Part shown: piece by piece, positions 1-64,000 of the stretch
Position numbering within the stretch: the first letter of the stretch is position 1
Layout: every line of letters begins with the position of its first letter
NCBI GenBank assembly: GCA_012517315.1
Contig: JAAYVE010000019.1
Coordinates: 124,001-188,000, forward strand
Length of the DNA: 64,000 bases
DNA from: Deltaproteobacteria bacterium
Lineage (GTDB): Bacteria > Desulfobacterota > Syntrophobacteria > Syntrophobacterales > Syntrophobacteraceae
Direction: 5' to 3'
Made by a program: the position numbers and the translations under genes
The notes under the pieces: model-generated
What the model was told of the DNA's origin: nothing
Seen by the model: the letters and a program-made list of their open reading frames with translations, nothing else
Database searches by the model: none

Positions 1-423
1 TCAGAGGGGCGAATGCCATTGAGAGGAGCCCCTTTTCGAAGCGATCCTGACGATGCGCTGTAACGCCAAAATGCAAACGATGGAATAGGGAAACGCCCAC
101 AAAGGTACCTGGAAAACGAGACGGCAGCAACCACCCTCCAGGGCTTCAACCCGGTGCCCTGTTGCCTTGATTCCCCAGACTTCCCACGACCAGGAACGGC
201 ACGTTTCGAATCCGGTGATGCGAAATGGGACCCAAATCCCGAGAGGGGTCCGAACCCTCCCCACAGAGTCGAGGCGAATGTGCCGTTCGCGGCACTCCAC
301 TTCGCGGATGGATGGCCCCCACTCTCTCCAGCGTTGGGTATCCACCAGCAACTCCCAGATTTCGAGGACATCCGCTTCGATGATTTGGAATACTTCCAGG
401 TAGGGAGGTGCTATCCGAATCAC
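1..423 (-). CDS. SRPBCC/polyketide-cyclase-like protein
   Basis: A 140-residue protein whose N-terminal half resembles the START/SRPBCC fold (small hydrophobic-ligand-binding proteins): an early segment reading EADVLEIWELLVDTQRWREW is the usual 'effect on initiation of helix then W-x-x-W' pattern of these proteins. A hydrophobic C-terminal stretch (about residues 108-125) could be a membrane-facing helix. The start is a GTG at 421-423 preceded by AAGGAG at good spacing, and the stop is at 1-3, so the gene is complete. It is divergent from the L,D-transpeptidase gene. Ligand and function are unknown, and the family call rests only on fold-level resemblance. Confidence 0.6.
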   Translation of the reverse strand: MIRIAPPYLEVFQIIEADVLEIWELLVDTQRWREWGPSIREVECRERHIRLDSVGRVRTPLGIWVPFRITGFETCRSWSWEVWGIKATGHRVEALEGGCCRLVFQVPLWAFPYSIVCILALQRIVRIASKRGSSQWHSPL

Positions 424-613
424 GACGATCTCCTTAAGGACCCGGCCTCAGTTGCTCCGGATGCTGAGACGTCCTTTTCATTGCCTGGGGGAAAACCAAG
501 GGGCGAGACGAAAAGTTGTTCAGCCGTTGGCTTGGCTCACCGATGGATTTTTCAAGACCGATCTTCATGCTGCGACCTGAATTTTTTTAGGAGGGAAAAC
601 TGCCCCGATTCAA

Positions 614-642
614 GTGCAATAAGGTCACGACGCCATTATAAT
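614..642 (+). promoter_or_regulatory. Putative promoter of the L,D-transpeptidase gene
   Basis: A perfect TATAAT lies at 637-642 with only a weak -35 (GTGCAA at 614-619, 17-base spacer). The expected start near 649 would leave a very short leader carrying the GGAGG at 654-658. Confidence 0.35.
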
Positions 643-663
643 TGTATCAGGACGGAGGAAGTC

Positions 664-1494
664 ATGAGGGAAAGCATCGCAATGTGTGTAGTGACGGTCG
701 TGATGTCTCTCTTTCTTACAGGCATCGCCGGAGCTGCGGAAGAGAACCGGCGGCAAGCGGGAGGCAGGGAAACCCTTGTGGGGCACATCGCCCGAAGGGC
801 CGATCAGCCTGCACAGCGCCTTGAATCCAGGGGTGGCGAGAAGACAGCGTGGAAACGGCGAGTCGTGACACCTTCCGAACTGGAGCAGATCAGCGAAAAA
901 GATCCGGATCTCTATCCGGTGGCGGCGCTGGAAATCCTTGCGAGAATCAACACCCGGGCCCGCTACCACATCGCAGAGGACGTGCAAAAAGGAAGGCCGA
1001 TCCTCGTTCCGGACGACTTCACCCATTATAAGGACTGGAGCCCCGTTCCCGAAGTTCTGCCGAGCGCTTTCAGAATTCCCAAGTTGATTCTCATCGTCAA
1101 GGATATTCCATTCATCGGTTGGTATGAACACGGCAAGCTTGTGGGAGACAGCCTGATCTGCATTGGGAAAAGAGATTCCTGGACGAGGGCGGGTACATAC
1201 CGCGTCTTGAACAAGGACAAGGATCATGTGTCCAGGAGCTACACCAACGCTTACGGACAGCCTGCCCCCATGCCTTGGGCGCTCAGGATCTACGGACACG
1301 TGTGGATCCATGCAGGGGATATCGAAAAGGGATACTGCTCCCACGGATGCATCAACCTGCCCTGGTTCCCTGCCATCGAGCTCTTCCAATGGGCCGACAC
1401 CGGCACCGTGGTGCACATCATGGAATCAACGGGTCAAGGAAGCGATGGCATCCCTGGTATGGCATCCAACAGACGGCTTTCCGGAAGTCCTTGA
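664..1494 (+). CDS. L,D-transpeptidase (YkuD domain), exported
   Basis: A 276-residue exported protein. Residues 1-24 form a signal peptide (MRESIAM then a hydrophobic stretch ending AGAA). The C-terminal half is a YkuD catalytic domain: HVWIHAGD followed by CSHGCINL gives the conserved His and the SHGC nucleophile cysteine. These enzymes form 3-3 cross-links in peptidoglycan or attach lipoproteins to it in the periplasm. The reading frame stays open upstream to 154, but the ATG at 664 has GGAGG six bases upstream and gives the signal peptide, so it is preferred. There is no LysM domain. The exact substrate cannot be told from sequence. Confidence 0.9.
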   Translation: MRESIAMCVVTVVMSLFLTGIAGAAEENRRQAGGRETLVGHIARRADQPAQRLESRGGEKTAWKRRVVTPSELEQISEKDPDLYPVAALEILARINTRARYHIAEDVQKGRPILVPDDFTHYKDWSPVPEVLPSAFRIPKLILIVKDIPFIGWYEHGKLVGDSLICIGKRDSWTRAGTYRVLNKDKDHVSRSYTNAYGQPAPMPWALRIYGHVWIHAGDIEKGYCSHGCINLPWFPAIELFQWADTGTVVHIMESTGQGSDGIPGMASNRRLSGSP

Positions 1495-1845
1495 TTACCT
1501 CTCACCACAATCGATTCAGCCCTTAGACGATCTTTCCCGCCGGGTGCCGGCAGGGTTCCATTAGCCACAGGATCGGCCATTCCCCGGTAAAACCTGTCTC
1601 CACAGGCTTTAGAGGGGGGATGCCGGCCAGAGTTCATGGACGCCTCATGATGTGGCCGTTTATGGGGGCTTGTTTTCCATGCCGGTTTCCGTCGCAGACA
1701 ACCCTTCTGTTCGTGCCCGCCCGGATAGGGGATACCCCGTTAATTCCCTTGACTCGAGGTCGAAAGTCATGGAAATCTTGACCCCGGGTTAATCCCGCCT
1801 CGCTCTTGCCGGCCAAGACCAAGTCCATCCACGGAGGAAGGTGTC
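1495..1845. other. Intergenic stretch, no gene seen
   Basis: About 350 bases between the L,D-transpeptidase gene and the VOC gene. Small GC hairpins are present (for example CCTGT/ACAGG near 1590-1605), but none is followed by a T run, and no convincing coding frame or promoter was found. Confidence 0.5.
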
Positions 1846-2232
1846 ATGAAACCTGGCGAACAGCTCGTCACGGCGCTCTACGTTCACGATATAGCTAAGT
1901 CCAGGCGGTTTTATGAATCCCTCGGCTTCAAGGTCAATCGGCAGGATAGAAATTTCATGGAACTGGAGTGGGAGGGATCGCTCCTTTTTCTTGTGGAAAT
2001 GCACGATGCGCCCGCCTCGTGGGAACGGCCAGCCGGAAACCTGCGCGTCCTTGTTCCCGACGTGGATGCCCACTGGGACCGATGCCTGCGGCTGGGTTTG
2101 GAAATCACGCGACCCATTGAAACCCGCGATTATGGGTTGCGGGATTTCACCGTGGCGGGACCGGACGGACTGCACATTCGGTTTGCAAGTTTTGTGGGAG
2201 GCAAATTTCCGATGGAGGAGGCAACTTCATGA
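1846..2232 (+). CDS. VOC (glyoxalase/bleomycin-resistance-like) protein
   Basis: A 128-residue vicinal-oxygen-chelate family protein. The beta-alpha-beta-beta-beta pattern is visible: VTALYVHDIAKSRRFYESLGF starts the first module, and YGLRDFTVAGPDGLHIRF ends the second, the usual closing motif of glyoxalase-like proteins. Members are metal-dependent isomerases, dioxygenases or antibiotic-binding proteins, so the activity cannot be assigned. The ATG has GGAGGAAGG upstream. Its last codons overlap the start of fabH by four bases (ATGA), implying translational coupling. Confidence 0.8.
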   Translation: MKPGEQLVTALYVHDIAKSRRFYESLGFKVNRQDRNFMELEWEGSLLFLVEMHDAPASWERPAGNLRVLVPDVDAHWDRCLRLGLEITRPIETRDYGLRDFTVAGPDGLHIRFASFVGGKFPMEEATS

Positions 2233-3224
2233 GCCGGAGCTGCATTGCCGGAATCGGGAGTTATGTGCCTCCGCGGGTGGTGAGGAATGACGAACTGGCT
2301 CAACTGATGTCGACGAGCGATGAGTGGATCCGCACACGCACCGGCATCGGGGAGCGACGTTTTGCAGATGCAGGCGTGTACTGTTCGGACCTGGCGTTGG
2401 AAGCGAGCAGAAATGCTCTGGAAGATGCGGGAATGACGGCACACGACTTGGATTTCATCATTTTCGCCACCATCAGCCCCGACCACCACTTTCCAGGTAC
2501 GGGGTGCTTTCTTCAGGCCAAGCTGGGTATAGAATCCATCGGTTGCCTTGACGTCCGCAACCAGTGCACCGGTTTTCTTTACGGCATGGCCGTGGGCGAC
2601 GCATTCATCCGCTCGGGGATGTACCGGAACATCCTCGTGGTGGGGGCCGAAGTCCATTCCAGCGCCCTGGACTTCACGGATGAAGGCCGGGACGTGGCCG
2701 TGCTTTTCGGAGATGGGGCCGCAGCCGTGGTCATGACCCCGACACAAGATCCCCGACGGGGCATCCTCCACTCCGAACTGCATGCCGACGGCCGCTTCAC
2801 CAAGGCCCTCTTCATGTCCGTGTGGGACATCTCCAGAAAGCCCTTCATGACCCCGGAAGTCTTCCAAACAAGGGAAATATGGCCCAAAATGGACGGAAGG
2901 AGTGTGTCCAAAAATGCGGTCACAAAGCTCGGAGAACTGGTGGAAGACACCCTTCACGCCGGCGGAGTGGATCCTCTTGATGTGAAATATGTCATCCCGC
3001 ACCAGGCGAACCTGCGCATTAACGAACTCCTCGCCGAACGCCTCAAGTTTCCTCCGGGCAAATTCCTCAGCAACATCGAAAAGTACGGCAACACCACGGC
3101 AGCTTCCATCCCCCTTTTACTGGATGAGACCTATCGGACCGGGAAGATCGAGAGGGGAGATCTCCTGTTGCTCATTGCAGTCGGTTCCGGCTTCACATGG
3201 GCTTCGAGCCTGCTGCGTTGGTAG
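2229..3224 (+). CDS. fabH: Beta-ketoacyl-ACP synthase III
   Basis: A 331-residue condensing enzyme that starts fatty acid synthesis by joining an acyl-CoA with malonyl-ACP. The thiolase-fold catalytic triad is visible: Cys113 in RNQCTGFLYG, His in PHQANLRINE (about residue 259) and Asn in YGNTTAASIP (about residue 289). Early motifs SDEWIRTRTGI and FGDGAAAVVM also fit FabH. Length is normal for the family, perhaps slightly long owing to an insertion near residues 190-220. It is coupled to the upstream VOC gene by an ATGA overlap. No other fab genes are adjacent; acpP lies far away at 45 kb. A specialised KASIII for another pathway cannot be excluded. Confidence 0.88.
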   Translation: MSRSCIAGIGSYVPPRVVRNDELAQLMSTSDEWIRTRTGIGERRFADAGVYCSDLALEASRNALEDAGMTAHDLDFIIFATISPDHHFPGTGCFLQAKLGIESIGCLDVRNQCTGFLYGMAVGDAFIRSGMYRNILVVGAEVHSSALDFTDEGRDVAVLFGDGAAAVVMTPTQDPRRGILHSELHADGRFTKALFMSVWDISRKPFMTPEVFQTREIWPKMDGRSVSKNAVTKLGELVEDTLHAGGVDPLDVKYVIPHQANLRINELLAERLKFPPGKFLSNIEKYGNTTAASIPLLLDETYRTGKIERGDLLLLIAVGSGFTWASSLLRW

Positions 3225-3275
3225 CCGGCTCCCCGGAAACCTCCATTTTCCAACGAGAGACTGTGGGAAGAAGAA

Positions 3276-3305
3276 TTGACTTCCAAACTCGCCGTCCCAT
3301 AAAGT
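3276..3305 (+). promoter_or_regulatory. Putative promoter for ilvN-ilvB
   Basis: TTGACT at 3276-3281 and TAAAGT at 3300-3305 with an 18-base spacer, about 110 bases before ilvN. The leader has a TTGCCG/CGGCAA hairpin (about 3334-3360) but no T run and no leader peptide rich in Ile, Val or Leu codons. Confidence 0.4.
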
Positions 3306-3416
3306 ATAGTTTTGATTGAGGGAAGTTCTGTTTTGCCGTGAATAGCCTGCTTTCGGCAAGGAGGGCTGGTACTTTCACCCCCGCAGTATCACCGTGTTGA
3401 GGAGGCCCGTTGGGGA

Positions 3417-3941
3417 ATGAAGCATACTCTTTCCGTTCTGGTTGAAAACAAGCCTGGCGTCCTGGTGCGCGTTGCCGGCCTCTTCAGCAGACGCGGCTTC
3501 AACATTGACAGCCTCACCGTCGGCCGCACCGAAAACCCGGATGTGTCCCGCATGACCATCGTTGTGGACGGGGACGACAGGTTCATCGAACAGGTGACCA
3601 AGCAACTGCACAAGCTCATCGACGTCATCAAGATCAGCGATATTTCCGCTGAGGAATACGTGGACAGGGATCTTGTTCTCATCAAGGTGGCGGCGGAACC
3701 GAGCCAGAGAGTGGAAATCATGCAGATGGCCGGCGTTTTCAGGGCACGGGTCGTGGATCTGGGGCGGAAAACCATCACTCTGGAATGCACCGGACACGAA
3801 GGAAAGATCAACGCCTTCGAAGAATCGCTTCGCCCGTACGGGATCAAGGAACTCGTCCGCACTGGGAAAGTGGCCATGCTCCGTGGAAGCAAGCTTTCCG
3901 GCGACGCTGAACTCACCGGAAGAAGGAAGGACGGAGAGTGA
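3417..3941 (+). CDS. ilvN: Acetolactate synthase small (regulatory) subunit
   Basis: A 174-residue regulatory subunit of acetohydroxyacid synthase, which binds valine and activates and inhibits the catalytic subunit. An N-terminal ACT domain (residues 3-76) begins LSVLVENKPGVLVRVAGLF and contains RRGFNIDSLTVG. The C-terminal ALS_ss domain follows (about 83-158) with GHEGKINAFEE. Length is typical of the 160-175-residue class. The start ATG has GAGGAGG upstream. It sits directly before ilvB; about 50 bases separate the ilvN stop from the ilvB start, and the two are surely co-transcribed. Confidence 0.95.
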   Translation: MKHTLSVLVENKPGVLVRVAGLFSRRGFNIDSLTVGRTENPDVSRMTIVVDGDDRFIEQVTKQLHKLIDVIKISDISAEEYVDRDLVLIKVAAEPSQRVEIMQMAGVFRARVVDLGRKTITLECTGHEGKINAFEESLRPYGIKELVRTGKVAMLRGSKLSGDAELTGRRKDGE

Positions 3942-3990
3942 CACTGCCTCCCCCGGAACCTTCGTTGCACAACCAAAGGGAGTGACCGCC

Positions 3991-5655
3991 TTGGAAATGA
4001 CAGTGGCTGAAGCCATCGTGCGCTGTTTGGAGAAAGAGGGTGTGAAGGTCGTCTTCGGATATCCTGGAGGGGCCATCCTTCCTGTTTACGATGCATTGTA
4101 TCACACTTCGAATATCAAGCACGTATTGGTGCGTCACGAGCAGGGAGCCGTTCACGCCGCCGACGGATATGCGCGAGTCACCGGAAAAGTGGGCGTGTGC
4201 ATGGCCACATCGGGTCCGGGAGCGACCAATCTGGTGACGGGCATCGCCAACGCCTACATGGACTCCATCCCCCTGGTGCTCTTCACGGGCCAGGTGCCCG
4301 TCAGCCAGATTGGCACCGACTCCTTTCAGGAGGTGGACATCACTGGCATCACCCTTCCCATCACCAAGCACAATTACCTGGTGAAAGACCCCGACAAGGT
4401 CCCCTCCATCGTGAAGAGCGCCTTCCACATCGCATCCACGGGGCGGCCAGGCCCCGTCCTCATCGATCTGCCAAAAGACGTGACTCTAGCCAAGATCGAT
4501 TTCAAGTACCCGACAGCCGTGAAGCTCAGGGGCTACAAACCCACGTATCGTGGGCACCCGTACAAGATCCGGGAAGTCGCCGAAATCATCAGGAAAAGCC
4601 AAAGGCCGGTCATCTACGCAGGCGGGGGCATACTGAGCTCCAATGCGGCCGATGAACTGGTTCAGCTGGCGGAGACCATTTCCGCCCCCGTCACCAACAC
4701 GTTCATGGGGCTGGCGAGTTTCCCCGGAGATCACCCCCTTTTCCTCGGCATGCTCGGACTCCACGGGACCCGGTATGCCAATCTGGCAATCACGGAATGT
4801 GACCTGCTCATCGCCCTAGGCGCTCGGTTTGACGACCGAGTCGTTCTCAAACTGGGAGCCTTCGCTCCCAACGCCACCGTCATCCACATCGACATCGACC
4901 CCGCTGAAATCGGAAAAATCGTAAAGACGCACGTGCCGTTGGTCGGAGATGTGAAACACGTGCTGAAGGCCCTGGTTCCTCTCCTGGAAAAGGTCGATCG
5001 TTCCGAGTGGCTGGAGCGCATCCAACAATTGAAAGAGCAGTATCCTCTCACCTACGGAGAGGGAGCCGGATTGAAACCCCAGTTCATCATCGAGGAACTG
5101 TGCCGACTCACCAAAGGGCGGGCCATCGTCGTGACCGATGTGGGTCAGCATCAGATGTGGGTTGCCCAATACTACCGCTTTCACGAACCCCGTTCCCTCG
5201 TTTCTTCCGGGGGACTGGGCACCATGGGTTTCGGCCTCCCTGCGGCTGTAGGGGCCTCCATGGCCGAATCGGGCAAACAGGTGATTCTCGTTACCGGGGA
5301 TGGAAGTATCCAGATGACCATGCAGGAACTGGGAACCCTCATGGAACAGGAACTGCCGTTGAAAATCTTCGTGATGAACAACTTCAGCCTTGGAATGGTG
5401 CGGCAACTTCAAAAATTTTACCACGAAGGCCGCTACATGGCCACCACTTTCCGATTCCACCCGGATTTCCCCCTACTCGCCCAATCTTACGGCATGAAGG
5501 CGTATACGCTTGAAACCCGGGAGGACGCGGTGCATCTGCTACCGGAAATCCTTTCAGAGCCTGGACCGGTCATGGTCAACTGCCTGATTCCCCCGGAGGA
5601 GGACGTCATGCCTATGGTACTTGCCGGAAAAGGGATAGACGAGGCCATCGACTGA
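3991..5655 (+). CDS. ilvB: Acetolactate synthase large (catalytic) subunit
   Basis: A thiamine-diphosphate enzyme of about 554 residues that condenses pyruvate (or pyruvate plus 2-oxobutyrate) in valine, leucine and isoleucine synthesis. The N-terminal TPP domain has VVFGYPGGAILPVYD and the catalytic Glu in RHEQGAVHAADGYAR. The central FAD-binding domain and the C-terminal GDGSIQMTMQEL...NN thiamine-binding motif are intact. The frame is open far upstream into ilvN, so the start must be chosen. TTG at 3991 lies eight bases after AAAGGGAG; ATG at 3997 gives a protein two residues shorter. The product pairs with the adjacent IlvN. Confidence 0.95.
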   Translation: MEMTVAEAIVRCLEKEGVKVVFGYPGGAILPVYDALYHTSNIKHVLVRHEQGAVHAADGYARVTGKVGVCMATSGPGATNLVTGIANAYMDSIPLVLFTGQVPVSQIGTDSFQEVDITGITLPITKHNYLVKDPDKVPSIVKSAFHIASTGRPGPVLIDLPKDVTLAKIDFKYPTAVKLRGYKPTYRGHPYKIREVAEIIRKSQRPVIYAGGGILSSNAADELVQLAETISAPVTNTFMGLASFPGDHPLFLGMLGLHGTRYANLAITECDLLIALGARFDDRVVLKLGAFAPNATVIHIDIDPAEIGKIVKTHVPLVGDVKHVLKALVPLLEKVDRSEWLERIQQLKEQYPLTYGEGAGLKPQFIIEELCRLTKGRAIVVTDVGQHQMWVAQYYRFHEPRSLVSSGGLGTMGFGLPAAVGASMAESGKQVILVTGDGSIQMTMQELGTLMEQELPLKIFVMNNFSLGMVRQLQKFYHEGRYMATTFRFHPDFPLLAQSYGMKAYTLETREDAVHLLPEILSEPGPVMVNCLIPPEEDVMPMVLAGKGIDEAID

Positions 5656-5900
5656 GACAGAGGACAGCCTGGCATGAAGAGGCGCGGCTTGGAGGCGGAG
5701 AACCGTCGATCATTGGGGAGGTCAGCCCGTCATGGAACCGATTCCCCTTCGCCGGCGGTTTCCTGCACCATCGCATTCCTGCTCCCCTCCCGGTGTCGGT
5801 GAGATCGGCCCGCAACGCCAGCGCCGCGTTTGTCCCGGTTTCCCGGAATCGTGTTGCGCCTGGAGCAGCAATGGTCGGTTGACGGAACCCCTTGGAACCC

Positions 5901-6452
5901 ATGGCGACATTCATCGAAAGAGTACCCTTTCAAGATGCGGAAATTGCCGTCTTGAGACATTCCACGGAGATTGCCGAAGACCTCATCAGCAACCATTACC
6001 GTATCTCCACATCCGAATGGAAACGTTACCGTTATGATATTCAGTCGCTGAAGGACTTGCGGGAAGAGGAAATCACCGACGAGGCCTTCGCGCAGATCCA
6101 TCGCTATTCGACGTCTCCACACCAGCGCCTGAGGGGAGGCGAGCGCGGCGACTACTTCAAGATCTGCCTCCAGGATCATGTCATCCGAAGGGCCATCGAG
6201 AGGGATGCGCACATTCTGCTGTTGCCGCTGACAGCATACATCATCACCCATGAACTGATTCACGTGGTGCGCTTTGCCCGGTTCCTTCAACGCTTCGACA
6301 GCACGGGGGTTGAGCAGGAAAACGAAGAAAAGCGAGTCCATGCCATCACCTTCCACCTTCTCCACAACTGCCAGATCAAGGGGATGCCCGAAGTGTTGCA
6401 TGCCTTCAAGGATTGCCGGACCATGGAGACGTTCCTGGGTTCCTCTCCATGA
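5901..6452 (+). CDS. Conserved protein of unknown function with HExxH motif
   Basis: A 183-residue protein that I recognise only as a conserved delta-proteobacterial type. Residues 117-121 are HELIH, preceded by a hydrophobic strand (LLLPLTAYIIT) and followed by an acidic helix with Glu138, Glu142 and Glu143. This is the layout of a gluzincin-like zinc metallopeptidase, but no family was recognised. There is no signal peptide. The start is uncertain: ATG at 5901 or TTG at 5892, neither with a good Shine-Dalgarno site. It lies between ilvB and gatC on the same strand. A non-catalytic metal-binding role is equally possible. Confidence 0.7.
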   Translation: MATFIERVPFQDAEIAVLRHSTEIAEDLISNHYRISTSEWKRYRYDIQSLKDLREEEITDEAFAQIHRYSTSPHQRLRGGERGDYFKICLQDHVIRRAIERDAHILLLPLTAYIITHELIHVVRFARFLQRFDSTGVEQENEEKRVHAITFHLLHNCQIKGMPEVLHAFKDCRTMETFLGSSP

Positions 6453-6572
6453 ACAGAACGTTGCCTCCCCGAACGTTTTGTGATAATCCCTTTCCGGCCT
6501 CGTGATCAACTCTGGAAGTCTTTGCACCGGCTGGTAACCATCATCGACGGATTCCCAGGAGCGGCGGACAAC

Positions 6573-6863
6573 ATGTCGGAAAAAATCACCCGGGAAGAGG
6601 TTCGCCACGTGGCGACCCTAGCGCGGTTGGAACTCATGGAAGCCGAAGAGTCCCGCATGACCAGGCACTTGAACCAAGTGCTGGCCTACATGGAAAAGCT
6701 CAACGAATTGGACACGTCAGACGTCCCCGCCACAACCCACGCCATCGAATTGAAGAACGTTTTCCGCCCGGACGAGGTGATCCCGTCCCTGGATCGGGCG
6801 AAGGCGCTGAACAACGCCCCCCAGAGCGATGGAGCGAGTTTTGTGGTACCGAAGGTGATCTGA
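6573..6863 (+). CDS. gatC: Asp/Glu-tRNA amidotransferase subunit C
   Basis: The 96-residue GatC, which stabilises the GatA-GatB interface in the amidotransferase that converts Glu-tRNA(Gln) and Asp-tRNA(Asn) to Gln- and Asn-tRNA. The family start [17 protein letters not shown] and the [20 protein letters not shown] helix-strand are clear, and the protein ends FVVPKVI as expected. The ATG at 6573 has AGGAG about nine bases upstream; longer in-frame extensions are not needed. gatA follows 74 bases later. Confidence 0.95.
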
Positions 6864-6937
6864 GACACGCCTGCCGTCCACCTGCGTCCGGCGACGCTGG
6901 GCATTGCTCGGGAATGGGCGATCTGGGAAGGGCAATC

Positions 6938-8407
6938 ATGGACCTATGTGGACTGACCATTCATCAACTTCGAGAGTTGCTGACCCAAAAGGCGGTCTCT
7001 GCCGCAGAAGTGACCTCGGCTTACCTTCAACGCATCCAATCCATTGATTCCAAGCTGCACTCTTACCTGGAAGTTTTCGCGAAAGAGGCACTGAAGCAGG
7101 CTCGGGATTTCGACGAAGGCAAAAGGGATTTCAACCTTTCACCCATCGCGGGGATCCCCATTGCGGTGAAGGATGTCCTCTGCATGCGCGGGGTGAGGAC
7201 CACCTGTGGTTCCCGCATCCTGGAAAACTACGTTCCCCCTTATGACGGCACGGTCATCGAAGCCTTGCGCAACGCCGGAGCCGTTTTCGTGGGGAAGACA
7301 AACCTTGACGAATTCGCCATGGGGTCGTCCACTGAGAACTCCGCATATTGTCAAACCCGCAACCCATGGGACCTTGATCGAGTTCCCGGCGGTTCCAGCG
7401 GTGGGTCGGCGGCGGCGGTCGCAGCAAACCTTTGCGCCGGTGCCATCGGGACGGATACGGGCGGATCCATTCGCCAGCCGGCCTCCTTTTGCGGGGTCGT
7501 CGGGCTGAAACCCACTTACGGAAGAGTGTCACGTTTTGGCCTCGTGGCCTTCGCTTCGTCCCTGGATCAGATCGGCCCCATCACGAAGGACGTGAAGGAT
7601 GCGGCCTTGCTCCTCCAGATCCTCGCCGGCTATGACCGGCGGGATTCCACATCGGTACAGAGCCCCGTGCCCCCCTACGGGGAGAGGCTTGAGGAATCCA
7701 TCAAAGGACTGCGATTGGGAATACCCAGGGAGTACTTTGTGGAAGGCATGGACCCGGAAGTGGCGGAGGCGGTGGAGAAATCCATCCGGATCTGCGGGGA
7801 GTTGGGAGCCGAGATCATCGAGGTTTCCCTCCCTCACACGGAATACGGTGTTGCGGCCTACTACATTATTGCACCCGCTGAAGCCAGTTCCAACCTGGCC
7901 CGTTACGATGGCGTGAAATACGGCCTGCGCACCCCGGATTGCCGAGATCTGCTCACCATGTATCGCACGAGTCGCTCCCGGGGGTTCGGCCCTGAGGTCA
8001 AACGCCGCATCATGCTGGGCACTTATGTTCTCTCTGCAGGTTACTACGACGCTTACTACAGGAAGGCGTCCCAGGTGCGGACTCTCATCCGAAAGGATTT
8101 CCTGGAAGCCTTTCAGCGGTGCGATGCCCTTCTCACGCCTGTGTCTCCCATTCCCGCATTCAAGGTAGGAGAGAAGTCAGAAGACCCCTTGCAGATGTAC
8201 CTGAGCGATGCCTTCACGCTGCCTGCGAGCCTTGCGGGTGTACCGGGAATTTCCGTGCCATGCGGGTTCACCTCACAGGGTCTGCCCATTGGCCTACAGA
8301 TCTTGGGCCCTCATTTCAGAGAGGACTTGATCCTGCGCATCGCGCACCAGTTTCAGCAGGCCACCCCCGAGTGCAGGCGCACCCCTCCACTGAACGAGGA
8401 TCCGTGA
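6938..8407 (+). CDS. gatA: Asp/Glu-tRNA amidotransferase subunit A
   Basis: A 489-residue amidase-signature enzyme that frees ammonia from glutamine for tRNA transamidation. The Ser-cisSer-Lys centre is present: Lys in [10 protein letters not shown], the glycine/serine loop [15 protein letters not shown], and the nucleophile Ser in [13 protein letters not shown]. Length matches GatA (about 485). ATG at 6938 has GGAAGGG upstream; the open frame to 6914 is ignored. gatB is not next to it, because the following gene is convergent glgC. Presence of gatC argues for a true GatCAB rather than a stand-alone amidase. Confidence 0.95.
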
Positions 8408-8534
8408 TGCCGGAAGAGGCGAGGGAAAGGGAGCGTGCTATCGGAACCGGCCCCCATCCCGGGAGCCTTCACGACTCCCAAATGCTGGTCGCGGTGGTTC
8501 CGGCGGCAGGCGTGGCTTTGCCCCTCCCTTCTTC

Positions 8535-9821
8535 TCACCTTCCCTGCGGAAAGAACCCCTTGGGCACCACCACGATCCCACGCGGAGTCACGTGAAAACG
8601 CTTCCTGTCCTCCTGGGGATCGATCCCGATGTGGGTGTACGGCGGGATCACATTGTGCTTGTCGATGATGGCCTTCTTGATTCTGCAGTGGCGTCCGACC
8701 TCCACGTTATCCATGATCACGGATTCATCCACTTCCGCCCAGCTTCGCACCATGACGTTGTAAGAGAGGACGGAACTGCGCACGATGGCGCCGCTGATGA
8801 TGCAGCCGTGGGAAACGATGGAATCGATGGCGGTTCCGACCCGTGACGGTCCCGATGCCGATTCCGGCTGGTTGAAAACAAATTTCGCCGGAGGATACTG
8901 CCTCTGGTGTGTACGGATGGGCCAAAGACGACCGTAAAGATTGAAGAACGGATCAATTCCCGTCAGGTCCATGTTGGCATTCCAGTAGGCATCCAACGTG
9001 CCCACATCCCTCCAGTACAGGGAATCCCTGGTGGCTTCCACATACCGGAGCTGTCTTGCACCGTCGGGGTCCACCGTGTGGATGTAGTCGTGAATCTTGT
9101 TGAAGCGCCTGTACGGGTATGCCATGACCTTATGGGTGTCGATGAGTTTGGGGATGAGGTCCCTTCCAAAGTCCTCGTCCTCGGTGGTTCTGAGAAGATC
9201 CAGAAGGAGATCCGTCCGGAAGAGGTAAATGCCCATTGAGGCGAGGGAACGGTCAGGATCGTCCGGGATGCCCTTGGGTTCCTTGGGTTTTTCCTCCCAC
9301 GCTCGGATCCGCAGGTCGTTGTCCACTTCGGCGATGCCGAATCCGGAAGCCGTGCTCCGGTCCACTTCCAGCAGCGCCACGGTGACGTCAGCCTCCACCT
9401 TTTCGTGGTACTGGCGGAACGCCCCATAATCCATCTTGTATACATGATCTCCCGAGAGAATGAGCACGTGCCTGGGTTGTTCCCGGTCGACGAGATAGAG
9501 GTTCTGGCGAACACAGTCGGCCGTTCCCCGATACCATTCTTTCCCGAGCCGTTGCTGCGGAGCCGCGATCCTTAGGTAATGGCCGAGGTCGGAAGAAAAG
9601 ATGTTCCACCCTTCCTCCAGGTGGTCCACCATGGATTGGGACTTGTACTGGGGGAAAATGAGCATCTTGTAAATCTGGGAATTGATGCAATTGCTGAGAG
9701 GAATGTCAATGAGCCTGTAAATGCCCCCAAAGGGCACGGCGGGCTTGGAGCGGTCCTGAGTCAGGGGCATCAGCCGCTCCCCTCTTCCGCCGGCCATCAC
9801 AATGGCCAGCACGTCTCTCAT
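8535..9821 (-). CDS. glgC: Glucose-1-phosphate adenylyltransferase
   Basis: A 428-residue ADP-glucose pyrophosphorylase, the committed step of bacterial glycogen synthesis. The nucleotidyltransferase domain starts with AGGRGERLMPLT, then SKPAVPFGGIYRLIDIPLSN and LSGDHVYKMDY; the C-terminal part is a left-handed beta-helix with hexapeptide-type repeats (about residues 300-400). Length is typical (about 420-430). The ATG has AGGAGGGG upstream. The other glycogen genes seen here, glgB and malQ, lie near 54-57 kb rather than adjacent; glgA is not in the window. It is convergent with gatA. Confidence 0.96.
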   Translation of the reverse strand: MRDVLAIVMAGGRGERLMPLTQDRSKPAVPFGGIYRLIDIPLSNCINSQIYKMLIFPQYKSQSMVDHLEEGWNIFSSDLGHYLRIAAPQQRLGKEWYRGTADCVRQNLYLVDREQPRHVLILSGDHVYKMDYGAFRQYHEKVEADVTVALLEVDRSTASGFGIAEVDNDLRIRAWEEKPKEPKGIPDDPDRSLASMGIYLFRTDLLLDLLRTTEDEDFGRDLIPKLIDTHKVMAYPYRRFNKIHDYIHTVDPDGARQLRYVEATRDSLYWRDVGTLDAYWNANMDLTGIDPFFNLYGRLWPIRTHQRQYPPAKFVFNQPESASGPSRVGTAIDSIVSHGCIISGAIVRSSVLSYNVMVRSWAEVDESVIMDNVEVGRHCRIKKAIIDKHNVIPPYTHIGIDPQEDRKRFHVTPRGIVVVPKGFFPQGR

Positions 9822-10046
9822 GTCGCCCCTCCTAGTTTGATGCGCGAAAACAAGAAATGCACTCCGTCACCTGTCTTCGCTGCGGGAAAAGGAATTTCAC
9901 CCTTGCTCCCGCGATTCCCTGTCGAGGCTCCAATCTTGAAGGATGGCACCAGCAGGCGGACCAGCTCATAGATCGGCCCACTTCCCGAACCCCGACCGGA
10001 TGAGGGAAACTGCGCCTCAAAACGCCATGTGTGCATCCACACAGAA

Positions 10047-10601
10047 TCATTTCATGTACTTGGTGATGTCCGAAGGGAGCATGTTGTCCCTGAAGGTGAT
10101 CTTGCCCTCCTTGTCCACGAGAATAAAAAGCGGGATTCCCTGCACTTGGTAGGCACGGGTCACCCCCCCATTTCCATCGTAAAGAACGGACCACGGCACC
10201 GGGTGCCCTTCCTGGTACTTCTTCAGGCGCTCGAGGGAGTCTCCCCCTCCCACGTTGATGGCCAGGATCTCCAAGTCCTTGGATGCGATTCGCTCCCGGA
10301 TCTTCTTGAGTTCCGGCTTGACCGCCAGGCAATACGGGCACCACGTGGCCCAGAAATAGAGCAGAACATGACTCTCACCCCTGAACTTGCTCAATCTGAC
10401 ATCGTTGCCGTTCAAGTCCTGCAGTTCAAAATCGATGGCAGCAACGTCCTTGCTGCCGGGTTTGAAAAGAGAGTCCAGGATCCCTTTCTCCTGGGCCCAC
10501 AATGAGCGCTGGAACACACTCGACGGGAAGAGCAGAAGCGCAGCCGCGATCAGCCCGCTTGCAGCTCCTGCAAATCGCCTGTGGATCAAAGCAAATGTCA
10601 T
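10047..10601 (-). CDS. TlpA/ResA-like thioredoxin-fold protein, exported
   Basis: A 184-residue periplasmic thiol-disulfide protein. An N-terminal signal peptide or anchor (residues 10-35) is followed by an AhpC/TSA-TlpA fold with the active-site motif ATWCPYC and the cis-Pro region GIPLFILVDKEG. Such proteins reduce apocytochrome c or other periplasmic disulfides using electrons from CcdA/DsbD-type membrane proteins. ATG at 10599-10601 overlaps the stop of the upstream CcdA-like gene (TCAT on the plus strand), and AGGAG lies about ten bases upstream. The pairing with the CcdA-like gene supports the assigned role. Confidence 0.87.
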   Translation of the reverse strand: MTFALIHRRFAGAASGLIAAALLLFPSSVFQRSLWAQEKGILDSLFKPGSKDVAAIDFELQDLNGNDVRLSKFRGESHVLLYFWATWCPYCLAVKPELKKIRERIASKDLEILAINVGGGDSLERLKKYQEGHPVPWSVLYDGNGGVTRAYQVQGIPLFILVDKEGKITFRDNMLPSDITKYMK

Positions 10602-11305
10602 AACCACAATTCTCCTGTCTTGATGAAAAAGTACTCGGCAGCAAATATCATGAGGAGCCCGAAGAACTTCTGGATACGCAACATCCAGACTCCGGAACGG
10701 GGAAGGGAAGTCAACAGCCCAGTGAAGGTCCCCACCAAGATCACCAGTGCCCCCATCCCATAGGCAAAGGCAAAGAGCATTCCAATTCCCCAGAAAAGTT
10801 TGCCCTGTGTAGCGACGATGGTAAGGAGAACTCCCAGAATGGGCGTGGTGCAAGTGCTCACGACCAGCGCCGATGCACCCCCAAGCAAAATGCTGTTGAG
10901 GAGGTCGTGACCGGGCATGTCCTTCACTCGGATGCGGTTAAGGAAAGCAGGGGGAGGCAAGGGAATGGCCCCAATCGTCGCCAGACCGAAAAACAGACAG
11001 ATATTTCCTACAACCAGGTAGGTCCATCGGTTGGTGGTGAGGCTTCCGAACATCTGCCCCGTAAGAGCCGCGAAAGCTCCAAGGAGAGAATAGACGACCG
11101 CCAACCCAAATACATAGAAGAGAGCGAGGACGAAACCACGCCAGCGCCGTCCCTCCGTCTTCCCCCCGATAAAAGCAACCGTGATGGGGATCATCGGGTA
11201 GGAGCATGGAGTAAAGCTGGCGAGAATACCGCCAACAAAAGCAATGACAATGGCCAACGACGGATGTGCTGTCGCCATCCCTTGAAACTGACTCGCAATG
11301 TCCAC
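10598..11305 (-). CDS. CcdA/DsbD-type membrane thiol reductase
   Basis: A 235-residue polytopic inner-membrane protein with about six hydrophobic segments. Two Cys-Pro type membrane motifs typical of CcdA are visible: SFTPCSYPMIPI in the first helix and VVSTCTTPILGV in the fourth. These cysteines carry electrons from cytoplasmic thioredoxin to a periplasmic partner. The overlapping downstream TlpA-like gene is the obvious acceptor, so the two form a cytochrome-c maturation or periplasmic thiol-repair module. Confidence 0.88.
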   Translation of the reverse strand: MDIASQFQGMATAHPSLAIVIAFVGGILASFTPCSYPMIPITVAFIGGKTEGRRWRGFVLALFYVFGLAVVYSLLGAFAALTGQMFGSLTTNRWTYLVVGNICLFFGLATIGAIPLPPPAFLNRIRVKDMPGHDLLNSILLGGASALVVSTCTTPILGVLLTIVATQGKLFWGIGMLFAFAYGMGALVILVGTFTGLLTSLPRSGVWMLRIQKFFGLLMIFAAEYFFIKTGELWL

Positions 11306-11328
11306 TGGTTTCCTTTCTGTTCCGCTCC

Positions 11329-12084
11329 TTATGAGGAAGGCGTCAGTTGGCGAAGGACTCTGATGCTGTTCAGATCCTTCTGAATGAGCCCTTTCACCCA
11401 GTGAACCAGGACTTCCAGGAGTGCTCTCTGTTTCTCCCGGGTGAAAAAAAGCCGCCAGACCGTAGGGAGCGGAAGTTCACGGGACCTGCGTATGAGAATC
11501 ACCGTCCCCAGATCCAGAGAGATTTCACCCTTATCAAAACTCCGATGGTCAGGGCAATAGAAGACTCCATCTTTCACCGTCCACCACCACCGCGTCGCCT
11601 CCGACACCCGTCTTCCGCAGCGACAACAGGCATCCATTGCAGGAAGATACCCCATAATGTGCAGAAACCGAAACAGGAACAGCAGCAGTACGTTAAGGGG
11701 CTCCCTGTCTTCCGACAACCGGCCGTAGGTCTCTTTCACAAGGAAAAACAGGGGAGTGTTGGGCTCCCCTTCGGGCACCATTTCCAGCACGAGCTCGGTG
11801 ACGAGGGCTGCGTAACCCCACCTTTCCAGGTCGTCCCTGAGGGCGAGAAACGGCTCTGCTAGCCTGCTCGCTTCAATCCAAATGCGTCCTCTCCTCTCCA
11901 CATATTTCATGTGCACGACGCTGAACGTCTCAAATGAGTGTGCAAACCGTTCGCGACTCTTACGCGCACCCTTGGCAACCCCCCTGAGGCAGCCGTTTTC
12001 CTGATCGAAAAAACGAATGAGGCGATCCGATTCTCCGTGATCCTTCGCGGAGAGGATGATCGCCTCGGTGTGAGTAGTTTTCAT
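11329..12084 (-). CDS. recO: DNA repair protein RecO
   Basis: A 251-residue recombination mediator that helps RecR load RecA on SSB-coated DNA. The OB-fold N-terminus reads TEAIILSAKDHGESDRLIRFF and GVAKGARKSRERFAH; the helical C-terminal domain contains a zinc-finger-like CCRCGRR plus a later Cys (FYCPDH). Length is normal. It lies between the CcdA-like and rodZ-like genes on the same strand. Confidence 0.93.
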   Translation of the reverse strand: MKTTHTEAIILSAKDHGESDRLIRFFDQENGCLRGVAKGARKSRERFAHSFETFSVVHMKYVERRGRIWIEASRLAEPFLALRDDLERWGYAALVTELVLEMVPEGEPNTPLFFLVKETYGRLSEDREPLNVLLLFLFRFLHIMGYLPAMDACCRCGRRVSEATRWWWTVKDGVFYCPDHRSFDKGEISLDLGTVILIRRSRELPLPTVWRLFFTREKQRALLEVLVHWVKGLIQKDLNSIRVLRQLTPSS

Positions 12085-12140
12085 CGCTTTGGATGGTCCA
12101 GGGTTCGAGGTCCCCGGCTCAAAGGCGGTTCAGAAGGTTC

Positions 12141-13091
12141 TTAACGGTTATCGCCGGGGAGCTTGAATCGAAGCACTGATCCGGGTTTCGCAGAGAACCC
12201 GAGAGGCTCTCCGTCCCACATCATTCGAACCCCACCAGCATTTCCAATCACCACTTGCACCCTCTCGTCCGCCTCCCATTCCCGTTTGTCTCCCGGACGC
12301 AACAAGACGTCCTGAGCGTTCTTGCCGTCCACTGCCACTCGAACCCATGTCTCCTGGTGCGCCTCAACAGCGAAACGATGCTGTTTTCCATTTTCGTGGG
12401 TAGCTGCAACCGGCGTCTCTTCCGGAAGCACCTCGGAAGGGCTGGCGGCCACCACCGAGGGTTTGTTCACCGAAGTCTCCTCGGCCGCTCTCTGCGCCGC
12501 AGGGCCAGGCTCCGTGCCGGAGACTCGCCTGCCGTCATCCGGGATCACCTGGCTCTTGGACTCCACTTTAGGGGCCGTGACATCGGGGACGGTGGATGGG
12601 TTTCCCTCCACTCCCTTCTGCGATTCAGGAAGATCAGAAGGGAGTTCCTGCTGAACGTAAACGCCCGTGTGCACGTTCTGCTCCAGGGACTGTCGCTCGT
12701 ATCTCTTCCAAAGCCAAGTCCCCCCATAGATTCCTCCCGCTGTGGCGATCAAGAGGAAGAGGACCGGCAACACACCGATGCGCCGCTTTCTCTGGAGAGC
12801 CTTGACCACGTTGCGGTGCTTTTGAATGCCCCGGTCCTGCACGTCACAGGCATGGATCTCCGCTGCGTATTTTTCCAGGAGTGGGTCAGGGTCGATGCCG
12901 AGTACGGAACAATATGCACGTATGAAGTTGCGAATGAGCAAAGACGTCCCAATTTGCCGGTACTCCCCCCTTTCGAGCAATTCAAGCATCTCCACGCTGA
13001 CCAGGGCCTGCTCCGACACCGCCCTGAGAGAGAGCCCCTGGGAGACGCGTTCCGACCTGAGGGTTTCCGATAGTTCGTTCATGGAATTCAT
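12141..13091 (-). CDS. RodZ-like cytoskeletal/HTH membrane protein
   Basis: A 316-residue protein with the RodZ layout: an N-terminal HTH_25 domain (LSETLRSERVSQGLSLRAVS, residues 6-75), a basic juxtamembrane patch (QRKRRIG), one transmembrane helix (about 108-127), a Pro/Ser/Glu-rich periplasmic linker (about 140-235) and a C-terminal DUF4115 beta domain (WVRVAVDGKN ... LRPGDKREWEADERV). RodZ links MreB filaments to the wall synthesis machinery. An ATG three codons later (13082) is an alternative start. No mreB gene is in the window. Confidence 0.85.
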   Translation of the reverse strand: MNSMNELSETLRSERVSQGLSLRAVSEQALVSVEMLELLERGEYRQIGTSLLIRNFIRAYCSVLGIDPDPLLEKYAAEIHACDVQDRGIQKHRNVVKALQRKRRIGVLPVLFLLIATAGGIYGGTWLWKRYERQSLEQNVHTGVYVQQELPSDLPESQKGVEGNPSTVPDVTAPKVESKSQVIPDDGRRVSGTEPGPAAQRAAEETSVNKPSVVAASPSEVLPEETPVAATHENGKQHRFAVEAHQETWVRVAVDGKNAQDVLLRPGDKREWEADERVQVVIGNAGGVRMMWDGEPLGFSAKPGSVLRFKLPGDNR

Positions 13092-13175
13092 TGGGTCAGC
13101 ACTGTCGTCTTTCTTGGTTCACCGCCATCACGTCACAACGTTTCCATCGCTACATGGGGCAAGGTTCGAACCGGG

Positions 13176-14144
13176 CTAGAGACTGATTTCGATAAATGCC
13201 TTGGATTCCAGTTCACGGGCCCACTCATCCAGACGCTTGCTCAACTCCTGCTGGTAAAGCATCCGGCGTACGGCTTCCCGGTTCCCTCCATCCCCCGAAA
13301 TGATCCGTTCCTTTTTCACATCGGTCACTTTGAGGATGTAAAAGCCCTGTGGCGTTTTCACAAGTTTCGAGATCTCATTGTTGTCGAGCCCTCGAATGGC
13401 CTCCTGGATGAAAGGGGCCAGTTCATCCGTCGCCACGTAGCCGATGTCTCCGCCCTCGCCCACCGCCGGTCCCTTGGAATGTTCCCGGGCCAGCTTTGCA
13501 AAATCAGCCCCTTGCTTCAACTTCTTGTGCAGTTCATCGCCAAGCTTCTCCGCTTCCTCCACCTGCTTGCCACCACCCCCGGAAGGAATGGGCAGGAAGA
13601 TCATGGAGAGTCTGCGTCGCTCCTTGGTGCCCGAAATCTCCGCGCCCTTTGATTTCAGAGCGTTATCCACCTGTTCATTAGTGATGATGATTTTTGACTT
13701 CAAAGCCCTTTCCACGAGTCGCGAGCGCTCCATTTCCCTCTTGATCTCTTCCCGAAACTGCGGCAGGGTCTGCCCCGACTGCTGGAGCACCTGGCTGAAC
13801 TGAGCATCGTCAAAACGGTTTTCTTTCTTGATCCGCTCAATCGTCTCGTCCACCTCGCTCTGACTCACCACGATCTTGAGACGTTTGACCTCCTGATCCG
13901 CAAGACGCTCGCGCACCAACTGCTGAAGCACCTGTTTTTCCAACTGTGCCTTCGTCTGTGGATCATCCAACCGCACTTCCGGGGATTTCTGGAGCATCCT
14001 CTTGATGGTGTCCTGCACTTCGCTGTAGAGAATGATGTCCCCATTGACCACTGCAACAATCCGGTCGAGCTTTTCGGCCCGGATCGGGACACCCACGAAA
14101 AGGAGACAACACAGGAACAACAAAGCCTTACACAGTCTAGGCAT
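13176..14144 (-). CDS. SurA-like periplasmic peptidyl-prolyl isomerase
   Basis: A 322-residue exported chaperone/isomerase. A signal peptide (residues 1-22, LLFLCCLLFVGVPIRA) is followed by a SurA N-terminal helical domain starting LDRIVAVVNGDIILYSEV, then one parvulin PPIase domain (about 180-285: ADFAKLAREHSKGPAVGEGGDIGYV ... TPQGFYILKV) and a C-terminal helix. E. coli SurA has two parvulin domains; this one has a single domain, as is common in this phylum. The protein likely helps outer-membrane proteins fold. The ATG has GGGGGGGAG upstream. It lies just before mfd. Confidence 0.88.
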   Translation of the reverse strand: MPRLCKALLFLCCLLFVGVPIRAEKLDRIVAVVNGDIILYSEVQDTIKRMLQKSPEVRLDDPQTKAQLEKQVLQQLVRERLADQEVKRLKIVVSQSEVDETIERIKKENRFDDAQFSQVLQQSGQTLPQFREEIKREMERSRLVERALKSKIIITNEQVDNALKSKGAEISGTKERRRLSMIFLPIPSGGGGKQVEEAEKLGDELHKKLKQGADFAKLAREHSKGPAVGEGGDIGYVATDELAPFIQEAIRGLDNNEISKLVKTPQGFYILKVTDVKKERIISGDGGNREAVRRMLYQQELSKRLDEWARELESKAFIEISL

Positions 14145-14176
14145 GCACTCCCCCCCGCCCTCCGTGAATTCGTAAC

Positions 14177-17100
14177 CTACTGAATTGACTTGACATCACT
14201 AGCATGTTCCCAGCACTCTTTCAAGATGCTTTTGAGCTTGGCCACTTGTTGAGACGGGTCTCGAGCCCAGACTTCCACGCGCAGTTTGCGGTCGCCTGTG
14301 AGGGATACATTGCATTTCTTTCCTTCCAGGAAAAACAGGAAACCCGGCAGATCGGCCGTGGGTGCAAAGGTAAGAAGAAAACCCTCTGACTCGGTGTCGA
14401 CTCGGACGATCCCCAATCGCTTCAAAATAAGGCGCGTTTTCGCCATCAGGATCAAATTCGCGGCCGCCGCCGGAAGCGGTCCGTAGCGGTCTCTCCACTC
14501 CATCACCAAGTCGTCCACCGCGGATTCATCGGAGGCGGTAGCCAGCCGCTTGTAGGCGATGAGCCTCTGGTCGGTGTCGGAGATGAAACTCTCGGGGAGA
14601 AAGGCTGCCATATCGACGTTGATCTCCGGATCCACGACCTCGGACTCGGTTCTCTCCCCCTTCAATCGGCTCACTGTCTCTTCAAGGAGGTCCAGGTAGA
14701 GCTCATAGCCCACCGCGGCGATGTGCCCCGACTGAGCGGAGCCGAGAATTGTTCCGCCCCCTCGGATCTGAAGATCGTTCATGGCAATCTTCAGGCCGGC
14801 TCCCAGTTCGCTGAAGTCCAGCAAGGCCCTCAGCCGTTTCCGGGCATCCCGGGTGATGAGATTCTCACCAGGGACCAGGAGGTAAGCGTAGGCTTGTTCG
14901 CTGGATCGCCCCACCCTCCCCCGCAACTGGTAGATCTGGGCCAGCCCAAATTTGTCCGCCCGGTTGATGACAATCGTGTTGGCGGCGGGGATATCCAGGC
15001 CGGACTCAATGATGGTGGTGCACACCAGTACATCCGTCTTCCTGGCAATAAAGTCGAGCATGACCCTTTCCAGTTCTCGCTCCTTCATCTGTCCGTGAGC
15101 CACGGCGATTCGTGCCTCCGGAACGAGCTGACCGAGCATCGCCGCCATTTGATAGATGGTCTGCACGTGATTGTGCACGAAGAAAACCTGCCCCCCCCGT
15201 TTGATTTCATTGTAGATAGCCTCCTGGATGGTGAGTTCCTCGTACTTGCAAACTCGCGTCTCGATGGCTCGACGGTCCTGGGGCGGCGTCTCGATGGTGC
15301 TCAGGTCCCTTATCCCGGCCAGGGACATTTGCAGCGTCCTGGGTATGGGCGTGGCGGTCAGTGTGAGAACGTCCACTGCCACCCTCATCCGCTTGATCTT
15401 CTCCTTGTCCTTGACACCGAAACGATGTTCTTCGTCAATGATCAGCAGACCGAGGTCCCTGAACTTGACGTCCTTTTGCAGCAGACGATGGGTGCCCACC
15501 ACCACGTCGATGGTTCCCTTGACCAGTCCCTCCAGGATCTGCCTCTGCTGGGCCTGTGTCTTGAAGCGGCTGAGGGAAGCCACGTTGACGGGAAAGCCAT
15601 CCAAGCGTTCCAGGAAAGTTTGATAGTGCTGTTCCGCCAGCACCGTCGTGGGCACGAGAACCGCAACCTGCTTGCCCTCGATGACCGCTTTGAATGCGGC
15701 ACGAAGAGCCACCTCCGTCTTGCCGTATCCCACGTCCCCACAGATGAGGCGATCCATGGGACGTGGTGAGGCCATATCTTCCAATACGTCCTCAATGGCC
15801 CTGGTCTGGTCTTCCGTCTCCTCAAAAGCGAACTTCGCCTCGAACTCCCTGAAATATCGATCGGGGGGTGAAAACTGATAGCCGGCTTTGACCTGCCTTT
15901 CCGCATAAAGACTGAGCAATTCCTCGGCAATCTTCTCCGCCGATTCCCGCGCCTTCTTCTTCGCCGCTTCCCAGGATTTCCCCCCCAGTTTGTCCACTCG
16001 AGGATCTCGCCCTTCGAGACCCAGATATTTTTGAACCTTCTGGAGCTTGTCCACCGGAACGTACAGGCGATCACCATCCAGGTATTCCAGCAGGAGAAAA
16101 TCGCTTTCCATCCCCCGGAGCTTCAGGTGCACCAGTTCCTTGTACACGCCGATACCATGGTCCACGTGCACCACATGATCACCCACATGCAAGTCCTGGA
16201 ACGAGTTGAGAAAAATGCCGGCAACCGGTTTCTTCCCGCGCCTTTTGGGCCTGTGGCCGAAAAGTTCTTCTTCGGAGACAATCACGAGACGCTCCGCCTC
16301 CCATGCGAACCCCTTCTCCAAGGCCCCGACCATGACTTTCACAACGGGCGCGTCAAAGGACTCTTCCCCGAAGGGCAGATCTGTCACCATGGAATGCACC
16401 CCATAGCCCTCCAGGAGCTCGTGGAGCCTCCTGGCCTGCTCCCTGTGCCTACACATGAGGTAAGTCCTCATTCCCTCGTTGAGCCAGTCTGTCAGCCGTT
16501 GCGCAACAGGCTCCAGAAGATGCTCCTTTCGGGAATAAGATTGAACCGCGCGCACTAGGTCCTCGTGAGACCTGCTTCCGAGGCGGACGACCGGCAGTGA
16601 AAACCCCGCCCCCCCCGAGCCGTTGATTTGCAAGGTCTGGAATTGACCCACTCTATCAAAGACATCCTGGGGAAACAGGAAAAGGTCCGAAGGGGGTCTT
16701 CTCCATTCATGGGGGGAGAAATCCTCTTCCCAACGTCGTTGGGCATTCCAGGCGTGTTCCTCGACTCTCCTTGTCACTTCGTCCATATCTGAAAAGACCA
16801 GCACTGTGCCCGGTTCCAGGTAGTCGAAGAGAGTGGCCGTCTTTTCGAAAAAGACAGGGAAGACCGTTTCAAAAGCCTCCAGCTGGTGCCCTTCCTGCAG
16901 CTTTTCAAGCCATTCATTGGCCGCCGCCACCGTCAGATCCTCTCTCTTGACAGCTTCGTAAACGGCATCTTGGGCGCGTTTCCTGGCTTCAGCGTCGAAA
17001 ATGATCTCACAGGCCGGAAGAAGGATCACGTCCGAGAGAGTCCCCATGGAACGCTGGGAACTGGGGTGAAAAAGACGGACGGATTCCAGTTCATCCCCGA

Positions 17101-17719
17101 AGAACTCAAGACGGATAGGCCATCGGTAGAGGGGTGCGTAAACATCCATCACGCCTCCCCGCCGGCTGAAATCCCCGTATTCCTCCACAAGGGGAACACG
17201 AAAATATCCCCTTTCCACCAGGGTGCGGCACAGGGACTCCACATCCAGTTCCTCACCGGGAATCCTGTACTCCAGGTTTCTTGTGAGGACCTCGGGGGGG
17301 ATCACCCGCTCGCAGAGTGCCAAGGCGGAAGTCACCACGACGGTAGGCGGCGATGATGCCCTCAGGGCGTAAAGCGCCTCAAGGCGCCGGGCCGTGGTTT
17401 CCGTTTTTCCCAGCAACTGAGCACTGTGGCTGGTTCGCGATGGCAGGAACCAGACCTGCCGTTTCACGGGGGAAGTCGGCACATAACGGTCCCCGCCACA
17501 GAAGAAGGTCAGCAAATCTGCCAACTTCTCCGCTTCTCGATCTGAAGAAGCGACGAGCAGAAACGACGTGCGATGTGTCCTCAACGAGCAGGAGAGGAGA
17601 TAAGCCAGGGCACCCGGCTCGACGCCGGTCAGCCCGAGGGAGTCCTGTGTACCCTCCAGCATGTTCAGGATGGTCCGTGAATCGCACTTCCAGGACTCGG
17701 AAACGAATCCCCGCTCCAT
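14177..17719 (-). CDS. mfd: Transcription-repair coupling factor Mfd
   Basis: A protein of about 1180 residues that removes stalled RNA polymerase and recruits UvrAB. Visible in order: a UvrB-like N-terminal module, the CarD-like RNA-polymerase-interacting domain (VGDHVVHVDHGIGVYKEL), the SF2 translocase with Walker A GDVGYGKTEVALRA, the DEEHRFG box and the TATPIPRTLQMS motif, and a C-terminal TRCF domain. Start choice is unsure: TTG at 17752, a GTG three codons later, and ATG at 17719 are in frame, none with a strong Shine-Dalgarno site; the ATG is used. It is divergent from selA. Confidence 0.95.
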   Translation of the reverse strand: MERGFVSESWKCDSRTILNMLEGTQDSLGLTGVEPGALAYLLSCSLRTHRTSFLLVASSDREAEKLADLLTFFCGGDRYVPTSPVKRQVWFLPSRTSHSAQLLGKTETTARRLEALYALRASSPPTVVVTSALALCERVIPPEVLTRNLEYRIPGEELDVESLCRTLVERGYFRVPLVEEYGDFSRRGGVMDVYAPLYRWPIRLEFFGDELESVRLFHPSSQRSMGTLSDVILLPACEIIFDAEARKRAQDAVYEAVKREDLTVAAANEWLEKLQEGHQLEAFETVFPVFFEKTATLFDYLEPGTVLVFSDMDEVTRRVEEHAWNAQRRWEEDFSPHEWRRPPSDLFLFPQDVFDRVGQFQTLQINGSGGAGFSLPVVRLGSRSHEDLVRAVQSYSRKEHLLEPVAQRLTDWLNEGMRTYLMCRHREQARRLHELLEGYGVHSMVTDLPFGEESFDAPVVKVMVGALEKGFAWEAERLVIVSEEELFGHRPKRRGKKPVAGIFLNSFQDLHVGDHVVHVDHGIGVYKELVHLKLRGMESDFLLLEYLDGDRLYVPVDKLQKVQKYLGLEGRDPRVDKLGGKSWEAAKKKARESAEKIAEELLSLYAERQVKAGYQFSPPDRYFREFEAKFAFEETEDQTRAIEDVLEDMASPRPMDRLICGDVGYGKTEVALRAAFKAVIEGKQVAVLVPTTVLAEQHYQTFLERLDGFPVNVASLSRFKTQAQQRQILEGLVKGTIDVVVGTHRLLQKDVKFRDLGLLIIDEEHRFGVKDKEKIKRMRVAVDVLTLTATPIPRTLQMSLAGIRDLSTIETPPQDRRAIETRVCKYEELTIQEAIYNEIKRGGQVFFVHNHVQTIYQMAAMLGQLVPEARIAVAHGQMKERELERVMLDFIARKTDVLVCTTIIESGLDIPAANTIVINRADKFGLAQIYQLRGRVGRSSEQAYAYLLVPGENLITRDARKRLRALLDFSELGAGLKIAMNDLQIRGGGTILGSAQSGHIAAVGYELYLDLLEETVSRLKGERTESEVVDPEINVDMAAFLPESFISDTDQRLIAYKRLATASDESAVDDLVMEWRDRYGPLPAAAANLILMAKTRLILKRLGIVRVDTESEGFLLTFAPTADLPGFLFFLEGKKCNVSLTGDRKLRVEVWARDPSQQVAKLKSILKECWEHASDVKSIQ

Positions 17720-17795
17720 GTCAACCCGTCGCTGTCCGCCCACCCTTTTCAAAATCCGACTGTTTCAGTCATTGCAATTTCGGTGAAAAAAAGCA

Positions 17796-17823
17796 TTTGT
17801 CTCAAGAGGCAAAAACATATAAG
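17796..17823 (+). promoter_or_regulatory. Weak putative promoter for selA
   Basis: TTTGTC at 17796-17801 and TATAAG at 17818-17823 with a 16-base spacer, in the AT-rich divergent region between mfd and selA. The -35 match is poor. Confidence 0.25.
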
Positions 17824-17955
17824 CAAATTGGTGTCTTAAGGAAAGCCCGCGATGCCTCTTTTGCCCCTGGGAGTCCGGTTTCGATCTGGCGGGCCGTTCC
17901 ATAAAGAGAGAAGATCGATCTCACACCCATTCCTCACACGAAGGACACTGGATTC

Positions 17956-19404
17956 ATGACAGGCACGCCGAGTCAGGAAGTGCTGAGAAAACTGCCGGGT
18001 GTGGACAGAATCCTCCAGTCGCCCGGCATGGAGGACATTCTCAACCGTTACCCGCGCCGACTCGTCGTCGAAGCACTCAGACAGGTGCTCGATGCCAAGA
18101 GAAAAGAAATTCTATCCGATTGCGGGAATGCATCAACGATGAACCTGGAATTCGCTCATATCATCACCCTGACCGAGGAAAAACTCGAAGCCCTCACTGA
18201 GCACACCCTGATCCCTGTCATCAATGCCTCGGGCATCATTGTGCACACGAACCTCGGGCGCTCCCTCCTGCCGCCGGATGCGATGGAGCGCCTCCAGCTC
18301 ATTTGCCAAAGCTACAATAACCTGGAATACGATCTCGAAAAAGGGCAAAGAGGATCCCGGTACGTACACGCCGAGGCCGTCCTGTGCGAACTGACAGGGG
18401 CCGAGGCGGCTTTGGTGGTGAACAACAACGCAGGTGCAGTCTTTCTCGCACTCAACACTCTCGCCCAGGGGCGTGAAGTGATTGTCTCAAGGGGTCAGCT
18501 TGTGGAAATCGGGGGATCCTTCAGGATTCCCGATGTGATGCGTGCAAGCGGGGCCATCCTTCGAGAGGTGGGTTGCACCAACCGCACGCACGTGGGCGAC
18601 TATGAGGCGGCAATCAACGATTCCACCGCCCTCCTCTTGAAGGTCCACACGAGCAACTACCGCATCATCGGATTCACCGCGGAGGTACCCCTGGAGCAGC
18701 TTGTGGCCTTGGGGAGGGAACGCGGCCTGATGGTGATGGAGGACTTGGGAAGCGGTTGTTTCATGAACCTCGACACGTTCGGTCTGCGGGGGGAGCCTAC
18801 GGTCAAGAGCACCGTCGCCCAGGGGGTCGATGTGGTCACCTTCAGTGGAGACAAACTGCTGGGGGGTCCTCAGGCGGGGATCATTCTTGGGAAGAAGGAA
18901 CTGATCAAACGCTGCAGGAAAAACCCGCTTACCCGGGCCCTGAGAGTGGACAAGATGACCCTGGCCGCCCTCGAGGCCACCCTCCGCCTATACCGGGACG
19001 AGTCCCTGGCCATGGAGAAGATACCCACCCTGCGCATGATTGCAACGCCGCCCGAGGTCGTCAGGGCAAGGGCCGAAGAACTCGCCAAGGTGCTGAACCG
19101 GCGCAATGGAGACGGTGCTTTTCAGTTCACGGTAGAGCCTTGTTTTTCGCAGGTGGGAGGAGGCGCACTGCCGGGGGAGGATCTGCCCTCCTTTGCCGTC
19201 TCCGTCAGCTCCAACAACTTGAGCACCAGGTCCATCGAATGGAGACTCCGAAACAACAGACCGCCCATCATCGGCCGGATCGAATCCGACCGATTCCTCA
19301 TGGATGTGAGGACCCTCCAAGAGGAAGACTTCCCTGTGATCGAGGGTGTATTCAGCAAGATTTTTTCGACGGTGGATATAGATTCGGACGTCGGGCGTCT
19401 ATAA
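17956..19404 (+). CDS. selA: L-seryl-tRNA(Sec) selenium transferase
   Basis: A 482-residue PLP enzyme that converts seryl-tRNA(Sec) to selenocysteinyl-tRNA using selenophosphate. Typical motifs: LIPVINASGIIVHTNLGRS, VVNNNAGAVFLALNTLA, VMEDLGSGC and the PLP lysine in FSGDKLLGGPQAG. Length fits the family (about 460-480). It implies that the organism makes selenoproteins, although selB, selD and tRNA(Sec) are not in this window. Its 3' end overlaps the convergent histidine kinase gene by six bases. Confidence 0.96.
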   Translation: MTGTPSQEVLRKLPGVDRILQSPGMEDILNRYPRRLVVEALRQVLDAKRKEILSDCGNASTMNLEFAHIITLTEEKLEALTEHTLIPVINASGIIVHTNLGRSLLPPDAMERLQLICQSYNNLEYDLEKGQRGSRYVHAEAVLCELTGAEAALVVNNNAGAVFLALNTLAQGREVIVSRGQLVEIGGSFRIPDVMRASGAILREVGCTNRTHVGDYEAAINDSTALLLKVHTSNYRIIGFTAEVPLEQLVALGRERGLMVMEDLGSGCFMNLDTFGLRGEPTVKSTVAQGVDVVTFSGDKLLGGPQAGIILGKKELIKRCRKNPLTRALRVDKMTLAALEATLRLYRDESLAMEKIPTLRMIATPPEVVRARAEELAKVLNRRNGDGAFQFTVEPCFSQVGGGALPGEDLPSFAVSVSSNNLSTRSIEWRLRNNRPPIIGRIESDRFLMDVRTLQEEDFPVIEGVFSKIFSTVDIDSDVGRL

Positions 19405-22272
19405 ATTTTTTTCCAGGGCGCTGTGAACTGTCTTGAGAATGCTTTCCACACTGTAGGGTTTCTGTATGAATGCCGCAGCCCGTTCCTGAATGAGGCCCCT
19501 GGTGACGGCATCGGGAAAATGGCCGCTTGCCACGATGATCCTCGCTTTCGGGTTGATCTTGAGAAGCTTCTCCATGCAGTCCATCCCCCCCTGGTTGGGC
19601 ATTATCAGGTCCACGATGATCAAGTCAATGGTCGGCCATTCCCTGGCATAAATCCTGACCGCCGTCTGCGTGGACTCTGCAGTGAGAACCGTGTAGCCGA
19701 AGCTGGAGAGGACCTCGGCGCCGTATCGGCGCAATGGCTCTTCGTCGTCCACAAACAAGATGGTTTCTATTCCGCCCTTTAATCCCTCCCTTGCGCCTTT
19801 CCGGTCTAGAATCCCACCCTCTCCACGCTTCAGCACGGGCAGGTAGATACTGAAAACCGTCCCCCTTCCCAAGTTACTGTCACAAAGAATGAACCCTCCA
19901 TGGTTCTTGATGATCCCATAGACCATGGGCAATCCCAGCCCTGTCCCCCTGCCGGTCTCCTTGGTCGTAAAGAAGGGCTCGAAGATGCGCTCCATTGTTT
20001 TTTGATCCATTCCGTGACCCGAATCCGCAACGGAGAGGAGCACATATTCCCCTGGTTTCATGTGGAGACGGGCACTGCAGAACGTTTCGTCCAGGGTCAC
20101 ATTTTCAGTGCGGATGCTGAGCCTGCCTCCTCCCGGCATGGCATCGCGGGCATTCACGGCCAGATTGATGAGGACTTGTTCCAGTTGGGAGGGATCGGCG
20201 TTTATGGTTTTCAGTTGGGGAGCCAGAGAGAGCTCAATAGAAATCATTTTGAAGATGGTACGCTCCAGGATTCCTTTCACTTTCAGGATCTCATGATTCA
20301 AGTCCACTGGGCGCAATCTGCTATCGATCTTCCTGCTGAACGTGAGCAACTGCCTCACCAGGTCGCTTCCCCTTCGGGCGGCGTGCACGATCTCGTCCAG
20401 TTCCTTTGCCCATTGCTGTGCGTCGGGTTTCTTGATCCTGATGAGGTCGGCGTAACCCAGGATGGCCTGGAGAAGATTGTTGAAATCATGGGCGATGCCG
20501 CCTGCCAGTGTGCCCACCGCCTCCATTTTGATTGCGTGGAGAAGTTGAGACTCCAGGTGTTTTTGCTGAGTGATGTCCTTGAGGAAATTGAGCGTGGCGG
20601 GAAGTCCGTCCCATTTCGTCGGGACGGCGCTTTGCTGAACCCACAGTTCCTTGCCGGACTTGCTTTTGATCCGAAAAGAGAAATCCCCTGGCACAGTCTG
20701 CCCGCTCAGGATGCGAAGGTCATAATCGAGCACCGTCTCCCTGTCATCAGGGTGAACCATTTGGACAAAAGAAGAACCGTTCAGTTCCTGGGTGTCAAAT
20801 TCGGTGAGGTAGGCAGTGAACGGATTGAAAAACTTGAGAAGCCCTTCCTGCAACACGAAGATAGCCTCGTTGGCATTATCCACCAGGAGACGATACTTTT
20901 CCTCCGATTCGCGCAGTGCCTCCTCTGCACGGGTCCTGAGGGTGATGTCCTCCGCGGTGAGAACATGTTTTCCATGGCGGATTGCAACGCTTTGGAGAAG
21001 GCACGTTTTCAACTCCCCTTCTTTGCTGCGGAGTGTCACAGTGGCGCTCCTCGTCCGCCCAATTCCCGCCTCCCACCCCGATTCTTCAGCACAAAGCGGT
21101 TCCGCCGATTCCCTTTGGATGGCATCCGGACACACATGGTCCAGCCACGTTTTGAAATCCGGGGACTCTTCAGCCGAAAATCCAAAAATCTCCGTGAAAC
21201 GAGGGTTGAAGTACTCGATGCCCTGACCTGCGTCGATCAGGGCGATGCCGAAAGGAGCAAACTCGGAAAGGAGCCGGAGTCTTTCCTCGCTGTCTCTGAG
21301 CCGCTCCTCTGCTTGTTTTCGCTCGGTCACATCGCAGAAAAGAGACAGAAGAAACTCTTCTCCTCCGAAACGGATGAGGTCCACGGAGACAAGGACATTG
21401 CGCATCTCCCCTGATTTGCTTTGCAGGAGGATGTGTTCTTCGTGGAGGCAGCCACGGCTTCTGAGCATTTCTGCGAGGATGGCCCCTTGGTCCGGATTCA
21501 CAAAGATCCCCAGCTCCCGGGAAGAGCGACCGATCAACTCCTGCCGGTCATACCCCAGCATTCGCACGAAACTTTGGTTGGCATCGATGATTATGCCGTC
21601 TTCCAGAGTGGAGAGCGCTGTGGGGGCAGGGCTTGCGTGGAATGCCTTGGAGAAACGCTCCTCCGACATGAGGACGGCGTTCTCCGCTTCCTTCCTTTCG
21701 CTGATGTCGCTCAGGATGACCAGGCACAGTCCACCTTCCTCCAACTGCAGACGCCTGGATTTGACCTCTCCGGGAATGACTTCCCCGGTTCCCCCGCGAA
21801 GTGTGAGTTCGCCGGAGAACTCACCACTGAGGACTTCATTCCATAGCGTTCTCTGAAAGCCTTCGGTGGTGTTCTCCACGATAAGATCAAGCATGTTCGT
21901 TTGCGTCAATTCTTCTTTGGAACGTTGAATCACCACCTCCGCCGCTTCATTGCAGTCGATGATTCTTTCCTCCTCCGAAACGAGAAGGATCGCCTCAGGA
22001 GACATCTCAAAAAGCATCCTGAAGCGTCGTTCGCTCTCCTTCAGGGCTGCATCGGACTCTTGCCAGCGAATGATCCCCCGGTTCGCTTTCCGGTACAGTA
22101 CAAAGACGGTGAGGCCGACAGTGCTGTAGAAGACGAGAAAAACAATCCAGGCCGATCTGACCGCCGCTGCCGGAAGACTTTCGGAGAGGGTGACGACAGC
22201 AAAATTCCCCACCCCGAAGGTGATGAAGACCGTCATGAATGACAGTGCGAACAGGATCCCGCCGAGTCCCAT
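19399..22272 (-). CDS. Four-PAS hybrid sensor histidine kinase with receiver
   Basis: A hybrid kinase of about 957 residues. Two N-terminal transmembrane helices enclose a short periplasmic loop (to about residue 60). Four PAS domains follow, each opening with a SE(E)RF/KYR-type cap. Then come HisKA with the phospho-acceptor His in [17 protein letters not shown], a HATPase_c with [18 protein letters not shown] and [11 protein letters not shown], and a C-terminal receiver with the phospho-Asp in [13 protein letters not shown]. The start is uncertain: ATG at 22272 directly before the first helix, or ATG at 22347, which adds a polar tail and has no ribosome site. The signal and output are unknown and no separate response regulator is adjacent. 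Confidence 0.92.
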
Positions 22273-22583
22273 TTTTGTCTCTTTCACGCATGATTCTTTT
22301 CTGTATGGATCTGATCCAGACAAATGAGTATTCGTAAGATTCGGCATTGCACTGGAGAAGAATCAGGATGACCGGGGCAGGAAGCCAGGAGCGGCGTTGG
22401 TAAGGGGTGTTGTTTAAATCTCTCTCACCGATTCGTAAGAGGAATGACTCTGCTGGCAAACTTTGCGGAGATTATTTGGATCGTCAACTGAAGGCCTCGT
22501 CTGTGAATCGGTTCTTTTTCTTGGAAGTGACAATAAGGAAAATCCGTGTTTCCCTCGTGGAAGGGCCTGGATGAGATCACGCC
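22273..22583. other. Intergenic stretch between kinase and dnaJ-like gene
   Basis: About 310 bases, part of which may code for an N-terminal extension of the kinase. The minus strand has a TTGACG near 22475 but no matching -10 at proper spacing. Nothing else was recognised. Confidence 0.4.
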
Positions 22584-23492
22584 TCACCCCACCACGTGCA
22601 CCTGCAGGTAAAGATCCCCACGGTCCGTGGGGTGGTTGGAAACAGCTCTGCCCATCTCCCGAAGTCTTAAAGTCGTGCCCGGCTTCACTCCAGGCGGGAT
22701 TCTCACGGACACCCGCCTCCCGCTTCCGAGGTGAGGGACGTCCAATTCCACGACGGTTCCTCGATAAGCCTCCGCAGATGAGATAGACAACTGGTAGGTG
22801 ACATCGCGGGGATCAAGACGGTTTTTTTGCCACCTAGCGGCGGCGCCTCCAAAGCCCAGGAAACCGGCCACCGTTCGCCACGCAAAACCCACCAGCTTCT
22901 TCCCAGCCCACGCGATCAGCGATAAGGCACCGGGGAGCACGCCACGGGATGGACGTGGCGGCATGAACCGCTCACCGTTCCGGCAACATCGCCCCGGCAT
23001 GTCTGCATGAAACTTTCTCCCGCGGGCGCCCCCGAAAACGCTCACCCGTACCGGTCCTCTCCAAAAGATATTGTCGTAGTAAACACGACTCCCTCCGAAA
23101 AACATGCGGTTAAAAAACATGTCGTCGAAGCGAAAACCCATCTTCTGGAATTCGCGCTGCATCTCCGAAAACACATCCTGCGCGTGAGGACTTCTGAAAA
23201 AATCCCGAAGAATCTCCTCCTGGGAATACCCGAAACCCGGACGGGGAGAACCATTGGGCTGCTGAACGCCGAGACGCCGATACTCGTCGTACTGAGCCCG
23301 CTTTTGAGGATCGCTCAGGACGCCATAGGCCTCGTTGATCCGCTTGAAACGCTCTTCGGCCTGAGCATCTCCAGGATTGCGATCCGGATGCGTCTCCAGT
23401 GCGAGCCTCCTGTAAGCCTTCTTGATTTCCTCTGAAGACACATCCTCACGGACCCCCAAGACCTTATAGTAATCGTTCCTGTCCATCTTCAA
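22584..23492 (-). CDS. Atypical DnaJ/CbpA-like co-chaperone
   Basis: A 302-residue J-domain protein. Residues 3-70 are a standard J-domain with the HPD motif ([20 protein letters not shown]), which stimulates DnaK ATPase. The C-terminal ~75 residues match one DnaJ_C beta domain ([20 protein letters not shown]). The middle is unusual: instead of a Gly/Phe linker and zinc finger there is a basic and hydrophobic segment (about 165-205, including [22 protein letters not shown]) that could bind a membrane. It may be a specialised J-protein rather than the main DnaJ. Its own promoter is likely at 23609-23637. Confidence 0.82.
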
Positions 23493-23608
23493 ACGCTTCT
23501 CCTCAACATCACCACATCAGCCCCGGCTCAAACGACCTGCTTCGGTGAGGCCCATGGTTTGACTTCAACATACCCCTTGCGCGGATAAAAAGTGATCTCA
23601 AAAATTTT

Positions 23609-23637
23609 ATATTAATATTGCCAGACTCTCCATGCAA
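23609..23637 (-). promoter_or_regulatory. Putative promoter of the dnaJ-like gene
   Basis: On the minus strand TTGCAT (23632-23637) and TAATAT (23609-23614) are separated by 17 bases in a notably AT-rich stretch, about 117 bases before the ATG. Confidence 0.4.
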
Positions 23638-23680
23638 CCACCCCCACCCGGCAAAAAAATAACGGGCAAGCACCTCAACC

Positions 23681-25486
23681 TCATGGGCGATCAGGCTTCG
23701 TCCCGCCCACCATGCCGAGTGAACGTTCCCTCTGTTCCCGGCATACTCCGCAGCGCACACACTTCTCATCGGGCCTGCAGGGGGGAGTCGAACTCTCCTG
23801 CAAAGCGCTCTGGTACTCCTCCCACAGGAAACGACGCTCAATACCGTTGTCGATGAACTCCCAGGGAAACACTTCGTCCTCGCCTCTTTCTCGCAACACC
23901 CAAAAGTCTGGATTGAAGGGAATCTCCCTCAACGCCTGCTGCCATGAAGCCCCACCTAAGGCCACTTTTTCAAGAAAGCCGGCGACCCTTCGATCACCCC
24001 TCGCCAGGAGAGCCTGTACATAAGCCCATTTGGGGAGATCAAAATGCACGCGGACATTGGGAACTTTCTGCAGGCCCCTGTGAATCCATCGGGCCTTTTC
24101 TTTCAAAACGGAAATCCCTGCAAAGGGAACCCACTGAAACGGGGTGAACGGCTTGGGCACGAAAGAATTCACGCTGAGGGTGATCGTCCCCATGCGTTTC
24201 TTGCCACGGCTCATTTTCAATACATGGTGTTTGATACTTTTTGCCAGGTGCACAATCGCCTCCAGATCTTCCTGCGTTTCCGTCGGGAGCCCGATCATGA
24301 AATAGAGCTTCAAATGAAGGATACCGCCTTCCGCGAGTCTTTCAGCGGCCTCAAGAATCTGGGATTCAGAGAGGTTCTTGTTGATGACCCGGCGCAGTCT
24401 TTCGGATCCCGCCTCGGGGGCTATGGCCACCGCCTGGTGTCCGCTCGACCGCAGCGAGGCGACCACTGCAGGGGGAATGCTGTCCGCCCTGAGGGACGAA
24501 AAGGAAACCGACACACCCCGACAGGAAAGCGTTTCACACAACGCACTGATTTCCGGGTGGTCCGAAACCGCCGCGCTGACCAAGCCAAGGCGCCCCGCCG
24601 CGGGCCCTCTCTTATCGGTCGCATCCAAAACGGCCCGAGCGGAATGGAACCTCACCGGCCGATAGACAAACCCCGCCGCACAGAACCGACAACCGCGTCC
24701 ACACCCTCTCCCGATCTCGAGGAGCACCGTGTCGCTGAATTCCGTATTGGGAGTCACGACCTGGGTCTGGCATGGTGGATGTCGGAGCAGGTCTGCGCGC
24801 CTGTACTTGATGCGCTTGGGGACGTCCGCCCAAGGAACGGGGGTCATGGACTCGATGGTGCCTTCACTCCGGTAGGAAACCTGGTACAGGGAGGGAACGT
24901 AGATTCCCTGCATGCTAACGGCGAGCGCCTCCAGCAACTGAGGGCGGGCAGGACCTTCCCTCAGGAGGGGTTGGAGAACTTTGCGGAAATCGGGCAGCAG
25001 TTCTTCCGCTTCCCCGATGAAGAAACAGTCGATAAAGGGCGCGAGAGGTTCCGGATTGAGAAAGACAGCCACTCCACCGGCTGTCACTAGAGGATGTGCC
25101 GCCGTCCGGTCCTGTGCCCGGGGAGGAATCCCCCCAAAAGCCAGCATTTCCAGCACGAAGGCGTAGTCGTTCTCATAGGCGATGGAAAAGGCGATGAGGT
25201 GGAAATCCTGAAGGGGGCGCTGCGATTCCACCGAGAGGAGGTGGCCGGGGTTTTGCCTGATAAGGTCCACATCTTCTGGTTCCGGGTAGAAAACCCTTTC
25301 GCAGACAATCTCCTCAAAACGGTTGAGCGCGCGATACACCGCCTGGAAACCGAGGTTGGACATTCCTACCCGGTAGCGGTTTGGAAATGCAAGGGCGATG
25401 CAGAGCCGATCCGCCCAGTCCTTGCGGATGGTCCCTCTTTCCTCGGCAAGCCACGCCAACTGGCGCTGCTTCAATCTCCAGAGCAT
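23681..25486 (-). CDS. Radical SAM protein, B12-binding-like N-terminus
   Basis: A 601-residue radical-SAM protein. The N-terminal ~200 residues resemble the region before the core in YgiQ/TIGR03960-type proteins (FPNRYRVGMSNLGFQAVYRAL, FSIAYENDY). The radical-SAM core carries the cluster motif GRGCGRGCRFCAAGF (CxxxCxxC) and later KLYFMIGLPTET. A Cys-rich tail (CVRCGVC) near the C-terminus may hold a second metal site. The substrate is unknown. The ATG has AGGAAGG upstream. It follows ftsZ on the same strand and may be read from the dcw operon. Confidence 0.85.
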   Translation of the reverse strand: MLWRLKQRQLAWLAEERGTIRKDWADRLCIALAFPNRYRVGMSNLGFQAVYRALNRFEEIVCERVFYPEPEDVDLIRQNPGHLLSVESQRPLQDFHLIAFSIAYENDYAFVLEMLAFGGIPPRAQDRTAAHPLVTAGGVAVFLNPEPLAPFIDCFFIGEAEELLPDFRKVLQPLLREGPARPQLLEALAVSMQGIYVPSLYQVSYRSEGTIESMTPVPWADVPKRIKYRRADLLRHPPCQTQVVTPNTEFSDTVLLEIGRGCGRGCRFCAAGFVYRPVRFHSARAVLDATDKRGPAAGRLGLVSAAVSDHPEISALCETLSCRGVSVSFSSLRADSIPPAVVASLRSSGHQAVAIAPEAGSERLRRVINKNLSESQILEAAERLAEGGILHLKLYFMIGLPTETQEDLEAIVHLAKSIKHHVLKMSRGKKRMGTITLSVNSFVPKPFTPFQWVPFAGISVLKEKARWIHRGLQKVPNVRVHFDLPKWAYVQALLARGDRRVAGFLEKVALGGASWQQALREIPFNPDFWVLRERGEDEVFPWEFIDNGIERRFLWEEYQSALQESSTPPCRPDEKCVRCGVCREQRERSLGMVGGTKPDRP

Positions 25487-25615
25487 AGCCTTCCTGGAAC
25501 TCGGGGCAGGGCCGCCCCCCCCGGCGACAGGACGGCTCCCCCGCCCCCCAACGTCTCCCGGGCTCCCCTCACAGGATGCTGCGGCGCCTTCTCCCCTCAG
25601 GACCCCAACACGCTC

Positions 25616-26803
25616 TCAGTCAGCCTGACGCCTGATGAAGGTGGGTATACTGAGGTCTTCCTCCTCGGGGGAAGCCCCCGTCAGTTTTTGCAAAAGGGTC
25701 CTTCTTCTGGGTGGCTCCGCTGGAGGCACATCTCTCACGGTGCGATGACGGACCACCGTTGGAATCTGCAAGTAGCCGTAGTTGAGGTCAGGCGTAATGC
25801 CGTCTGGCTTGAGTCGTTTGGGCCTCATGGGAGTCTCCGCTCGCTGGGGCTGATCAACTCTTCCGATGCCCGTGGCGATGACGGTCACGCGCATTTCTTC
25901 CCCCATATCCGGATCGATGGCCATGCCGAGAATGATATGGGCATTCTCATCCATCTCTTTCTGGATAGCCGACGAAGCTTCTTCAAACTCGTGCATTCCA
26001 AGGTCCGGTCCGGCACAGATATTGATGAGAGCCGCCCTGGCGCCATGAATGGAGATGTCCTCCAGCAGAGGGCTGGAAATGGCCTGCTGCGCGGCCTGAA
26101 GCGCTCGGTTCTCTCCCCGGCCGATACCCGTCCCCATCAGGGCCAGTCCCATTTCTCCCATGACGGTTTTCACATCGGCGAAATCCACATTGATATAGCC
26201 CGGATTGGTGATGAGGTCGGAGATGCCCTTCACCGCAAACAGCAGGATGTCGTCGGCCCTCTTGAACATCTCGAGAAAGGTCGCCCGGCGATCGGCAAGG
26301 CACAACAGGCGATCGTTGGGAATGGTAATGAGCGTGTCCACGACGTCCTGGAGGATCTTGAGCCCCTCTTCCGCATTCCGCTGTCGCACCTTTCCTTCGA
26401 AAGCGAAAGGCCGGGTCACCACGGCAACTGTGAGAATGCCCATCTCCTTACATGCTCTGGCGACGATGGGAGCCCCTCCGGTGCCCGTACCTCCTCCCAG
26501 CCCCGCCGTGATGAAGACCATGTCACAGCCGTCCACCGCCTCCCGCACCTTCTCCATATCCTCTTCCGTGGCCTTACTGCCCACTTCAGGGTTTCCTCCC
26601 GCCCCTAAACCCTTGGTGAGGTTCACCCCCAGCTGGATTTTGCACTCGGCGAGGTTCTTCTCCAAGGCCTGAAAATCCGTGTTGGCCGCGATGAATTCGA
26701 CGCCGTCCAAGCCTGTACTGATCATGTTGTTGATGGCATTGCCCCCCCCGCCACCAATGCCGAAAACCTTGATTCTCGCTTTGTTGAGCATCAGATTCTC
26801 CAT
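25616..26803 (-). CDS. ftsZ: Cell division GTPase FtsZ
   Basis: A 395-residue tubulin homologue that forms the Z-ring. GTP-binding elements: KVFGIGGGGGNAINNMI, AANTDFQAL, the tubulin signature AGLGGGTGTGGAP, and the T7-type loop region ending NPGYINVDFADVKTVM. The C-terminal tail is variable and ends in LSIPTFIRRQAD, a fair match to the FtsA/ZipA-binding conserved peptide. The frame is open upstream; ATG at 26803 has AAGGAG 12 bases before it and gives the normal N-terminus, whereas ATG at 26836 and the start at 26875 have no ribosome site. It closes the dcw cluster. Confidence 0.96.
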   Translation of the reverse strand: MENLMLNKARIKVFGIGGGGGNAINNMISTGLDGVEFIAANTDFQALEKNLAECKIQLGVNLTKGLGAGGNPEVGSKATEEDMEKVREAVDGCDMVFITAGLGGGTGTGGAPIVARACKEMGILTVAVVTRPFAFEGKVRQRNAEEGLKILQDVVDTLITIPNDRLLCLADRRATFLEMFKRADDILLFAVKGISDLITNPGYINVDFADVKTVMGEMGLALMGTGIGRGENRALQAAQQAISSPLLEDISIHGARAALINICAGPDLGMHEFEEASSAIQKEMDENAHIILGMAIDPDMGEEMRVTVIATGIGRVDQPQRAETPMRPKRLKPDGITPDLNYGYLQIPTVVRHRTVRDVPPAEPPRRRTLLQKLTGASPEEEDLSIPTFIRRQAD

Positions 26804-26905
26804 GTTTGCACCCATCTCCTTCCAAGGCTCACTCATGGTTGAACGCCATTTTATGGGAGAACTTTCTTTCTTCATACCCCTTTGTGATGGTGCACCGAAA
26901 GTTTT

Positions 26906-28126
26906 TTACCAGAACTCTTTAAACCATCGTCTCATCGATAAGATCAGCTTCTTGAGAAGACTCGGCTCGGCCAGAGGCATCCGGGACCCGTACTTCTTGC
27001 CATACAACAACAACCCCGTCGCCGTTGAGTAAATGGGGTTTCGGACCACATCTCCCAGCCCCCCGAAACTGTAGGGAGCCCCGATACGGACCGGCATGTC
27101 AAAAATGCGTTCGGCCAACTCCCGTATTCCCGAAAGCAAGGCCACACCGCCCGTCAGGACCACTCCCCCGTGGAGGGACTCCACATAAGCCGAACGCACG
27201 AGTTCCCATTCGATGATCTTGAGAATCTCCTCCACCCGGGCCTCGATGATTTGCGTCAGAATGGACTGGGCCAGTTGTCTGGGCTTCTGGCCCCCCACCG
27301 ACCCGACCTCGATCACATCCTGAGGGTTTACCCACTCCACGAGGGCACACCCATATTTCTTCTTGATCTTTTCCGCCTCTTCCATGGAGGTGCGCAATCC
27401 GACCGAAATGTCCGAGGTGATATGCTGCCCCCCCAAGCCGACTACCGTGGAATAACGGATGGCGTGGTCAAGGAAGACGGCTATGTCACTCGTTCCCCCT
27501 CCCATGTCCACCAGAGCGACGCCAAGGTGTTTTTCGTCGGGATCGAGAACGGACTCGCTGGACGCCAGGGATTCCAGGACCACGTCCTGCACTTGAAGGC
27601 CCGCCCGTTCGCAGCAGCGGATGATGTTCTGCACGGCGCTCACCGCCCCCGTGATGATGTGTACCTTGGCCTCCAGCCTGACCCCTGCCATCCCGATGGG
27701 ATTGTGGATTCCTTCCTGGTCATCGACGATGAACTGCTGGGGAAGCACGTGGAGAATCTGTCTGTCGTAGGGAAGAGCAATGGTCTTGGCTGCATCGAGG
27801 ACTCGGTCGATGTCCGACTGTGTGACTTCACGACTCTTGACGGCAATGACCCCATGACTGTTCAGGCTTTGGACGTGCGTGCCGGCGACCCCGGCAAAAA
27901 CGGAGGAAATTTCGCAGCCGGCCATCAATTCGGCCTCACCCACCGCCTTCCGGATGGAATTCACCGTCTGGTCGATGTTGACCACCACGCCCCCCCGCAT
28001 ACCAACGGATGGGAACGTTCCGACACCAACGATGTCTATCCCCTCTGCGGTCACCTCACCGACCACGCAACAGATCTTCGTCGTACCGAGGTCAAGGCCA
28101 ACGATCAGCTCCTCTCTTTTCGCCAT
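26906..28126 (-). CDS. ftsA: Cell division protein FtsA
   Basis: A 406-residue actin-like protein that tethers FtsZ to the membrane. Phosphate loops LIVGLDLGTTKICCVVGE and VDMGGGTSDIAVF are clear, as is the late adenosine motif VVLTGGVALLSGI. The C-terminal amphipathic helix (LLKKLILSMRRWFKEFW) is the membrane anchor. The ATG has GGGGGAG upstream. It lies between ftsQ and ftsZ in the standard dcw order. Confidence 0.96.
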   Translation of the reverse strand: MAKREELIVGLDLGTTKICCVVGEVTAEGIDIVGVGTFPSVGMRGGVVVNIDQTVNSIRKAVGEAELMAGCEISSVFAGVAGTHVQSLNSHGVIAVKSREVTQSDIDRVLDAAKTIALPYDRQILHVLPQQFIVDDQEGIHNPIGMAGVRLEAKVHIITGAVSAVQNIIRCCERAGLQVQDVVLESLASSESVLDPDEKHLGVALVDMGGGTSDIAVFLDHAIRYSTVVGLGGQHITSDISVGLRTSMEEAEKIKKKYGCALVEWVNPQDVIEVGSVGGQKPRQLAQSILTQIIEARVEEILKIIEWELVRSAYVESLHGGVVLTGGVALLSGIRELAERIFDMPVRIGAPYSFGGLGDVVRNPIYSTATGLLLYGKKYGSRMPLAEPSLLKKLILSMRRWFKEFW

Positions 28127-28244
28127 TTCTCCCCCTTCGCCTTCATCGCGATGCGTCCCTCAAGGCTGGCAGTCCATGTGGTCCGCCCGATCCATCTTCT
28201 TCCGCCCCATCCGCTCGCAATGACACCCGAGAAACCTCCATCGA

Positions 28245-29075
28245 TCAGATTCCCTTGAAGGAGGGAAACTGCCCCTCAACGTAAGCACGCTGACCATAGT
28301 CGAGATCGATACGCGTCACATTCCCCACCCACTGGCGTTCGGCCAGCAATCCAAGTATTTCATGGAGACGCCTGAGCTTCTCCTCCAGGTTGTCCGCTCC
28401 AAGCTGAACGGGTATACCCTGCTCCCCAACGTTAATCAGAAAACCGGTATCCGGATTCCAATGGCACTGGGAAATCTTGCCCCGGTGCAGTCCCTCCTCC
28501 CAGTCCCTCACCGCCGCCAGCAGTCCCGCCACCGCCTCACCGACCTCACGCTGCAGTGTGCTCCCCACCTTCAAACCGGAATCCGCCGCCCCAGAGATCA
28601 GCAAGAGATTCGGGTGTTCTTCGCACTTGCAAGGGGCGAACAGACTTCCCTCTTGATCCATCAGCAGGCAATGGTCCCCCGCGGCAATCTTGGCGACAGG
28701 GTCGCGCTCGACCAATTCCACCACCAACCGCTCAGGGGTATCGAGTCTCACGAGGGCCGACCGGATCCACGGGAGCATCTCCAAGCGTTTCTTGAGCTGT
28801 ACCAGCTTCAGGCCGAACACGCTCGCCCCCCTGGCAACCCCCATGGCGTTCAAAACCTCGACCCTGCTCATGTGCTGGAGCCCGCTGATTTCAATCTCCT
28901 GAACCCGAAGCCAAGGAGCATCGAGAAGAGCATGATAAGCGCGGGAAAGGGCGGCACTGAAAAGGGCGAGGGAGATAAGAACCATGAAGGCCGCAATGGC
29001 GGTCCTCGTACCCGAAAGGATTTTCTCCCTTCTCTTGACTCGATCGACCCTGTAGCGGTTCGCCTTTCTTCTCAT
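28245..29075 (-). CDS. ftsQ: Cell division protein FtsQ
   Basis: A 276-residue bitopic divisome protein. A basic cytoplasmic tail (MRRKANRYRVDRVKRREK) precedes one transmembrane helix (about residues 27-48), a POTRA domain (VQEIEISGLQHMSRVEVLNAMGV) and the FtsQ beta domain. It connects FtsB/FtsL to the septal synthases. ATG at 29075 is chosen with AGAGG upstream; a TTG seven codons earlier (29096) is possible. Position between murB and ftsA is standard. Confidence 0.9.
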   Translation of the reverse strand: MRRKANRYRVDRVKRREKILSGTRTAIAAFMVLISLALFSAALSRAYHALLDAPWLRVQEIEISGLQHMSRVEVLNAMGVARGASVFGLKLVQLKKRLEMLPWIRSALVRLDTPERLVVELVERDPVAKIAAGDHCLLMDQEGSLFAPCKCEEHPNLLLISGAADSGLKVGSTLQREVGEAVAGLLAAVRDWEEGLHRGKISQCHWNPDTGFLINVGEQGIPVQLGADNLEEKLRRLHEILGLLAERQWVGNVTRIDLDYGQRAYVEGQFPSFKGI

Positions 29076-29170
29076 GTCCCAAAAAGCCTCTTCCAATCCG
29101 AAACCCAGGGATTTCGCCGGGGAAAGCCCTCCGGAGGGAGTGCGGCGTGTTGGCCGCCCCCATTCTGGCT

Positions 29171-30103
29171 TCAGTGGAGCGACTGTCCCCGTTCCAGTAC
29201 GTGTACCTCCCTCTCCAGGGCAATACCAAACCTGTTAAGCACCGTCTGTTCCACGTGCTCCATGAGCTTCAAGACTTGAGCAGCAGACGCTTTCCCCCTG
29301 TTGACGATCCAGTTGGCATGTTTTTCTGAAACTTGCGCATCGCCGAAACGCACTCCCTTCAATCCTGCCTGCTCAATCAATGCACCTGCCGAAGCCTGAG
29401 GTGGATTTCTGAATATGCATCCCGCCGATGGAAAACCCATGGGTTGGCTTGCCCTTCTTTCCCTCATGGCCTGCCCCATGCGCTCCCTGAGCCTTCTTCC
29501 GGACCCCTTGCGCAGTTCGATGCATCCCCCCAGTACCGCAGCATCCCGCGGAAGGCCCATTTGACGGTATTTCGCAGGAAGTTCAGCCCGGTAAACCCGT
29601 CTTCTTTCCCCCGATTTCTCCAATAGGTCAACCCATAGCAGGGAATCAGCGATGCATCCGTCCCTGGATCCTGCATTCATGACGATGGCTCCCCCCACCG
29701 AGCCCGGAATCCCCACAAGGGCCTCAACGCCCTCAAGTTCTTCGCGGAGGCAAAAACGGAGCAAGGAAGACAGTCTTACCCCTGCCCCCACGTGGACAAG
29801 CCTCTTTCCTCCACTGCCTGTGCTGAGTTCGATGATCTTCCCCAGGCAACGGTTCATCTGTATGACCAGTACCTCCCAGGATTCATCGGGTGCCAGCACA
29901 TTGGTCCCTCCTCCCAGGAAGATGTGGGGGATGTGCTCTTTGCGCATCAGCGAAACGAGTGCCGCCAAGGCGGCTTCACTGAAAGGCCTCACCACGCAGG
30001 CGACAGGGCCGCCGATGCGAAAGCTCGTGAGATTCGCCATGGGCTCTCCCCAGAGCAACTCCAACTCCGGCGTGCCTCCCAGAATCCTGCGCAATGCTTG
30101 CAT
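29171..30103 (-). CDS. murB: UDP-N-acetylenolpyruvoylglucosamine reductase
   Basis: A 310-residue FAD enzyme that reduces enolpyruvyl-UDP-GlcNAc to UDP-MurNAc. The FAD domain shows ANLTSFRIGGPVACVV, FLGGGTNVLAPDE and GIPGSVGGAIVMNAGS; the catalytic Ser is in FPSAGCIFRNP and the Glu in VSEKHANWIVNRG. It is the short type II MurB without the Tyr loop. It lies downstream of murC and a small membrane gene. Confidence 0.95.
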   Translation of the reverse strand: MQALRRILGGTPELELLWGEPMANLTSFRIGGPVACVVRPFSEAALAALVSLMRKEHIPHIFLGGGTNVLAPDESWEVLVIQMNRCLGKIIELSTGSGGKRLVHVGAGVRLSSLLRFCLREELEGVEALVGIPGSVGGAIVMNAGSRDGCIADSLLWVDLLEKSGERRRVYRAELPAKYRQMGLPRDAAVLGGCIELRKGSGRRLRERMGQAMRERRASQPMGFPSAGCIFRNPPQASAGALIEQAGLKGVRFGDAQVSEKHANWIVNRGKASAAQVLKLMEHVEQTVLNRFGIALEREVHVLERGQSLH

Positions 30104-30128
30104 GGAGAGACTCCCCCCCGACGATAAC

Positions 30129-30164
30129 TGAGTGGTGGCTAACGGGTGATGAGTGATGAGTCGC
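30129..30164 (+). repeat. Inverted repeat copy A (36 bp) in the dcw operon
   Basis: The reverse complement of this stretch matches 30499-30534 at 30 of 36 positions; the core is GGGTGATGAGTGATGAGTCGC. The pair brackets the small membrane gene between murB and murC. A GC hairpin (CCGGC 30164-30168 with GCCGG 30178-30182) adjoins it. Confidence 0.7.
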
Positions 30165-30232
30165 CGGCCCCTTTTGCGCCGGTCTTTAACACTGTTTAGA
30201 CCTGTTGATTGGGTTGGGTTGTCATGGTCGAC

Positions 30233-30424
30233 TCACAAAACAGGAGACGGTCGCTTGACCTCTTCGTCAGAGGTTGGATGCTCCAATGGCTCAAGCCGGT
30301 AGGGAATTCGGTCAGGGAAACAGTCAAACTCCTCGGACCGCTTACCCATTTGAAGCAGCCCAATGAACAGGACCCCTGCAACCGTCCCGAGGATCAGCCC
30401 CAGTCCAAAGGCGAGCCACATCAT
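30233..30424 (-). CDS. Small single-span membrane protein (DUF3789-like)
   Basis: A 63-residue protein: a transmembrane helix with a glycine pattern (WLAFGLGLILGTVAGVLFIG, residues 3-22), then a polar tail rich in Glu and Pro. The helix resembles the tiny DUF3789-type membrane proteins; function unknown. The ATG at 30424 (a second ATG follows directly) has GGGAG nine bases upstream. It sits between murC and murB, inside a pair of inverted repeats, so it may have come in with that element. Confidence 0.6.
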   Translation of the reverse strand: MMWLAFGLGLILGTVAGVLFIGLLQMGKRSEEFDCFPDRIPYRLEPLEHPTSDEEVKRPSPVL

Positions 30425-30498
30425 TCGTTCGATCTCCCTGTGAGAGTCCCGCAAGATACTCCCAATACCGTTCAGACTCCTTCTTTCTCCTCAAAAGT

Positions 30499-30534
30499 GC
30501 GACTCTTCACTCATCCCCCCTCAGCCAACACTCC
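30499..30534 (-). repeat. Inverted repeat copy B (36 bp) in the dcw operon
   Basis: Partner of 30129-30164 in inverted orientation, 30 of 36 identical, with 334 bases between the copies. Confidence 0.7.
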
Positions 30535-30579
30535 CCGGTCGTCCAATCAGGAGAGTGCATTCCTTTCCAACTCCCCAGG

Positions 30580-31965
30580 TCAACTCGCGCCAGCCTTCAA
30601 CTTTTCCAAGAGGTTCTCACCCACCTGCCATATGTTCCCTGCCCCCAAAGTGATCACCACATCGCCCTTTCTTACAAACCGGGTGAGTTCCTGAAGCATT
30701 GCATCCAGCGTCGGTGTGTAATGGAGGTCATGATGCCCGTGAGCCCCGATCTTCTCCGCAAGTCGCTCCCCTGTTACCCCGGGAATGGGCTTCTCGCTCG
30801 CCGCATAAATATCCGAAAGGAAAAGGGCATCGGATTGATAGAAGCAGCGGGCAAACTGATCCAGGAGGGCATGAGTCCTCGTGTAACGATGGGGCTGGAA
30901 CACCACGATCCTTCTGCGGTGAGGAAACCGGTCGGCCAGCGTCTCCAGGACGGCTCGAATCTCCGTAGGATGATGCCCGTAATCATCGAGGACCAGCACC
31001 CCCCCAACTTCGCCCTTGATCTGAAAGCGCCGCTGCACACCGGTCATGTCCCGAAGTCCTTCCTGAACGCTCACCCATTCCAGCTCCAGTTCATGAGCAA
31101 CGGCTACCGCCGCTAAAGAGTTGAGGACGTTGTGTCGCCCCGGGATCCGTATTTCGATCTCTCCAAGCTCCTTTCCCCCGAAAAAGGCTCGGTAGGTAGT
31201 GGAAAAACCGTCCGAGACAAGATCCCGCGCCTGGAAATCCGCCTGGGAGGAAAAGCCGTAGGTGACAAAACGCTTGGTGATCCTGGGCAGCAGACTCTGC
31301 ACATTGCCGTCTTCCAGGCACAGGACGGCCTCGCCATAGAAGGGGATCTTGTTGATGAACTGAAGAAAAGTCTCCTGGATGTGATCCAGGTCCCTGTAGT
31401 AGTCGAGATGCTCCAAGTCGATGTTGGTGACCACGGCGATGGTTGGGGGAAGCAGGAGAAATGTCCCGTCGCTCTCGTCGGCCTCCGCAACCATGAAGTC
31501 TCCCCGTCCCAGCTTTGCATTGGTCCCCCAGGCGTTGAGCTTTCCCCCGATGACAACCGTCGGATCCAGGCCCCCCCGAGCCAGAACGGTGGATACCATT
31601 GAGGTGGTGGTCGTCTTTCCATGGGCCCCTGCGATGAGCACCGAATACTTGAGGCGCATGAGTTCCGCCAGCATCTCGGCCCGCCTGATGACCGGCACCT
31701 TTCCAAGTGCCCTGGCCCCCCGTAGCTCAGGGTTCTCCTCTGATATGGCCGAGGAAACCACCACGACGTCTACGCCGGCAACATTCTCCGGACGATGCCC
31801 CATGTAGACCGTCGCACCCAGACGGGCAAGGCGTCGAGTAATGTCCGTCTCGCGCAGATCCGAACCGGACACCCTGTACCCCAAGTTCAGAAGCAGCTCA
31901 GCGATGCCGCTCATGCCGATGCCGCCGATGCCGATGAAGTGAATGCGCTGATAACGTTTATACAT
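30580..31965 (-). CDS. murC: UDP-N-acetylmuramate--L-alanine ligase
   Basis: A 461-residue Mur ligase adding L-Ala to UDP-MurNAc. It opens with the UDP-binding [17 protein letters not shown], and the ATP loop is [13 protein letters not shown] (His in place of Asn/Ser is the MurC mark). Later motifs include [10 protein letters not shown] and [17 protein letters not shown] at 31965 overlaps the ftsW stop by eight bases; an upstream GTG at 31986 is possible but gives a non-standard N-terminus. murG, normally between ftsW and murC, is absent. Confidence 0.96.
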
Positions 31966-33142
31966 CCTGGGCCATCTGCCTTTCACCCGTTCGGGCGATG
32001 TTCATGAGTATGCCGACGGCCATGCAATTCGCCGTGAAAGCGCTCCCACCATATGAAATAAAGGGAAGCGGCAGGCCCTTGGTGGGAACGAGCCCCAGTA
32101 CAACACACATGTTGAAGAGGGCCTGCAGGCTCAGGAGCATGGTCAGACCGAGAGCCATGAGGCTGGTGCCCAGATCGGGGGCAACACGGGAAATGCGCAT
32201 CCCTGTAGTGAACAGGCAATAGAAGAGGAGGCACATGACCGCGATTCCGGCGAACCCCAGTTCCTCACCGATGACCGCCAAAATAAAGTCCGTATAGGAC
32301 TCCGGGAGATAGAAGAGCTTCTGCTGACCCGCTCCCAGCCCTTTGCCCCAAAGTCCTCCGGAGCCCACTGCGATCCACGCCTGGATCAGCTGATAACCTG
32401 AATCCAGGGGGTCGGTCCACGGGTTGAGAAAGGCAGTCACCCGCTCCCACCGGTAAGGTACCAGGTATACGAACCGGTAAAAAAACGCGAAAGCCACAGG
32501 CGCCAGCAAAAAAAGATGACGCAGAGGGACCCCGCCCACTGCCATCAAGATCATCGCCAGGCAGCCCACCATGAAAGTCGTGCCGAAATCCGGCTCCTTC
32601 AGAATGAGAAAGCTCAGGATGCCGCACAAAATCATGTGAGGGAAAAACCCCACCCCAAAGCGCCGGATGTTATCCTGCTTTCTGCTGAGCGAGACGCTCA
32701 GGTACATGATCCAAATCACTTTGGCATACTCAGCTGGCTGCAGCGAAAAGCTTTTCAGCTGAAACCAGCGCCGCGCATTGTTGACCTCCGTCCCGATCCC
32801 AGGGATCAATACCAGTCCCAGGGCGATGACAACGAGGACAAGCATCCATCGGACCTGCTCCGTCAGCCTACGATAAGAAACGCGGCTGAATAGGAAAAGG
32901 ATCCCAAGGCCGAACCCCGCAAAGGCGAACTGGCGTTTGAGATAATGGGACGCATCCCCAAACCTGCGGATGGCCATGATCGAACTGGCGCTGTATATCA
33001 TCACGATACCGAGCGCCATGAGGAGGATCACCTCGATCCACAACTGTGACTCCAGGGAAAGCACGTTCCAAGGGGAAACCTGCTTCTCCCTGGCCTCCAC
33101 GTCAGCCGGCAGGGGCGGTGTGTCAGCAATGGCCCTACTCAT
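31958..33142 (-). CDS. ftsW: Septal peptidoglycan glycosyltransferase FtsW
   Basis: A 394-residue SEDS-family membrane glycosyltransferase with about ten transmembrane helices. It begins with a Pro/Glu-rich cytoplasmic tail, then [14 protein letters not shown], and carries [23 protein letters not shown], the catalytic-loop Asp region [13 protein letters not shown], and the ending [14 protein letters not shown] typical of FtsW/RodA. Its place next to murD and murC indicates FtsW rather than RodA. It acts with the FtsI encoded upstream. Confidence 0.95.
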
Positions 33143-33164
33143 TTGCGTTCCCAGCGCTGTTGTC

Positions 33165-34520
33165 TCACATTTCCTCGCCAGACTCCGGCAATCCTCTCAC
33201 CAGTTCCCTGAAATGATCACCTCGTTCGGTGTAGCTCCCATATTGGTCAAAGGAGGAGCAAGCGGGTGATAGGAGCACAACATCCCCCTTTTGAGCTTCC
33301 GCCACAACCGCTTCAAACGCCTTTCCGAGATCCGGAAAGGCCCGAGTTGGAAGATGTGTTTCGAGTTCCTTGCGCATCCTGTCGGCAGCTTCTCCGAACA
33401 CATACGCCCCTTTGCCCTTATTCCGGAGAGCCCTGCCCAACGGGACATAGGAACCCAGTTTGTCCCGGCCCCCTAGAAGGATGTGCACAGGACGCTGGAA
33501 GCTTTCCAGTGCCTTCACCACGGCTCCCACGTTCGTGCCCTTTGAATCGTTGTAGAAGTCGATCCCCTGCCAGGTGCGCACCCATTCCACTCGATGGGGT
33601 AAACCGGCAAACGACTGGATAACCCCGGCCATGGCCGAGGGGCCTGCCCCCATCACTGCAGAAGCAAGACAGGCAGCCAGGATGTTCTCCTCATTGTGGG
33701 CACCCTGAAGTTTGGATCCGGATAGGTCTACCGTGAAAGATCCCAGCCATGGAACCTCCAATTCAATGTTCACCCCCTTCAAACGACCATTTGCCGTAAC
33801 GTCATGCCTACTGTAGAAAAGAAGCCGGCCGGGAACTTCCCCTGACCTGCGGCGGCAAATGGAATCGTCAAGATTGAGGATTCCAGTGTCTTGGGGACCC
33901 TGGCGTGAAAAAAGGGAAAATTTGGAATCGGCATATTGTGAAAAACTTTCGTACCGATCCAGGTGATCTTCTGTCACATTGAGCAGGACGCCCACCTCCG
34001 GGCGAAAATGGGTCGCCGTGTCCAACTGGAAGCTGCTCACCTCCAACACCAGCACATCCGCCTCCCCCCCCTGCAACACCCAACGACTGAGGGGAGTCCC
34101 GATGTTGCCCCCGACGAAGACTCTCTTGCCCCAGGCCTTCATTATCTCGCCGATCAGAGACGTCGTCGTGGTCTTTCCGTTGGTTCCCGAAACCGCCACA
34201 ACGGGCGTTCCGACCTGAAGCCAGGCCCAGTCGAGTTCCCCGATGATTTCGATGCCGCGCGACCTTGCCTCCACAAGCGGTTCCAGGTCCAGCGGAACCC
34301 CAGGGCTGACGATGATCTGGTCCACCTCACGGAAGTCCTCCACATGGTGGCCCCCGAGACGCAGTCGACAACCGCCCCTCTCCAGTTTGTCCAGAGCTCC
34401 GTTGAAAGCCTCTCGAGGTCTTAGATCCGTCCCCATCACCACACTGCCTCGCTCCATGAGAAGCTCGCAGACGGCACGTCCCGACACCCCCAGACCCACG
34501 ACCAACACGCGACCTCGCAC
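33165..34520 (-). CDS. murD: UDP-N-acetylmuramoylalanine--D-glutamate ligase
   Basis: A ligase of about 451 residues adding D-Glu to UDP-MurNAc-L-Ala. It starts RVLVVGLGVSGRAVCELL, with the ATP loop SGTNGKTTTTSLIGEI, NVTEDHLDRY and FYNDSKGTNVGAVVKAL. The frame is open to 34649, but the first 43 residues of that version are low-complexity, fall in an inverted-repeat pair and have no Mur homology. GTG at 34520 gives the family N-terminus, though its ribosome site (AGGGA, close) is weak. mraY is not found between murF and this gene. Confidence 0.93.
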   Translation of the reverse strand: MRGRVLVVGLGVSGRAVCELLMERGSVVMGTDLRPREAFNGALDKLERGGCRLRLGGHHVEDFREVDQIIVSPGVPLDLEPLVEARSRGIEIIGELDWAWLQVGTPVVAVSGTNGKTTTTSLIGEIMKAWGKRVFVGGNIGTPLSRWVLQGGEADVLVLEVSSFQLDTATHFRPEVGVLLNVTEDHLDRYESFSQYADSKFSLFSRQGPQDTGILNLDDSICRRRSGEVPGRLLFYSRHDVTANGRLKGVNIELEVPWLGSFTVDLSGSKLQGAHNEENILAACLASAVMGAGPSAMAGVIQSFAGLPHRVEWVRTWQGIDFYNDSKGTNVGAVVKALESFQRPVHILLGGRDKLGSYVPLGRALRNKGKGAYVFGEAADRMRKELETHLPTRAFPDLGKAFEAVVAEAQKGDVVLLSPACSSFDQYGSYTERGDHFRELVRGLPESGEEM

Positions 34521-34528
34521 ATCCCTAT

Positions 34529-34550
34529 CCGAACGCTCAGTGCTGGGTGC
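34529..34550 (+). repeat. Inverted repeat (22 bp), copy A, murF-murD gap
   Basis: Matches the reverse complement of 34662-34683 at 20 of 22 positions; the core is AGTGCTGGGTGC. The pair spans 155 bases where mraY normally lies. Confidence 0.7.
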
Positions 34551-34661
34551 CGACGGCTGGATCCTGCTCCCGCCCAGAGCAGATCCAGTTTCGCCCCCCC
34601 CTATGTGGGGATGCGTATCTTTCCCCTTTACTCGACTCTTTCCTCGCATCCTCGATCCTTA

Positions 34662-34683
34662 GCACCCAGCACTCAGCTTTCGG
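34662..34683 (-). repeat. Inverted repeat (22 bp), copy B, murF-murD gap
   Basis: Inverted partner of 34529-34550, 111 bases apart. The RNA of the operon could fold the two arms into a long hairpin between murF and murD. Confidence 0.7.
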
Positions 34684-34703
34684 CACATTCCCAATTGTTG
34701 TCC

Positions 34704-36125
34704 TCAGCCGCCATCACCGTGGTGACGTCCTTCGGCATCCATCAGTCCTTCGACCACCCTCTCCATGTTCATGGATCTCGACCCCTTCACCAGAACCCAC
34801 TCTCCCGGGACGATCGTGCCTTGTAGTCGGTTGACGATGTCTTCATGGGTTTCCCCGTGGAAGCAGGCTCTCTCCGACAGTCCGGACTCCCTGGCTCCTT
34901 TTTCGATTTCCCTGGACAGCTCCCCAAAAGTGAAGAGCCGCGCGACTCCCAACGATCCTATCTCCTTACCCACCTCCAGGTGAAGGGATCGCGTCTCGGG
35001 ACCGAGTTCCTTCATATCCCCCAGCACCACCGCCACAGGTTTTCCCTTGCTGGCGGCGCATATCGTGCGCACCGCTGCGACTACGGAACGGGGATTGGCA
35101 TTGTAGGTATCATCCACGAGCACTCTGCCACCGGGCAGGACATGCATCTCCATTCTCTGATGCACAGGCCGGTGAGATGCCAGGCCGGCCTGGATCTGTG
35201 CTGAGGGGACCCCCATCCCGAATGCGACCGCAGCGGCGGCGAGGGCATTGTTGACCTGATGGAGTCCGAGAACACAAAGTCGGACCCTTATCATCTCCCC
35301 ACCAACTTGCAGACCAAAAACGCTATGCCCCCCCTCCATCTCCACAGGTCCCACCTTGAACACTTCCACCGAGGTGTCATCCATAGAATAGTGCACCGCG
35401 CGTATCCCAAGGCACCGAGCAAATCCGGGAAGCCTGGGATCGTCCTGGTTGACCACTGCAAGTCCTCCGGCAGCCATCCCCTTCCAAAGCATCCCCTTCT
35501 CTGCCAGGATCTGTTCTTCCGATCCCAGACCCTCTAGGTGGGCAGGGTGAATATTGGTGATGAGTCCGACGTCTGGTTGAGTGATCTCCACAAGCCGGGA
35601 CATTTCACCGGGAATGTTTATGCCCATTTCCACCACCGCCACCTCATCATCCGGTTGAAGGGAGAGAAGGGTGAGAGGTACCCCGATGAGGTTGTTGAAA
35701 TTACCTTTGTTCTTGAGGACCTTCTTGTCCTGGGAGAGGATGGAGAAGACCATTTCCTTGGTGCTCGTCTTCCCATTGCTACCCGTGATGCCCACAACGG
35801 GAACATGGAGCCTCCTGCGGTGGGTCCCCGCAAGATCGCCCAGGGCGCGAAGCGTATCCGTAACCTGGATGACCGGAATCTCGGGAGGAAGATCATCAGG
35901 GATGGCAAACCGGTCCGCCTGCACGACAACACCGGCAGCCCCCCTTTTTAAGACATCCCCCACGTACGCATGGCCGTCGTGTCGCTCTCCCGGCAGGGCG
36001 ACGAAAACGGCTCCTGGTTCCAAAGTGCGGCTGTCCGTGGAGAACCCGCCAAAGACGGTTCCTTCACCGCCCTGAACCAGACGCCCGCCTGTGGCCTCCA
36101 GTACCTGTGAGACTCTCCACTCCAT
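34704..36125 (-). CDS. murF: UDP-MurNAc-tripeptide--D-Ala-D-Ala ligase
   Basis: A 473-residue Mur ligase adding D-Ala-D-Ala. It opens with a MurF-type N-terminal domain (VFGGFSTDSRTLEPGAVFVALPG); the ATP loop is GITGSNGKTSTKEMV, followed by KGNFNNLIGVPLTLL, a MurF hallmark, and DDTYNANPRSVVAAV near the C-terminal domain. ATG at 36125 is four bases past the murE stop; an in-frame ATG at 36161 would overlap murE by about 30 bases. Confidence 0.96.
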   Translation of the reverse strand: MEWRVSQVLEATGGRLVQGGEGTVFGGFSTDSRTLEPGAVFVALPGERHDGHAYVGDVLKRGAAGVVVQADRFAIPDDLPPEIPVIQVTDTLRALGDLAGTHRRRLHVPVVGITGSNGKTSTKEMVFSILSQDKKVLKNKGNFNNLIGVPLTLLSLQPDDEVAVVEMGINIPGEMSRLVEITQPDVGLITNIHPAHLEGLGSEEQILAEKGMLWKGMAAGGLAVVNQDDPRLPGFARCLGIRAVHYSMDDTSVEVFKVGPVEMEGGHSVFGLQVGGEMIRVRLCVLGLHQVNNALAAAAVAFGMGVPSAQIQAGLASHRPVHQRMEMHVLPGGRVLVDDTYNANPRSVVAAVRTICAASKGKPVAVVLGDMKELGPETRSLHLEVGKEIGSLGVARLFTFGELSREIEKGARESGLSERACFHGETHEDIVNRLQGTIVPGEWVLVKGSRSMNMERVVEGLMDAEGRHHGDGG

Positions 36126-36129
36126 GCCT

Positions 36130-37683
36130 TCAGTTCCCAACGGCCTCTCGTTGTCCGGCATCACCGTGCGTCACAAAATAGTCCCGAACCACCCGCCGGT
36201 CGTCGAAGGGCAGGGTATCCCCTCCCACGATCTGGTAGGTCTCGTGGCACTTGCCACCAATGAAGACCGTATCGCCGGGGCGGGCCCAAGAAAGGGCGAT
36301 TTCAATTCCCCTCCGCCGGTCGACCTCCACCGTGTAACCTCGGTCCACCGTCTCCCCTTCATCGGGCGGGCAGTATGCCACCCCCTCATGCACCACACCC
36401 GGCTCGATCTCCGCCAAGATGTCTTCCGGTCTTTCCGACCGGGGATTGTCGCTGGTCAGAATCACCAAGTCTCCAAAACGCGCCGCGACCGCTCCCATGA
36501 GGGGCCGCTTGCCCCGATCCCTGTCCCCTCCGCAGCCGAACACCACAATCAGACGTCCTCGCGTCATTTCCCGAAGGCAGCCAAGACTCTTTTCCATCGC
36601 GTCCGGCGTATGCGCATAATCAACGATCACCTCAAACCCGAATTCCGCGGGGACTGGGACACGCTGGAGCCTGCCGTCCACGTGGGAGACGGCCCAAATT
36701 CCCTCGGAAATCGACCGCCGGGGCACACCCAGGCCGATGGCGGCAGTAACTGCACCGAGCACGTTGTAAAGGTTCAAACGCCCCAATAGAGTCGACCGAA
36801 TCCTCATGCCACCGGCCGCCCCTGCAAGGGTTGCCCGAATACCGTCTCCCCTCAATTCCAGCTCCTTCACCCAGACGGTTGCATTCTCATCTGCAACGGA
36901 ATAACTCCACAAGTGAGAAGGAATTCCAGAGGCCAAACGCCGTCCGTAGGCGTCGTCCAGATTGATGACGCTCAAGCCACTTTTGCCACGGCCTTGGAGA
37001 CACTCCCTGTACATACGCCCCTTGCACTCGAAATACGCCTCCATGCTGCCATGGAAATCCAGGTGATCCTGCGAGAGATTCGTAAAGATCGCCGCATCGA
37101 AAGCACAGTCCGAGACCCTCCCCAAGGCCAGGGCGTGTGAGGATACCTCCATCGCCACATGGGTCACCCCGTCGTCGATCATCTCTCGCAGCAATCTCTG
37201 CAAATCCAGCGACTCCGGGGTTGTCATGGGAGCTTTGCGCTCCCGGTCACCCCAGCGGTATGCCAAGGTTCCCACCACCCCCGACCGGTAACCGGCACTC
37301 CTAAAAATACTCTCCAGCAAGAGCGCCGTTGTGGTCTTCCCATTGGTTCCTGTTACCCCTGCAAGGATGAGTTCTCTTGAGGGATGCTCATAAAAATTCG
37401 CTGAGATGGCGGAGAGGGCGATGCGGCTGTCGGCGACACGGATTGTGGTTGTCAGGCCGTATGACTCCACGGAATTCTCCGTCACCACTGCAACCGCCCC
37501 CCGGCGGAGTGCCTCCTGGACGTAAAGATTCCCGTCTGCTTTTGTGCCGGCGATGGCTACGAAGAGATCCCCCTCCTGAACCCGGCGACTGTCATGGGCA
37601 ACCCCTTGAATGACCAGCCGGGGATCCCCCCGAAACGCCATCACATCCAATCCTTTCAACAGCTCTTCCAGGTGCTTGGCCAA
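36130..37683 (-). CDS. murE: UDP-MurNAc-L-Ala-D-Glu--meso-DAP ligase
   Basis: A 517-residue Mur ligase adding the third stem residue. ATP loop GVTGTNGKTTTALLLES; the motif TSDNPRSE contains DNPR, which marks meso-diaminopimelate specificity. FTNLSQDHLDFHGSMEAYF is also typical. The start is a TTG at 37683 with AAGGGG eight bases upstream; a GTG at 37734 lacks a ribosome site. The DNPR motif indicates ordinary Gram-negative A1-gamma peptidoglycan. Confidence 0.95.
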   Translation of the reverse strand: MAKHLEELLKGLDVMAFRGDPRLVIQGVAHDSRRVQEGDLFVAIAGTKADGNLYVQEALRRGAVAVVTENSVESYGLTTTIRVADSRIALSAISANFYEHPSRELILAGVTGTNGKTTTALLLESIFRSAGYRSGVVGTLAYRWGDRERKAPMTTPESLDLQRLLREMIDDGVTHVAMEVSSHALALGRVSDCAFDAAIFTNLSQDHLDFHGSMEAYFECKGRMYRECLQGRGKSGLSVINLDDAYGRRLASGIPSHLWSYSVADENATVWVKELELRGDGIRATLAGAAGGMRIRSTLLGRLNLYNVLGAVTAAIGLGVPRRSISEGIWAVSHVDGRLQRVPVPAEFGFEVIVDYAHTPDAMEKSLGCLREMTRGRLIVVFGCGGDRDRGKRPLMGAVAARFGDLVILTSDNPRSERPEDILAEIEPGVVHEGVAYCPPDEGETVDRGYTVEVDRRRGIEIALSWARPGDTVFIGGKCHETYQIVGGDTLPFDDRRVVRDYFVTHGDAGQREAVGN

Positions 37684-37746
37684 GTTTCGCGCCCCTTCAC
37701 AACTCCACAAGGAGATACTTACGGGATGACGCACAGGGGTTCACCA

Positions 37747-39747
37747 TCACATGCGTCCTCTCTCGGCAACTGCATTCAATACCAGTTCCACTCCTTCCTT
37801 TGGTGAAGGTCCCACCGAAGAAAGGCCCGCCGCCTGAGAGGGTCCAGCCGCCCTCTGCCCCCTCATGGCACCCACTGAACCCCCACCTGTCTGCACCACG
37901 GATTTTGGGTTTCTCTCCCGAACCTCCCGAGGAAGACTACCTGGCAGGGTTGTGTTGAGTTTCGCCTCGGTCGGCTTCTTGCCTCCCTTGGGGTCAGCCT
38001 TGACCAGACGTGGCTTTGGAGAGGGCTTGATCTCTTTCAAAGACGGCGGAATTCCTAGATAAGGCAGGACCTTGGCAGCAATATCTCGGAAGACGGGCCC
38101 GGCAACGACACCACCATAGATCGCCCCGTGGGGGTCATGGACGACGACGGTCATGACCAGCCGTGGCTTGTCCGCCGGGATGAAACCGGTGAAAATGGAT
38201 GTGTATCGGTTGGCAGCGTAATGCCTTGTTTCCGGATCCAGGACCTGAGCTGTCCCTGTCTTGCCAGCTGCGGTATACCCTTCGGGAGCCGCCTTGACTC
38301 CCGTTCCTCCCTCTTCGGTCACAGCCCGCATCATATCACGCATTTGCCGGGCCGTCTTCTCCTGAATCACCCTGCGCAGTGCCTGGGATTCGTATTTGCG
38401 CACCGAATGCCCAGCCGCATTCACGATATCCTTGGCAATCAAGGGCGGGGTATAAACACCGCCGTTGGCGATGGTGGCGATTCCCATGGTGAGCTGCAGT
38501 GCAGTGACACCAATGCTCTGTCCAAAGCCTGTTGTCGCCAGATCGATGGGACGCCATTTCTTTACGGGTCTCAGAATTCCAGCCACTTCCCCGGGAAGGG
38601 AAATCCCCGTCTCCGCACCGAAGCCAAATCCCCTTATGTACTGGTAGTATCGTTCCTTTCCCAGTTGAAAGGCGATCTTGCTCGCTGCGATGTTGCTCGA
38701 ATACTTCACGACCTCCGAAATGGTGAGCCAACCGTAGGGGTGTACATCATTGATCGTGTGACCCGCAAGGCTGCACTTGCCGTTCTCACAGAAAATGCGA
38801 TCTCGCTCTTTGACAACGCCTTCATTCAAAGCACTTCCTACAAGAAACACCTTGAACGTGGAGCCGGGCTCGAAAGTGTCTGTTATGGTCCTGTTGCGCC
38901 ACCCCTCTGGGTTCTTCTTATCACCGAGGTTTGGGTCGAAAAATGGCCAATTGGCCATGGCGAGCACTTCCGATGTGCCAGCGTCCAGGACAACGACCTC
39001 CGCAGCCCTCGCACGGTACTTGATCGCGGCTTTTTCCAACTCCTTTTCCGCCGTGTACTGAATGAAGGCGTCGAGTGTCAAACGGACTCCGTAACTCTCT
39101 CTCGCCTCAGGGATCGGGTCATTGCCGAGCCACAGCGTCTTCTTGACCCCGTCCCGCAACTGCCCTACCGTTGTGGAATTCTCTCTCAGAACCTCATCAA
39201 AAGCCTTCTCCACCCCTTCCAAGCCGGCTCCGTCCATGCCCACGAAACCCAAAACCTGACCAGCAACTTGGCGGTACGGATAAAACCTCTTGTATTCGTC
39301 CACTAAATTCAGACCGCGGTACCTGAGCCCCTCCACCGCCGCTGCCTGCTGGTCTGTGAGGTGACGCTTCAACCATACAAAGTGGCGGTTGCACGCCAGC
39401 TTTCGATCCATCAACCATGTGGGTTCTTCTAGGATAGCGGCCAGCAGGCTAGCGGTCCTTTTGGGGTTTTCGATCAACTCGCAGTCGGCGAAAAGTGACC
39501 TCTGGGGGACCGAGTAGGAAAGCAGGCGTCCATGGCGGTCAAAAACAGAACCGCGCATCGTGGGAATCTTCAGTGTCGTTTCCGCCTGCCCCCTCGCTCT
39601 GTCCAACCATACGGCGTGCTGGAGAACCTGCAGGTGGAAGGATTTGCAAAGGACCAGACAAAAACCAGCAAAAATCAACATGTTTATGAGGAAGTGACAC
39701 GACCTGTAACGGGCGGTGAAGAACCTCCCCCTTTTGCGCCTTTCCAC
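37747..39747 (-). CDS. ftsI: Septal penicillin-binding protein FtsI (PBP3)
   Basis: A 666-residue class B PBP, the septal transpeptidase. One N-terminal membrane helix (about 19-35) precedes the PBP dimer domain (MRGSVFDRHGRLLSYS) and the transpeptidase domain: SxxK in FEPGSTFKVFLVGS, SSN in VVKYSSNIAASK, KTGTAQ in AAGKTGTAQVLD. The C-terminal ~75 residues are a Pro/Lys/Gly-rich low-complexity tail with no PASTA repeat. Start GTG at 39747 has AAAAGGGG upstream. It works with FtsW. Confidence 0.95.
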   Translation of the reverse strand: MERRKRGRFFTARYRSCHFLINMLIFAGFCLVLCKSFHLQVLQHAVWLDRARGQAETTLKIPTMRGSVFDRHGRLLSYSVPQRSLFADCELIENPKRTASLLAAILEEPTWLMDRKLACNRHFVWLKRHLTDQQAAAVEGLRYRGLNLVDEYKRFYPYRQVAGQVLGFVGMDGAGLEGVEKAFDEVLRENSTTVGQLRDGVKKTLWLGNDPIPEARESYGVRLTLDAFIQYTAEKELEKAAIKYRARAAEVVVLDAGTSEVLAMANWPFFDPNLGDKKNPEGWRNRTITDTFEPGSTFKVFLVGSALNEGVVKERDRIFCENGKCSLAGHTINDVHPYGWLTISEVVKYSSNIAASKIAFQLGKERYYQYIRGFGFGAETGISLPGEVAGILRPVKKWRPIDLATTGFGQSIGVTALQLTMGIATIANGGVYTPPLIAKDIVNAAGHSVRKYESQALRRVIQEKTARQMRDMMRAVTEEGGTGVKAAPEGYTAAGKTGTAQVLDPETRHYAANRYTSIFTGFIPADKPRLVMTVVVHDPHGAIYGGVVAGPVFRDIAAKVLPYLGIPPSLKEIKPSPKPRLVKADPKGGKKPTEAKLNTTLPGSLPREVRERNPKSVVQTGGGSVGAMRGQRAAGPSQAAGLSSVGPSPKEGVELVLNAVAERGRM

Positions 39748-39772
39748 CAGCAGCCCCTTTTCTCCGGTTGTC

Positions 39773-40102
39773 TCAGCGCACGACGATCTTCTGCTCCGGC
39801 TTCACCGGAGCCAGCCCGAATTCCCTGCTGCCTAACTCCTCCAGCAACGAAGGTTCCTGAAAACGGCTCAACTCCAGGCGCAGCTTCCTCTGGACCACCA
39901 ACAACTGTTCGTGTTTCTCGTAAAGCCTGGAGAGGCGGTAACCTTCCTGCACCTGTTGCACATAGAGCCAAATGTGGAGAATGGAACCGGCCACAAAGAC
40001 CGACCCCAAAGAGACCGCAAGGAACATCCATTTCACGAGGGGATTTCCGCCAGCCTTCCTGCCTCGTCCCTTGAAATCATTTGCGGTCTTCAGCTTCTCC
40101 AT
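39773..40102 (-). CDS. ftsL: Cell division protein FtsL
   Basis: A 109-residue bitopic divisome protein: a basic N-terminal tail, a membrane helix (about 24-48) and a coiled coil (QVQEGYRLSRLYEKHEQLLV). It activates FtsWI together with FtsB and FtsQ. Identity rests on topology and on position between rsmH and ftsI. It overlaps the rsmH 3' end by 26 bases, and its ATG has GGAGAAG upstream. Confidence 0.88.
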   Translation of the reverse strand: MEKLKTANDFKGRGRKAGGNPLVKWMFLAVSLGSVFVAGSILHIWLYVQQVQEGYRLSRLYEKHEQLLVVQRKLRLELSRFQEPSLLEELGSREFGLAPVKPEQKIVVR

Positions 40103-41045
40103 GCTTCTCCACGCCCCGCAATCTCGCGCTCCGAGATCTGGGGTTGGCTGCCACTTCCTCCTGACTCGGCCTGAGCGCCTTCTTCGTGAGCAGTTTCACC
40201 ATGGGTGTCCCCCCGCACGTACAGACGGGTTCACGGGGAGAACACCTGCACCGCTTGGCCCAGACCCTGAAATGCTCCTTCACCATCCGATCCTCCAGGG
40301 AATGGAAAGCGACGATGCAAAGCCTGCCCCCCGGTTTCAATACGGCCAGCACCGATCCAAGAAAAACCCTCAACTCCTCCAGTTCCTGATTCACTGCAAT
40401 CCGCAGCGCCTGGAAAGTCCTCGTGGCCGGATGAATCCGCTTAGCCTCCCTTGTCTTAGGCACCACCGCCGCAATCAAGTCCGCCAGTTCCCCTGTCCCC
40501 GAAAAAGCCCTGACGCTTCTCCGGGCAACGATGGCCCGCACGATCCGCTTGGCCCACCGCTCCTCGCCGAGAGCAGCCACCGTGCGGACCAACTCCTTTT
40601 CCGAGAGGCTGTTCACCAGATCCGCAGCTGTCCTCAATCCACCCCGGTTCATCCTCATGTCCAGGGGTCCGTCCTGCAAGAAGCTGAACCCCCTTGAAGG
40701 ATCTTCCAGTTGATGGCTGGAAACGCCAAGGTCCAAAACCACTCCATCCACTCCTTCAATCCCCAACTCCTTCAAGACCTTGGGCAACTCGGCATAGCTG
40801 GCCCGCCTGATGGTCAAGCGGTCCAGATCGTCCCGAAATCTCGTCTTCGCTCTCTGAATGGCATCCTCATCCCAATCGAGACCGATCAACCTTCCTTCGG
40901 GACCAATTTCCCCGAGAATGCGTTCCGCATATCCTCCCCCCCCCAACGTGCCATCCACATACACGCCCCCCGCCCGGCAACCGAGCAAGCGCATTGCGGC
41001 CTCGAGCATCACCGGAGTGTGGAGAAGCGTTTGCGGGCTCTTCAT
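40077..41045 (-). CDS. rsmH: 16S rRNA (cytosine(1402)-N4)-methyltransferase
   Basis: A 322-residue SAM-dependent methyltransferase (MraW) modifying C1402 of 16S rRNA. It starts LLHTPVMLEAAMRLL, with the SAM loop YVDGTLGGGGYAERIL, and later VVLDLGVSSHQLEDPSRGFSF and ATRTFQALRIAVNQELEEL, all typical. ATG at 41045 lies eight bases after the mraZ stop. Second gene of the dcw operon. Confidence 0.95.
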   Translation of the reverse strand: MKSPQTLLHTPVMLEAAMRLLGCRAGGVYVDGTLGGGGYAERILGEIGPEGRLIGLDWDEDAIQRAKTRFRDDLDRLTIRRASYAELPKVLKELGIEGVDGVVLDLGVSSHQLEDPSRGFSFLQDGPLDMRMNRGGLRTAADLVNSLSEKELVRTVAALGEERWAKRIVRAIVARRSVRAFSGTGELADLIAAVVPKTREAKRIHPATRTFQALRIAVNQELEELRVFLGSVLAVLKPGGRLCIVAFHSLEDRMVKEHFRVWAKRCRCSPREPVCTCGGTPMVKLLTKKALRPSQEEVAANPRSRSARLRGVEKHGEAEDRK

Positions 41046-41052
41046 GGATCCC

Positions 41053-41517
41053 CTACAGTCCCACGATGGCCATTTTCTCCATGATCTGCTCATGCTGATC
41101 GGAAGCCCGTTTCAACTCTTCATCCCAAGCTCCGCGATCCCATATCTCGAAACTGTTGAGGAGACCGGCCAAGACCACCTCCTGGCCGATGCCGGCTCGA
41201 TCCCGGAGAAGCTGTGGAATCAGGATCCTTCCGTGATTGTCACACTGGCAGAGTTCGGCACTGGACACGAAATAGCGCATGAACGCCCGCTGCTGCGGAT
41301 CCACAGGTGAAAAATTCTCCACCTTGCTCTCGATCCGCTCTTCCCAGATCGCTTTGGGGTAAGCCACCAAGCACTTACCCAGAATGGTGATCATCAGGGT
41401 GTCGGAATAGTGTTCCTGGAGGACTTCGCGAAACTTGTTGGGAATTCTGAGGCGCCCCTTTGTATCCAGCCTGCTGACCGTCTGGCCTCTGAAGTATGGT
41501 TTTCCAGAATTTCCCAC
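41053..41517 (-). CDS. mraZ: Transcriptional regulator MraZ
   Basis: A 154-residue dcw repressor with two AbrB-like SpoVT repeats: FRGQTVSRLDTKGRLRIPNKF and SSAELCQCDNHGRILIPQLL each carry the D-x-K/H-GR motif. It binds TGGG boxes in its own promoter. The start is a GTG at 41515-41517 with AGGGGG upstream, itself inside the last box. The five boxes at 41512-41556 and the promoter at 41556-41584 support autorepression of the operon. Confidence 0.95.
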   Translation of the reverse strand: MGNSGKPYFRGQTVSRLDTKGRLRIPNKFREVLQEHYSDTLMITILGKCLVAYPKAIWEERIESKVENFSPVDPQQRAFMRYFVSSAELCQCDNHGRILIPQLLRDRAGIGQEVVLAGLLNSFEIWDRGAWDEELKRASDQHEQIMEKMAIVGL

Positions 41518-41556
41518 ATTAGCCCCCTAATTACCACTTCCTCCCACTGAAACCCT
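41512..41556 (-). promoter_or_regulatory. Five MraZ-binding boxes with 10-bp period
   Basis: On the minus strand, five-base boxes AGGGT, TGGGA, TGGTA, GGGGC and TGGGA begin every ten bases (plus-strand positions 41552, 41542, 41532, 41522, 41512), each separated by five bases. This matches the known MraZ target of TGGGN repeats with five-base spacers. The array lies just downstream of the -10 and over the ribosome site. Confidence 0.85.
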
Positions 41557-41584
41557 ATTTAGCTTTGAAAAACGTCAATGTCAA
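41556..41584 (-). promoter_or_regulatory. mraZ (dcw operon) promoter
   Basis: A perfect TTGACA (41579-41584), a 17-base spacer and TAAATA (41556-41561) on the minus strand. Transcription would start near 41549, within the MraZ box array. Confidence 0.75.
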
Positions 41585-41616
41585 ATTCAAATCCTCATTA
41601 TTTTCAAGAAACTCAC

Positions 41617-41646
41617 AAAAAAAAACCACGTCGGAGCGGGTCGTGG
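41617..41646 (-). terminator. Intrinsic terminator upstream of mraZ
   Basis: On the minus strand CCACG (41642-41646) pairs with CGTGG (41626-41630) and is followed by nine T (41617-41625). It would insulate the dcw operon from transcription arriving from the acpP side or the insertion sequence. The stem is only five base pairs. Confidence 0.55.
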
Positions 41647-41827
41647 GCGGGATTGGATGTAGTCCGGGAATCAAATCCTCCGACCGGCCTGTGGTTTTGA
41701 TAATCCAAAATTGATCAGAAGACGGGGGTAACGATCACCGAAAATTGACCATCTTGAGGGGGAGTCCTCCTGGTAGAGTGGCTCGCTTTTTTCGAGCAAC
41801 CACAGTGTAGGGAAAGGAGTGCTCAAG

Positions 41828-43330
41828 ATGGATCAGTATGAACTGGTGAGGACAGGGTATCGAGTCGACGGGAAGACGATCAGTGAGCTGGCCAGGCTGA
41901 CCGGTCACTCCCGCAATACGATCAAGAAGGCGATACGAGGCGAGCCATGGGGCTATAAGGAGCGGGCTCATCAGCCATTCCCGGTTCTTGGCGATCATGC
42001 GGAGACGATCGATCGGTGGCTTGAGAGTGATAAAGCCAACCCGAGAAAGCAACGCCACACGGCACGGCGGATCTACCATCGACTCGTTGAAGAGCATGGC
42101 TTTGAAGGCAGTGAAACGAATGTCCGCCGTTACCTGAGATGCGCGAAGATGAGGCTGGGGATTGCCCGATCCGGTGCCTTCATTCCCTGCGACCCGGAGG
42201 CGGGGAATGAGGCCGAGGTGGACTGGGGGACGGCCGTGGCGATCCTCTGCGGAGAAGAAGTCCCGCTGAAGTTTTTCTGCATGCGGAGCAAGTATTCGCG
42301 AAAGCACTTCATCCGGTTTTACCCTTGCGAGCGGCAGCAGGCGTTTTTCGATGGTCACGCACGTGCCTTTTCCTTCTTTGGCGGGGTTTTCCCCGTTCTG
42401 ATCTATGACAACCTGACCAGCGCAGTGCAGAAGGTGCTGCGCGGCCGGGATCGCGTGGAAAAGGAGCAGTTTTGCAAGCTCAAGGCCTACTACAGCTTTG
42501 AAGCCCGGTTCTGCAATCCCGACAGCGGTCACGAGAAAGGTGGGGTCGAGGGGCTGGTGGGCTTTGCACGCCGCAACTACATGGTTTCGGTTCCGGAGGC
42601 AACAAACCTCGACGAGCTCAACGAGAAGATTGTCGACCGCTGCGTCGCTTACGGAAGCCACAAGATGGACGGTCGAGACCGTCCGGTAAAGGCGTTGTGC
42701 GAGGAGGAGAAGAGCCACCTTGTTGCATTGCTCGAGGAAGCCTTCAGCAACGTCCAGACCTGCGATGGCCGGGCCGACAAATATGCCACGGTCATCGTGG
42801 ACAAGAACCGCTATTCGGTTCCGAGCTGTTGTGCGGGCTTCAGAGTAAGAGTGTTGCTCCATGTGGACCGAGTCGAGATTTTCAGCGACGCCAAGAAGGT
42901 GGCGACGCACGGGAGGTTGTACGGGAACAACAAATGGTGCCTGAATCCTGACCACTATCTCGACCTGATTCAGGAACGGCCCATGGCTTTCAAGAACGCC
43001 CGCCCCATCCGACAGTGGCAGGAAAGCTGGCCGGAATCCCTGCACGTGCTTTTGGAGCGTTATTGCAGCGCCCAGGGTGAAACCAAGGGGATCAAGGACT
43101 TCGTGACGGTTCTCATGTTCTGCCGGGATCATGAATCCACCGAGGTTGAAGCCGCCGTCAAGCTCGCCGCAGAGAGTCACATCAGCACCAGCGAGGGAGT
43201 GCGCCACATTTTGACCAGCGCCGCCAATCCCGCTTCAGCCATCGCTTCCCTGAGCGCTACGTCATTGCCCTGGTCGACTCTCGCTCCTCCCGATGTGGCC
43301 GTCTACGGACAGTTGGGAGATTTGCAATGA
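41828..43330 (+). CDS. istA: IS21 family transposase IstA
   Basis: A 500-residue DDE transposase. N-terminal helix-turn-helix (ISELARLTGHSRNTIKKAI, about residues 17-35), then an integrase core with acidic residues in EAEVDWGTAVAIL, LIYDNLTSAV and HEKGGVEGLVGFARRNY, which fit the DDE pattern. ATG at 41828 lies eight bases after AAAGGAG. It overlaps istB by four bases. The frame is intact. Confidence 0.93.
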   Translation: MDQYELVRTGYRVDGKTISELARLTGHSRNTIKKAIRGEPWGYKERAHQPFPVLGDHAETIDRWLESDKANPRKQRHTARRIYHRLVEEHGFEGSETNVRRYLRCAKMRLGIARSGAFIPCDPEAGNEAEVDWGTAVAILCGEEVPLKFFCMRSKYSRKHFIRFYPCERQQAFFDGHARAFSFFGGVFPVLIYDNLTSAVQKVLRGRDRVEKEQFCKLKAYYSFEARFCNPDSGHEKGGVEGLVGFARRNYMVSVPEATNLDELNEKIVDRCVAYGSHKMDGRDRPVKALCEEEKSHLVALLEEAFSNVQTCDGRADKYATVIVDKNRYSVPSCCAGFRVRVLLHVDRVEIFSDAKKVATHGRLYGNNKWCLNPDHYLDLIQERPMAFKNARPIRQWQESWPESLHVLLERYCSAQGETKGIKDFVTVLMFCRDHESTEVEAAVKLAAESHISTSEGVRHILTSAANPASAIASLSATSLPWSTLAPPDVAVYGQLGDLQ

Positions 43331-44088
43331 CAGTCGGCACATTGATCGAGCTGCGAGCGAATCTCAAAGCGCTGCACCTTCCCAATATGGCTCGAAACCT
43401 GGAAGGGCTCCTGCGGCAGGCCAAAGAGAGCGGAATCGGCTACGATGACTTTCTCCTGGACCTGACCGGAGCGGAGCTGCAGACCAGGGCGATAAGCAGG
43501 CTGAATCGTCGCATCAAGGAATCGAGGTTTCCGCTTATGAAGCCCCTTGAAACCTTTAACCTGGCGGCTGTCCCGGATCTCGACATCAGGCTTTTCCGAG
43601 AGCTTGCCGGGTGCGGCTACATTCAGGAGCGAAAAAATGTCATCTTCCTCGGGCGAAGCGGCACCGGCAAAACCCACATGACCAGCGCTCTGGGGATCGA
43701 GGCCTGCAGGCACAAGTTCCGGACCCGTTTCGTCACCTGCTACGGCCTGGATAATGAGCTGGTCGAGGCAAGAGAGGAAAGAACCCTGCAGCGCTTCATC
43801 CAGAAGGTCGTCCGATGCGACTTTCTGGTCCTGGACGAGCTCGGCTACATCCCGTTTTCCAAGGAAGGCTCCGCGCTGCTGTTATAGGTCCTGGCCGAAC
43901 GGAACGAGAAGGGATCGGTGATCATCACGAGCAATCTCGGGTTCGCCGATTGGACACAGGTTTTCGGCGATGCGACCATGACCGCCGCGCTTCTCGACCG
44001 GCTGACCCATAAGGCTCACATCATCAACTGCAGCTTGGAGAGCTACCGGCTCAAACAAAGCCTCAATCAAAAAGCGAAGCGTTCATAG
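43327..44088 (+). pseudogene. istB: IS21 helper ATPase istB, interrupted by amber stop
   Basis: The AAA+ helper for IS21 transposition, with Walker A in FLGRSGTGKTHMTSAL and Walker B in CDFLVLDELGY. The frame stops at TAG 43885-43887, after 186 codons. The same frame then continues 66 codons with normal IstB sequence (KGSVIITSNLGFADWTQVFG, LDRLTHKAHI) to a TAG at 44086-44088, giving the usual full length of about 253. One or two base changes from a sense codon explain the stop. The element is probably not self-mobile now, unless the amber is suppressed. Confidence 0.9.
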
Positions 44089-44104
44089 CGAGGAGCCCCG
44101 ACCT

Positions 44105-44356
44105 ATGGAGATCACCGTTTACAACCCCCAAAAAGGGCGACTTGAAACGATCGCAGTCGAATTCACCAAGGACAACACAACCTGGTTCGAAAGCTACCGG
44201 AGTTCCCGTGATATTGACAGGATAACGGATTTTGAAGGTGGTCTGCTGATCACTAAATTTGGCTACACCCATCCGGTTTGGATCTATGACACATCCACGA
44301 CTGACACCGGCTACAGCCAGAAAAGAGCAAAGCAACTGCCGCGGATGCAGGTGTGA
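44105..44356 (+). CDS. Short passenger ORF inside the IS, unknown
   Basis: An 83-codon frame after istB and before the right IS end, with GAGGAG upstream of its ATG. The first ~60 residues look like a real small beta-rich protein (MEITVYNPQKGRLETIAVEF, then WIYDTS); the tail is basic. No family was recognised. It could be a captured fragment or an IS accessory gene. Confidence 0.45.
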   Translation: MEITVYNPQKGRLETIAVEFTKDNTTWFESYRSSRDIDRITDFEGGLLITKFGYTHPVWIYDTSTTDTGYSQKRAKQLPRMQV

Positions 44357-44630
44357 GTCCAGCACCGCGGTTGGACCCGCCGACAGGTGAAACTCCGGTC
44401 GCCCCAGGGGCTCCCTCCATTTCACCTGCCCGTCCCATGGCAGCACGAGGATGATCACCCCCTCATTCTGCAAGACGATTCTTTCTGCTCAGGGGTGGTC
44501 AATTTTCGGTTATCGCAGATGGTCAAATTTCGATCATCATTCCGAGGCCTGCTCCCACTTTTAACACTCGGACGACCATCAAACGGCATGAGCAGTCCTT
44601 TATCGGTGTTTCAGGTCGGGTGCATTTCGT

Positions 44631-44659
44631 TTGCTCACATGAGCGGCCTGTGGTATCTT
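44631..44659 (+). promoter_or_regulatory. Promoter of leader RNA / small conserved gene
   Basis: TTGCTC (44631-44636), 17-base spacer, TATCTT (44654-44659). Start expected near 44666. Confidence 0.5.
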
Positions 44660-44665
44660 TATTTG

Positions 44666-44760
44666 GGACACGGAATGCCTGACGGGGTATTTTGTGCAAC
44701 CCGACAGAGCCTCTGCTCCGACTTTAAGGCCTTCCCCCCGAGTGAGCAGAGGCTTTTTTC
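44666..44760 (+). ncRNA. About 95-nt leader RNA or sRNA ending in a terminator
   Basis: Between the promoter at 44631-44659 and the terminator at 44708-44759. A first hairpin is possible (CGGGGT near 44683 with ACCCG near 44699), then the terminator hairpin. It ends 26 bases before the ATG of the small gene at 44786, the geometry of an attenuator or riboswitch; it did not match any riboswitch consensus I know. Confidence 0.45.
44708..44759 (+). terminator. Strong intrinsic terminator before the small gene
   Basis: AGCCTCTGCTC (44708-44718) pairs perfectly with GAGCAGAGGCT (44744-44754), an 11-base-pair stem with a 25-base loop, followed by a run of T to 44759. Confidence 0.85.
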
Positions 44761-44785
44761 TCGCAGCGCAACCAGGAAGCCGTCC

Positions 44786-44983
44786 ATGCATCCCGATGAT
44801 GAGATCATTTTGAGAGCGGCAAAGGAGATCGTGGTGAAGTTCATTGAACTTCAGCGGGTTTCCCCCACCAATTTTGAGGAGCATTTCAGAAGGATTTATT
44901 ACGCATTGAAGAACACGGTCCTGGAGGGCAGGATCGAGGACCTGCAAAAGGAGATCCTCGGAAGCGGCAAGCCGGATGACTGA
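44786..44983 (+). CDS. Small conserved helical protein, unknown
   Basis: A 65-residue protein I recognise as a recurrent small delta-proteobacterial protein without known function. The central stretch AAKEIVVKFIELQRVSPTNF followed by EEHFRRIYYAL is the conserved part. It is all alpha, acidic at both ends, with no signal or membrane segment. ATG at 44786 has AGGAAG seven bases upstream. The same frame is open upstream through the terminator hairpin, but that part looks unlike protein. Expression may be controlled by attenuation at 44708-44759. Confidence 0.7.
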   Translation: MHPDDEIILRAAKEIVVKFIELQRVSPTNFEEHFRRIYYALKNTVLEGRIEDLQKEILGSGKPDD

Positions 44984-45017
44984 GCCGGCCGTGTGATAAA
45001 GGGAGAGCGTTTCGAGG

Positions 45018-45043
45018 CGGGGCGTACCCCCCGGTCCGCCCCG
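45018..45043. terminator. GC hairpin between convergent genes
   Basis: CGGGGC (45018-45023) pairs with GCCCCG (45038-45043), between the ends of the small gene and acpP. No T run, so at best a weak bidirectional stop. Confidence 0.3.
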
Positions 45044-45051
45044 GACAAATC

Positions 45052-45294
45052 CTATTCCGCAGACTTTTCAATATAATCGAATATATCCTTTACAGTGCGG
45101 ATCTTCTCGGCTTCCTCGTCGGGTATCTCAAGATTGAACGCCTCTTCCAAAGCCATGACCAGCTCTACCACATCCAGCGAATCGGCCCCCAGATCATCCA
45201 CCACGTTGGCTTCGGCGGTGATGATCCCCTTTTCCACACCCAACTGATTGGCGATGATATCTGTCACTTTGGCCTGGATTGCGCTCTTGTCCAT
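45052..45294 (-). CDS. acpP: Acyl carrier protein
   Basis: An 80-residue acyl carrier protein. Ser39 in the [14 protein letters not shown] motif is the 4'-phosphopantetheine site; the rest is the acidic four-helix ACP fold, ending [10 protein letters not shown]. The ATG has GAGGAGG upstream. No fab genes are next to it, which is unusual for a housekeeping acpP; a TetR regulator lies directly upstream on the same strand. FabH is encoded at 2229. Confidence 0.93.
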
Positions 45295-45309
45295 GGGTTG
45301 CCTCCTCGT

Positions 45310-46233
45310 TCATCGATGGTCGACTGTCTGTTTGTTTTCAGCATTTGCGTTTTTCACAAAACCGTAAAAGAGAACCTCTGTGACGGCGGGGAGTTCTTGC
45401 ACGAGGGAGTAGGAGCAGTCCCTCGCCAGCCATTTCTGGATCACGCCGTGGATAAACCCCATCACCCCGTAGAAGACCGTCTGGAAATCCACGTCCTTCA
45501 GAATACCCTGCTGGCTCGCCTCATATATTTTTTTTTTGAGGAGGGGGGCTCTTTTCATGACCTTTCTGAAATAAAGATCCTGGACCTGTTCCCCCAATTC
45601 AAGCCGCTCCTGGTTGATGAGGCGATAGAGACGCTGGTTCCGGTCGAAGAACTCGAAGTAGATGTGCAGGTACTTCCTGATCATGGTCAGGACATCGTCA
45701 TGGCCGTTGAAAACCGACCAGGCTTTTCTTTCGAGTTCCTCCAGGCGAATCCGGACCAGTTCATTGAAAAGGGTTTCCTTGTTGGCAAAGTACCGGTAAA
45801 GGGTCCCCTTCCCAACACCTGCCCGTTCGGCTATTTCATCCACCGTAGCCGAATGAAAACCTTTTTCCGAGAACATCTCCAAAGCGGCGTCCAGGATCCG
45901 CTCCTTGGTGGAGTACCGGGTCATGGATTGTCCAGTTTCGTCCCGATCGCCGCCTTCCTTGAGCAGTCCGCTGAGGAGCCGCCCGTAGAAAGCCTGCGGA
46001 GCAACGCCCTTCGACTGCGCGACCTTCTGGAAGACCTCCACAAGCCGTTCCACGGGATAGTCCGAGGGGAAGGCTTTCCGCCGGATGGAGTCCTTCATCT
46101 CCAAAAGCCATCCACAGAGCTCCTGGACAAATTCCTCCCCGGAAAGCTCCCTGGTGGTCCCACGACTGAAAAACTCGGCCACCGCTTCCGGATCAGCATT
46201 TTCACTGAGGCATTTCCTGAGGAGAGCCCTCAT
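45310..46233 (-). CDS. TetR-family regulator with long N-terminal extension
   Basis: A repressor of about 307 residues. The TetR DNA-binding domain is not at the N-terminus but at about residues 107-153 (KERILDAALEMFSEKGFHSATVDEIAERAGVGKGTLYRYF). It is preceded by ~100 residues of charged helices (LRKCLSENADPEAVAEFFSRG) and followed by a normal ligand-binding helical domain. ATG at 46233 is used; a GTG at 46260 is also open, and neither has a good ribosome site. An ATG right before the HTH would give a normal TetR but has no ribosome site. The operator at 46285-46302 suggests autoregulation; the neighbouring acpP hints at lipid control. Confidence 0.87.
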   Translation of the reverse strand: MRALLRKCLSENADPEAVAEFFSRGTTRELSGEEFVQELCGWLLEMKDSIRRKAFPSDYPVERLVEVFQKVAQSKGVAPQAFYGRLLSGLLKEGGDRDETGQSMTRYSTKERILDAALEMFSEKGFHSATVDEIAERAGVGKGTLYRYFANKETLFNELVRIRLEELERKAWSVFNGHDDVLTMIRKYLHIYFEFFDRNQRLYRLINQERLELGEQVQDLYFRKVMKRAPLLKKKIYEASQQGILKDVDFQTVFYGVMGFIHGVIQKWLARDCSYSLVQELPAVTEVLFYGFVKNANAENKQTVDHR

Positions 46234-46284
46234 GTCTCTGCGCTTCTTTCCCCTGTCCACCGCCCCTGCTTGCGACCTCCCTCG

Positions 46285-46330
46285 TGACGGACTGGTCAGT
46301 CATAAATCACAAGAAACGGGAGGTTGTCAA
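46285..46330 (-). promoter_or_regulatory. tetR promoter with palindromic operator
   Basis: TGACGGAC-TG-GTCAGTCA (46285-46302) is a near-perfect palindrome (7 of 8 in the half-sites), of the TGACTGAC type bound by several TetR regulators. It abuts a minus-strand promoter: TTGACA (46325-46330), 17-base spacer, ATTTAT (46302-46307). Binding would block transcription of the regulator. Confidence 0.65.
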
Positions 46331-46408
46331 GTGGGATCATGGAAGGAGGAGAGAATTGTGGGTTCGGCCATGCCCCACGCCGAGTTGGCATGGAGCAGAG
46401 CAGAACTT

Positions 46409-46870
46409 TCAGTAGGCGGGATCGTAGACGGGATGAAGGGATTCTCTGTTCTGGTAAAACGCTCTCCGGATGACTTTTTCGGTACCATCAGTGAGGTGGT
46501 AGCGGGAGAGGTCCTTGAGTGAAACAAAGGCACAGTTGAGCACGTCACTCGCCGGAGCGGGCTCTCCTCCTTTCCACTCGCAGAGAAAATCCAACAGGAC
46601 GTAATGATATTCAATCTCCCCCCTCTGATCCCGGATCACTCGATCGAGGGCGACCACAAGGTCTCTCACCGCCACCTCGAGGCCGACTTCCTCCAGGACC
46701 TCCCGTGAAACGGCATGGTGAAGGCTTTCACCCAGCTCCACTGCACCCCCGGGTATGGACCACTTGCCGTAAGAGGGTTCACGGCCCCGTTGGACCAAAA
46801 GAACAGAGTCTTCTCGAAAAATGATAGCTCCAACCCCGACGAGCGGTCTTTGCGGATAGCGCCGATCCAA
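46409..46870 (-). CDS. Nudix hydrolase
   Basis: A 153-residue Nudix protein. The Nudix box is complete: GGAVELGESLHHAVSREVLEEVGL (G-x5-E-x7-RE-x2-EE-x-G, spanning about residues 41-64), so it should hydrolyse a nucleoside diphosphate linked to another moiety. The start VGVGAIIFREDSVLLVQRG and the GKWSIPGG strand resemble the ADP-ribose pyrophosphatase/MutT-like groups. TTG start at 46870 has AGGGGG seven bases upstream. Substrate unknown. Confidence 0.88.
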   Translation of the reverse strand: MDRRYPQRPLVGVGAIIFREDSVLLVQRGREPSYGKWSIPGGAVELGESLHHAVSREVLEEVGLEVAVRDLVVALDRVIRDQRGEIEYHYVLLDFLCEWKGGEPAPASDVLNCAFVSLKDLSRYHLTDGTEKVIRRAFYQNRESLHPVYDPAY

Positions 46871-46915
46871 TGTTCCACCCCCTTTTGAAAGGCAGCTCGA
46901 TCTTCAAGAACGGAC

Positions 46916-47563
46916 TCACGGCTTGCAGCGGCGGCAGGGACTGCAGCCCTGCCTGATGCAGTCCCAGCGACTTCCGATACGCTCCCAGCGCCACGAAACT
47001 CGGCTAGGCACAAAATTGCACTGAGGGCGATGGAAAACGCCGTTTGCCTTGTTCACCCAATAGAAATTTTCTTCTTTCACGGGACAAGCTCCCCACATGC
47101 CCCTCCTGGCATCCACTGCCTCCCTCTGGCACTGCAGGAACTCGTTCCTCAAGCGGAACGGACCCGAGCCCGGAGGTGAATAGAGGAAAGCGAGCCCCTT
47201 GCAGAGAAGCTCCTTATTGACACACTGACCATTCATGAGGAAGACATATCCCGTCAACCTCCCGTGGGAATCCCTCCTCCCTCCGTCCTTTTCATATTCG
47301 ATCCGGACATCCTTGCCCATCACCAGGTCGGAGTTGAAAGCCTTTGCTGCATCACCGTAGCAGTCTGCGGGTCTGCCCTCATGAGCGATCTCCGGTGCGT
47401 CCACGCCCAGGTATCGAAGCCTCTGCCCCGAATGCAACAACACCGTGTCCCCGTCCAGCACGGAGATGACCTTCGCGCGAACAGGACTGGACTCGCCACC
47501 AAGACACAAGGGACAAGACGGTGCCAACGGTCCTGCCACAAGGAACCAGGCACCCACTGTCAT
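46916..47563 (-). CDS. Exported thermonuclease-like nuclease
   Basis: A 215-residue protein. A short signal peptide (MTVGAWFLVAGPLAPSC) is followed by a staphylococcal-nuclease fold: AKVISVLDGDTVLL, LRYLGVDAPEI, then DSHGRLTGYVFL and LCKGLAFLY, with catalytic Asp, Arg and Glu positions as in SNase. The C-terminal ~45 residues carry FHRPQC and CSPCRRCKP, the Cys pattern of the Ada-like zinc-binding tail often fused to such nucleases. ATG at 47563 has AAAGGA upstream; the frame is open to 47776 without signal features. Confidence 0.87.
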   Translation of the reverse strand: MTVGAWFLVAGPLAPSCPLCLGGESSPVRAKVISVLDGDTVLLHSGQRLRYLGVDAPEIAHEGRPADCYGDAAKAFNSDLVMGKDVRIEYEKDGGRRDSHGRLTGYVFLMNGQCVNKELLCKGLAFLYSPPGSGPFRLRNEFLQCQREAVDARRGMWGACPVKEENFYWVNKANGVFHRPQCNFVPSRVSWRWERIGSRWDCIRQGCSPCRRCKP

Positions 47564-47772
47564 GGACAATTTTCCTTTGAAGACACGCAAGAGGAACGGC
47601 ACACTCCACTCCCGGGAAACTCCATTTTTTTCCGGCCACGGAGGAAGGCGCGCTTCCCGTGCAGATCTCTCCCCGGCCAATACCAGGCTGCAAGACGTGC
47701 AAGCGGGGTGCGGGGATTCACCGGCGGAAGGTATCCATTCCGATACGATGAACCCGGGTGGGGTTCCGCCTG

Positions 47773-49023
47773 TCAAGAGACGGAGTCGGCGGAGATCTCT
47801 TCTCCCACCAGGGGATTCTCGTCGTGGGATTTGAGTCCCCTCAGAACTTTTCCCATTTGGCGCAAAGCTTGCCTGATCCTGTGCTCATTTTCCACCAAGG
47901 CGAGCCGCAGATAGCCTTCCCCCTCCTCGCCGAATCCAATGCCGGGTGCCACGGCCACGTTGGCCTCCTCCATCAATTTCACGGCAAATGCCATGGAACC
48001 CATAGCATGGTAAGGCTCCGGAATCCTGGTCCACACGAACATCCCCGCCTTGGGTTCGTTCACGGGCCAACCGATGCGCCTGAGGCCGGCACAGAGCACG
48101 TCACGCCGTTTTTCGTAGACTCCAGCCTGATGGACGACGTCCGATTCACAGTCCCTTAGTGCCACGATCCCGGCGATCTGGATGGCTGAAAAGATGCCGT
48201 AGTCGTAGTAGCCTTTGATTTTAGCCAACCCCTCGATGATTTCGCGGTTGCCGACACAATAACCGATGCGCCATCCTGCCATGTTGTAGGATTTGGAAAA
48301 GGAACCGAACTCCACCCCGATTTCCCTGGCTCCGTCGACTTGGAGAAGGCTGGGAGCCCGGTAACCGTCAAACGTGATTTTCCCGTAAGCGAAGTCATGG
48401 ACCACCATGAAGCGGTATTTGCGCGCCAACTGAACCACTTCCGAAAAAAGATCCAGGCTTGCCAGGGCACCCGTAGGATTGTGGGGATAATTGAGGATCA
48501 GGACCTTCGGGCTGGGGCACAGGGATTCGCACATGGTCGCGATGCGGGCGAGAAAGACGTCTTCTTCGGCCAGCGGAATGCGGATGACGTTGCCGCCTGC
48601 AATGATGGCCGCATAGATATGAATGGGAAAAGCGGGAGCGGGAACGAGAACGGTGTCCCCGGGCCCAACAAGGGCGAGGCTCAAATGGGATATCCCCTCC
48701 TTGGAGCCAATGGTGCAAATGACCTCCTTCTCGCAGTCGAGATGCACCCCGTAATCCCGCTGATAGAACTTGGCGATCTCGTTTCGGAGGTTGCGCAGTC
48801 CTGCAGCAACGGGATACCGGTGGCTTTTTGGATCCTGGACCACTTCGCAGAGCTTCCGCGTCACCGCTTCCGGAGCAGGATCGATGGGGTTGCCCATTCC
48901 GAGATCGATAACATCATGCCCTTCCGCTCGCTTTTTCATCCTCATGTTGTTGATCATTCCGAAGAGGTACGGCGGAAGCTGTTCCATCCGCTGTGCGAAC
49001 CTGACAATCGATTGTTCTGCCAT
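47773..49023 (-). CDS. alaC: Aminotransferase, AlaC type (glutamate-pyruvate)
   Basis: A 416-residue class I/II PLP aminotransferase. Start AEQSIVRFAQRMEQLPPYLF and VIDLGMGNPIDPAPEAV fit the AlaC (YfdZ) branch; NYPHNPTG, VHDFAYGKITFDG and the PLP Lys in GSFSKSYNMAGWRIGY are typical. AlaC makes alanine from pyruvate and glutamate. ATG at 49023 has GGAGGAG upstream; the open frame to 49110 runs through a terminator hairpin and is rejected. The leader at 49067-49312 carries an alanine-rich leader peptide, strong support for alanine rather than LL-DAP or methionine as product. Confidence 0.9.
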   Translation of the reverse strand: MAEQSIVRFAQRMEQLPPYLFGMINNMRMKKRAEGHDVIDLGMGNPIDPAPEAVTRKLCEVVQDPKSHRYPVAAGLRNLRNEIAKFYQRDYGVHLDCEKEVICTIGSKEGISHLSLALVGPGDTVLVPAPAFPIHIYAAIIAGGNVIRIPLAEEDVFLARIATMCESLCPSPKVLILNYPHNPTGALASLDLFSEVVQLARKYRFMVVHDFAYGKITFDGYRAPSLLQVDGAREIGVEFGSFSKSYNMAGWRIGYCVGNREIIEGLAKIKGYYDYGIFSAIQIAGIVALRDCESDVVHQAGVYEKRRDVLCAGLRRIGWPVNEPKAGMFVWTRIPEPYHAMGSMAFAVKLMEEANVAVAPGIGFGEEGEGYLRLALVENEHRIRQALRQMGKVLRGLKSHDENPLVGEEISADSVS

Positions 49024-49066
49024 TTTCATCTCCTCCCAGCGAGTGAACCCCGGGCCCATGGCATCC

Positions 49067-49096
49067 AAAAAAAACCCCGAGTCTTCTGACTCAGGG
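49067..49096 (-). terminator. Attenuator terminator of alaC
   Basis: Minus strand: CCCTGAGTC (49088-49096) pairs with GACTCGGGG (49075-49083), nine pairs with one U-G, AGAA loop, then eight T (49067-49074). It stands 44 bases before the alaC ATG. Confidence 0.88.
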
Positions 49097-49189
49097 CCAA
49101 AAACCGCCATGAGCCAGATGTTCAGCCCATGGCGCGCGGTGGCAATCGGTGCTTCTTATGTCTCCTTACCGCCGGCCAACGCCCAGGCT
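49067..49189 (-). promoter_or_regulatory. Transcription attenuator region of alaC
   Basis: Five ordered segments on the minus-strand RNA. Segment 0 (49180-49189) lies in leader codons 15-18; segment 1 at 49124-49134; segment 2 at 49105-49114; segment 3 at 49088-49096; segment 4 at 49075-49083. 1 pairs with 2 as a ten-pair stem (CGCCATGGGC with GCTCATGGCG); 3 with 4 is the terminator. The alternative set is 0 with 1 (ten pairs, two wobbles, one bulge) and 2 with 3 (eight of nine pairs). If ribosomes stall at early Ala codons, 0-1 and 2-3 can form and transcription continues; free translation favours 1-2 and termination. Confidence 0.75.
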
Positions 49190-49233
49190 GGACCATGAGC
49201 GGCCGCGGCTGCCATTGCGGGAGCATACATCAT
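49156..49233 (-). CDS. alaC leader peptide, alanine-rich
   Basis: A 25-codon frame ending TAA at 49156-49158. Ten residues are Ala, five of them consecutive (codons 8-12, MAAAAAH), with further Ala codons at 4, 6, 16, 18 and 20. The ATG at 49231-49233 has GAGGG six bases upstream; a second ATG follows. It lies within the alaC leader RNA, 44 bases after the expected start of transcription. Its likely job is to let the ribosome read alanyl-tRNA supply. Confidence 0.75.
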   Translation of the reverse strand: MMYAPAMAAAAAHGPAWALAGGKET

Positions 49234-49283
49234 TAATGACCCTCAAACCTAAAATTGATCAAATACGCACAATTACTCTTTGT

Positions 49284-49312
49284 TAATTAATCGATCGGAA
49301 TCCTCAAGTCAA
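49284..49312 (-). promoter_or_regulatory. alaC promoter
   Basis: TTGACT (49307-49312), 17-base spacer, TAATTA (49284-49289) on the minus strand; start expected near 49277, giving a leader of about 250 bases. Confidence 0.6.
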
Positions 49313-49366
49313 CGAACCTTTTGAAAAAAATCAAAGCAGATTGTGGCCGACCGTTCAGCAATCGAC

Positions 49367-49394
49367 TTGACGAAAAGGCTTCAGGTGCTATGCT
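49367..49394 (+). promoter_or_regulatory. Promoter of the DUF2914-cdaA operon
   Basis: TTGACG (49367-49372), 16-base spacer, TATGCT (49389-49394). The leader to the ATG at 49612 is about 210 bases, GC-rich, without a T-run terminator. Divergent from the alaC promoter. Confidence 0.5.
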
Positions 49395-49611
49395 GCTCAT
49401 ATTGCACCGGCGTGAATGTGGGACAACGGCTCCGAACACGTCGGTACAATGCCATGCGCATCGGCCCCGGGGAACGCCCGCACTGCCGCAGCGAACGCAG
49501 CAGCGAAGACGTTTCGGCAGTCCCGTGCATCCTGTCCTCCCCCATGGACAATTCCGGCAAAGCCAGAGAATCCAGCGCGATCTGCACGCGCAAATAACGG
49601 AGGGTCGTCCT

Positions 49612-50076
49612 ATGGGCAACCGGTTTGGAGTTTCTATTTTCCTCTTTCTTGTAACGCTCGTCTCCTGGGGACATTTCGATTCCCTCACCGCACAGGACGA
49701 CCAGCGGGAAATCAGCCCGCCCGCGGGCATCCAGTCCGGCTTGATATCTCAGAGACCATCCTTGATCCAGGCAGATACGTGTGAGAAGGTCGAGAACCTC
49801 AAGCCCGTTCGCCAGGGCCTCGTTTTTTCCGTCTCGGCCGGCCAGGTTTGTTGTTTCACGTCTTTCGACCCCGTTCCCCAGGCATCGGTTGTGTACCACC
49901 GTTGGTATCACAGGGACCAACTGAGCACGCAGATCCGGCTGAGGCTCTACCCTCCCAAGTGGAGCACGTACAGCGTGATTCAACTGCGGGAGACGGACAA
50001 AGGGCCCTGGCGCATCGAGATTATGGATGCAAACGGTTACACATACAAGGTTCTGCGTTTCAGCATAACCGACTGA
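49612..50076 (+). CDS. Exported DUF2914 protein
   Basis: A 154-residue protein with a signal peptide (residues 1-27, VSIFLFLVTLVSWGHFDS) and a C-terminal DUF2914 domain: CCFTSFDPVPQASVVYHRWY, then RDQLSTQIRLRLYPPKWSTY and KGPWRIEIMDANG. The domain occurs in periplasmic delta-proteobacterial proteins of unknown function. GGAGG precedes the ATG. The next gene (cdaA fusion) starts 31 bases later, so they share a transcript; a role in envelope or turgor control alongside c-di-AMP is only a guess. Confidence 0.82.
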   Translation: MGNRFGVSIFLFLVTLVSWGHFDSLTAQDDQREISPPAGIQSGLISQRPSLIQADTCEKVENLKPVRQGLVFSVSAGQVCCFTSFDPVPQASVVYHRWYHRDQLSTQIRLRLYPPKWSTYSVIQLRETDKGPWRIEIMDANGYTYKVLRFSITD

Positions 50077-50107
50077 TTTGAACCTTCTGCCTGAATGGCG
50101 ATTCACC

Positions 50108-51559
50108 ATGACTCGAATCTTCCAATTCCTTTCCACAGTGCGCTGGCAAGACCTGGTGGACATCCTCATCAACAGCTACATCCTATTTCGCGTGTATGTT
50201 CTTTTCCAGGGTACCAATGCATTCCGCGTCCTGGCGGGGGTCACATCCCTGTGGATCCTGCAGGAGGTGGCAGCCTCCATTGGCTTGATCCTCACCAGTT
50301 GGGCCGTTCGTGGCATCACGGCCGCAGCAGCCATCATCATCATCGTGGTCTTCCGGAACGAAATCCGTGCCGCCCTCCAATTGGGTAATCTCAAGAGTTT
50401 TCTCTGGGGCTTTCCGCACCGGGACATGCCCTCCCCAGTGGAAATGATCGCCGACGCAGCTTTCCGAATGGCGAAAAAGCGCATGGGTGCCCTTATGGTC
50501 ATCCCCGGAAAAGAGGACCTGACCGAGGTCATCCACGGTGGGATCGCATGGAACGGGAGCGTTTCCCCCGAGATGATCCTCAGCATCTTTTGGCCCAAGA
50601 ACCCTGTCCACGACGGGGCCATTATCATTAGAGGCGACAAGGTGGTGGAGGTGGGGGCACTGCTGCCCCTCTCCCAGAGAAGTGATCTGCCAAGCTTCTA
50701 CGGCACGCGACACCGTGCGGCTGCTGGCCTCGCCGAGCGCACAGACGCCTTGGTAATCACCGTGTCAGAAGAACGCGGTCGGGTAACGGTGGCCAAGAAC
50801 AGTTGGATGAAAGCCATCTCCACCCCGGAGGATTTGTCTGGAATCCTCAGGAGGCATCTCAATCTTCAGGAGGGGCGGACGATAAAGCAAGAGCAGAGGG
50901 AAAGGCTCAAGCTCGCCTTTGCAGCGGGCATTTCCCTTTTCATCATGACGGGAATCTGGTTTGGTTTCACACGAAGCCATGACACCATTATTGCTCTCAA
51001 CGTTCCCATCGAATACGTCAACAGGCCGGCAAATCTTGAAATACTCGATACCTCCGTCGACGAGGCAAGGCTGCAACTCTACGGGTCAAGTGCCCTCATC
51101 AAATCCCTCAAGCCAGGGCAGGTACAGGTGCGCTTGGATCTCGGCAAAGCCACCGAGGGCAGTAACATTTTCACCATATCCCAGGAGAACGTCATCCTCC
51201 CCCCCGGCGTTTTTCTGAACAAGGTTCAGCCGACCCGAATCGACGTGACACTGGACGTCCCCATCGTGGCGGAACTCCCTGTTCAGGTGGACTGGGTCGG
51301 CCGGCTGCCTGAAAATCTCTCGCTGGTGCAAGTCTCGGTTACTCCTGAGACGGTGAGGGTCACAGGGGGAAGTCAGACTATCAGGAGCGTGAACACGATA
51401 TACACGACTCCCCTGAGACTGGACAACATCACGCGATCCGGGTCCATCACCGCATCCCTGGCCATTGTCCCCCCTTCCCTCAAGCTGCTTACCGGGACCT
51501 CGGACAAGGTGACCGTGAGTTATGTGTTGAAGGAGCGCTCTACAGATGAGCGTGGATAG
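50108..51559 (+). CDS. cdaA: Diadenylate cyclase CdaA fused to YbbR domains
   Basis: A 483-residue membrane protein. Three N-terminal transmembrane helices (to about residue 90) and a DisA_N cyclase domain (about 100-250) with NPVHDGAIIIRGDKV (the DGA motif) and FYGTRHRAAAGL (the RHR motif), so it should make c-di-AMP from two ATP. A further membrane helix (about 265-283) leads into YbbR-type repeats (290-478; VPIEYVNRPANLEIL, GLPE-like RLPENLSLVQVSV). In Firmicutes these are two proteins, CdaA and its regulator CdaR. ATG at 50108 is used; TTG at 50078 is open. No glmM follows. Confidence 0.88.
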   Translation: MTRIFQFLSTVRWQDLVDILINSYILFRVYVLFQGTNAFRVLAGVTSLWILQEVAASIGLILTSWAVRGITAAAAIIIIVVFRNEIRAALQLGNLKSFLWGFPHRDMPSPVEMIADAAFRMAKKRMGALMVIPGKEDLTEVIHGGIAWNGSVSPEMILSIFWPKNPVHDGAIIIRGDKVVEVGALLPLSQRSDLPSFYGTRHRAAAGLAERTDALVITVSEERGRVTVAKNSWMKAISTPEDLSGILRRHLNLQEGRTIKQEQRERLKLAFAAGISLFIMTGIWFGFTRSHDTIIALNVPIEYVNRPANLEILDTSVDEARLQLYGSSALIKSLKPGQVQVRLDLGKATEGSNIFTISQENVILPPGVFLNKVQPTRIDVTLDVPIVAELPVQVDWVGRLPENLSLVQVSVTPETVRVTGGSQTIRSVNTIYTTPLRLDNITRSGSITASLAIVPPSLKLLTGTSDKVTVSYVLKERSTDERG

Positions 51560-51849
51560 TTGCGATAATCCTGCCCGTAAGGGAAGGCATCCCGTCGGCG
51601 TTCAGTCGCAGGAGGTCCCATCATGACTCGCGCAGGGGGCTGGGCGCACTCCCGGCGAGGCACGATATACGCCGGGAATGGCAAGGTTCAATTCTTCCCC
51701 GCATATGGCTCAAGGCGTGAGAGTTCGAGGTATGGAAAGCGTCATGGCCTGGGAAATGCCGAGGGGAGCATTGGCTGCCGGGAGAGGCCGGGCTCCAACG
51801 CCCAACAGGGCCGAGGAACAGGACTCAGCAATGGCGAAAGATCCAAGTA
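51560..51849. other. Intergenic stretch between convergent genes
   Basis: About 290 bases between the convergent cdaA fusion and the 449-residue unknown gene. A GGAGG-ATG at about 51611-51625 opens a frame of arginine/glycine-rich sequence without any family pattern, so no gene is called. No terminator with a T run was found. Confidence 0.4.
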
Positions 51850-53199
51850 TCAAACCTCCTCCACCTCAACCCCGTTCTTCAGAGAACAAATGATCCGATT
51901 GGCGCGTTCTTCCACTTCCGGAATCATCTCCACGAGGGCCTTGAGGGATGTGAGAATCTTCTTGGTTTGGTACTTGTGGGGAATCTCCAACTGGGGGTGG
52001 TCCAGGAAGTCCAGGATTTCATTCAGGATCTCGGCTTTCTCCACGTTGAAATCCGTGTAGGCAAGCCTTGGCCACTTCTCCTTGAGTTCCTCGGGCAGTT
52101 GCCCCATCTTCCGGGCCAGGTTTTCGTCCATGCCAATCCAGATGGCGCGCTCCAGGCTGGAAAGCAGCCGCTCAATCTCCCCTCCGCGCTCGTTCCACAC
52201 CGTGACCTCGGAAAGCAGCCGGCGCCATTTTGGGACAATCCTGTTCCCGATCCATTTCTCGCCTGCCTGGGGGAGCAGAGAAAGGTTGGAAAAATCCTTT
52301 TGGGCCAGGAGCAGATCCTTGCACAAATGCAGGTGTTTTCCGGAGCCGTTGAGCTTCGGTAGTCCCTCTATGAGGATCTGGCTCAGGCGGTCGAGGATCT
52401 CCTTTTTGCTCTCCAAGCCGGGAAAAGCTTTCCTCAACTCGAGTTCCCACTGCTCCCTCAAATAGCCCAGTTCTGTATTCACCGCAGAAAAGATGAAACC
52501 GAGCTTGATGAGGGTATTCCTCAACTCGTGAGCCAGCACGTTACAGCTCTGGAGGCGCTGTTTGTCTAGCGTCTTCTGGGCCTCGGACAATGTCTCGCGG
52601 ATGTGGTGCGAAAGGAGCTGCGTCCCAAGGGTGCGGGAGAGCTTCTTAATGATTTTGGTGGATGGATCTCCTCGCCGGATTCGGTTGGACTTGAAATGGA
52701 TCTTGATGACGGCCACCACGACGTAATCCAGATCCACCCATATGGGTTGTCCCTCGTAGGTGAGGGGATAGTCGAGATCCCCGAATTTTCCACCGTAAAG
52801 ATCTGTTTTTTTTACGAGAACCGGCTCCATATGGTGATAGTCTTCCGCCTCACCACTCAACTGCTTTCGCACGCTGCGCAGGTCCTCATAAGGATTGTCC
52901 GCCGTCCAGCTTTTCTGTTTCTCGACGCACCAAGCCATGGCCTCCTTTACGTGGCCGGGCATGTCGCGGTATTGTTCCCACGTCTTTCCTGGATAGTTGT
53001 AATCAGACACTTCGGGTAAGCCCCATTGGATGGCTTCTTCCCCTTCCTGCCTGACGCCCGAGGTGATGCGCACCACCTGCAGCTTGGGCATAGGGCCAAC
53101 CCGGTAGATGGTCCCTTTCGTGGAATCGCTGAGGCAATACAGAATGGTCTCGATCATATCCTTGCACGTTCTCGCAAGGATATCATTGTCAATGATCAT
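51850..53199 (-). CDS. Unknown protein with HisKA-like helix
   Basis: A 449-residue soluble protein of no recognised family. The N-terminal ~150 residues look like a GAF/PAS-size sensor (KGTIYRVGPMPKLQVVRI; later WVDLDYVVVAVIKIHFKSN). A central helix reads VLAHELRNTLIKLGF, which matches the phospho-acceptor H-box of histidine kinases (HELRNxL). The C-terminal 220 residues are long charged helices, and no N/G-box ATPase motifs (NxxxxA, DxGxG) are visible. It may be a degenerate kinase, a phosphotransfer or a scaffold protein. It stands alone, downstream of its own weak promoter. Confidence 0.7.
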   Translation of the reverse strand: MIIDNDILARTCKDMIETILYCLSDSTKGTIYRVGPMPKLQVVRITSGVRQEGEEAIQWGLPEVSDYNYPGKTWEQYRDMPGHVKEAMAWCVEKQKSWTADNPYEDLRSVRKQLSGEAEDYHHMEPVLVKKTDLYGGKFGDLDYPLTYEGQPIWVDLDYVVVAVIKIHFKSNRIRRGDPSTKIIKKLSRTLGTQLLSHHIRETLSEAQKTLDKQRLQSCNVLAHELRNTLIKLGFIFSAVNTELGYLREQWELELRKAFPGLESKKEILDRLSQILIEGLPKLNGSGKHLHLCKDLLLAQKDFSNLSLLPQAGEKWIGNRIVPKWRRLLSEVTVWNERGGEIERLLSSLERAIWIGMDENLARKMGQLPEELKEKWPRLAYTDFNVEKAEILNEILDFLDHPQLEIPHKYQTKKILTSLKALVEMIPEVEERANRIICSLKNGVEVEEV

Positions 53200-53254
53200 T
53201 ATTTCAGTCCCTTGAGCGCCAATCCCTGCTCCCGAATCCCCATCAACGAATTTT

Positions 53255-53281
53255 TCTATATCGATTTCTCAATCGGGTCAA
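53255..53281 (-). promoter_or_regulatory. Weak promoter for the 449-residue unknown gene
   Basis: TTGACC (53276-53281) and TATAGA (53255-53260) on the minus strand; the spacer is short (15 bases). Confidence 0.3.
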
Positions 53282-53414
53282 CTCGCATTTCCGATGAGCG
53301 AAAAGCACTTTGATTATAACTTGTTCTGTCCGCCATCCAAGCGTCGAGAGCTGTCTTTCGAGGAAGCCCGCCACCCGGATGGCGGCCGGCAGCTTTGAGG
53401 GATCGGAGGATTTC

Positions 53415-54917
53415 CTACGCCCGGCCGTAGAGGCTGGTCATCTGTGCGATGATCCGTCCAAGCTCGGGGGTCAGTGAGGCTTCTGGAAGTCTCCACCCCC
53501 AGTTTCCTCTGGAGGCCGAAGGAAGGTTCATACGGGCAGTCTCGTCCAATCCGAGAAAGTCCTGCATGGGGATGATGCAGGTTGATGCTACGGACATCAT
53601 CGCCACTCTCACAAGGTGCCAGTGGATCTCGTTCTCCTCGATGGTCCTGCCAAAATAGTCGAAGACCCTGCCCCTGTCGGCTTCGCTCAACTCGCGTCTG
53701 AACCAGCCTCGAGTCGTGTTGTTGTCGTGAGTTCCCGTGTAGACGACGCAATCCCTCGCATGGTTGTGAGGCGCATAAGGGTTCGTGCGGACATCGCCGT
53801 AGAACGCGAACTGCAGCACTTTCATGCCTGGAAAGCGGAACAGGCGCATGATTTCACGAACGTCCGGCGTGATGACTCCCAAGTCTTCGGCGATGAGAGG
53901 CAAGAGGGAAAAGTGGCGTAGGAGCGTATTGAAGAAGTCCTCGGAAGGAACCGGAACCCACTGGCCATTGACGGCGGTTTCCTCGTCAGCGGGGACTTCC
54001 CAGTAACTGGAAAAGCCCCTGAAATGATCGAGGCGCACCATGTCAAGAGTCCTCAGACACTGTTCAAGCCGCTGAATCCACCATGTATAGCGCGACTCCC
54101 TCAGAGCCCGCCAATCATAGACAGGGTTTCCCCATCTTTGGCCTGTAGGGCTGAAATAGTCTGGAGGAACTCCCGCAACGAAGATCGGCTTTTTTTCCCC
54201 GTCCAGCTTGAAAATCCTCGAATTTGCCCAGACATCTGAGCTGTCAAGGCTCACGTAAATGGGCATGTCACCGACAATCTGGATGTGCCTGGCGTTGCAG
54301 TAACCTTTCAGCGCCTGCCATTGCCTCGAAAAAAGATACTGGAGGAACACTTCCTGGCCGATGGAGTCTTTCAGTTCTTCCCTAGCCCACGCCAAGGCGT
54401 GTTCCTCCCGGTCCCTGATTTCCGGAGGCCATTCGATCCAGGGGACGTGTGCAAAACGCTCTTTCAAAGCCAGGAACAGGGCATGGTCTTCCACCCAGTT
54501 GCGGTTCGCTTCGCGAAAGGCTTGGAATTGCGCCTTCAAAGGGTGGCTTGACTCCCAAAATCTCATCGCAGCTCTTTTCAGAAGACGCATTTTGTGGAAA
54601 GTGACGGCCTCGAAGTCCACAGCCTCCAGGTGGAATTGGGGCATTTCCTCCAGGTCGAACCGTGTGAGGAATCCTTCTTTCGCCAATTGCTCGAGGCTGA
54701 TGAGGAGCGGGTTACCGCCCAAGGCGGAGAAACTGGAATAAGGGGAGTTGCCATATGCTGTGGACGTCGGATTCAAGGGGAGGATCTGCCAGATCCCTTG
54801 TCTGGCATCTGCGAGAAAATCCGCAAAACGATAAGCCCAGGGACCGAGGTCCCCGATCCCGTGGGGGGAGGGGAGTGAAGTGACGTGAAGGAGTATCCCG
54901 CTTCTGCGCACAACCAT
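53415..54917 (-). CDS. malQ: 4-alpha-glucanotransferase
   Basis: A 500-residue GH77 amylomaltase/D-enzyme that moves maltodextrin units between glucans. It opens with RRSGILLHVTSLPSPHGIGDLG and IWQILPLNPTS; the catalytic nucleophile Asp is in VRLDHFRGFSSYW, the acid/base Glu in LIAEDLGVITPDV, and THDNNTTRGWF holds the third Asp. Length is that of the short bacterial form. The ATG has AAGGGAAG upstream. It follows glgB, so the two likely share a transcript for glycogen metabolism. Confidence 0.95.
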   Translation of the reverse strand: MVVRRSGILLHVTSLPSPHGIGDLGPWAYRFADFLADARQGIWQILPLNPTSTAYGNSPYSSFSALGGNPLLISLEQLAKEGFLTRFDLEEMPQFHLEAVDFEAVTFHKMRLLKRAAMRFWESSHPLKAQFQAFREANRNWVEDHALFLALKERFAHVPWIEWPPEIRDREEHALAWAREELKDSIGQEVFLQYLFSRQWQALKGYCNARHIQIVGDMPIYVSLDSSDVWANSRIFKLDGEKKPIFVAGVPPDYFSPTGQRWGNPVYDWRALRESRYTWWIQRLEQCLRTLDMVRLDHFRGFSSYWEVPADEETAVNGQWVPVPSEDFFNTLLRHFSLLPLIAEDLGVITPDVREIMRLFRFPGMKVLQFAFYGDVRTNPYAPHNHARDCVVYTGTHDNNTTRGWFRRELSEADRGRVFDYFGRTIEENEIHWHLVRVAMMSVASTCIIPMQDFLGLDETARMNLPSASRGNWGWRLPEASLTPELGRIIAQMTSLYGRA

Positions 54918-54974
54918 GGATCTTCCCTTCTAAGGAGGCCAAGTTCACGAAACAGCCCTGCCGGAACCGAAGAA

Positions 54975-56900
54975 TTACACTCCGTCGCTTTTCAGGAAAA
55001 GAATGCCCAGCGGGGGAAGAACGAGTGAAAGGGAGTACCGCCGTCCGTGGGATGGAACTGGTGCGGCTTCCCGTCCCCCAAGGTTCCCCTGCCCACTCCC
55101 CCCATAGATTTCAGCATCACTGTTGAGCACCTCCCTCCAGTATCCGCCGCGTGGAACCCCAATGGTGTAATTCTCTCGCAAAACGGGGGTAAAATTGGCC
55201 ACGATGACAAAGATGTTCCCTGTTCTTCTGCCTTTCCGGACGAAACTGATCACACTGGAATCGGCGTCGTGAAAATCGATCCATTCGAAGCCCTCGTTGC
55301 TGAAATCCAGCTCATGGAGTGGCGGTTCGTCCCTGTAGAGGCGGTTGAGGTTCCGGACCCAGTTGTGGAGACCTTGATGCATGGGGAATTCGAGGAGGTG
55401 CCAGTCGAGGCTCTTTTCATGGTACCACTCGTCCCACTGGCCGAATTCCCCTCCCATGAAGAGCAGTTTCTTGCCCGGGTGGCCGAACATGTACCCAAAA
55501 AGGAGCCGGAGGTTGGCAAACTTCTGCCAGTCGTCTCCCGGCATTTTGCGGATGAGGGACCCTTTTCCGTAAACCACCTCGTCATGGGAAAGGGGCAGCA
55601 CAAAGTTCTCGTAAAACGCGTACCAGATGCTGAAGGTGAGCTGACCCTGGTGGAATTTGCGATAGACCGGATCGTGGCTGAAGTAATCGAGTGAATCGTG
55701 CATCCATCCCATGTTCCATTTCATACCGAACCCCAGGCCACCAAGGTAGACGGGTCTGGAAACCATGGGCCAGGCCGTGGACTCTTCGGCAATGGTCTGC
55801 ACATCGGGGTGCCGCTGGTAAACGGCTTCGTTCAAACGCCGGAGGAAATAAATGGCGTCGAGATTCTCCTTCCCCCCGTACTCGTTGGGAATCCAATCCC
55901 CCTCCTCCCGGGCATAGTCGAGGTAAAGCATGGAAGCCACTGCATCCACCCTCAGGCCGTCCACGTGATACCGGTCCAGCCAGTACATGGCACTGCTGAT
56001 CAGAAAAGATCGCACTTCATAGCGACCGTGATTGAAGATGTGACTTTTCCACTCCGGATGGAATCCCTTTCTCGGATCCGCATGCTCGAATAGGTTGGTC
56101 CCGTCGAAATAGACGAGCCCATGCTCGTCGCTGGAAAAATGGGAAGGCACCCAGTCCAGGATGATCCCAATGCCTGACTGGTGCAGGCGGTCGATGAGCA
56201 GCATAAAATCCTGAGGGGTCCCGTAGCGAGAAGTGGGGGCGAAATAACCGACCGTCTGGTAACCCCAGGAACCATAGAAGGGGTGCTCCATGACCGGCAG
56301 GAACTCCACGTGGGTGAACCCAAGGTCCCTGACATAATCCGGCAAGACATCGGCCATTTCCCGATACGAGAGGAACCGGCCCTCGTCCCCGGGGATGCGG
56401 CGCCAGGAACCCAGATGCACCTCGTATATGGAATACGGCCCTTCAAGGCTGTTGCGGACTTTCCTGTGAAGCATCCACTCCTCATCACCCCACTCGTATT
56501 CAAGCCCCCATACAATGGAGGCACTTTTGGGCGGGGTTTCCGCGTGCACTGCGAAAGGGTCCGCCTTGTCCACCCGGTACCCGCGGTGCCGGGAAAAAAT
56601 ATGGTACTTGTAAATGGAACCGCGACCTAGGCCGGGGATGAACCCCTCGAAGATCCCCGACCCGTCGTCCCTGACCTTAAGGAAGTGACTCTCTCTATGC
56701 CAACCGTTGAAGTCACCGGTGACGGACACCCGTTCCGCATTCGGAGCCCAAACGGAGAAATGCGTTCCCTCCACCCCTGAAACGGTCATCACCTTGGATC
56801 CCATTTTTTCGTGGAGCCCGAAATGATTCCCTTCCTTGAACAGGTAGACATCATGATCTGTGATGGGGCTCACCCCGTGGATGACTTTTTCGCTGATCAT
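54975..56900 (-). CDS. glgB: 1,4-alpha-glucan branching enzyme
   Basis: A 641-residue GH13 branching enzyme that makes alpha-1,6 branches in glycogen. An N-terminal CBM48 domain ([20 protein letters not shown], about 45-125) precedes the catalytic barrel: DWVPSHF, the nucleophile Asp in [13 protein letters not shown], the Glu in [10 protein letters not shown], and [15 protein letters not shown]. Length fits the form with one CBM48. ATG at 56900 has GGGGAG five bases upstream and is preferred to the frame start at 56921. Confidence 0.95.
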
Positions 56901-56934
56901 CAAACTCCCCTCTGCTCGCAATGCTCTTGAGAAG

Positions 56935-56963
56935 TTGACAAGAATCGGTCGACGTGGTTATGC
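56935..56963 (+). promoter_or_regulatory. Putative promoter of the permease gene
   Basis: TTGACA (56935-56940), 17-base spacer, TTATGC (56958-56963), about 114 bases before the permease ATG; it overlaps the leader of divergent glgB. Confidence 0.4.
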
Positions 56964-57003
56964 AGTCGCGTGTCTGAAAGGCTACAAACTTGAATGGTAT
57001 GTT

Positions 57004-57032
57004 CTTTTAAACCTTGTATGGAAGGGTGTCAA
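57004..57032 (-). promoter_or_regulatory. glgB promoter
   Basis: On the minus strand TTGACA (57027-57032), 17-base spacer, TAAAAG (57004-57009); start near 56997, leader of about 97 bases. Confidence 0.55.
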
Positions 57033-57076
57033 TTTCCATTCCTTCCGGAAGGGACACACCGGAAAGACCCCGCCGT

Positions 57077-58387
57077 ATGCAAAGCAAGACGGAACTCCGT
57101 TCGATCATGGCGTGGGCCTTTTATGACTGGGCCAACTCCGCTTTCGCAACCACAGTCATGGCCGGCTTTTTCCCTCTTTTTTTCAAAGAGTACTGGGGGA
57201 CGGGTACCGACGTCACGTTGACCACCTTCAAACTGGGTGCCGCAAATTCAATCGCGGGCATCGCCATTGCGTTCTGCGCCCCCTTTCTCGGCGCCATGGC
57301 GGACATAGGAGGCTATCGGAAGCCCTTTCTTCTCGCCTTCGCCCTCCTGGGGATCGTGTCTACGGGCTCCCTCTACGTCGTGACCAAAGGAGACTGGCAA
57401 TCGGCCGCATTTCTTTATGTGCTCGGCGTCATCGGATTTTCAGGCGGCAACGTTTTTTATGATTCCCTCCTGGTGAACGTGGCCCCTGAGGAAAAATGGG
57501 ACACTGTATCGGCCCTTGGTTACGCCATGGGATATCTCGGCGGCGGCCTACTCTTCTCTCTCAACGTGCTCATGACCCTCTACCCCAGCCTCTTCGGCCT
57601 CTCCGGCGCAAGCCATGCCGTGAGGATCTCCTTTCTTTCCGTGGCCCTCTGGTGGGCCTTGTTTTCCCTTCCCCTCATGTTCTTCGTTCGAGGAAAACTC
57701 AACGCTTCCGGGGTTACGGGAAAGAAAGTGATGCGCGAAGGCGTGCTGCAGGTGTTGAACACGTTCAGCCAAGTGAGGAGGCTCCGAATTGTTTTCCTTT
57801 TCCTTCTCGCGTACTGGCTCTACATCGACGGGGTAGACACCATCATCCGCATGGCTGTTGACTACGGCATTTCATTGGGCCTCGAATCACGGAGCCTCAT
57901 CCTCGCCCTGCTCCTCACCCAGTTCGTGGGATTTCCAGCGGCCATCCTCTTCGGAAGGCTGGGTGCAAGGATGGGCGCGAGAAAAGGAATCTTCATCGCT
58001 CTCGGGGTTTACCTCAGTGTGACCCTTTGGGGTTATTTCCTGGACTCGGAGGCGGAGTTCTTCGTCCTCGCGGGCATCATTGGTTTGGTCCAAGGTGGTG
58101 TCCAGTCCCTCAGCCGGTCCCTCTACGCCCGCATCATCCCACCACGGCTTTCAGCGGAATTCTTCGGGTTCTATAACCTTCTGGGAAAATTCGCCGCAGT
58201 GCTCGGCCCAATGGTTATGGGGTTCGTGAGTTGGAAAACGGGCAATCCCAGGTTCTCCATCCTCGCCATCGCCGGGTTCTTCATCCTGGGTGCCAGCGTG
58301 CTCTTGATGGTGGACGAGGAGGAAGGCAGGCGGACTGCGCTGGCGCTGGAAAATGAACGTGACCCCTCACCGCTTGCATTGGGATGA
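57077..58387 (+). CDS. MFS permease of the Atg22/UMF1 type
   Basis: A 436-residue transporter with about 12 transmembrane helices. The start MAWAFYDWANSAFATTVMAGFFPLFF is the signature of the UMF1 (Atg22-like) branch of the major facilitator superfamily; GAMADIGGYRKPFLL is the loop 2-3 MFS motif. Substrates of bacterial members are not known; amino-acid export is suggested from the yeast homologue. ATG at 57077 is used (weak ribosome site); the frame is open to 57014. It is divergent from glgB. Confidence 0.9.
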   Translation: MQSKTELRSIMAWAFYDWANSAFATTVMAGFFPLFFKEYWGTGTDVTLTTFKLGAANSIAGIAIAFCAPFLGAMADIGGYRKPFLLAFALLGIVSTGSLYVVTKGDWQSAAFLYVLGVIGFSGGNVFYDSLLVNVAPEEKWDTVSALGYAMGYLGGGLLFSLNVLMTLYPSLFGLSGASHAVRISFLSVALWWALFSLPLMFFVRGKLNASGVTGKKVMREGVLQVLNTFSQVRRLRIVFLFLLAYWLYIDGVDTIIRMAVDYGISLGLESRSLILALLLTQFVGFPAAILFGRLGARMGARKGIFIALGVYLSVTLWGYFLDSEAEFFVLAGIIGLVQGGVQSLSRSLYARIIPPRLSAEFFGFYNLLGKFAAVLGPMVMGFVSWKTGNPRFSILAIAGFFILGASVLLMVDEEEGRRTALALENERDPSPLALG

Positions 58388-59129
58388 AAGGGGAAACCCT
58401 TTAAAAAAACTCCCCCTTCTCCTTAAAGTTGATCTATAATGGCTTCCAGCGACGTTGAGGTCATTCCGTCGATGTGGAATTCCGCCGGTTTCGCCGAAAA
58501 ACAGGCGGGGCCGAGGGAGAGGAGCAGTTTGAGATTTATTTCTGATCATGTTACTATGATTTTGTCCATGGCGAGACGCAGGCATGCGGCTGTTTCGCAT
58601 GGCAAAGAATCGAACCGTGTTGGCCCTGATTCTCACACGGACCGTTTCACCAGGGGTTGATGCCGGGGACTAGCCATCCCCGGAAATTCAAACCCCGACT
58701 CCAATTCCACAATCACTCAGTTCGCATTCTGCCTAAAGCACACACCAAGGGCCCAACGCTTCCGTCAAGCCAGCAAGACTCCATTGCCCGCAGAGGGACT
58801 CTTCTCGGGTCCGCCCATGAGGGGACGATCGTGTTTCTCGGGGGGAAAATGGTTTTGCGTCGACATGTGAGATGCCGGAGAAATCATGGAATCCATTCGT
58901 ATCACTTTCTGACTTAGGAGGTGCAAAGTGTCATGAAAATCTGAAGATGCTGAGACTGGGGCAGAGCGCGGCCCGGGGCGGCGTTGGACACCCAGGTTCC
59001 TGTATCATCCGGGCGGGTGACGCGAGCCATCCAGCAGCGAACGGTTGGGAGAGCCTCCTGAGTCTCCATGGCGGTCCATGACCAGGAGTGCACAGGCGAT
59101 TTGCAGAGCACAACACTTAGGATGTGTCA
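58388..59129. other. Long non-coding stretch upstream of hdrA
   Basis: About 740 bases without a convincing gene. It contains a TATAAT at 58435-58440 without a -35, the promoter at 58529-58557, a 7-base-pair hairpin CCGGGGA/TCCCCGG (58663-58683), and a GGAGG at about 58918 followed by an ATG with a stop after three codons. No tRNA, RNase P, SRP or 6S signature was recognised, and no T-run terminator on the plus strand. Confidence 0.5.
58529..58557 (+). promoter_or_regulatory. Putative promoter of the hdrA-metF operon
   Basis: TTGAGA (58529-58534), 17-base spacer, TACTAT (58552-58557). If used, the leader before hdrA is about 565 bases long. Confidence 0.45.
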
Positions 59130-62100
59130 ATGCAGGGTGAAAAAGAAAAATCAGCCAAAAATAGGGTGCTGGTCATCGGAGCCGGTGTCGGCGGCATGCG
59201 GGCGGCTCTTGACCTCGCCGAGGCGGGGCGCTCCGTGGTACTCATCGACAAGGCTCACTCCATCGGCGGTCTGATGACACAGCTCGATCGTACGTTTCCT
59301 ACCAACAACTGTGACGTGTGCACGCTGTCCCCCAGTCTTTCCGAAAGCGGGCGACAGCTTGACATCGAATTGATGACTTCCACGGAAGTGGTTGAATTGA
59401 AGGGTCAGGCCGGCGACTTTTCAGTCCGGTTGAGCACCCAGCCCCGCCACATCGACCTGGAGAAGTGCACCGCTTGCGGAGACTGTCTTGCCGGCTTTCC
59501 TGAATGCGTCCGCTTCACCCCGGGCCTGGACCCTCGGGCTCCGACCTGCATGCGGTATCCCCAGGCGACCCCTTACGCCTTCTCCATCGACCTCAGCCGC
59601 TGTCAGGACGTGGATGAGCTGGTGAAAATCTGCAAGGCCGGCGCGATCATCCCCAACGACCGGCCCCGCTCCGTCCAGGTGAACGTCGGCTCCATCGTGG
59701 TTGCCGCGGGAGCGCAGCTTTTCGATCCCGGCAAGTTGGAAGTCTTCGGTCATGGACGGTTTCCCAATGTCGTCACCAGCATGGAATACGAGAGGATTCT
59801 CTCCGCCTCAGGACCGACCAGGGGGGCGCTGGTTCGCCCATCGGACTCCAAGCGGCCTGCGAGGATCGCCTGGATCCAGTGCGTCGGCTCGAGGGGTCTC
59901 CAGAAGGGAGCCAATCCTTATTGCTCCAGTGCATGTTGCATGTATGCCCTGAAAGAGGCCATCGTCACCAAGGAGCGCTTTTTCAAGGACATCCAGACGA
60001 CCATCTTTTACATGGACATGCGTACCTCTGGAAAAGACTATGAACTCTACTACCAGAGGGCCGTCAGGGAGTACGGGATTCGTTTCGTCCGAAGTCGCCC
60101 TCACACGATCGATCAGGACCCGGTCACCAAGGATCTTCATATCGCCTACATGCCCGTGGGAGGGGATGCCCTGCGAGAGGAGACTTTCGACATGGTTGTC
60201 CTTTCAACCGGCTTCCAGATTTCATCCGATCTCCAGGAACTGGCCGGCAGGCTGGGAATCCAGCTGAACGCGAACCACTTCGTCCTAGGGGACGCCTTCA
60301 ACCAGGTGGCCACCAGCAAACCCGGCATTTACACATGTGGTCTTTTCGAGAGCCCCAAGGACATTCCCGAAACCATGGTGCAGGCGAGTGCAGCGGCCTC
60401 CAACGCATCCATTCACCTGGACCCGGACGCAAGAATCCCCGTCGACCGCCAGGAATTTCCCCCTGAACGGGACGTAAGCGGGGAAGAACCGCGGGTGGGG
60501 GTTTTCGTCTGCGATTGCGAGTTCAATATCGGTGGCGTTGTGGACGTCAACGACGTTGTGAAGAGTTTCGAGGGCCTCCCTCAGGTGGTTGTCTCCAAGA
60601 TGATCGGACACGGCTGCAGCAGGGAATCCCTTGAGACTCTGCGCAGGAGCATCGAAGAAAACAAGCTCAACCGCGTGGTTGTGGGCGCCTGCTCCCCCAG
60701 AAGTCACGAACCACTGTTCCAGGACACTCTTCGCAGGGCCGGTCTGAACAAATACCTCCTGGAAATGGCCAACATCAGGGACCAGGGCACATGGGTCCAC
60801 ATGGACCGACCGGCGGAGGCGGCTCAAAAGGTCAAGACGCTGCTGCGCATGGCGGTGGCCAGGGTTCGGCTGGCTCGCCCACTGCGGGACCATGTCGCCC
60901 CCATGAACAGGAATGTCCTGGTGGTCGGGGGCGGCGTGAGCGGCATGTCGGCCGCCTTGAACCTCGCAGAGCTGGGCTTCAAGGTCACCCTAGCGGAAAA
61001 GACGGGTCAACTGGGTGGAGTGGCCAAGATCATCTCCAGGACCCTGGAAGGGGCTGACGTCAAGGCATGGTTTGAAGAACTGGTGCGCAAGACCACCTCC
61101 CACAGGAACATCGAGGTGCTGACCCATTGCTCCATCGTGGATCACTGCGGCACGGCGGGCATGTTCACGACGGGTCTGCAGGTGGGAGGGGAATACCGGA
61201 AAGTCGATCACGGGGTCACCATTCTCGCGACCGGCGCCGTGCCGAACCGTCCCGATGAATATCTTCTTGGAAAGCACCAGGCGGTCATGACGCAGCTGGA
61301 CCTGGATGGATTTCTGGAAAAGAACGCTGCGGCGGTAAAGGGTTGGCAGAATGTGGTGATGATTCAATGCGTGGGTTCCCGAGTCCCCGAGAATCCCAAC
61401 TGCTCCAGGGTTTGCTGCCAGGCCGCCGTCAAGAATGCACTGCGCATTCTGGAAGTCAACCCTGAGGCCATGATCTACGTCCTTTACCGTGACATGCGAA
61501 CCCACGGTTTTCAGGAGGAATACTACACCAAGGCCCGCGAGCGCGGAGTCGTTTTCGTTCAATACGAGCCGGAGACCAAGCCCTCCGTACAGTCCAACGG
61601 CAATGGACGTCTCACCGTCAGGTTCCGCGACCCTATTCTTGGGCGCGACCTTATATTGGAGGCGGACTGCCTAGCTCTCAGCACGGGATTCGTGGGCAAC
61701 GCGGAAACCGTACGGGAGCTTGCATCCGTGTTCCACCTGCCCACGACCGATGATTCTTATTTCCTGGAAACCCACGTGAAGCTGAGGCCCGTGGATATGT
61801 CCGTCACGGGGTTTTTCATCGCCGGGACCGCTCATGCCCCCAAAACCATCGCCGAGAGTGTCGCTCAGGCCCAGGCGGCTGTTGGCCGCGCCCAGACGCT
61901 TCTCTCGTCCGAGACCATCAACCTGGGTGCCTCTGTTGCAAAGGTTGAAAGGGAAAAGTGCGCTGCATGCCTCATCTGCGTCCGGGCCTGTCCTTTCCAG
62001 GTGCCTTACATCAATGCAGAAGGATACTCGGAAATCGACCCGGCCCGCTGCCAAGGTTGCGGCATCTGCGCCTCGGAATGTCCAGCCAAGGCGATCCAGC

Positions 62101-62162
62101 TTCTGCAATATGAGGATGACCAGATCATGGCGGAATTGGAAGGACTCTTTGAGAGGGTTTAG
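59130..62162 (+). CDS. hdrA: Tandem HdrA-type flavoprotein (two HdrA modules)
   Basis: A 1010-residue heterodisulfide-reductase A-like protein made of two modules. Module 1 (about 1-450): FAD motif RVLVIGAGVGGMRAALDLAE, NNCDVCTLSPSLSE, then a ferredoxin insert with KCTACGDCLAGFPECV and a degenerate second site (CQDVDELVKICKAGAI). Module 2 (about 455-1010) is a full HdrA: N-terminal VFVCDCEFNIGGVVDV, FAD motif NVLVVGGGVSGMSAALNLAE at about 594, and two intact [4Fe-4S] sites CAACLICVRACP and CQGCGICASECP. HdrA proteins carry the bifurcating FAD. ATG at 59130 has AGGA upstream. mvhD follows after one base. Confidence 0.93.
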   Translation: MQGEKEKSAKNRVLVIGAGVGGMRAALDLAEAGRSVVLIDKAHSIGGLMTQLDRTFPTNNCDVCTLSPSLSESGRQLDIELMTSTEVVELKGQAGDFSVRLSTQPRHIDLEKCTACGDCLAGFPECVRFTPGLDPRAPTCMRYPQATPYAFSIDLSRCQDVDELVKICKAGAIIPNDRPRSVQVNVGSIVVAAGAQLFDPGKLEVFGHGRFPNVVTSMEYERILSASGPTRGALVRPSDSKRPARIAWIQCVGSRGLQKGANPYCSSACCMYALKEAIVTKERFFKDIQTTIFYMDMRTSGKDYELYYQRAVREYGIRFVRSRPHTIDQDPVTKDLHIAYMPVGGDALREETFDMVVLSTGFQISSDLQELAGRLGIQLNANHFVLGDAFNQVATSKPGIYTCGLFESPKDIPETMVQASAAASNASIHLDPDARIPVDRQEFPPERDVSGEEPRVGVFVCDCEFNIGGVVDVNDVVKSFEGLPQVVVSKMIGHGCSRESLETLRRSIEENKLNRVVVGACSPRSHEPLFQDTLRRAGLNKYLLEMANIRDQGTWVHMDRPAEAAQKVKTLLRMAVARVRLARPLRDHVAPMNRNVLVVGGGVSGMSAALNLAELGFKVTLAEKTGQLGGVAKIISRTLEGADVKAWFEELVRKTTSHRNIEVLTHCSIVDHCGTAGMFTTGLQVGGEYRKVDHGVTILATGAVPNRPDEYLLGKHQAVMTQLDLDGFLEKNAAAVKGWQNVVMIQCVGSRVPENPNCSRVCCQAAVKNALRILEVNPEAMIYVLYRDMRTHGFQEEYYTKARERGVVFVQYEPETKPSVQSNGNGRLTVRFRDPILGRDLILEADCLALSTGFVGNAETVRELASVFHLPTTDDSYFLETHVKLRPVDMSVTGFFIAGTAHAPKTIAESVAQAQAAVGRAQTLLSSETINLGASVAKVEREKCAACLICVRACPFQVPYINAEGYSEIDPARCQGCGICASECPAKAIQLLQYEDDQIMAELEGLFERV

Positions 62163-62163
62163 C

Positions 62164-62598
62164 ATGGAAAACTTCGAACCGGTAGTTGTTGCTTTTGCAT
62201 GCCATTACTGCGCCTATACGGCCGCCGACATGGCAGGGACAAAGAGACTGAGCTATCCACCCAATGTCAAGATCATCCGGGTGCCTTGTACAGGTAAAGT
62301 GGACATGCTGCACATTATGAAGGCTTTCGAAAAGGGAGCCGACGGCGTTTGCGTGGCCGCGTGCCTGGACGGGGATTGCCATTTCAGAACGGGCAATGTG
62401 AGAGCGGCATCCCACGTGGATGCGGTCCGGAAGCTTCTGGATGAAATCGGGGTGGGAGGGGAACGCCTTGAGATGGTCGCCCTTTCCGCAGGCATGGGAG
62501 AGCGTTTCGCCCAAATCGCCACCGAGATCACTGAAAAAATACGGAAGCTGGGTCCCAGTCCTGTGAGGAAGGTTTCCGTTGCCGCAGGGGCGGCATGA
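62164..62598 (+). CDS. mvhD: MvhD-type [2Fe-2S] electron-transfer subunit
   Basis: A 144-residue protein of the MvhD/FrhD family, which passes electrons between hydrogenase or other donors and HdrA. The Cys motifs FACHYCAYTAADMAG, RVPCTGKVD and VAACLDGDCHFRTGN are conserved. All are encoded as Cys; no in-frame TGA replaces one. The ATG has GAGAGGG upstream, one base after the hdrA stop, so translation is probably coupled. Confidence 0.95.
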   Translation: MENFEPVVVAFACHYCAYTAADMAGTKRLSYPPNVKIIRVPCTGKVDMLHIMKAFEKGADGVCVAACLDGDCHFRTGNVRAASHVDAVRKLLDEIGVGGERLEMVALSAGMGERFAQIATEITEKIRKLGPSPVRKVSVAAGAA

Positions 62599-62641
62599 CA
62601 CGCCACAGGCTGAAAAGGGAAAATGAGGAGCACAGAGAAAA

Positions 62642-63310
62642 ATGATCACCGCCGAACGAAAACCCTTGAGCGAATTGGTCGAATGCGTGAGGCCTTACGG
62701 ACGCATTCTCCTGCTGGGCTGTAACGAATGCGTCACGGTCTGCGCCGCAGGAGGCCGCAAGGAGGTTGGGCTGTTGGCGTCCTCCCTGAAAATGGCCTTC
62801 TCTAAGGACGGCAAGAACCTGGACATCAAAGAGATCACGCTTGAGCGACAATGTGATCCGGAATACGTGGAAGAACTGGCACCCCACATGGGTGAAGCCG
62901 AGGCCGTGCTCTCCATGGCCTGCGGGTGCGGGGTGCAGGAGGTCGCCAGGCGTTTCATGGACAAACCCGTTTTTCCGGCGGTCAACACCAAGTTCATGGG
63001 AGCCTCCGAGCGGCAGGGAATTTGGAGCGAAAGATGCGCCGGCTGTGGAGACTGCGTCCTGGGGATCACGGGAGGGATCTGCCCCATCGCCCGCTGCTCC
63101 AAGCAACTCATGAACGGTCCCTGTGGGGGGTCATCCGGCGGGAAGTGCGAGGTGGACGCGGAAATGGACTGCGCATGGCAGCTCATCTGGGACCGACTGA
63201 AGGCCCTGGGACTTGAGAAGCGATACGAAGAGAACATGCCGGCCAAGGACTGGCGGCCCGGCCGTGGCGCTGGACCTCGAAAGATCATAAGAGAGGATTT
63301 GGCACGATGA
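62642..63310 (+). CDS. metV: MetV: methylene-THF reductase C-terminal-domain protein
   Basis: A 222-residue MTHFR_C-type protein as found beside MetF in acetogens (MetV). It has many cysteines: LLLGCNECVTVCAAGG, MACGCGVQE, RCAGCGDCV, GGICPIARCSK and NGPCGG, consistent with zinc and iron-sulfur binding. In Moorella, MetV forms the core of methylene-THF reductase with MetF. Its stop overlaps the metF start (ATGA). The gene order hdrA-mvhD-metV-metF indicates one complex. Confidence 0.92.
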   Translation: MITAERKPLSELVECVRPYGRILLLGCNECVTVCAAGGRKEVGLLASSLKMAFSKDGKNLDIKEITLERQCDPEYVEELAPHMGEAEAVLSMACGCGVQEVARRFMDKPVFPAVNTKFMGASERQGIWSERCAGCGDCVLGITGGICPIARCSKQLMNGPCGGSSGGKCEVDAEMDCAWQLIWDRLKALGLEKRYEENMPAKDWRPGRGAGPRKIIREDLAR

Positions 63311-64000
63311 AGACGGAAAGCGTACTGGAAAAGGTACTGGCATCGGGACAGATGGCTGTTACCTCCGAATGTGGGCCCCCACGGGGTTCCGTTCCCGATA
63401 AGATCATCGAAAAAGCGAATCTTCTGAAGGGATATGTCGACGCCATCAATGTGACCGACAACCAAACGGCCATGGTCCGCATGTCCAGCTGGTCCTCGTG
63501 CATTTTCATCAAACAGATGGGCCTCAACCCCATTCTCCAGATGGTGACCAGGGACCGCAATCGGCTGGCCATGCAAAGCGACATCCTCGGTGCCTACGCC
63601 CACGGGATCAATACCATGCTCTGCCTGTCGGGGGACCACCCCAAGTTCGGCGACCACCCAATGGCGGCGGGAGTTTACGATTTAGACTCCATTCAGCTGG
63701 TCCGGATGGTCAAGGACATGCGCGACGAAGGGAAATTTCAGGGCGGAGCCGATATCGTCAATCCCCCGAAGATGTTCATCGGCGCAGCCGCCAATCCCTT
63801 TGCGGATCCCTTCGAACTGCGGGTCGCCCGACTCGCGAAGAAAGTGAAGGCCGGGGTCGATTTCATCCAGACCCAATGCATCTATAACGTGGACAAGTTC
63901 GAGAAGTGGATGGAAGGCGTCCGGGAGCGAGGACTGCACAAGCAGGTCTACATCCTGGCCGGCATCACCCCCATGAAATCGGTGGGGATGGCAAAGTACA
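63307..64000 (+). CDS. metF: Methylenetetrahydrofolate reductase, 3' end cut by window
   Basis: The first 231 residues of MetF, a TIM-barrel reductase that makes methyl-THF. Early residues VTSECGPPRGSVPDKIIEKA hold the catalytic Glu; AINVTDNQTAMVRMSS, NPILQMVTRDRNR, LCLSGDHPKFGDHP and DFIQTQCIYNVDKF are family motifs. ATG at 63307 overlaps the metV stop by four bases and has AGAGGA upstream. The gene continues past 64000. It is probably the methyl-branch enzyme of the Wood-Ljungdahl pathway here. Confidence 0.95.
   Translation, partial: MKTESVLEKVLASGQMAVTSECGPPRGSVPDKIIEKANLLKGYVDAINVTDNQTAMVRMSSWSSCIFIKQMGLNPILQMVTRDRNRLAMQSDILGAYAHGINTMLCLSGDHPKFGDHPMAAGVYDLDSIQLVRMVKDMRDEGKFQGGADIVNPPKMFIGAAANPFADPFELRVARLAKKVKAGVDFIQTQCIYNVDKFEKWMEGVRERGLHKQVYILAGITPMKSVGMAKY

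Follow-up and report, generated by a model that had tools for sequence, protein, structure and literature searches.

A predicted alanine-sensing, two-terminator transcription attenuator ahead of an AlaC-family aminotransferase gene in Desulfobacterota

The window analysed here is a stretch of 64,000 nucleotides from a genome of the family Syntrophobacteraceae. Its minus strand carries a gene for a class I/II aminotransferase, and the region immediately 5' of this gene holds a short Ala-rich open reading frame and two terminator hairpins. The upstream neighbours lie on the plus strand, a DUF2914 gene at 49321-50076 followed by a DAC/YbbR gene at 50078-51559. The second of these is a single open reading frame that encodes DAC (diadenylate cyclase) plus a YbbR domain, which are usually found on separate genes (cdaA and cdaR). 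The divergent orientation of these neighbours rules out the hairpins as terminators of an upstream minus-strand gene, and the leader terminators consequently have no other gene to serve. The features of the locus, with the evidence for each in brackets, are as follows.

49312-49067, minus strand: whole leader, made up of promoter, open reading frame and two tandem terminator hairpins, then the aminotransferase gene
49284-49312, minus strand: predicted sigma-70-type promoter TTGACT-N17-TAATTA (sequence motif)
49156-49233, minus strand: leader peptide open reading frame MMYAPAMAAAAAHGPAWALAGGKET, 25 codons, ATG at 49233
49198-49212, minus strand: control codons GCA GCC GCG GCC GCT, five consecutive Ala codons (codon conservation, n=22)
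49180-49190, minus strand: segment 0, CAGCCTGGGCG, partner segment 1 (0:1 covariation and fixed spacing to the Ala run)
49123-49134, minus strand: segment 1, CGCCATGGGCTG, partners segment 0 or 2 (covariation, pairing)
49105-49117, minus strand: segment 2, CTGGCTCATGGCG, partner segment 1 (first terminator) or 3 (antiterminator) (covariation, pairing)
49099-49103, minus strand: U tract GGUUUUUGG 3' of hairpin 1:2 (sequence, terminator scan)
49086-49096, minus strand: segment 3, CCCTGAGTCAG, partners segment 2 or 4 (covariation, pairing)
49067-49083, minus strand: segment 4, GACTCGGGG, plus eight U, an intrinsic terminator with segment 3 (terminator scan, covariation, pairing)
47773-49023, minus strand: AlaC-family class I/II aminotransferase, 416 aa (Pfam Aminotran_1_2; best NCBIfam PRK08175)

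Direct reading of the leader places the -35 element TTGACT at 49312-49307 and the -10 element TAATTA at 49289-49284, with a 17-nt spacer between them. GAGGG, the predicted ribosome-binding site, stands six bases 5' of the leader ATG. Ten of the 25 codons of MMYAPAMAAAAAHGPAWALAGGKET encode Ala, five of them consecutively at 49212-49198. In all these respects the original prediction is borne out: it had described a promoter ahead of the frame, an ATG with GAGGG six bases upstream and a 25-codon peptide (49233-49156) with ten Ala codons, five in a row. Two of its figures needed revision. The hairpin to which it had given ten pairs is present with 11 contiguous pairs (1:2; 49134-49105), followed by GGUUUUUGG, a U tract extended to 6–9 U in several relatives. 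The terminator with eight U that it had set 44 bases before the gene is likewise present, its U run ending 43 bases 5' of the aminotransferase ATG at 49023. This second hairpin (3:4) has 9–11 pairs at 49098-49073, with the eight U at 49074-49067. A terminator scan of the 4-kb region returned 9 sites against 3.7 ± 1.8 expected, and the two leader hairpins are those with the most pairs. The segments can also be paired otherwise, 0 with 1 through 11 pairs with one bulge and 2 with 3 through 8 pairs. The folding energy is −35.9 kcal/mol for the terminator fold and −23.8 kcal/mol for this alternative fold.

We gathered aminotransferase orthologs both from whole genomes within the family and from a second collection of genome contigs, and read their upstream regions. 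A matching layout precedes the orthologous gene in 21 relatives across Desulfobacterota. Our first alignment (A1) comprises 17 leaders, the window's included, which range over Syntrophobacteraceae, Desulfosarcina, Desulfatitalea, Desulfogranum and Syntrophales and have in common an Ala run of 4–6 codons, segment 0, hairpin 1:2 (CGCCATGGGCTG...CATGGCG) and hairpin 3:4. Cultured bacteria that carry the leader include Desulforhabdus and Desulfogranum marinum. A covariance model built on the 17 leaders and run against 395 genomes of the phylum gave nine full-length matches with E < 1e-7. Five full-length matches (L104-L108; E 4e-8 to 3e-17) had not been part of the training set; each lies immediately 5' of the orthologous gene and has an in-frame Ala run. 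Moreover, full-length leader and close ortholog (E < 1e-165) occur in one and the same set of 9 out of 395 genomes. Within the window's own family the leader is present in every genome with an ortholog at E < 1e-150. In the second collection roughly one close ortholog in two is without a leader, and none was found for more distant orthologs from other phyla. At one locus (L029, 2117-2500) the attenuator is intact, with ~230 extra bases between its second terminator and the aminotransferase gene.

The distribution of the leader was mapped onto a protein tree of 43 aminotransferases. It is present across the whole of a 15-member clade and in parts of a second one, and is absent from an 11-member Desulfobacteraceae clade; a leader-bearing protein from Syntrophales (L044) is placed outside the leader-bearing clades. 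Five changes are required to account for this pattern, the simplest reading of which would be a single early gain with several losses, the deep order being unsure given the long branches.

Conservation extends to the reading of the Ala run. Across 22 leaders, codon positions 1 and 2 of the run depart from Ala only in a single Gly and a single Val codon; position 3 is free (entropy 0.9 to 1.9 bits). In the relatives examined, the run lies in a frame that is open from a start codon. The peptide varies among relatives in its N-terminal part and in its length, which speaks against a conserved small protein. Segment 0 had been placed just downstream of the run, and the spacing between the two is identical in all 22 leaders, 7 nt counted from the end of the fifth Ala codon; in many leaders segment 0 carries Ala codons itself. 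In 20 of the 22 the leader stop codon follows segment 0 at a distance of 10–25 nt; in the other two it falls at the end of segment 0. A promoter is found 5' of the frame in every one of them, with a TTGAC[AT] -35 element 71–114 nt 5' of the Ala run in 22/22 leaders as against 8% in shuffled sequence. An Ala-rich frame and stems kept before related genes had been put forward as the test of the idea, and when it was run all 22 leaders retained the run, the frame, the spacing and both sets of folds.

Both folds are supported by compensatory changes. In the terminator fold (1:2 with 3:4), 90.4% of cells are paired, 9 of 20 pairs have two-sided changes and none of 500 shuffles reaches the covariation score. 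For the alternative fold (0:1 with 2:3) on A1, 85.1% of cells are paired and 12 of the 19 pairs are changed on both sides; again 0/500 shuffles reach the score, and slid versions are at most 42% paired. Related sequences can beat shuffles without structure, and the slid controls and two-sided counts are the firmer evidence. A stronger test of the alternative fold comes from a second alignment (A2), in which 22 leaders were fitted to the terminator fold only. Here 86.5% of cells are paired, two-sided changes affect 13 of 19 pairs and 42 cells, and 0/500 shuffles reach the score. A scan of every 6-bp helix essentially recovered 0:1, 1:2, 2:3 and 3:4. The same scan found no conserved helix using the Ala run and no protector around segment 0, and we rejected assignment to the trp/his subtype with a 5' protector helix, there being no conserved helix that sequesters the first arm.

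Read from these alignments, the leader is a two-terminator switch; its first hairpin is terminator-like in most relatives. Four helices (0:1, 1:2, 2:3 and 3:4) chain its five segments such that 0:1 with 2:3 excludes 1:2 with 3:4, in keeping with the two mutually exclusive fold sets that had been predicted. To this are added an open reading frame with start codon and ribosome-binding site, Ala control codons, terminators and a covarying antiterminator, the elements that mark an attenuator. The leader is very probably a ribosome-mediated transcription attenuator that senses Ala-tRNA(Ala) and controls an aminotransferase most likely making alanine.

Such an attenuator could work as follows. When alanine is plentiful, the leading ribosome would cross segment 0 and come to rest either there or in the gap before segment 1; hairpin 1:2 and then 3:4 would form, and transcription would end before the gene. 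When alanine is scarce, the ribosome would stall at the Ala run just short of segment 0 and leave that segment free. Pairing of 0 with 1 would then release segment 2 for segment 3, both terminators would be pre-empted and the gene transcribed. Given the greater stability of the terminator fold, the switch has to be a kinetic one; in attenuators generally it is the order of events that decides. The least certain step concerns the 20 leaders in which the stop codon lies past segment 0. A ribosome waiting there would only partly cover segment 0, and 0:1 may be blocked by timing or by the ribosome standing sterically between the arms. A counter-point is that a stall at the Ala codons which segment 0 carries in many leaders would have the opposite effect. 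Because there is no conserved 5' protector helix, blocking leader translation should raise expression, unlike in trp and his attenuators. Likewise, because the equivalent of his segment A is missing, leader translation should be needed for termination and not for readthrough. The two-terminator layout without a protector thus leads to a distinct and clear prediction for blocked leader translation.

The leader resembles E. coli trpL in its short open reading frame rich in codons for the product, its exclusive terminator and antiterminator and the coupling of stalling to readthrough. Unlike trpL, it has five segments where trpL has four, places its control codons 5' of the first arm and not within it, lacks a protector hairpin, carries a pair of terminators and has alanine as the amino acid. 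With hisL of Salmonella and E. coli it shares a chain of overlapping helices and a long uninterrupted codon run (7 His in hisL, 4–6 Ala here). The his leader comprises six segments, A–F; the equivalent of segment A is missing here, and the two stacked U-tailed hairpins are a further difference.

Leader-peptide attenuators for His, Leu, Thr, Trp, Ile/Val and Phe are named in a survey of attenuation (PMC3766115). A direct alanine attenuator would add one of the most used amino acids to the few covered. A partial literature search, with the 2010 comparative survey cited in PMC4833913 lying outside it, returned no alanine leader peptide on an alanine-making gene. The original prediction knew of no alanine version at all; this stands for alanine-making genes, for which we found no report, but not in general, as a link between a mycobacterial whiB7 uORF attenuator and alanine starvation has been reported (Poulton 2024, as cited by PMC13236596 and PMC10727445; the link is also cited in PMC13393426). 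As portrayed in the citing literature, the whiB7/wblC leaders of Actinobacteria are alike in their uORF, their intrinsic terminator with antiterminator and, in mycobacteria, the link to alanine starvation. By the same accounts they differ in controlling a transcription activator, responding to many ribosome stallers, acting only indirectly on alanine synthesis and belonging to another phylum, and a run of five Ala codons goes unmentioned in the citing literature covered. The polycysteine leaderless short ORFs of mycobacteria (Canestrari 2020, cited in PMC13236596), compared here through that citation, similarly have a homopolymeric run of the sensed amino acid before related genes; they differ in reading cysteine, in being leaderless and in phylum.

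Two strong U-tailed hairpins so close together might instead be a plain double terminator, or part of a ligand- or protein-binding leader (a riboswitch or T-box-like element), in which case the Ala-rich frame would not be a sensor; Ala codons do arise easily in GC-rich sequence. A plain terminator has no need of the 0:1 and 2:3 pairings, however, and these covary, while third codon positions vary yet the codons stay Ala. Nor does the alignment contain a conserved unpaired block resembling an aptamer. Rfam leader families (Trp, His, Leu, Thr and others) and the T-box gave no match at gathering score, and a permissive Rfam search returned nothing but sub-threshold matches to unrelated families, none above chance. 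We consider this explanation extremely improbable. The structured switch could also be real and its uORF respond to stalling in general, caused by antibiotics or by a shortage of any amino acid, which is the behaviour proposed for the whiB7 leader; short uORFs of that kind are known, going by what is reported of whiB7 (PMC10727445). Against this, the Ala codons are the sole strictly conserved part of the peptide, with flanking residues that vary, and in the sister attenuators described below the run changes with the downstream gene, becoming one of Trp, Phe/Tyr or Leu codons. General sensing is therefore very unlikely, and we favour an attenuator that reads the Ala codons as such.

Such an attenuator could still control an enzyme whose main product is not alanine and which also relieves alanine shortage. 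This possibility overlaps with the attenuator reading, which concerns the switch, and it turns on the identity of the enzyme. The top NCBIfam model for the protein is PRK08175, alanine transaminase, at 516 bits, below its curated equivalog cut-off of 647 bits; models of LL-diaminopimelate aminotransferase score nearly as high, and the nearest solved structure, 2x5d, is named merely as a probable aminotransferase. The name alaC, given to the gene originally, thus holds at the level of the family and not of the equivalog. An AlaC-family paralog in the same genome (L002, C24:34797-35954) scores higher as alanine transaminase (640 bits, just under the cut-off), and the 420 bases upstream of it contain no comparable leader. 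On the other side, alanine transaminase is the best-scoring family, a separate DapL lies above its cut-off at C48 of the same genome, and in classical attenuators the leader peptide reveals what the controlled gene makes. A different main product is on this evidence unlikely, and alanine is the most likely product of the leader-controlled aminotransferase. Since the protein scores below the cut-off and the paralog scores higher, the leader is the best clue to what the enzyme makes. It hints in this way at the function of an ambiguous aminotransferase.

Partial matches of the covariance model, restricted to the tandem hairpins, precede other amino-acid genes, namely those for TrpB-like proteins (trpB2), DAHP synthase, 2-isopropylmalate synthase (leuA) and aromatic aminotransferase. 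We considered the partial matches without an Ala run (L109-L125) as chance hits and rejected this, most being sister attenuators of other amino-acid genes; L121, L122 and L126 do look like chance or unrelated terminators. The sister leaders are like the alanine leader in their two adjacent GCCATGG-type terminator hairpins, segment 0, 2:3 pairing and a uORF ahead, and differ from it in their control codons, which are those of Trp, Phe/Tyr or Leu. In most of them the 0:1 and 2:3 pairings exceed shuffled controls. At L110, L112, L119, L124 and L127 an automatic test of 0:1 gave a non-significant result or misparsed the hairpins, and no weight is placed on these five.

Trp-rich peptides (WIWW, WWWW, NWAWWW) with tandem GCCATGG hairpins and TrpB-like genes downstream are found at L109, L111, L114, L118, L120 and L124. 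Phe/Tyr-rich peptides (such as YYYYW) with tandem hairpins stand before DAHP synthase at L113, L115, L116, L117 and L123. Tandem hairpins also precede 2-isopropylmalate synthase at L119, where the upstream frame is Leu-rich, and a PLP aminotransferase at L125 and L127, with an FYFYF leader.

Taken together, these leaders make it reasonably likely that Desulfobacterota have an interchangeable scaffold of their own, two stacked terminators pre-empted by one five-segment chain without a protector, carrying Ala, Trp, Phe/Tyr or Leu runs matched to the gene, with the alanine form the first to sit directly on an alanine-making gene. They point to a phylum-wide set of attenuators absent from Rfam. 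The window's own genome has one further candidate, L100 (C51:190838-190924, plus strand), where the Phe/Tyr-rich leader peptide MTRFYTCSCFYFRGGFYFEKPACGVAW and then tandem terminator hairpins stand ahead of a phenylacetate-CoA ligase-like gene. It is a probable Phe/Tyr attenuator, with a weak match to the covariance model (E-value 0.5).
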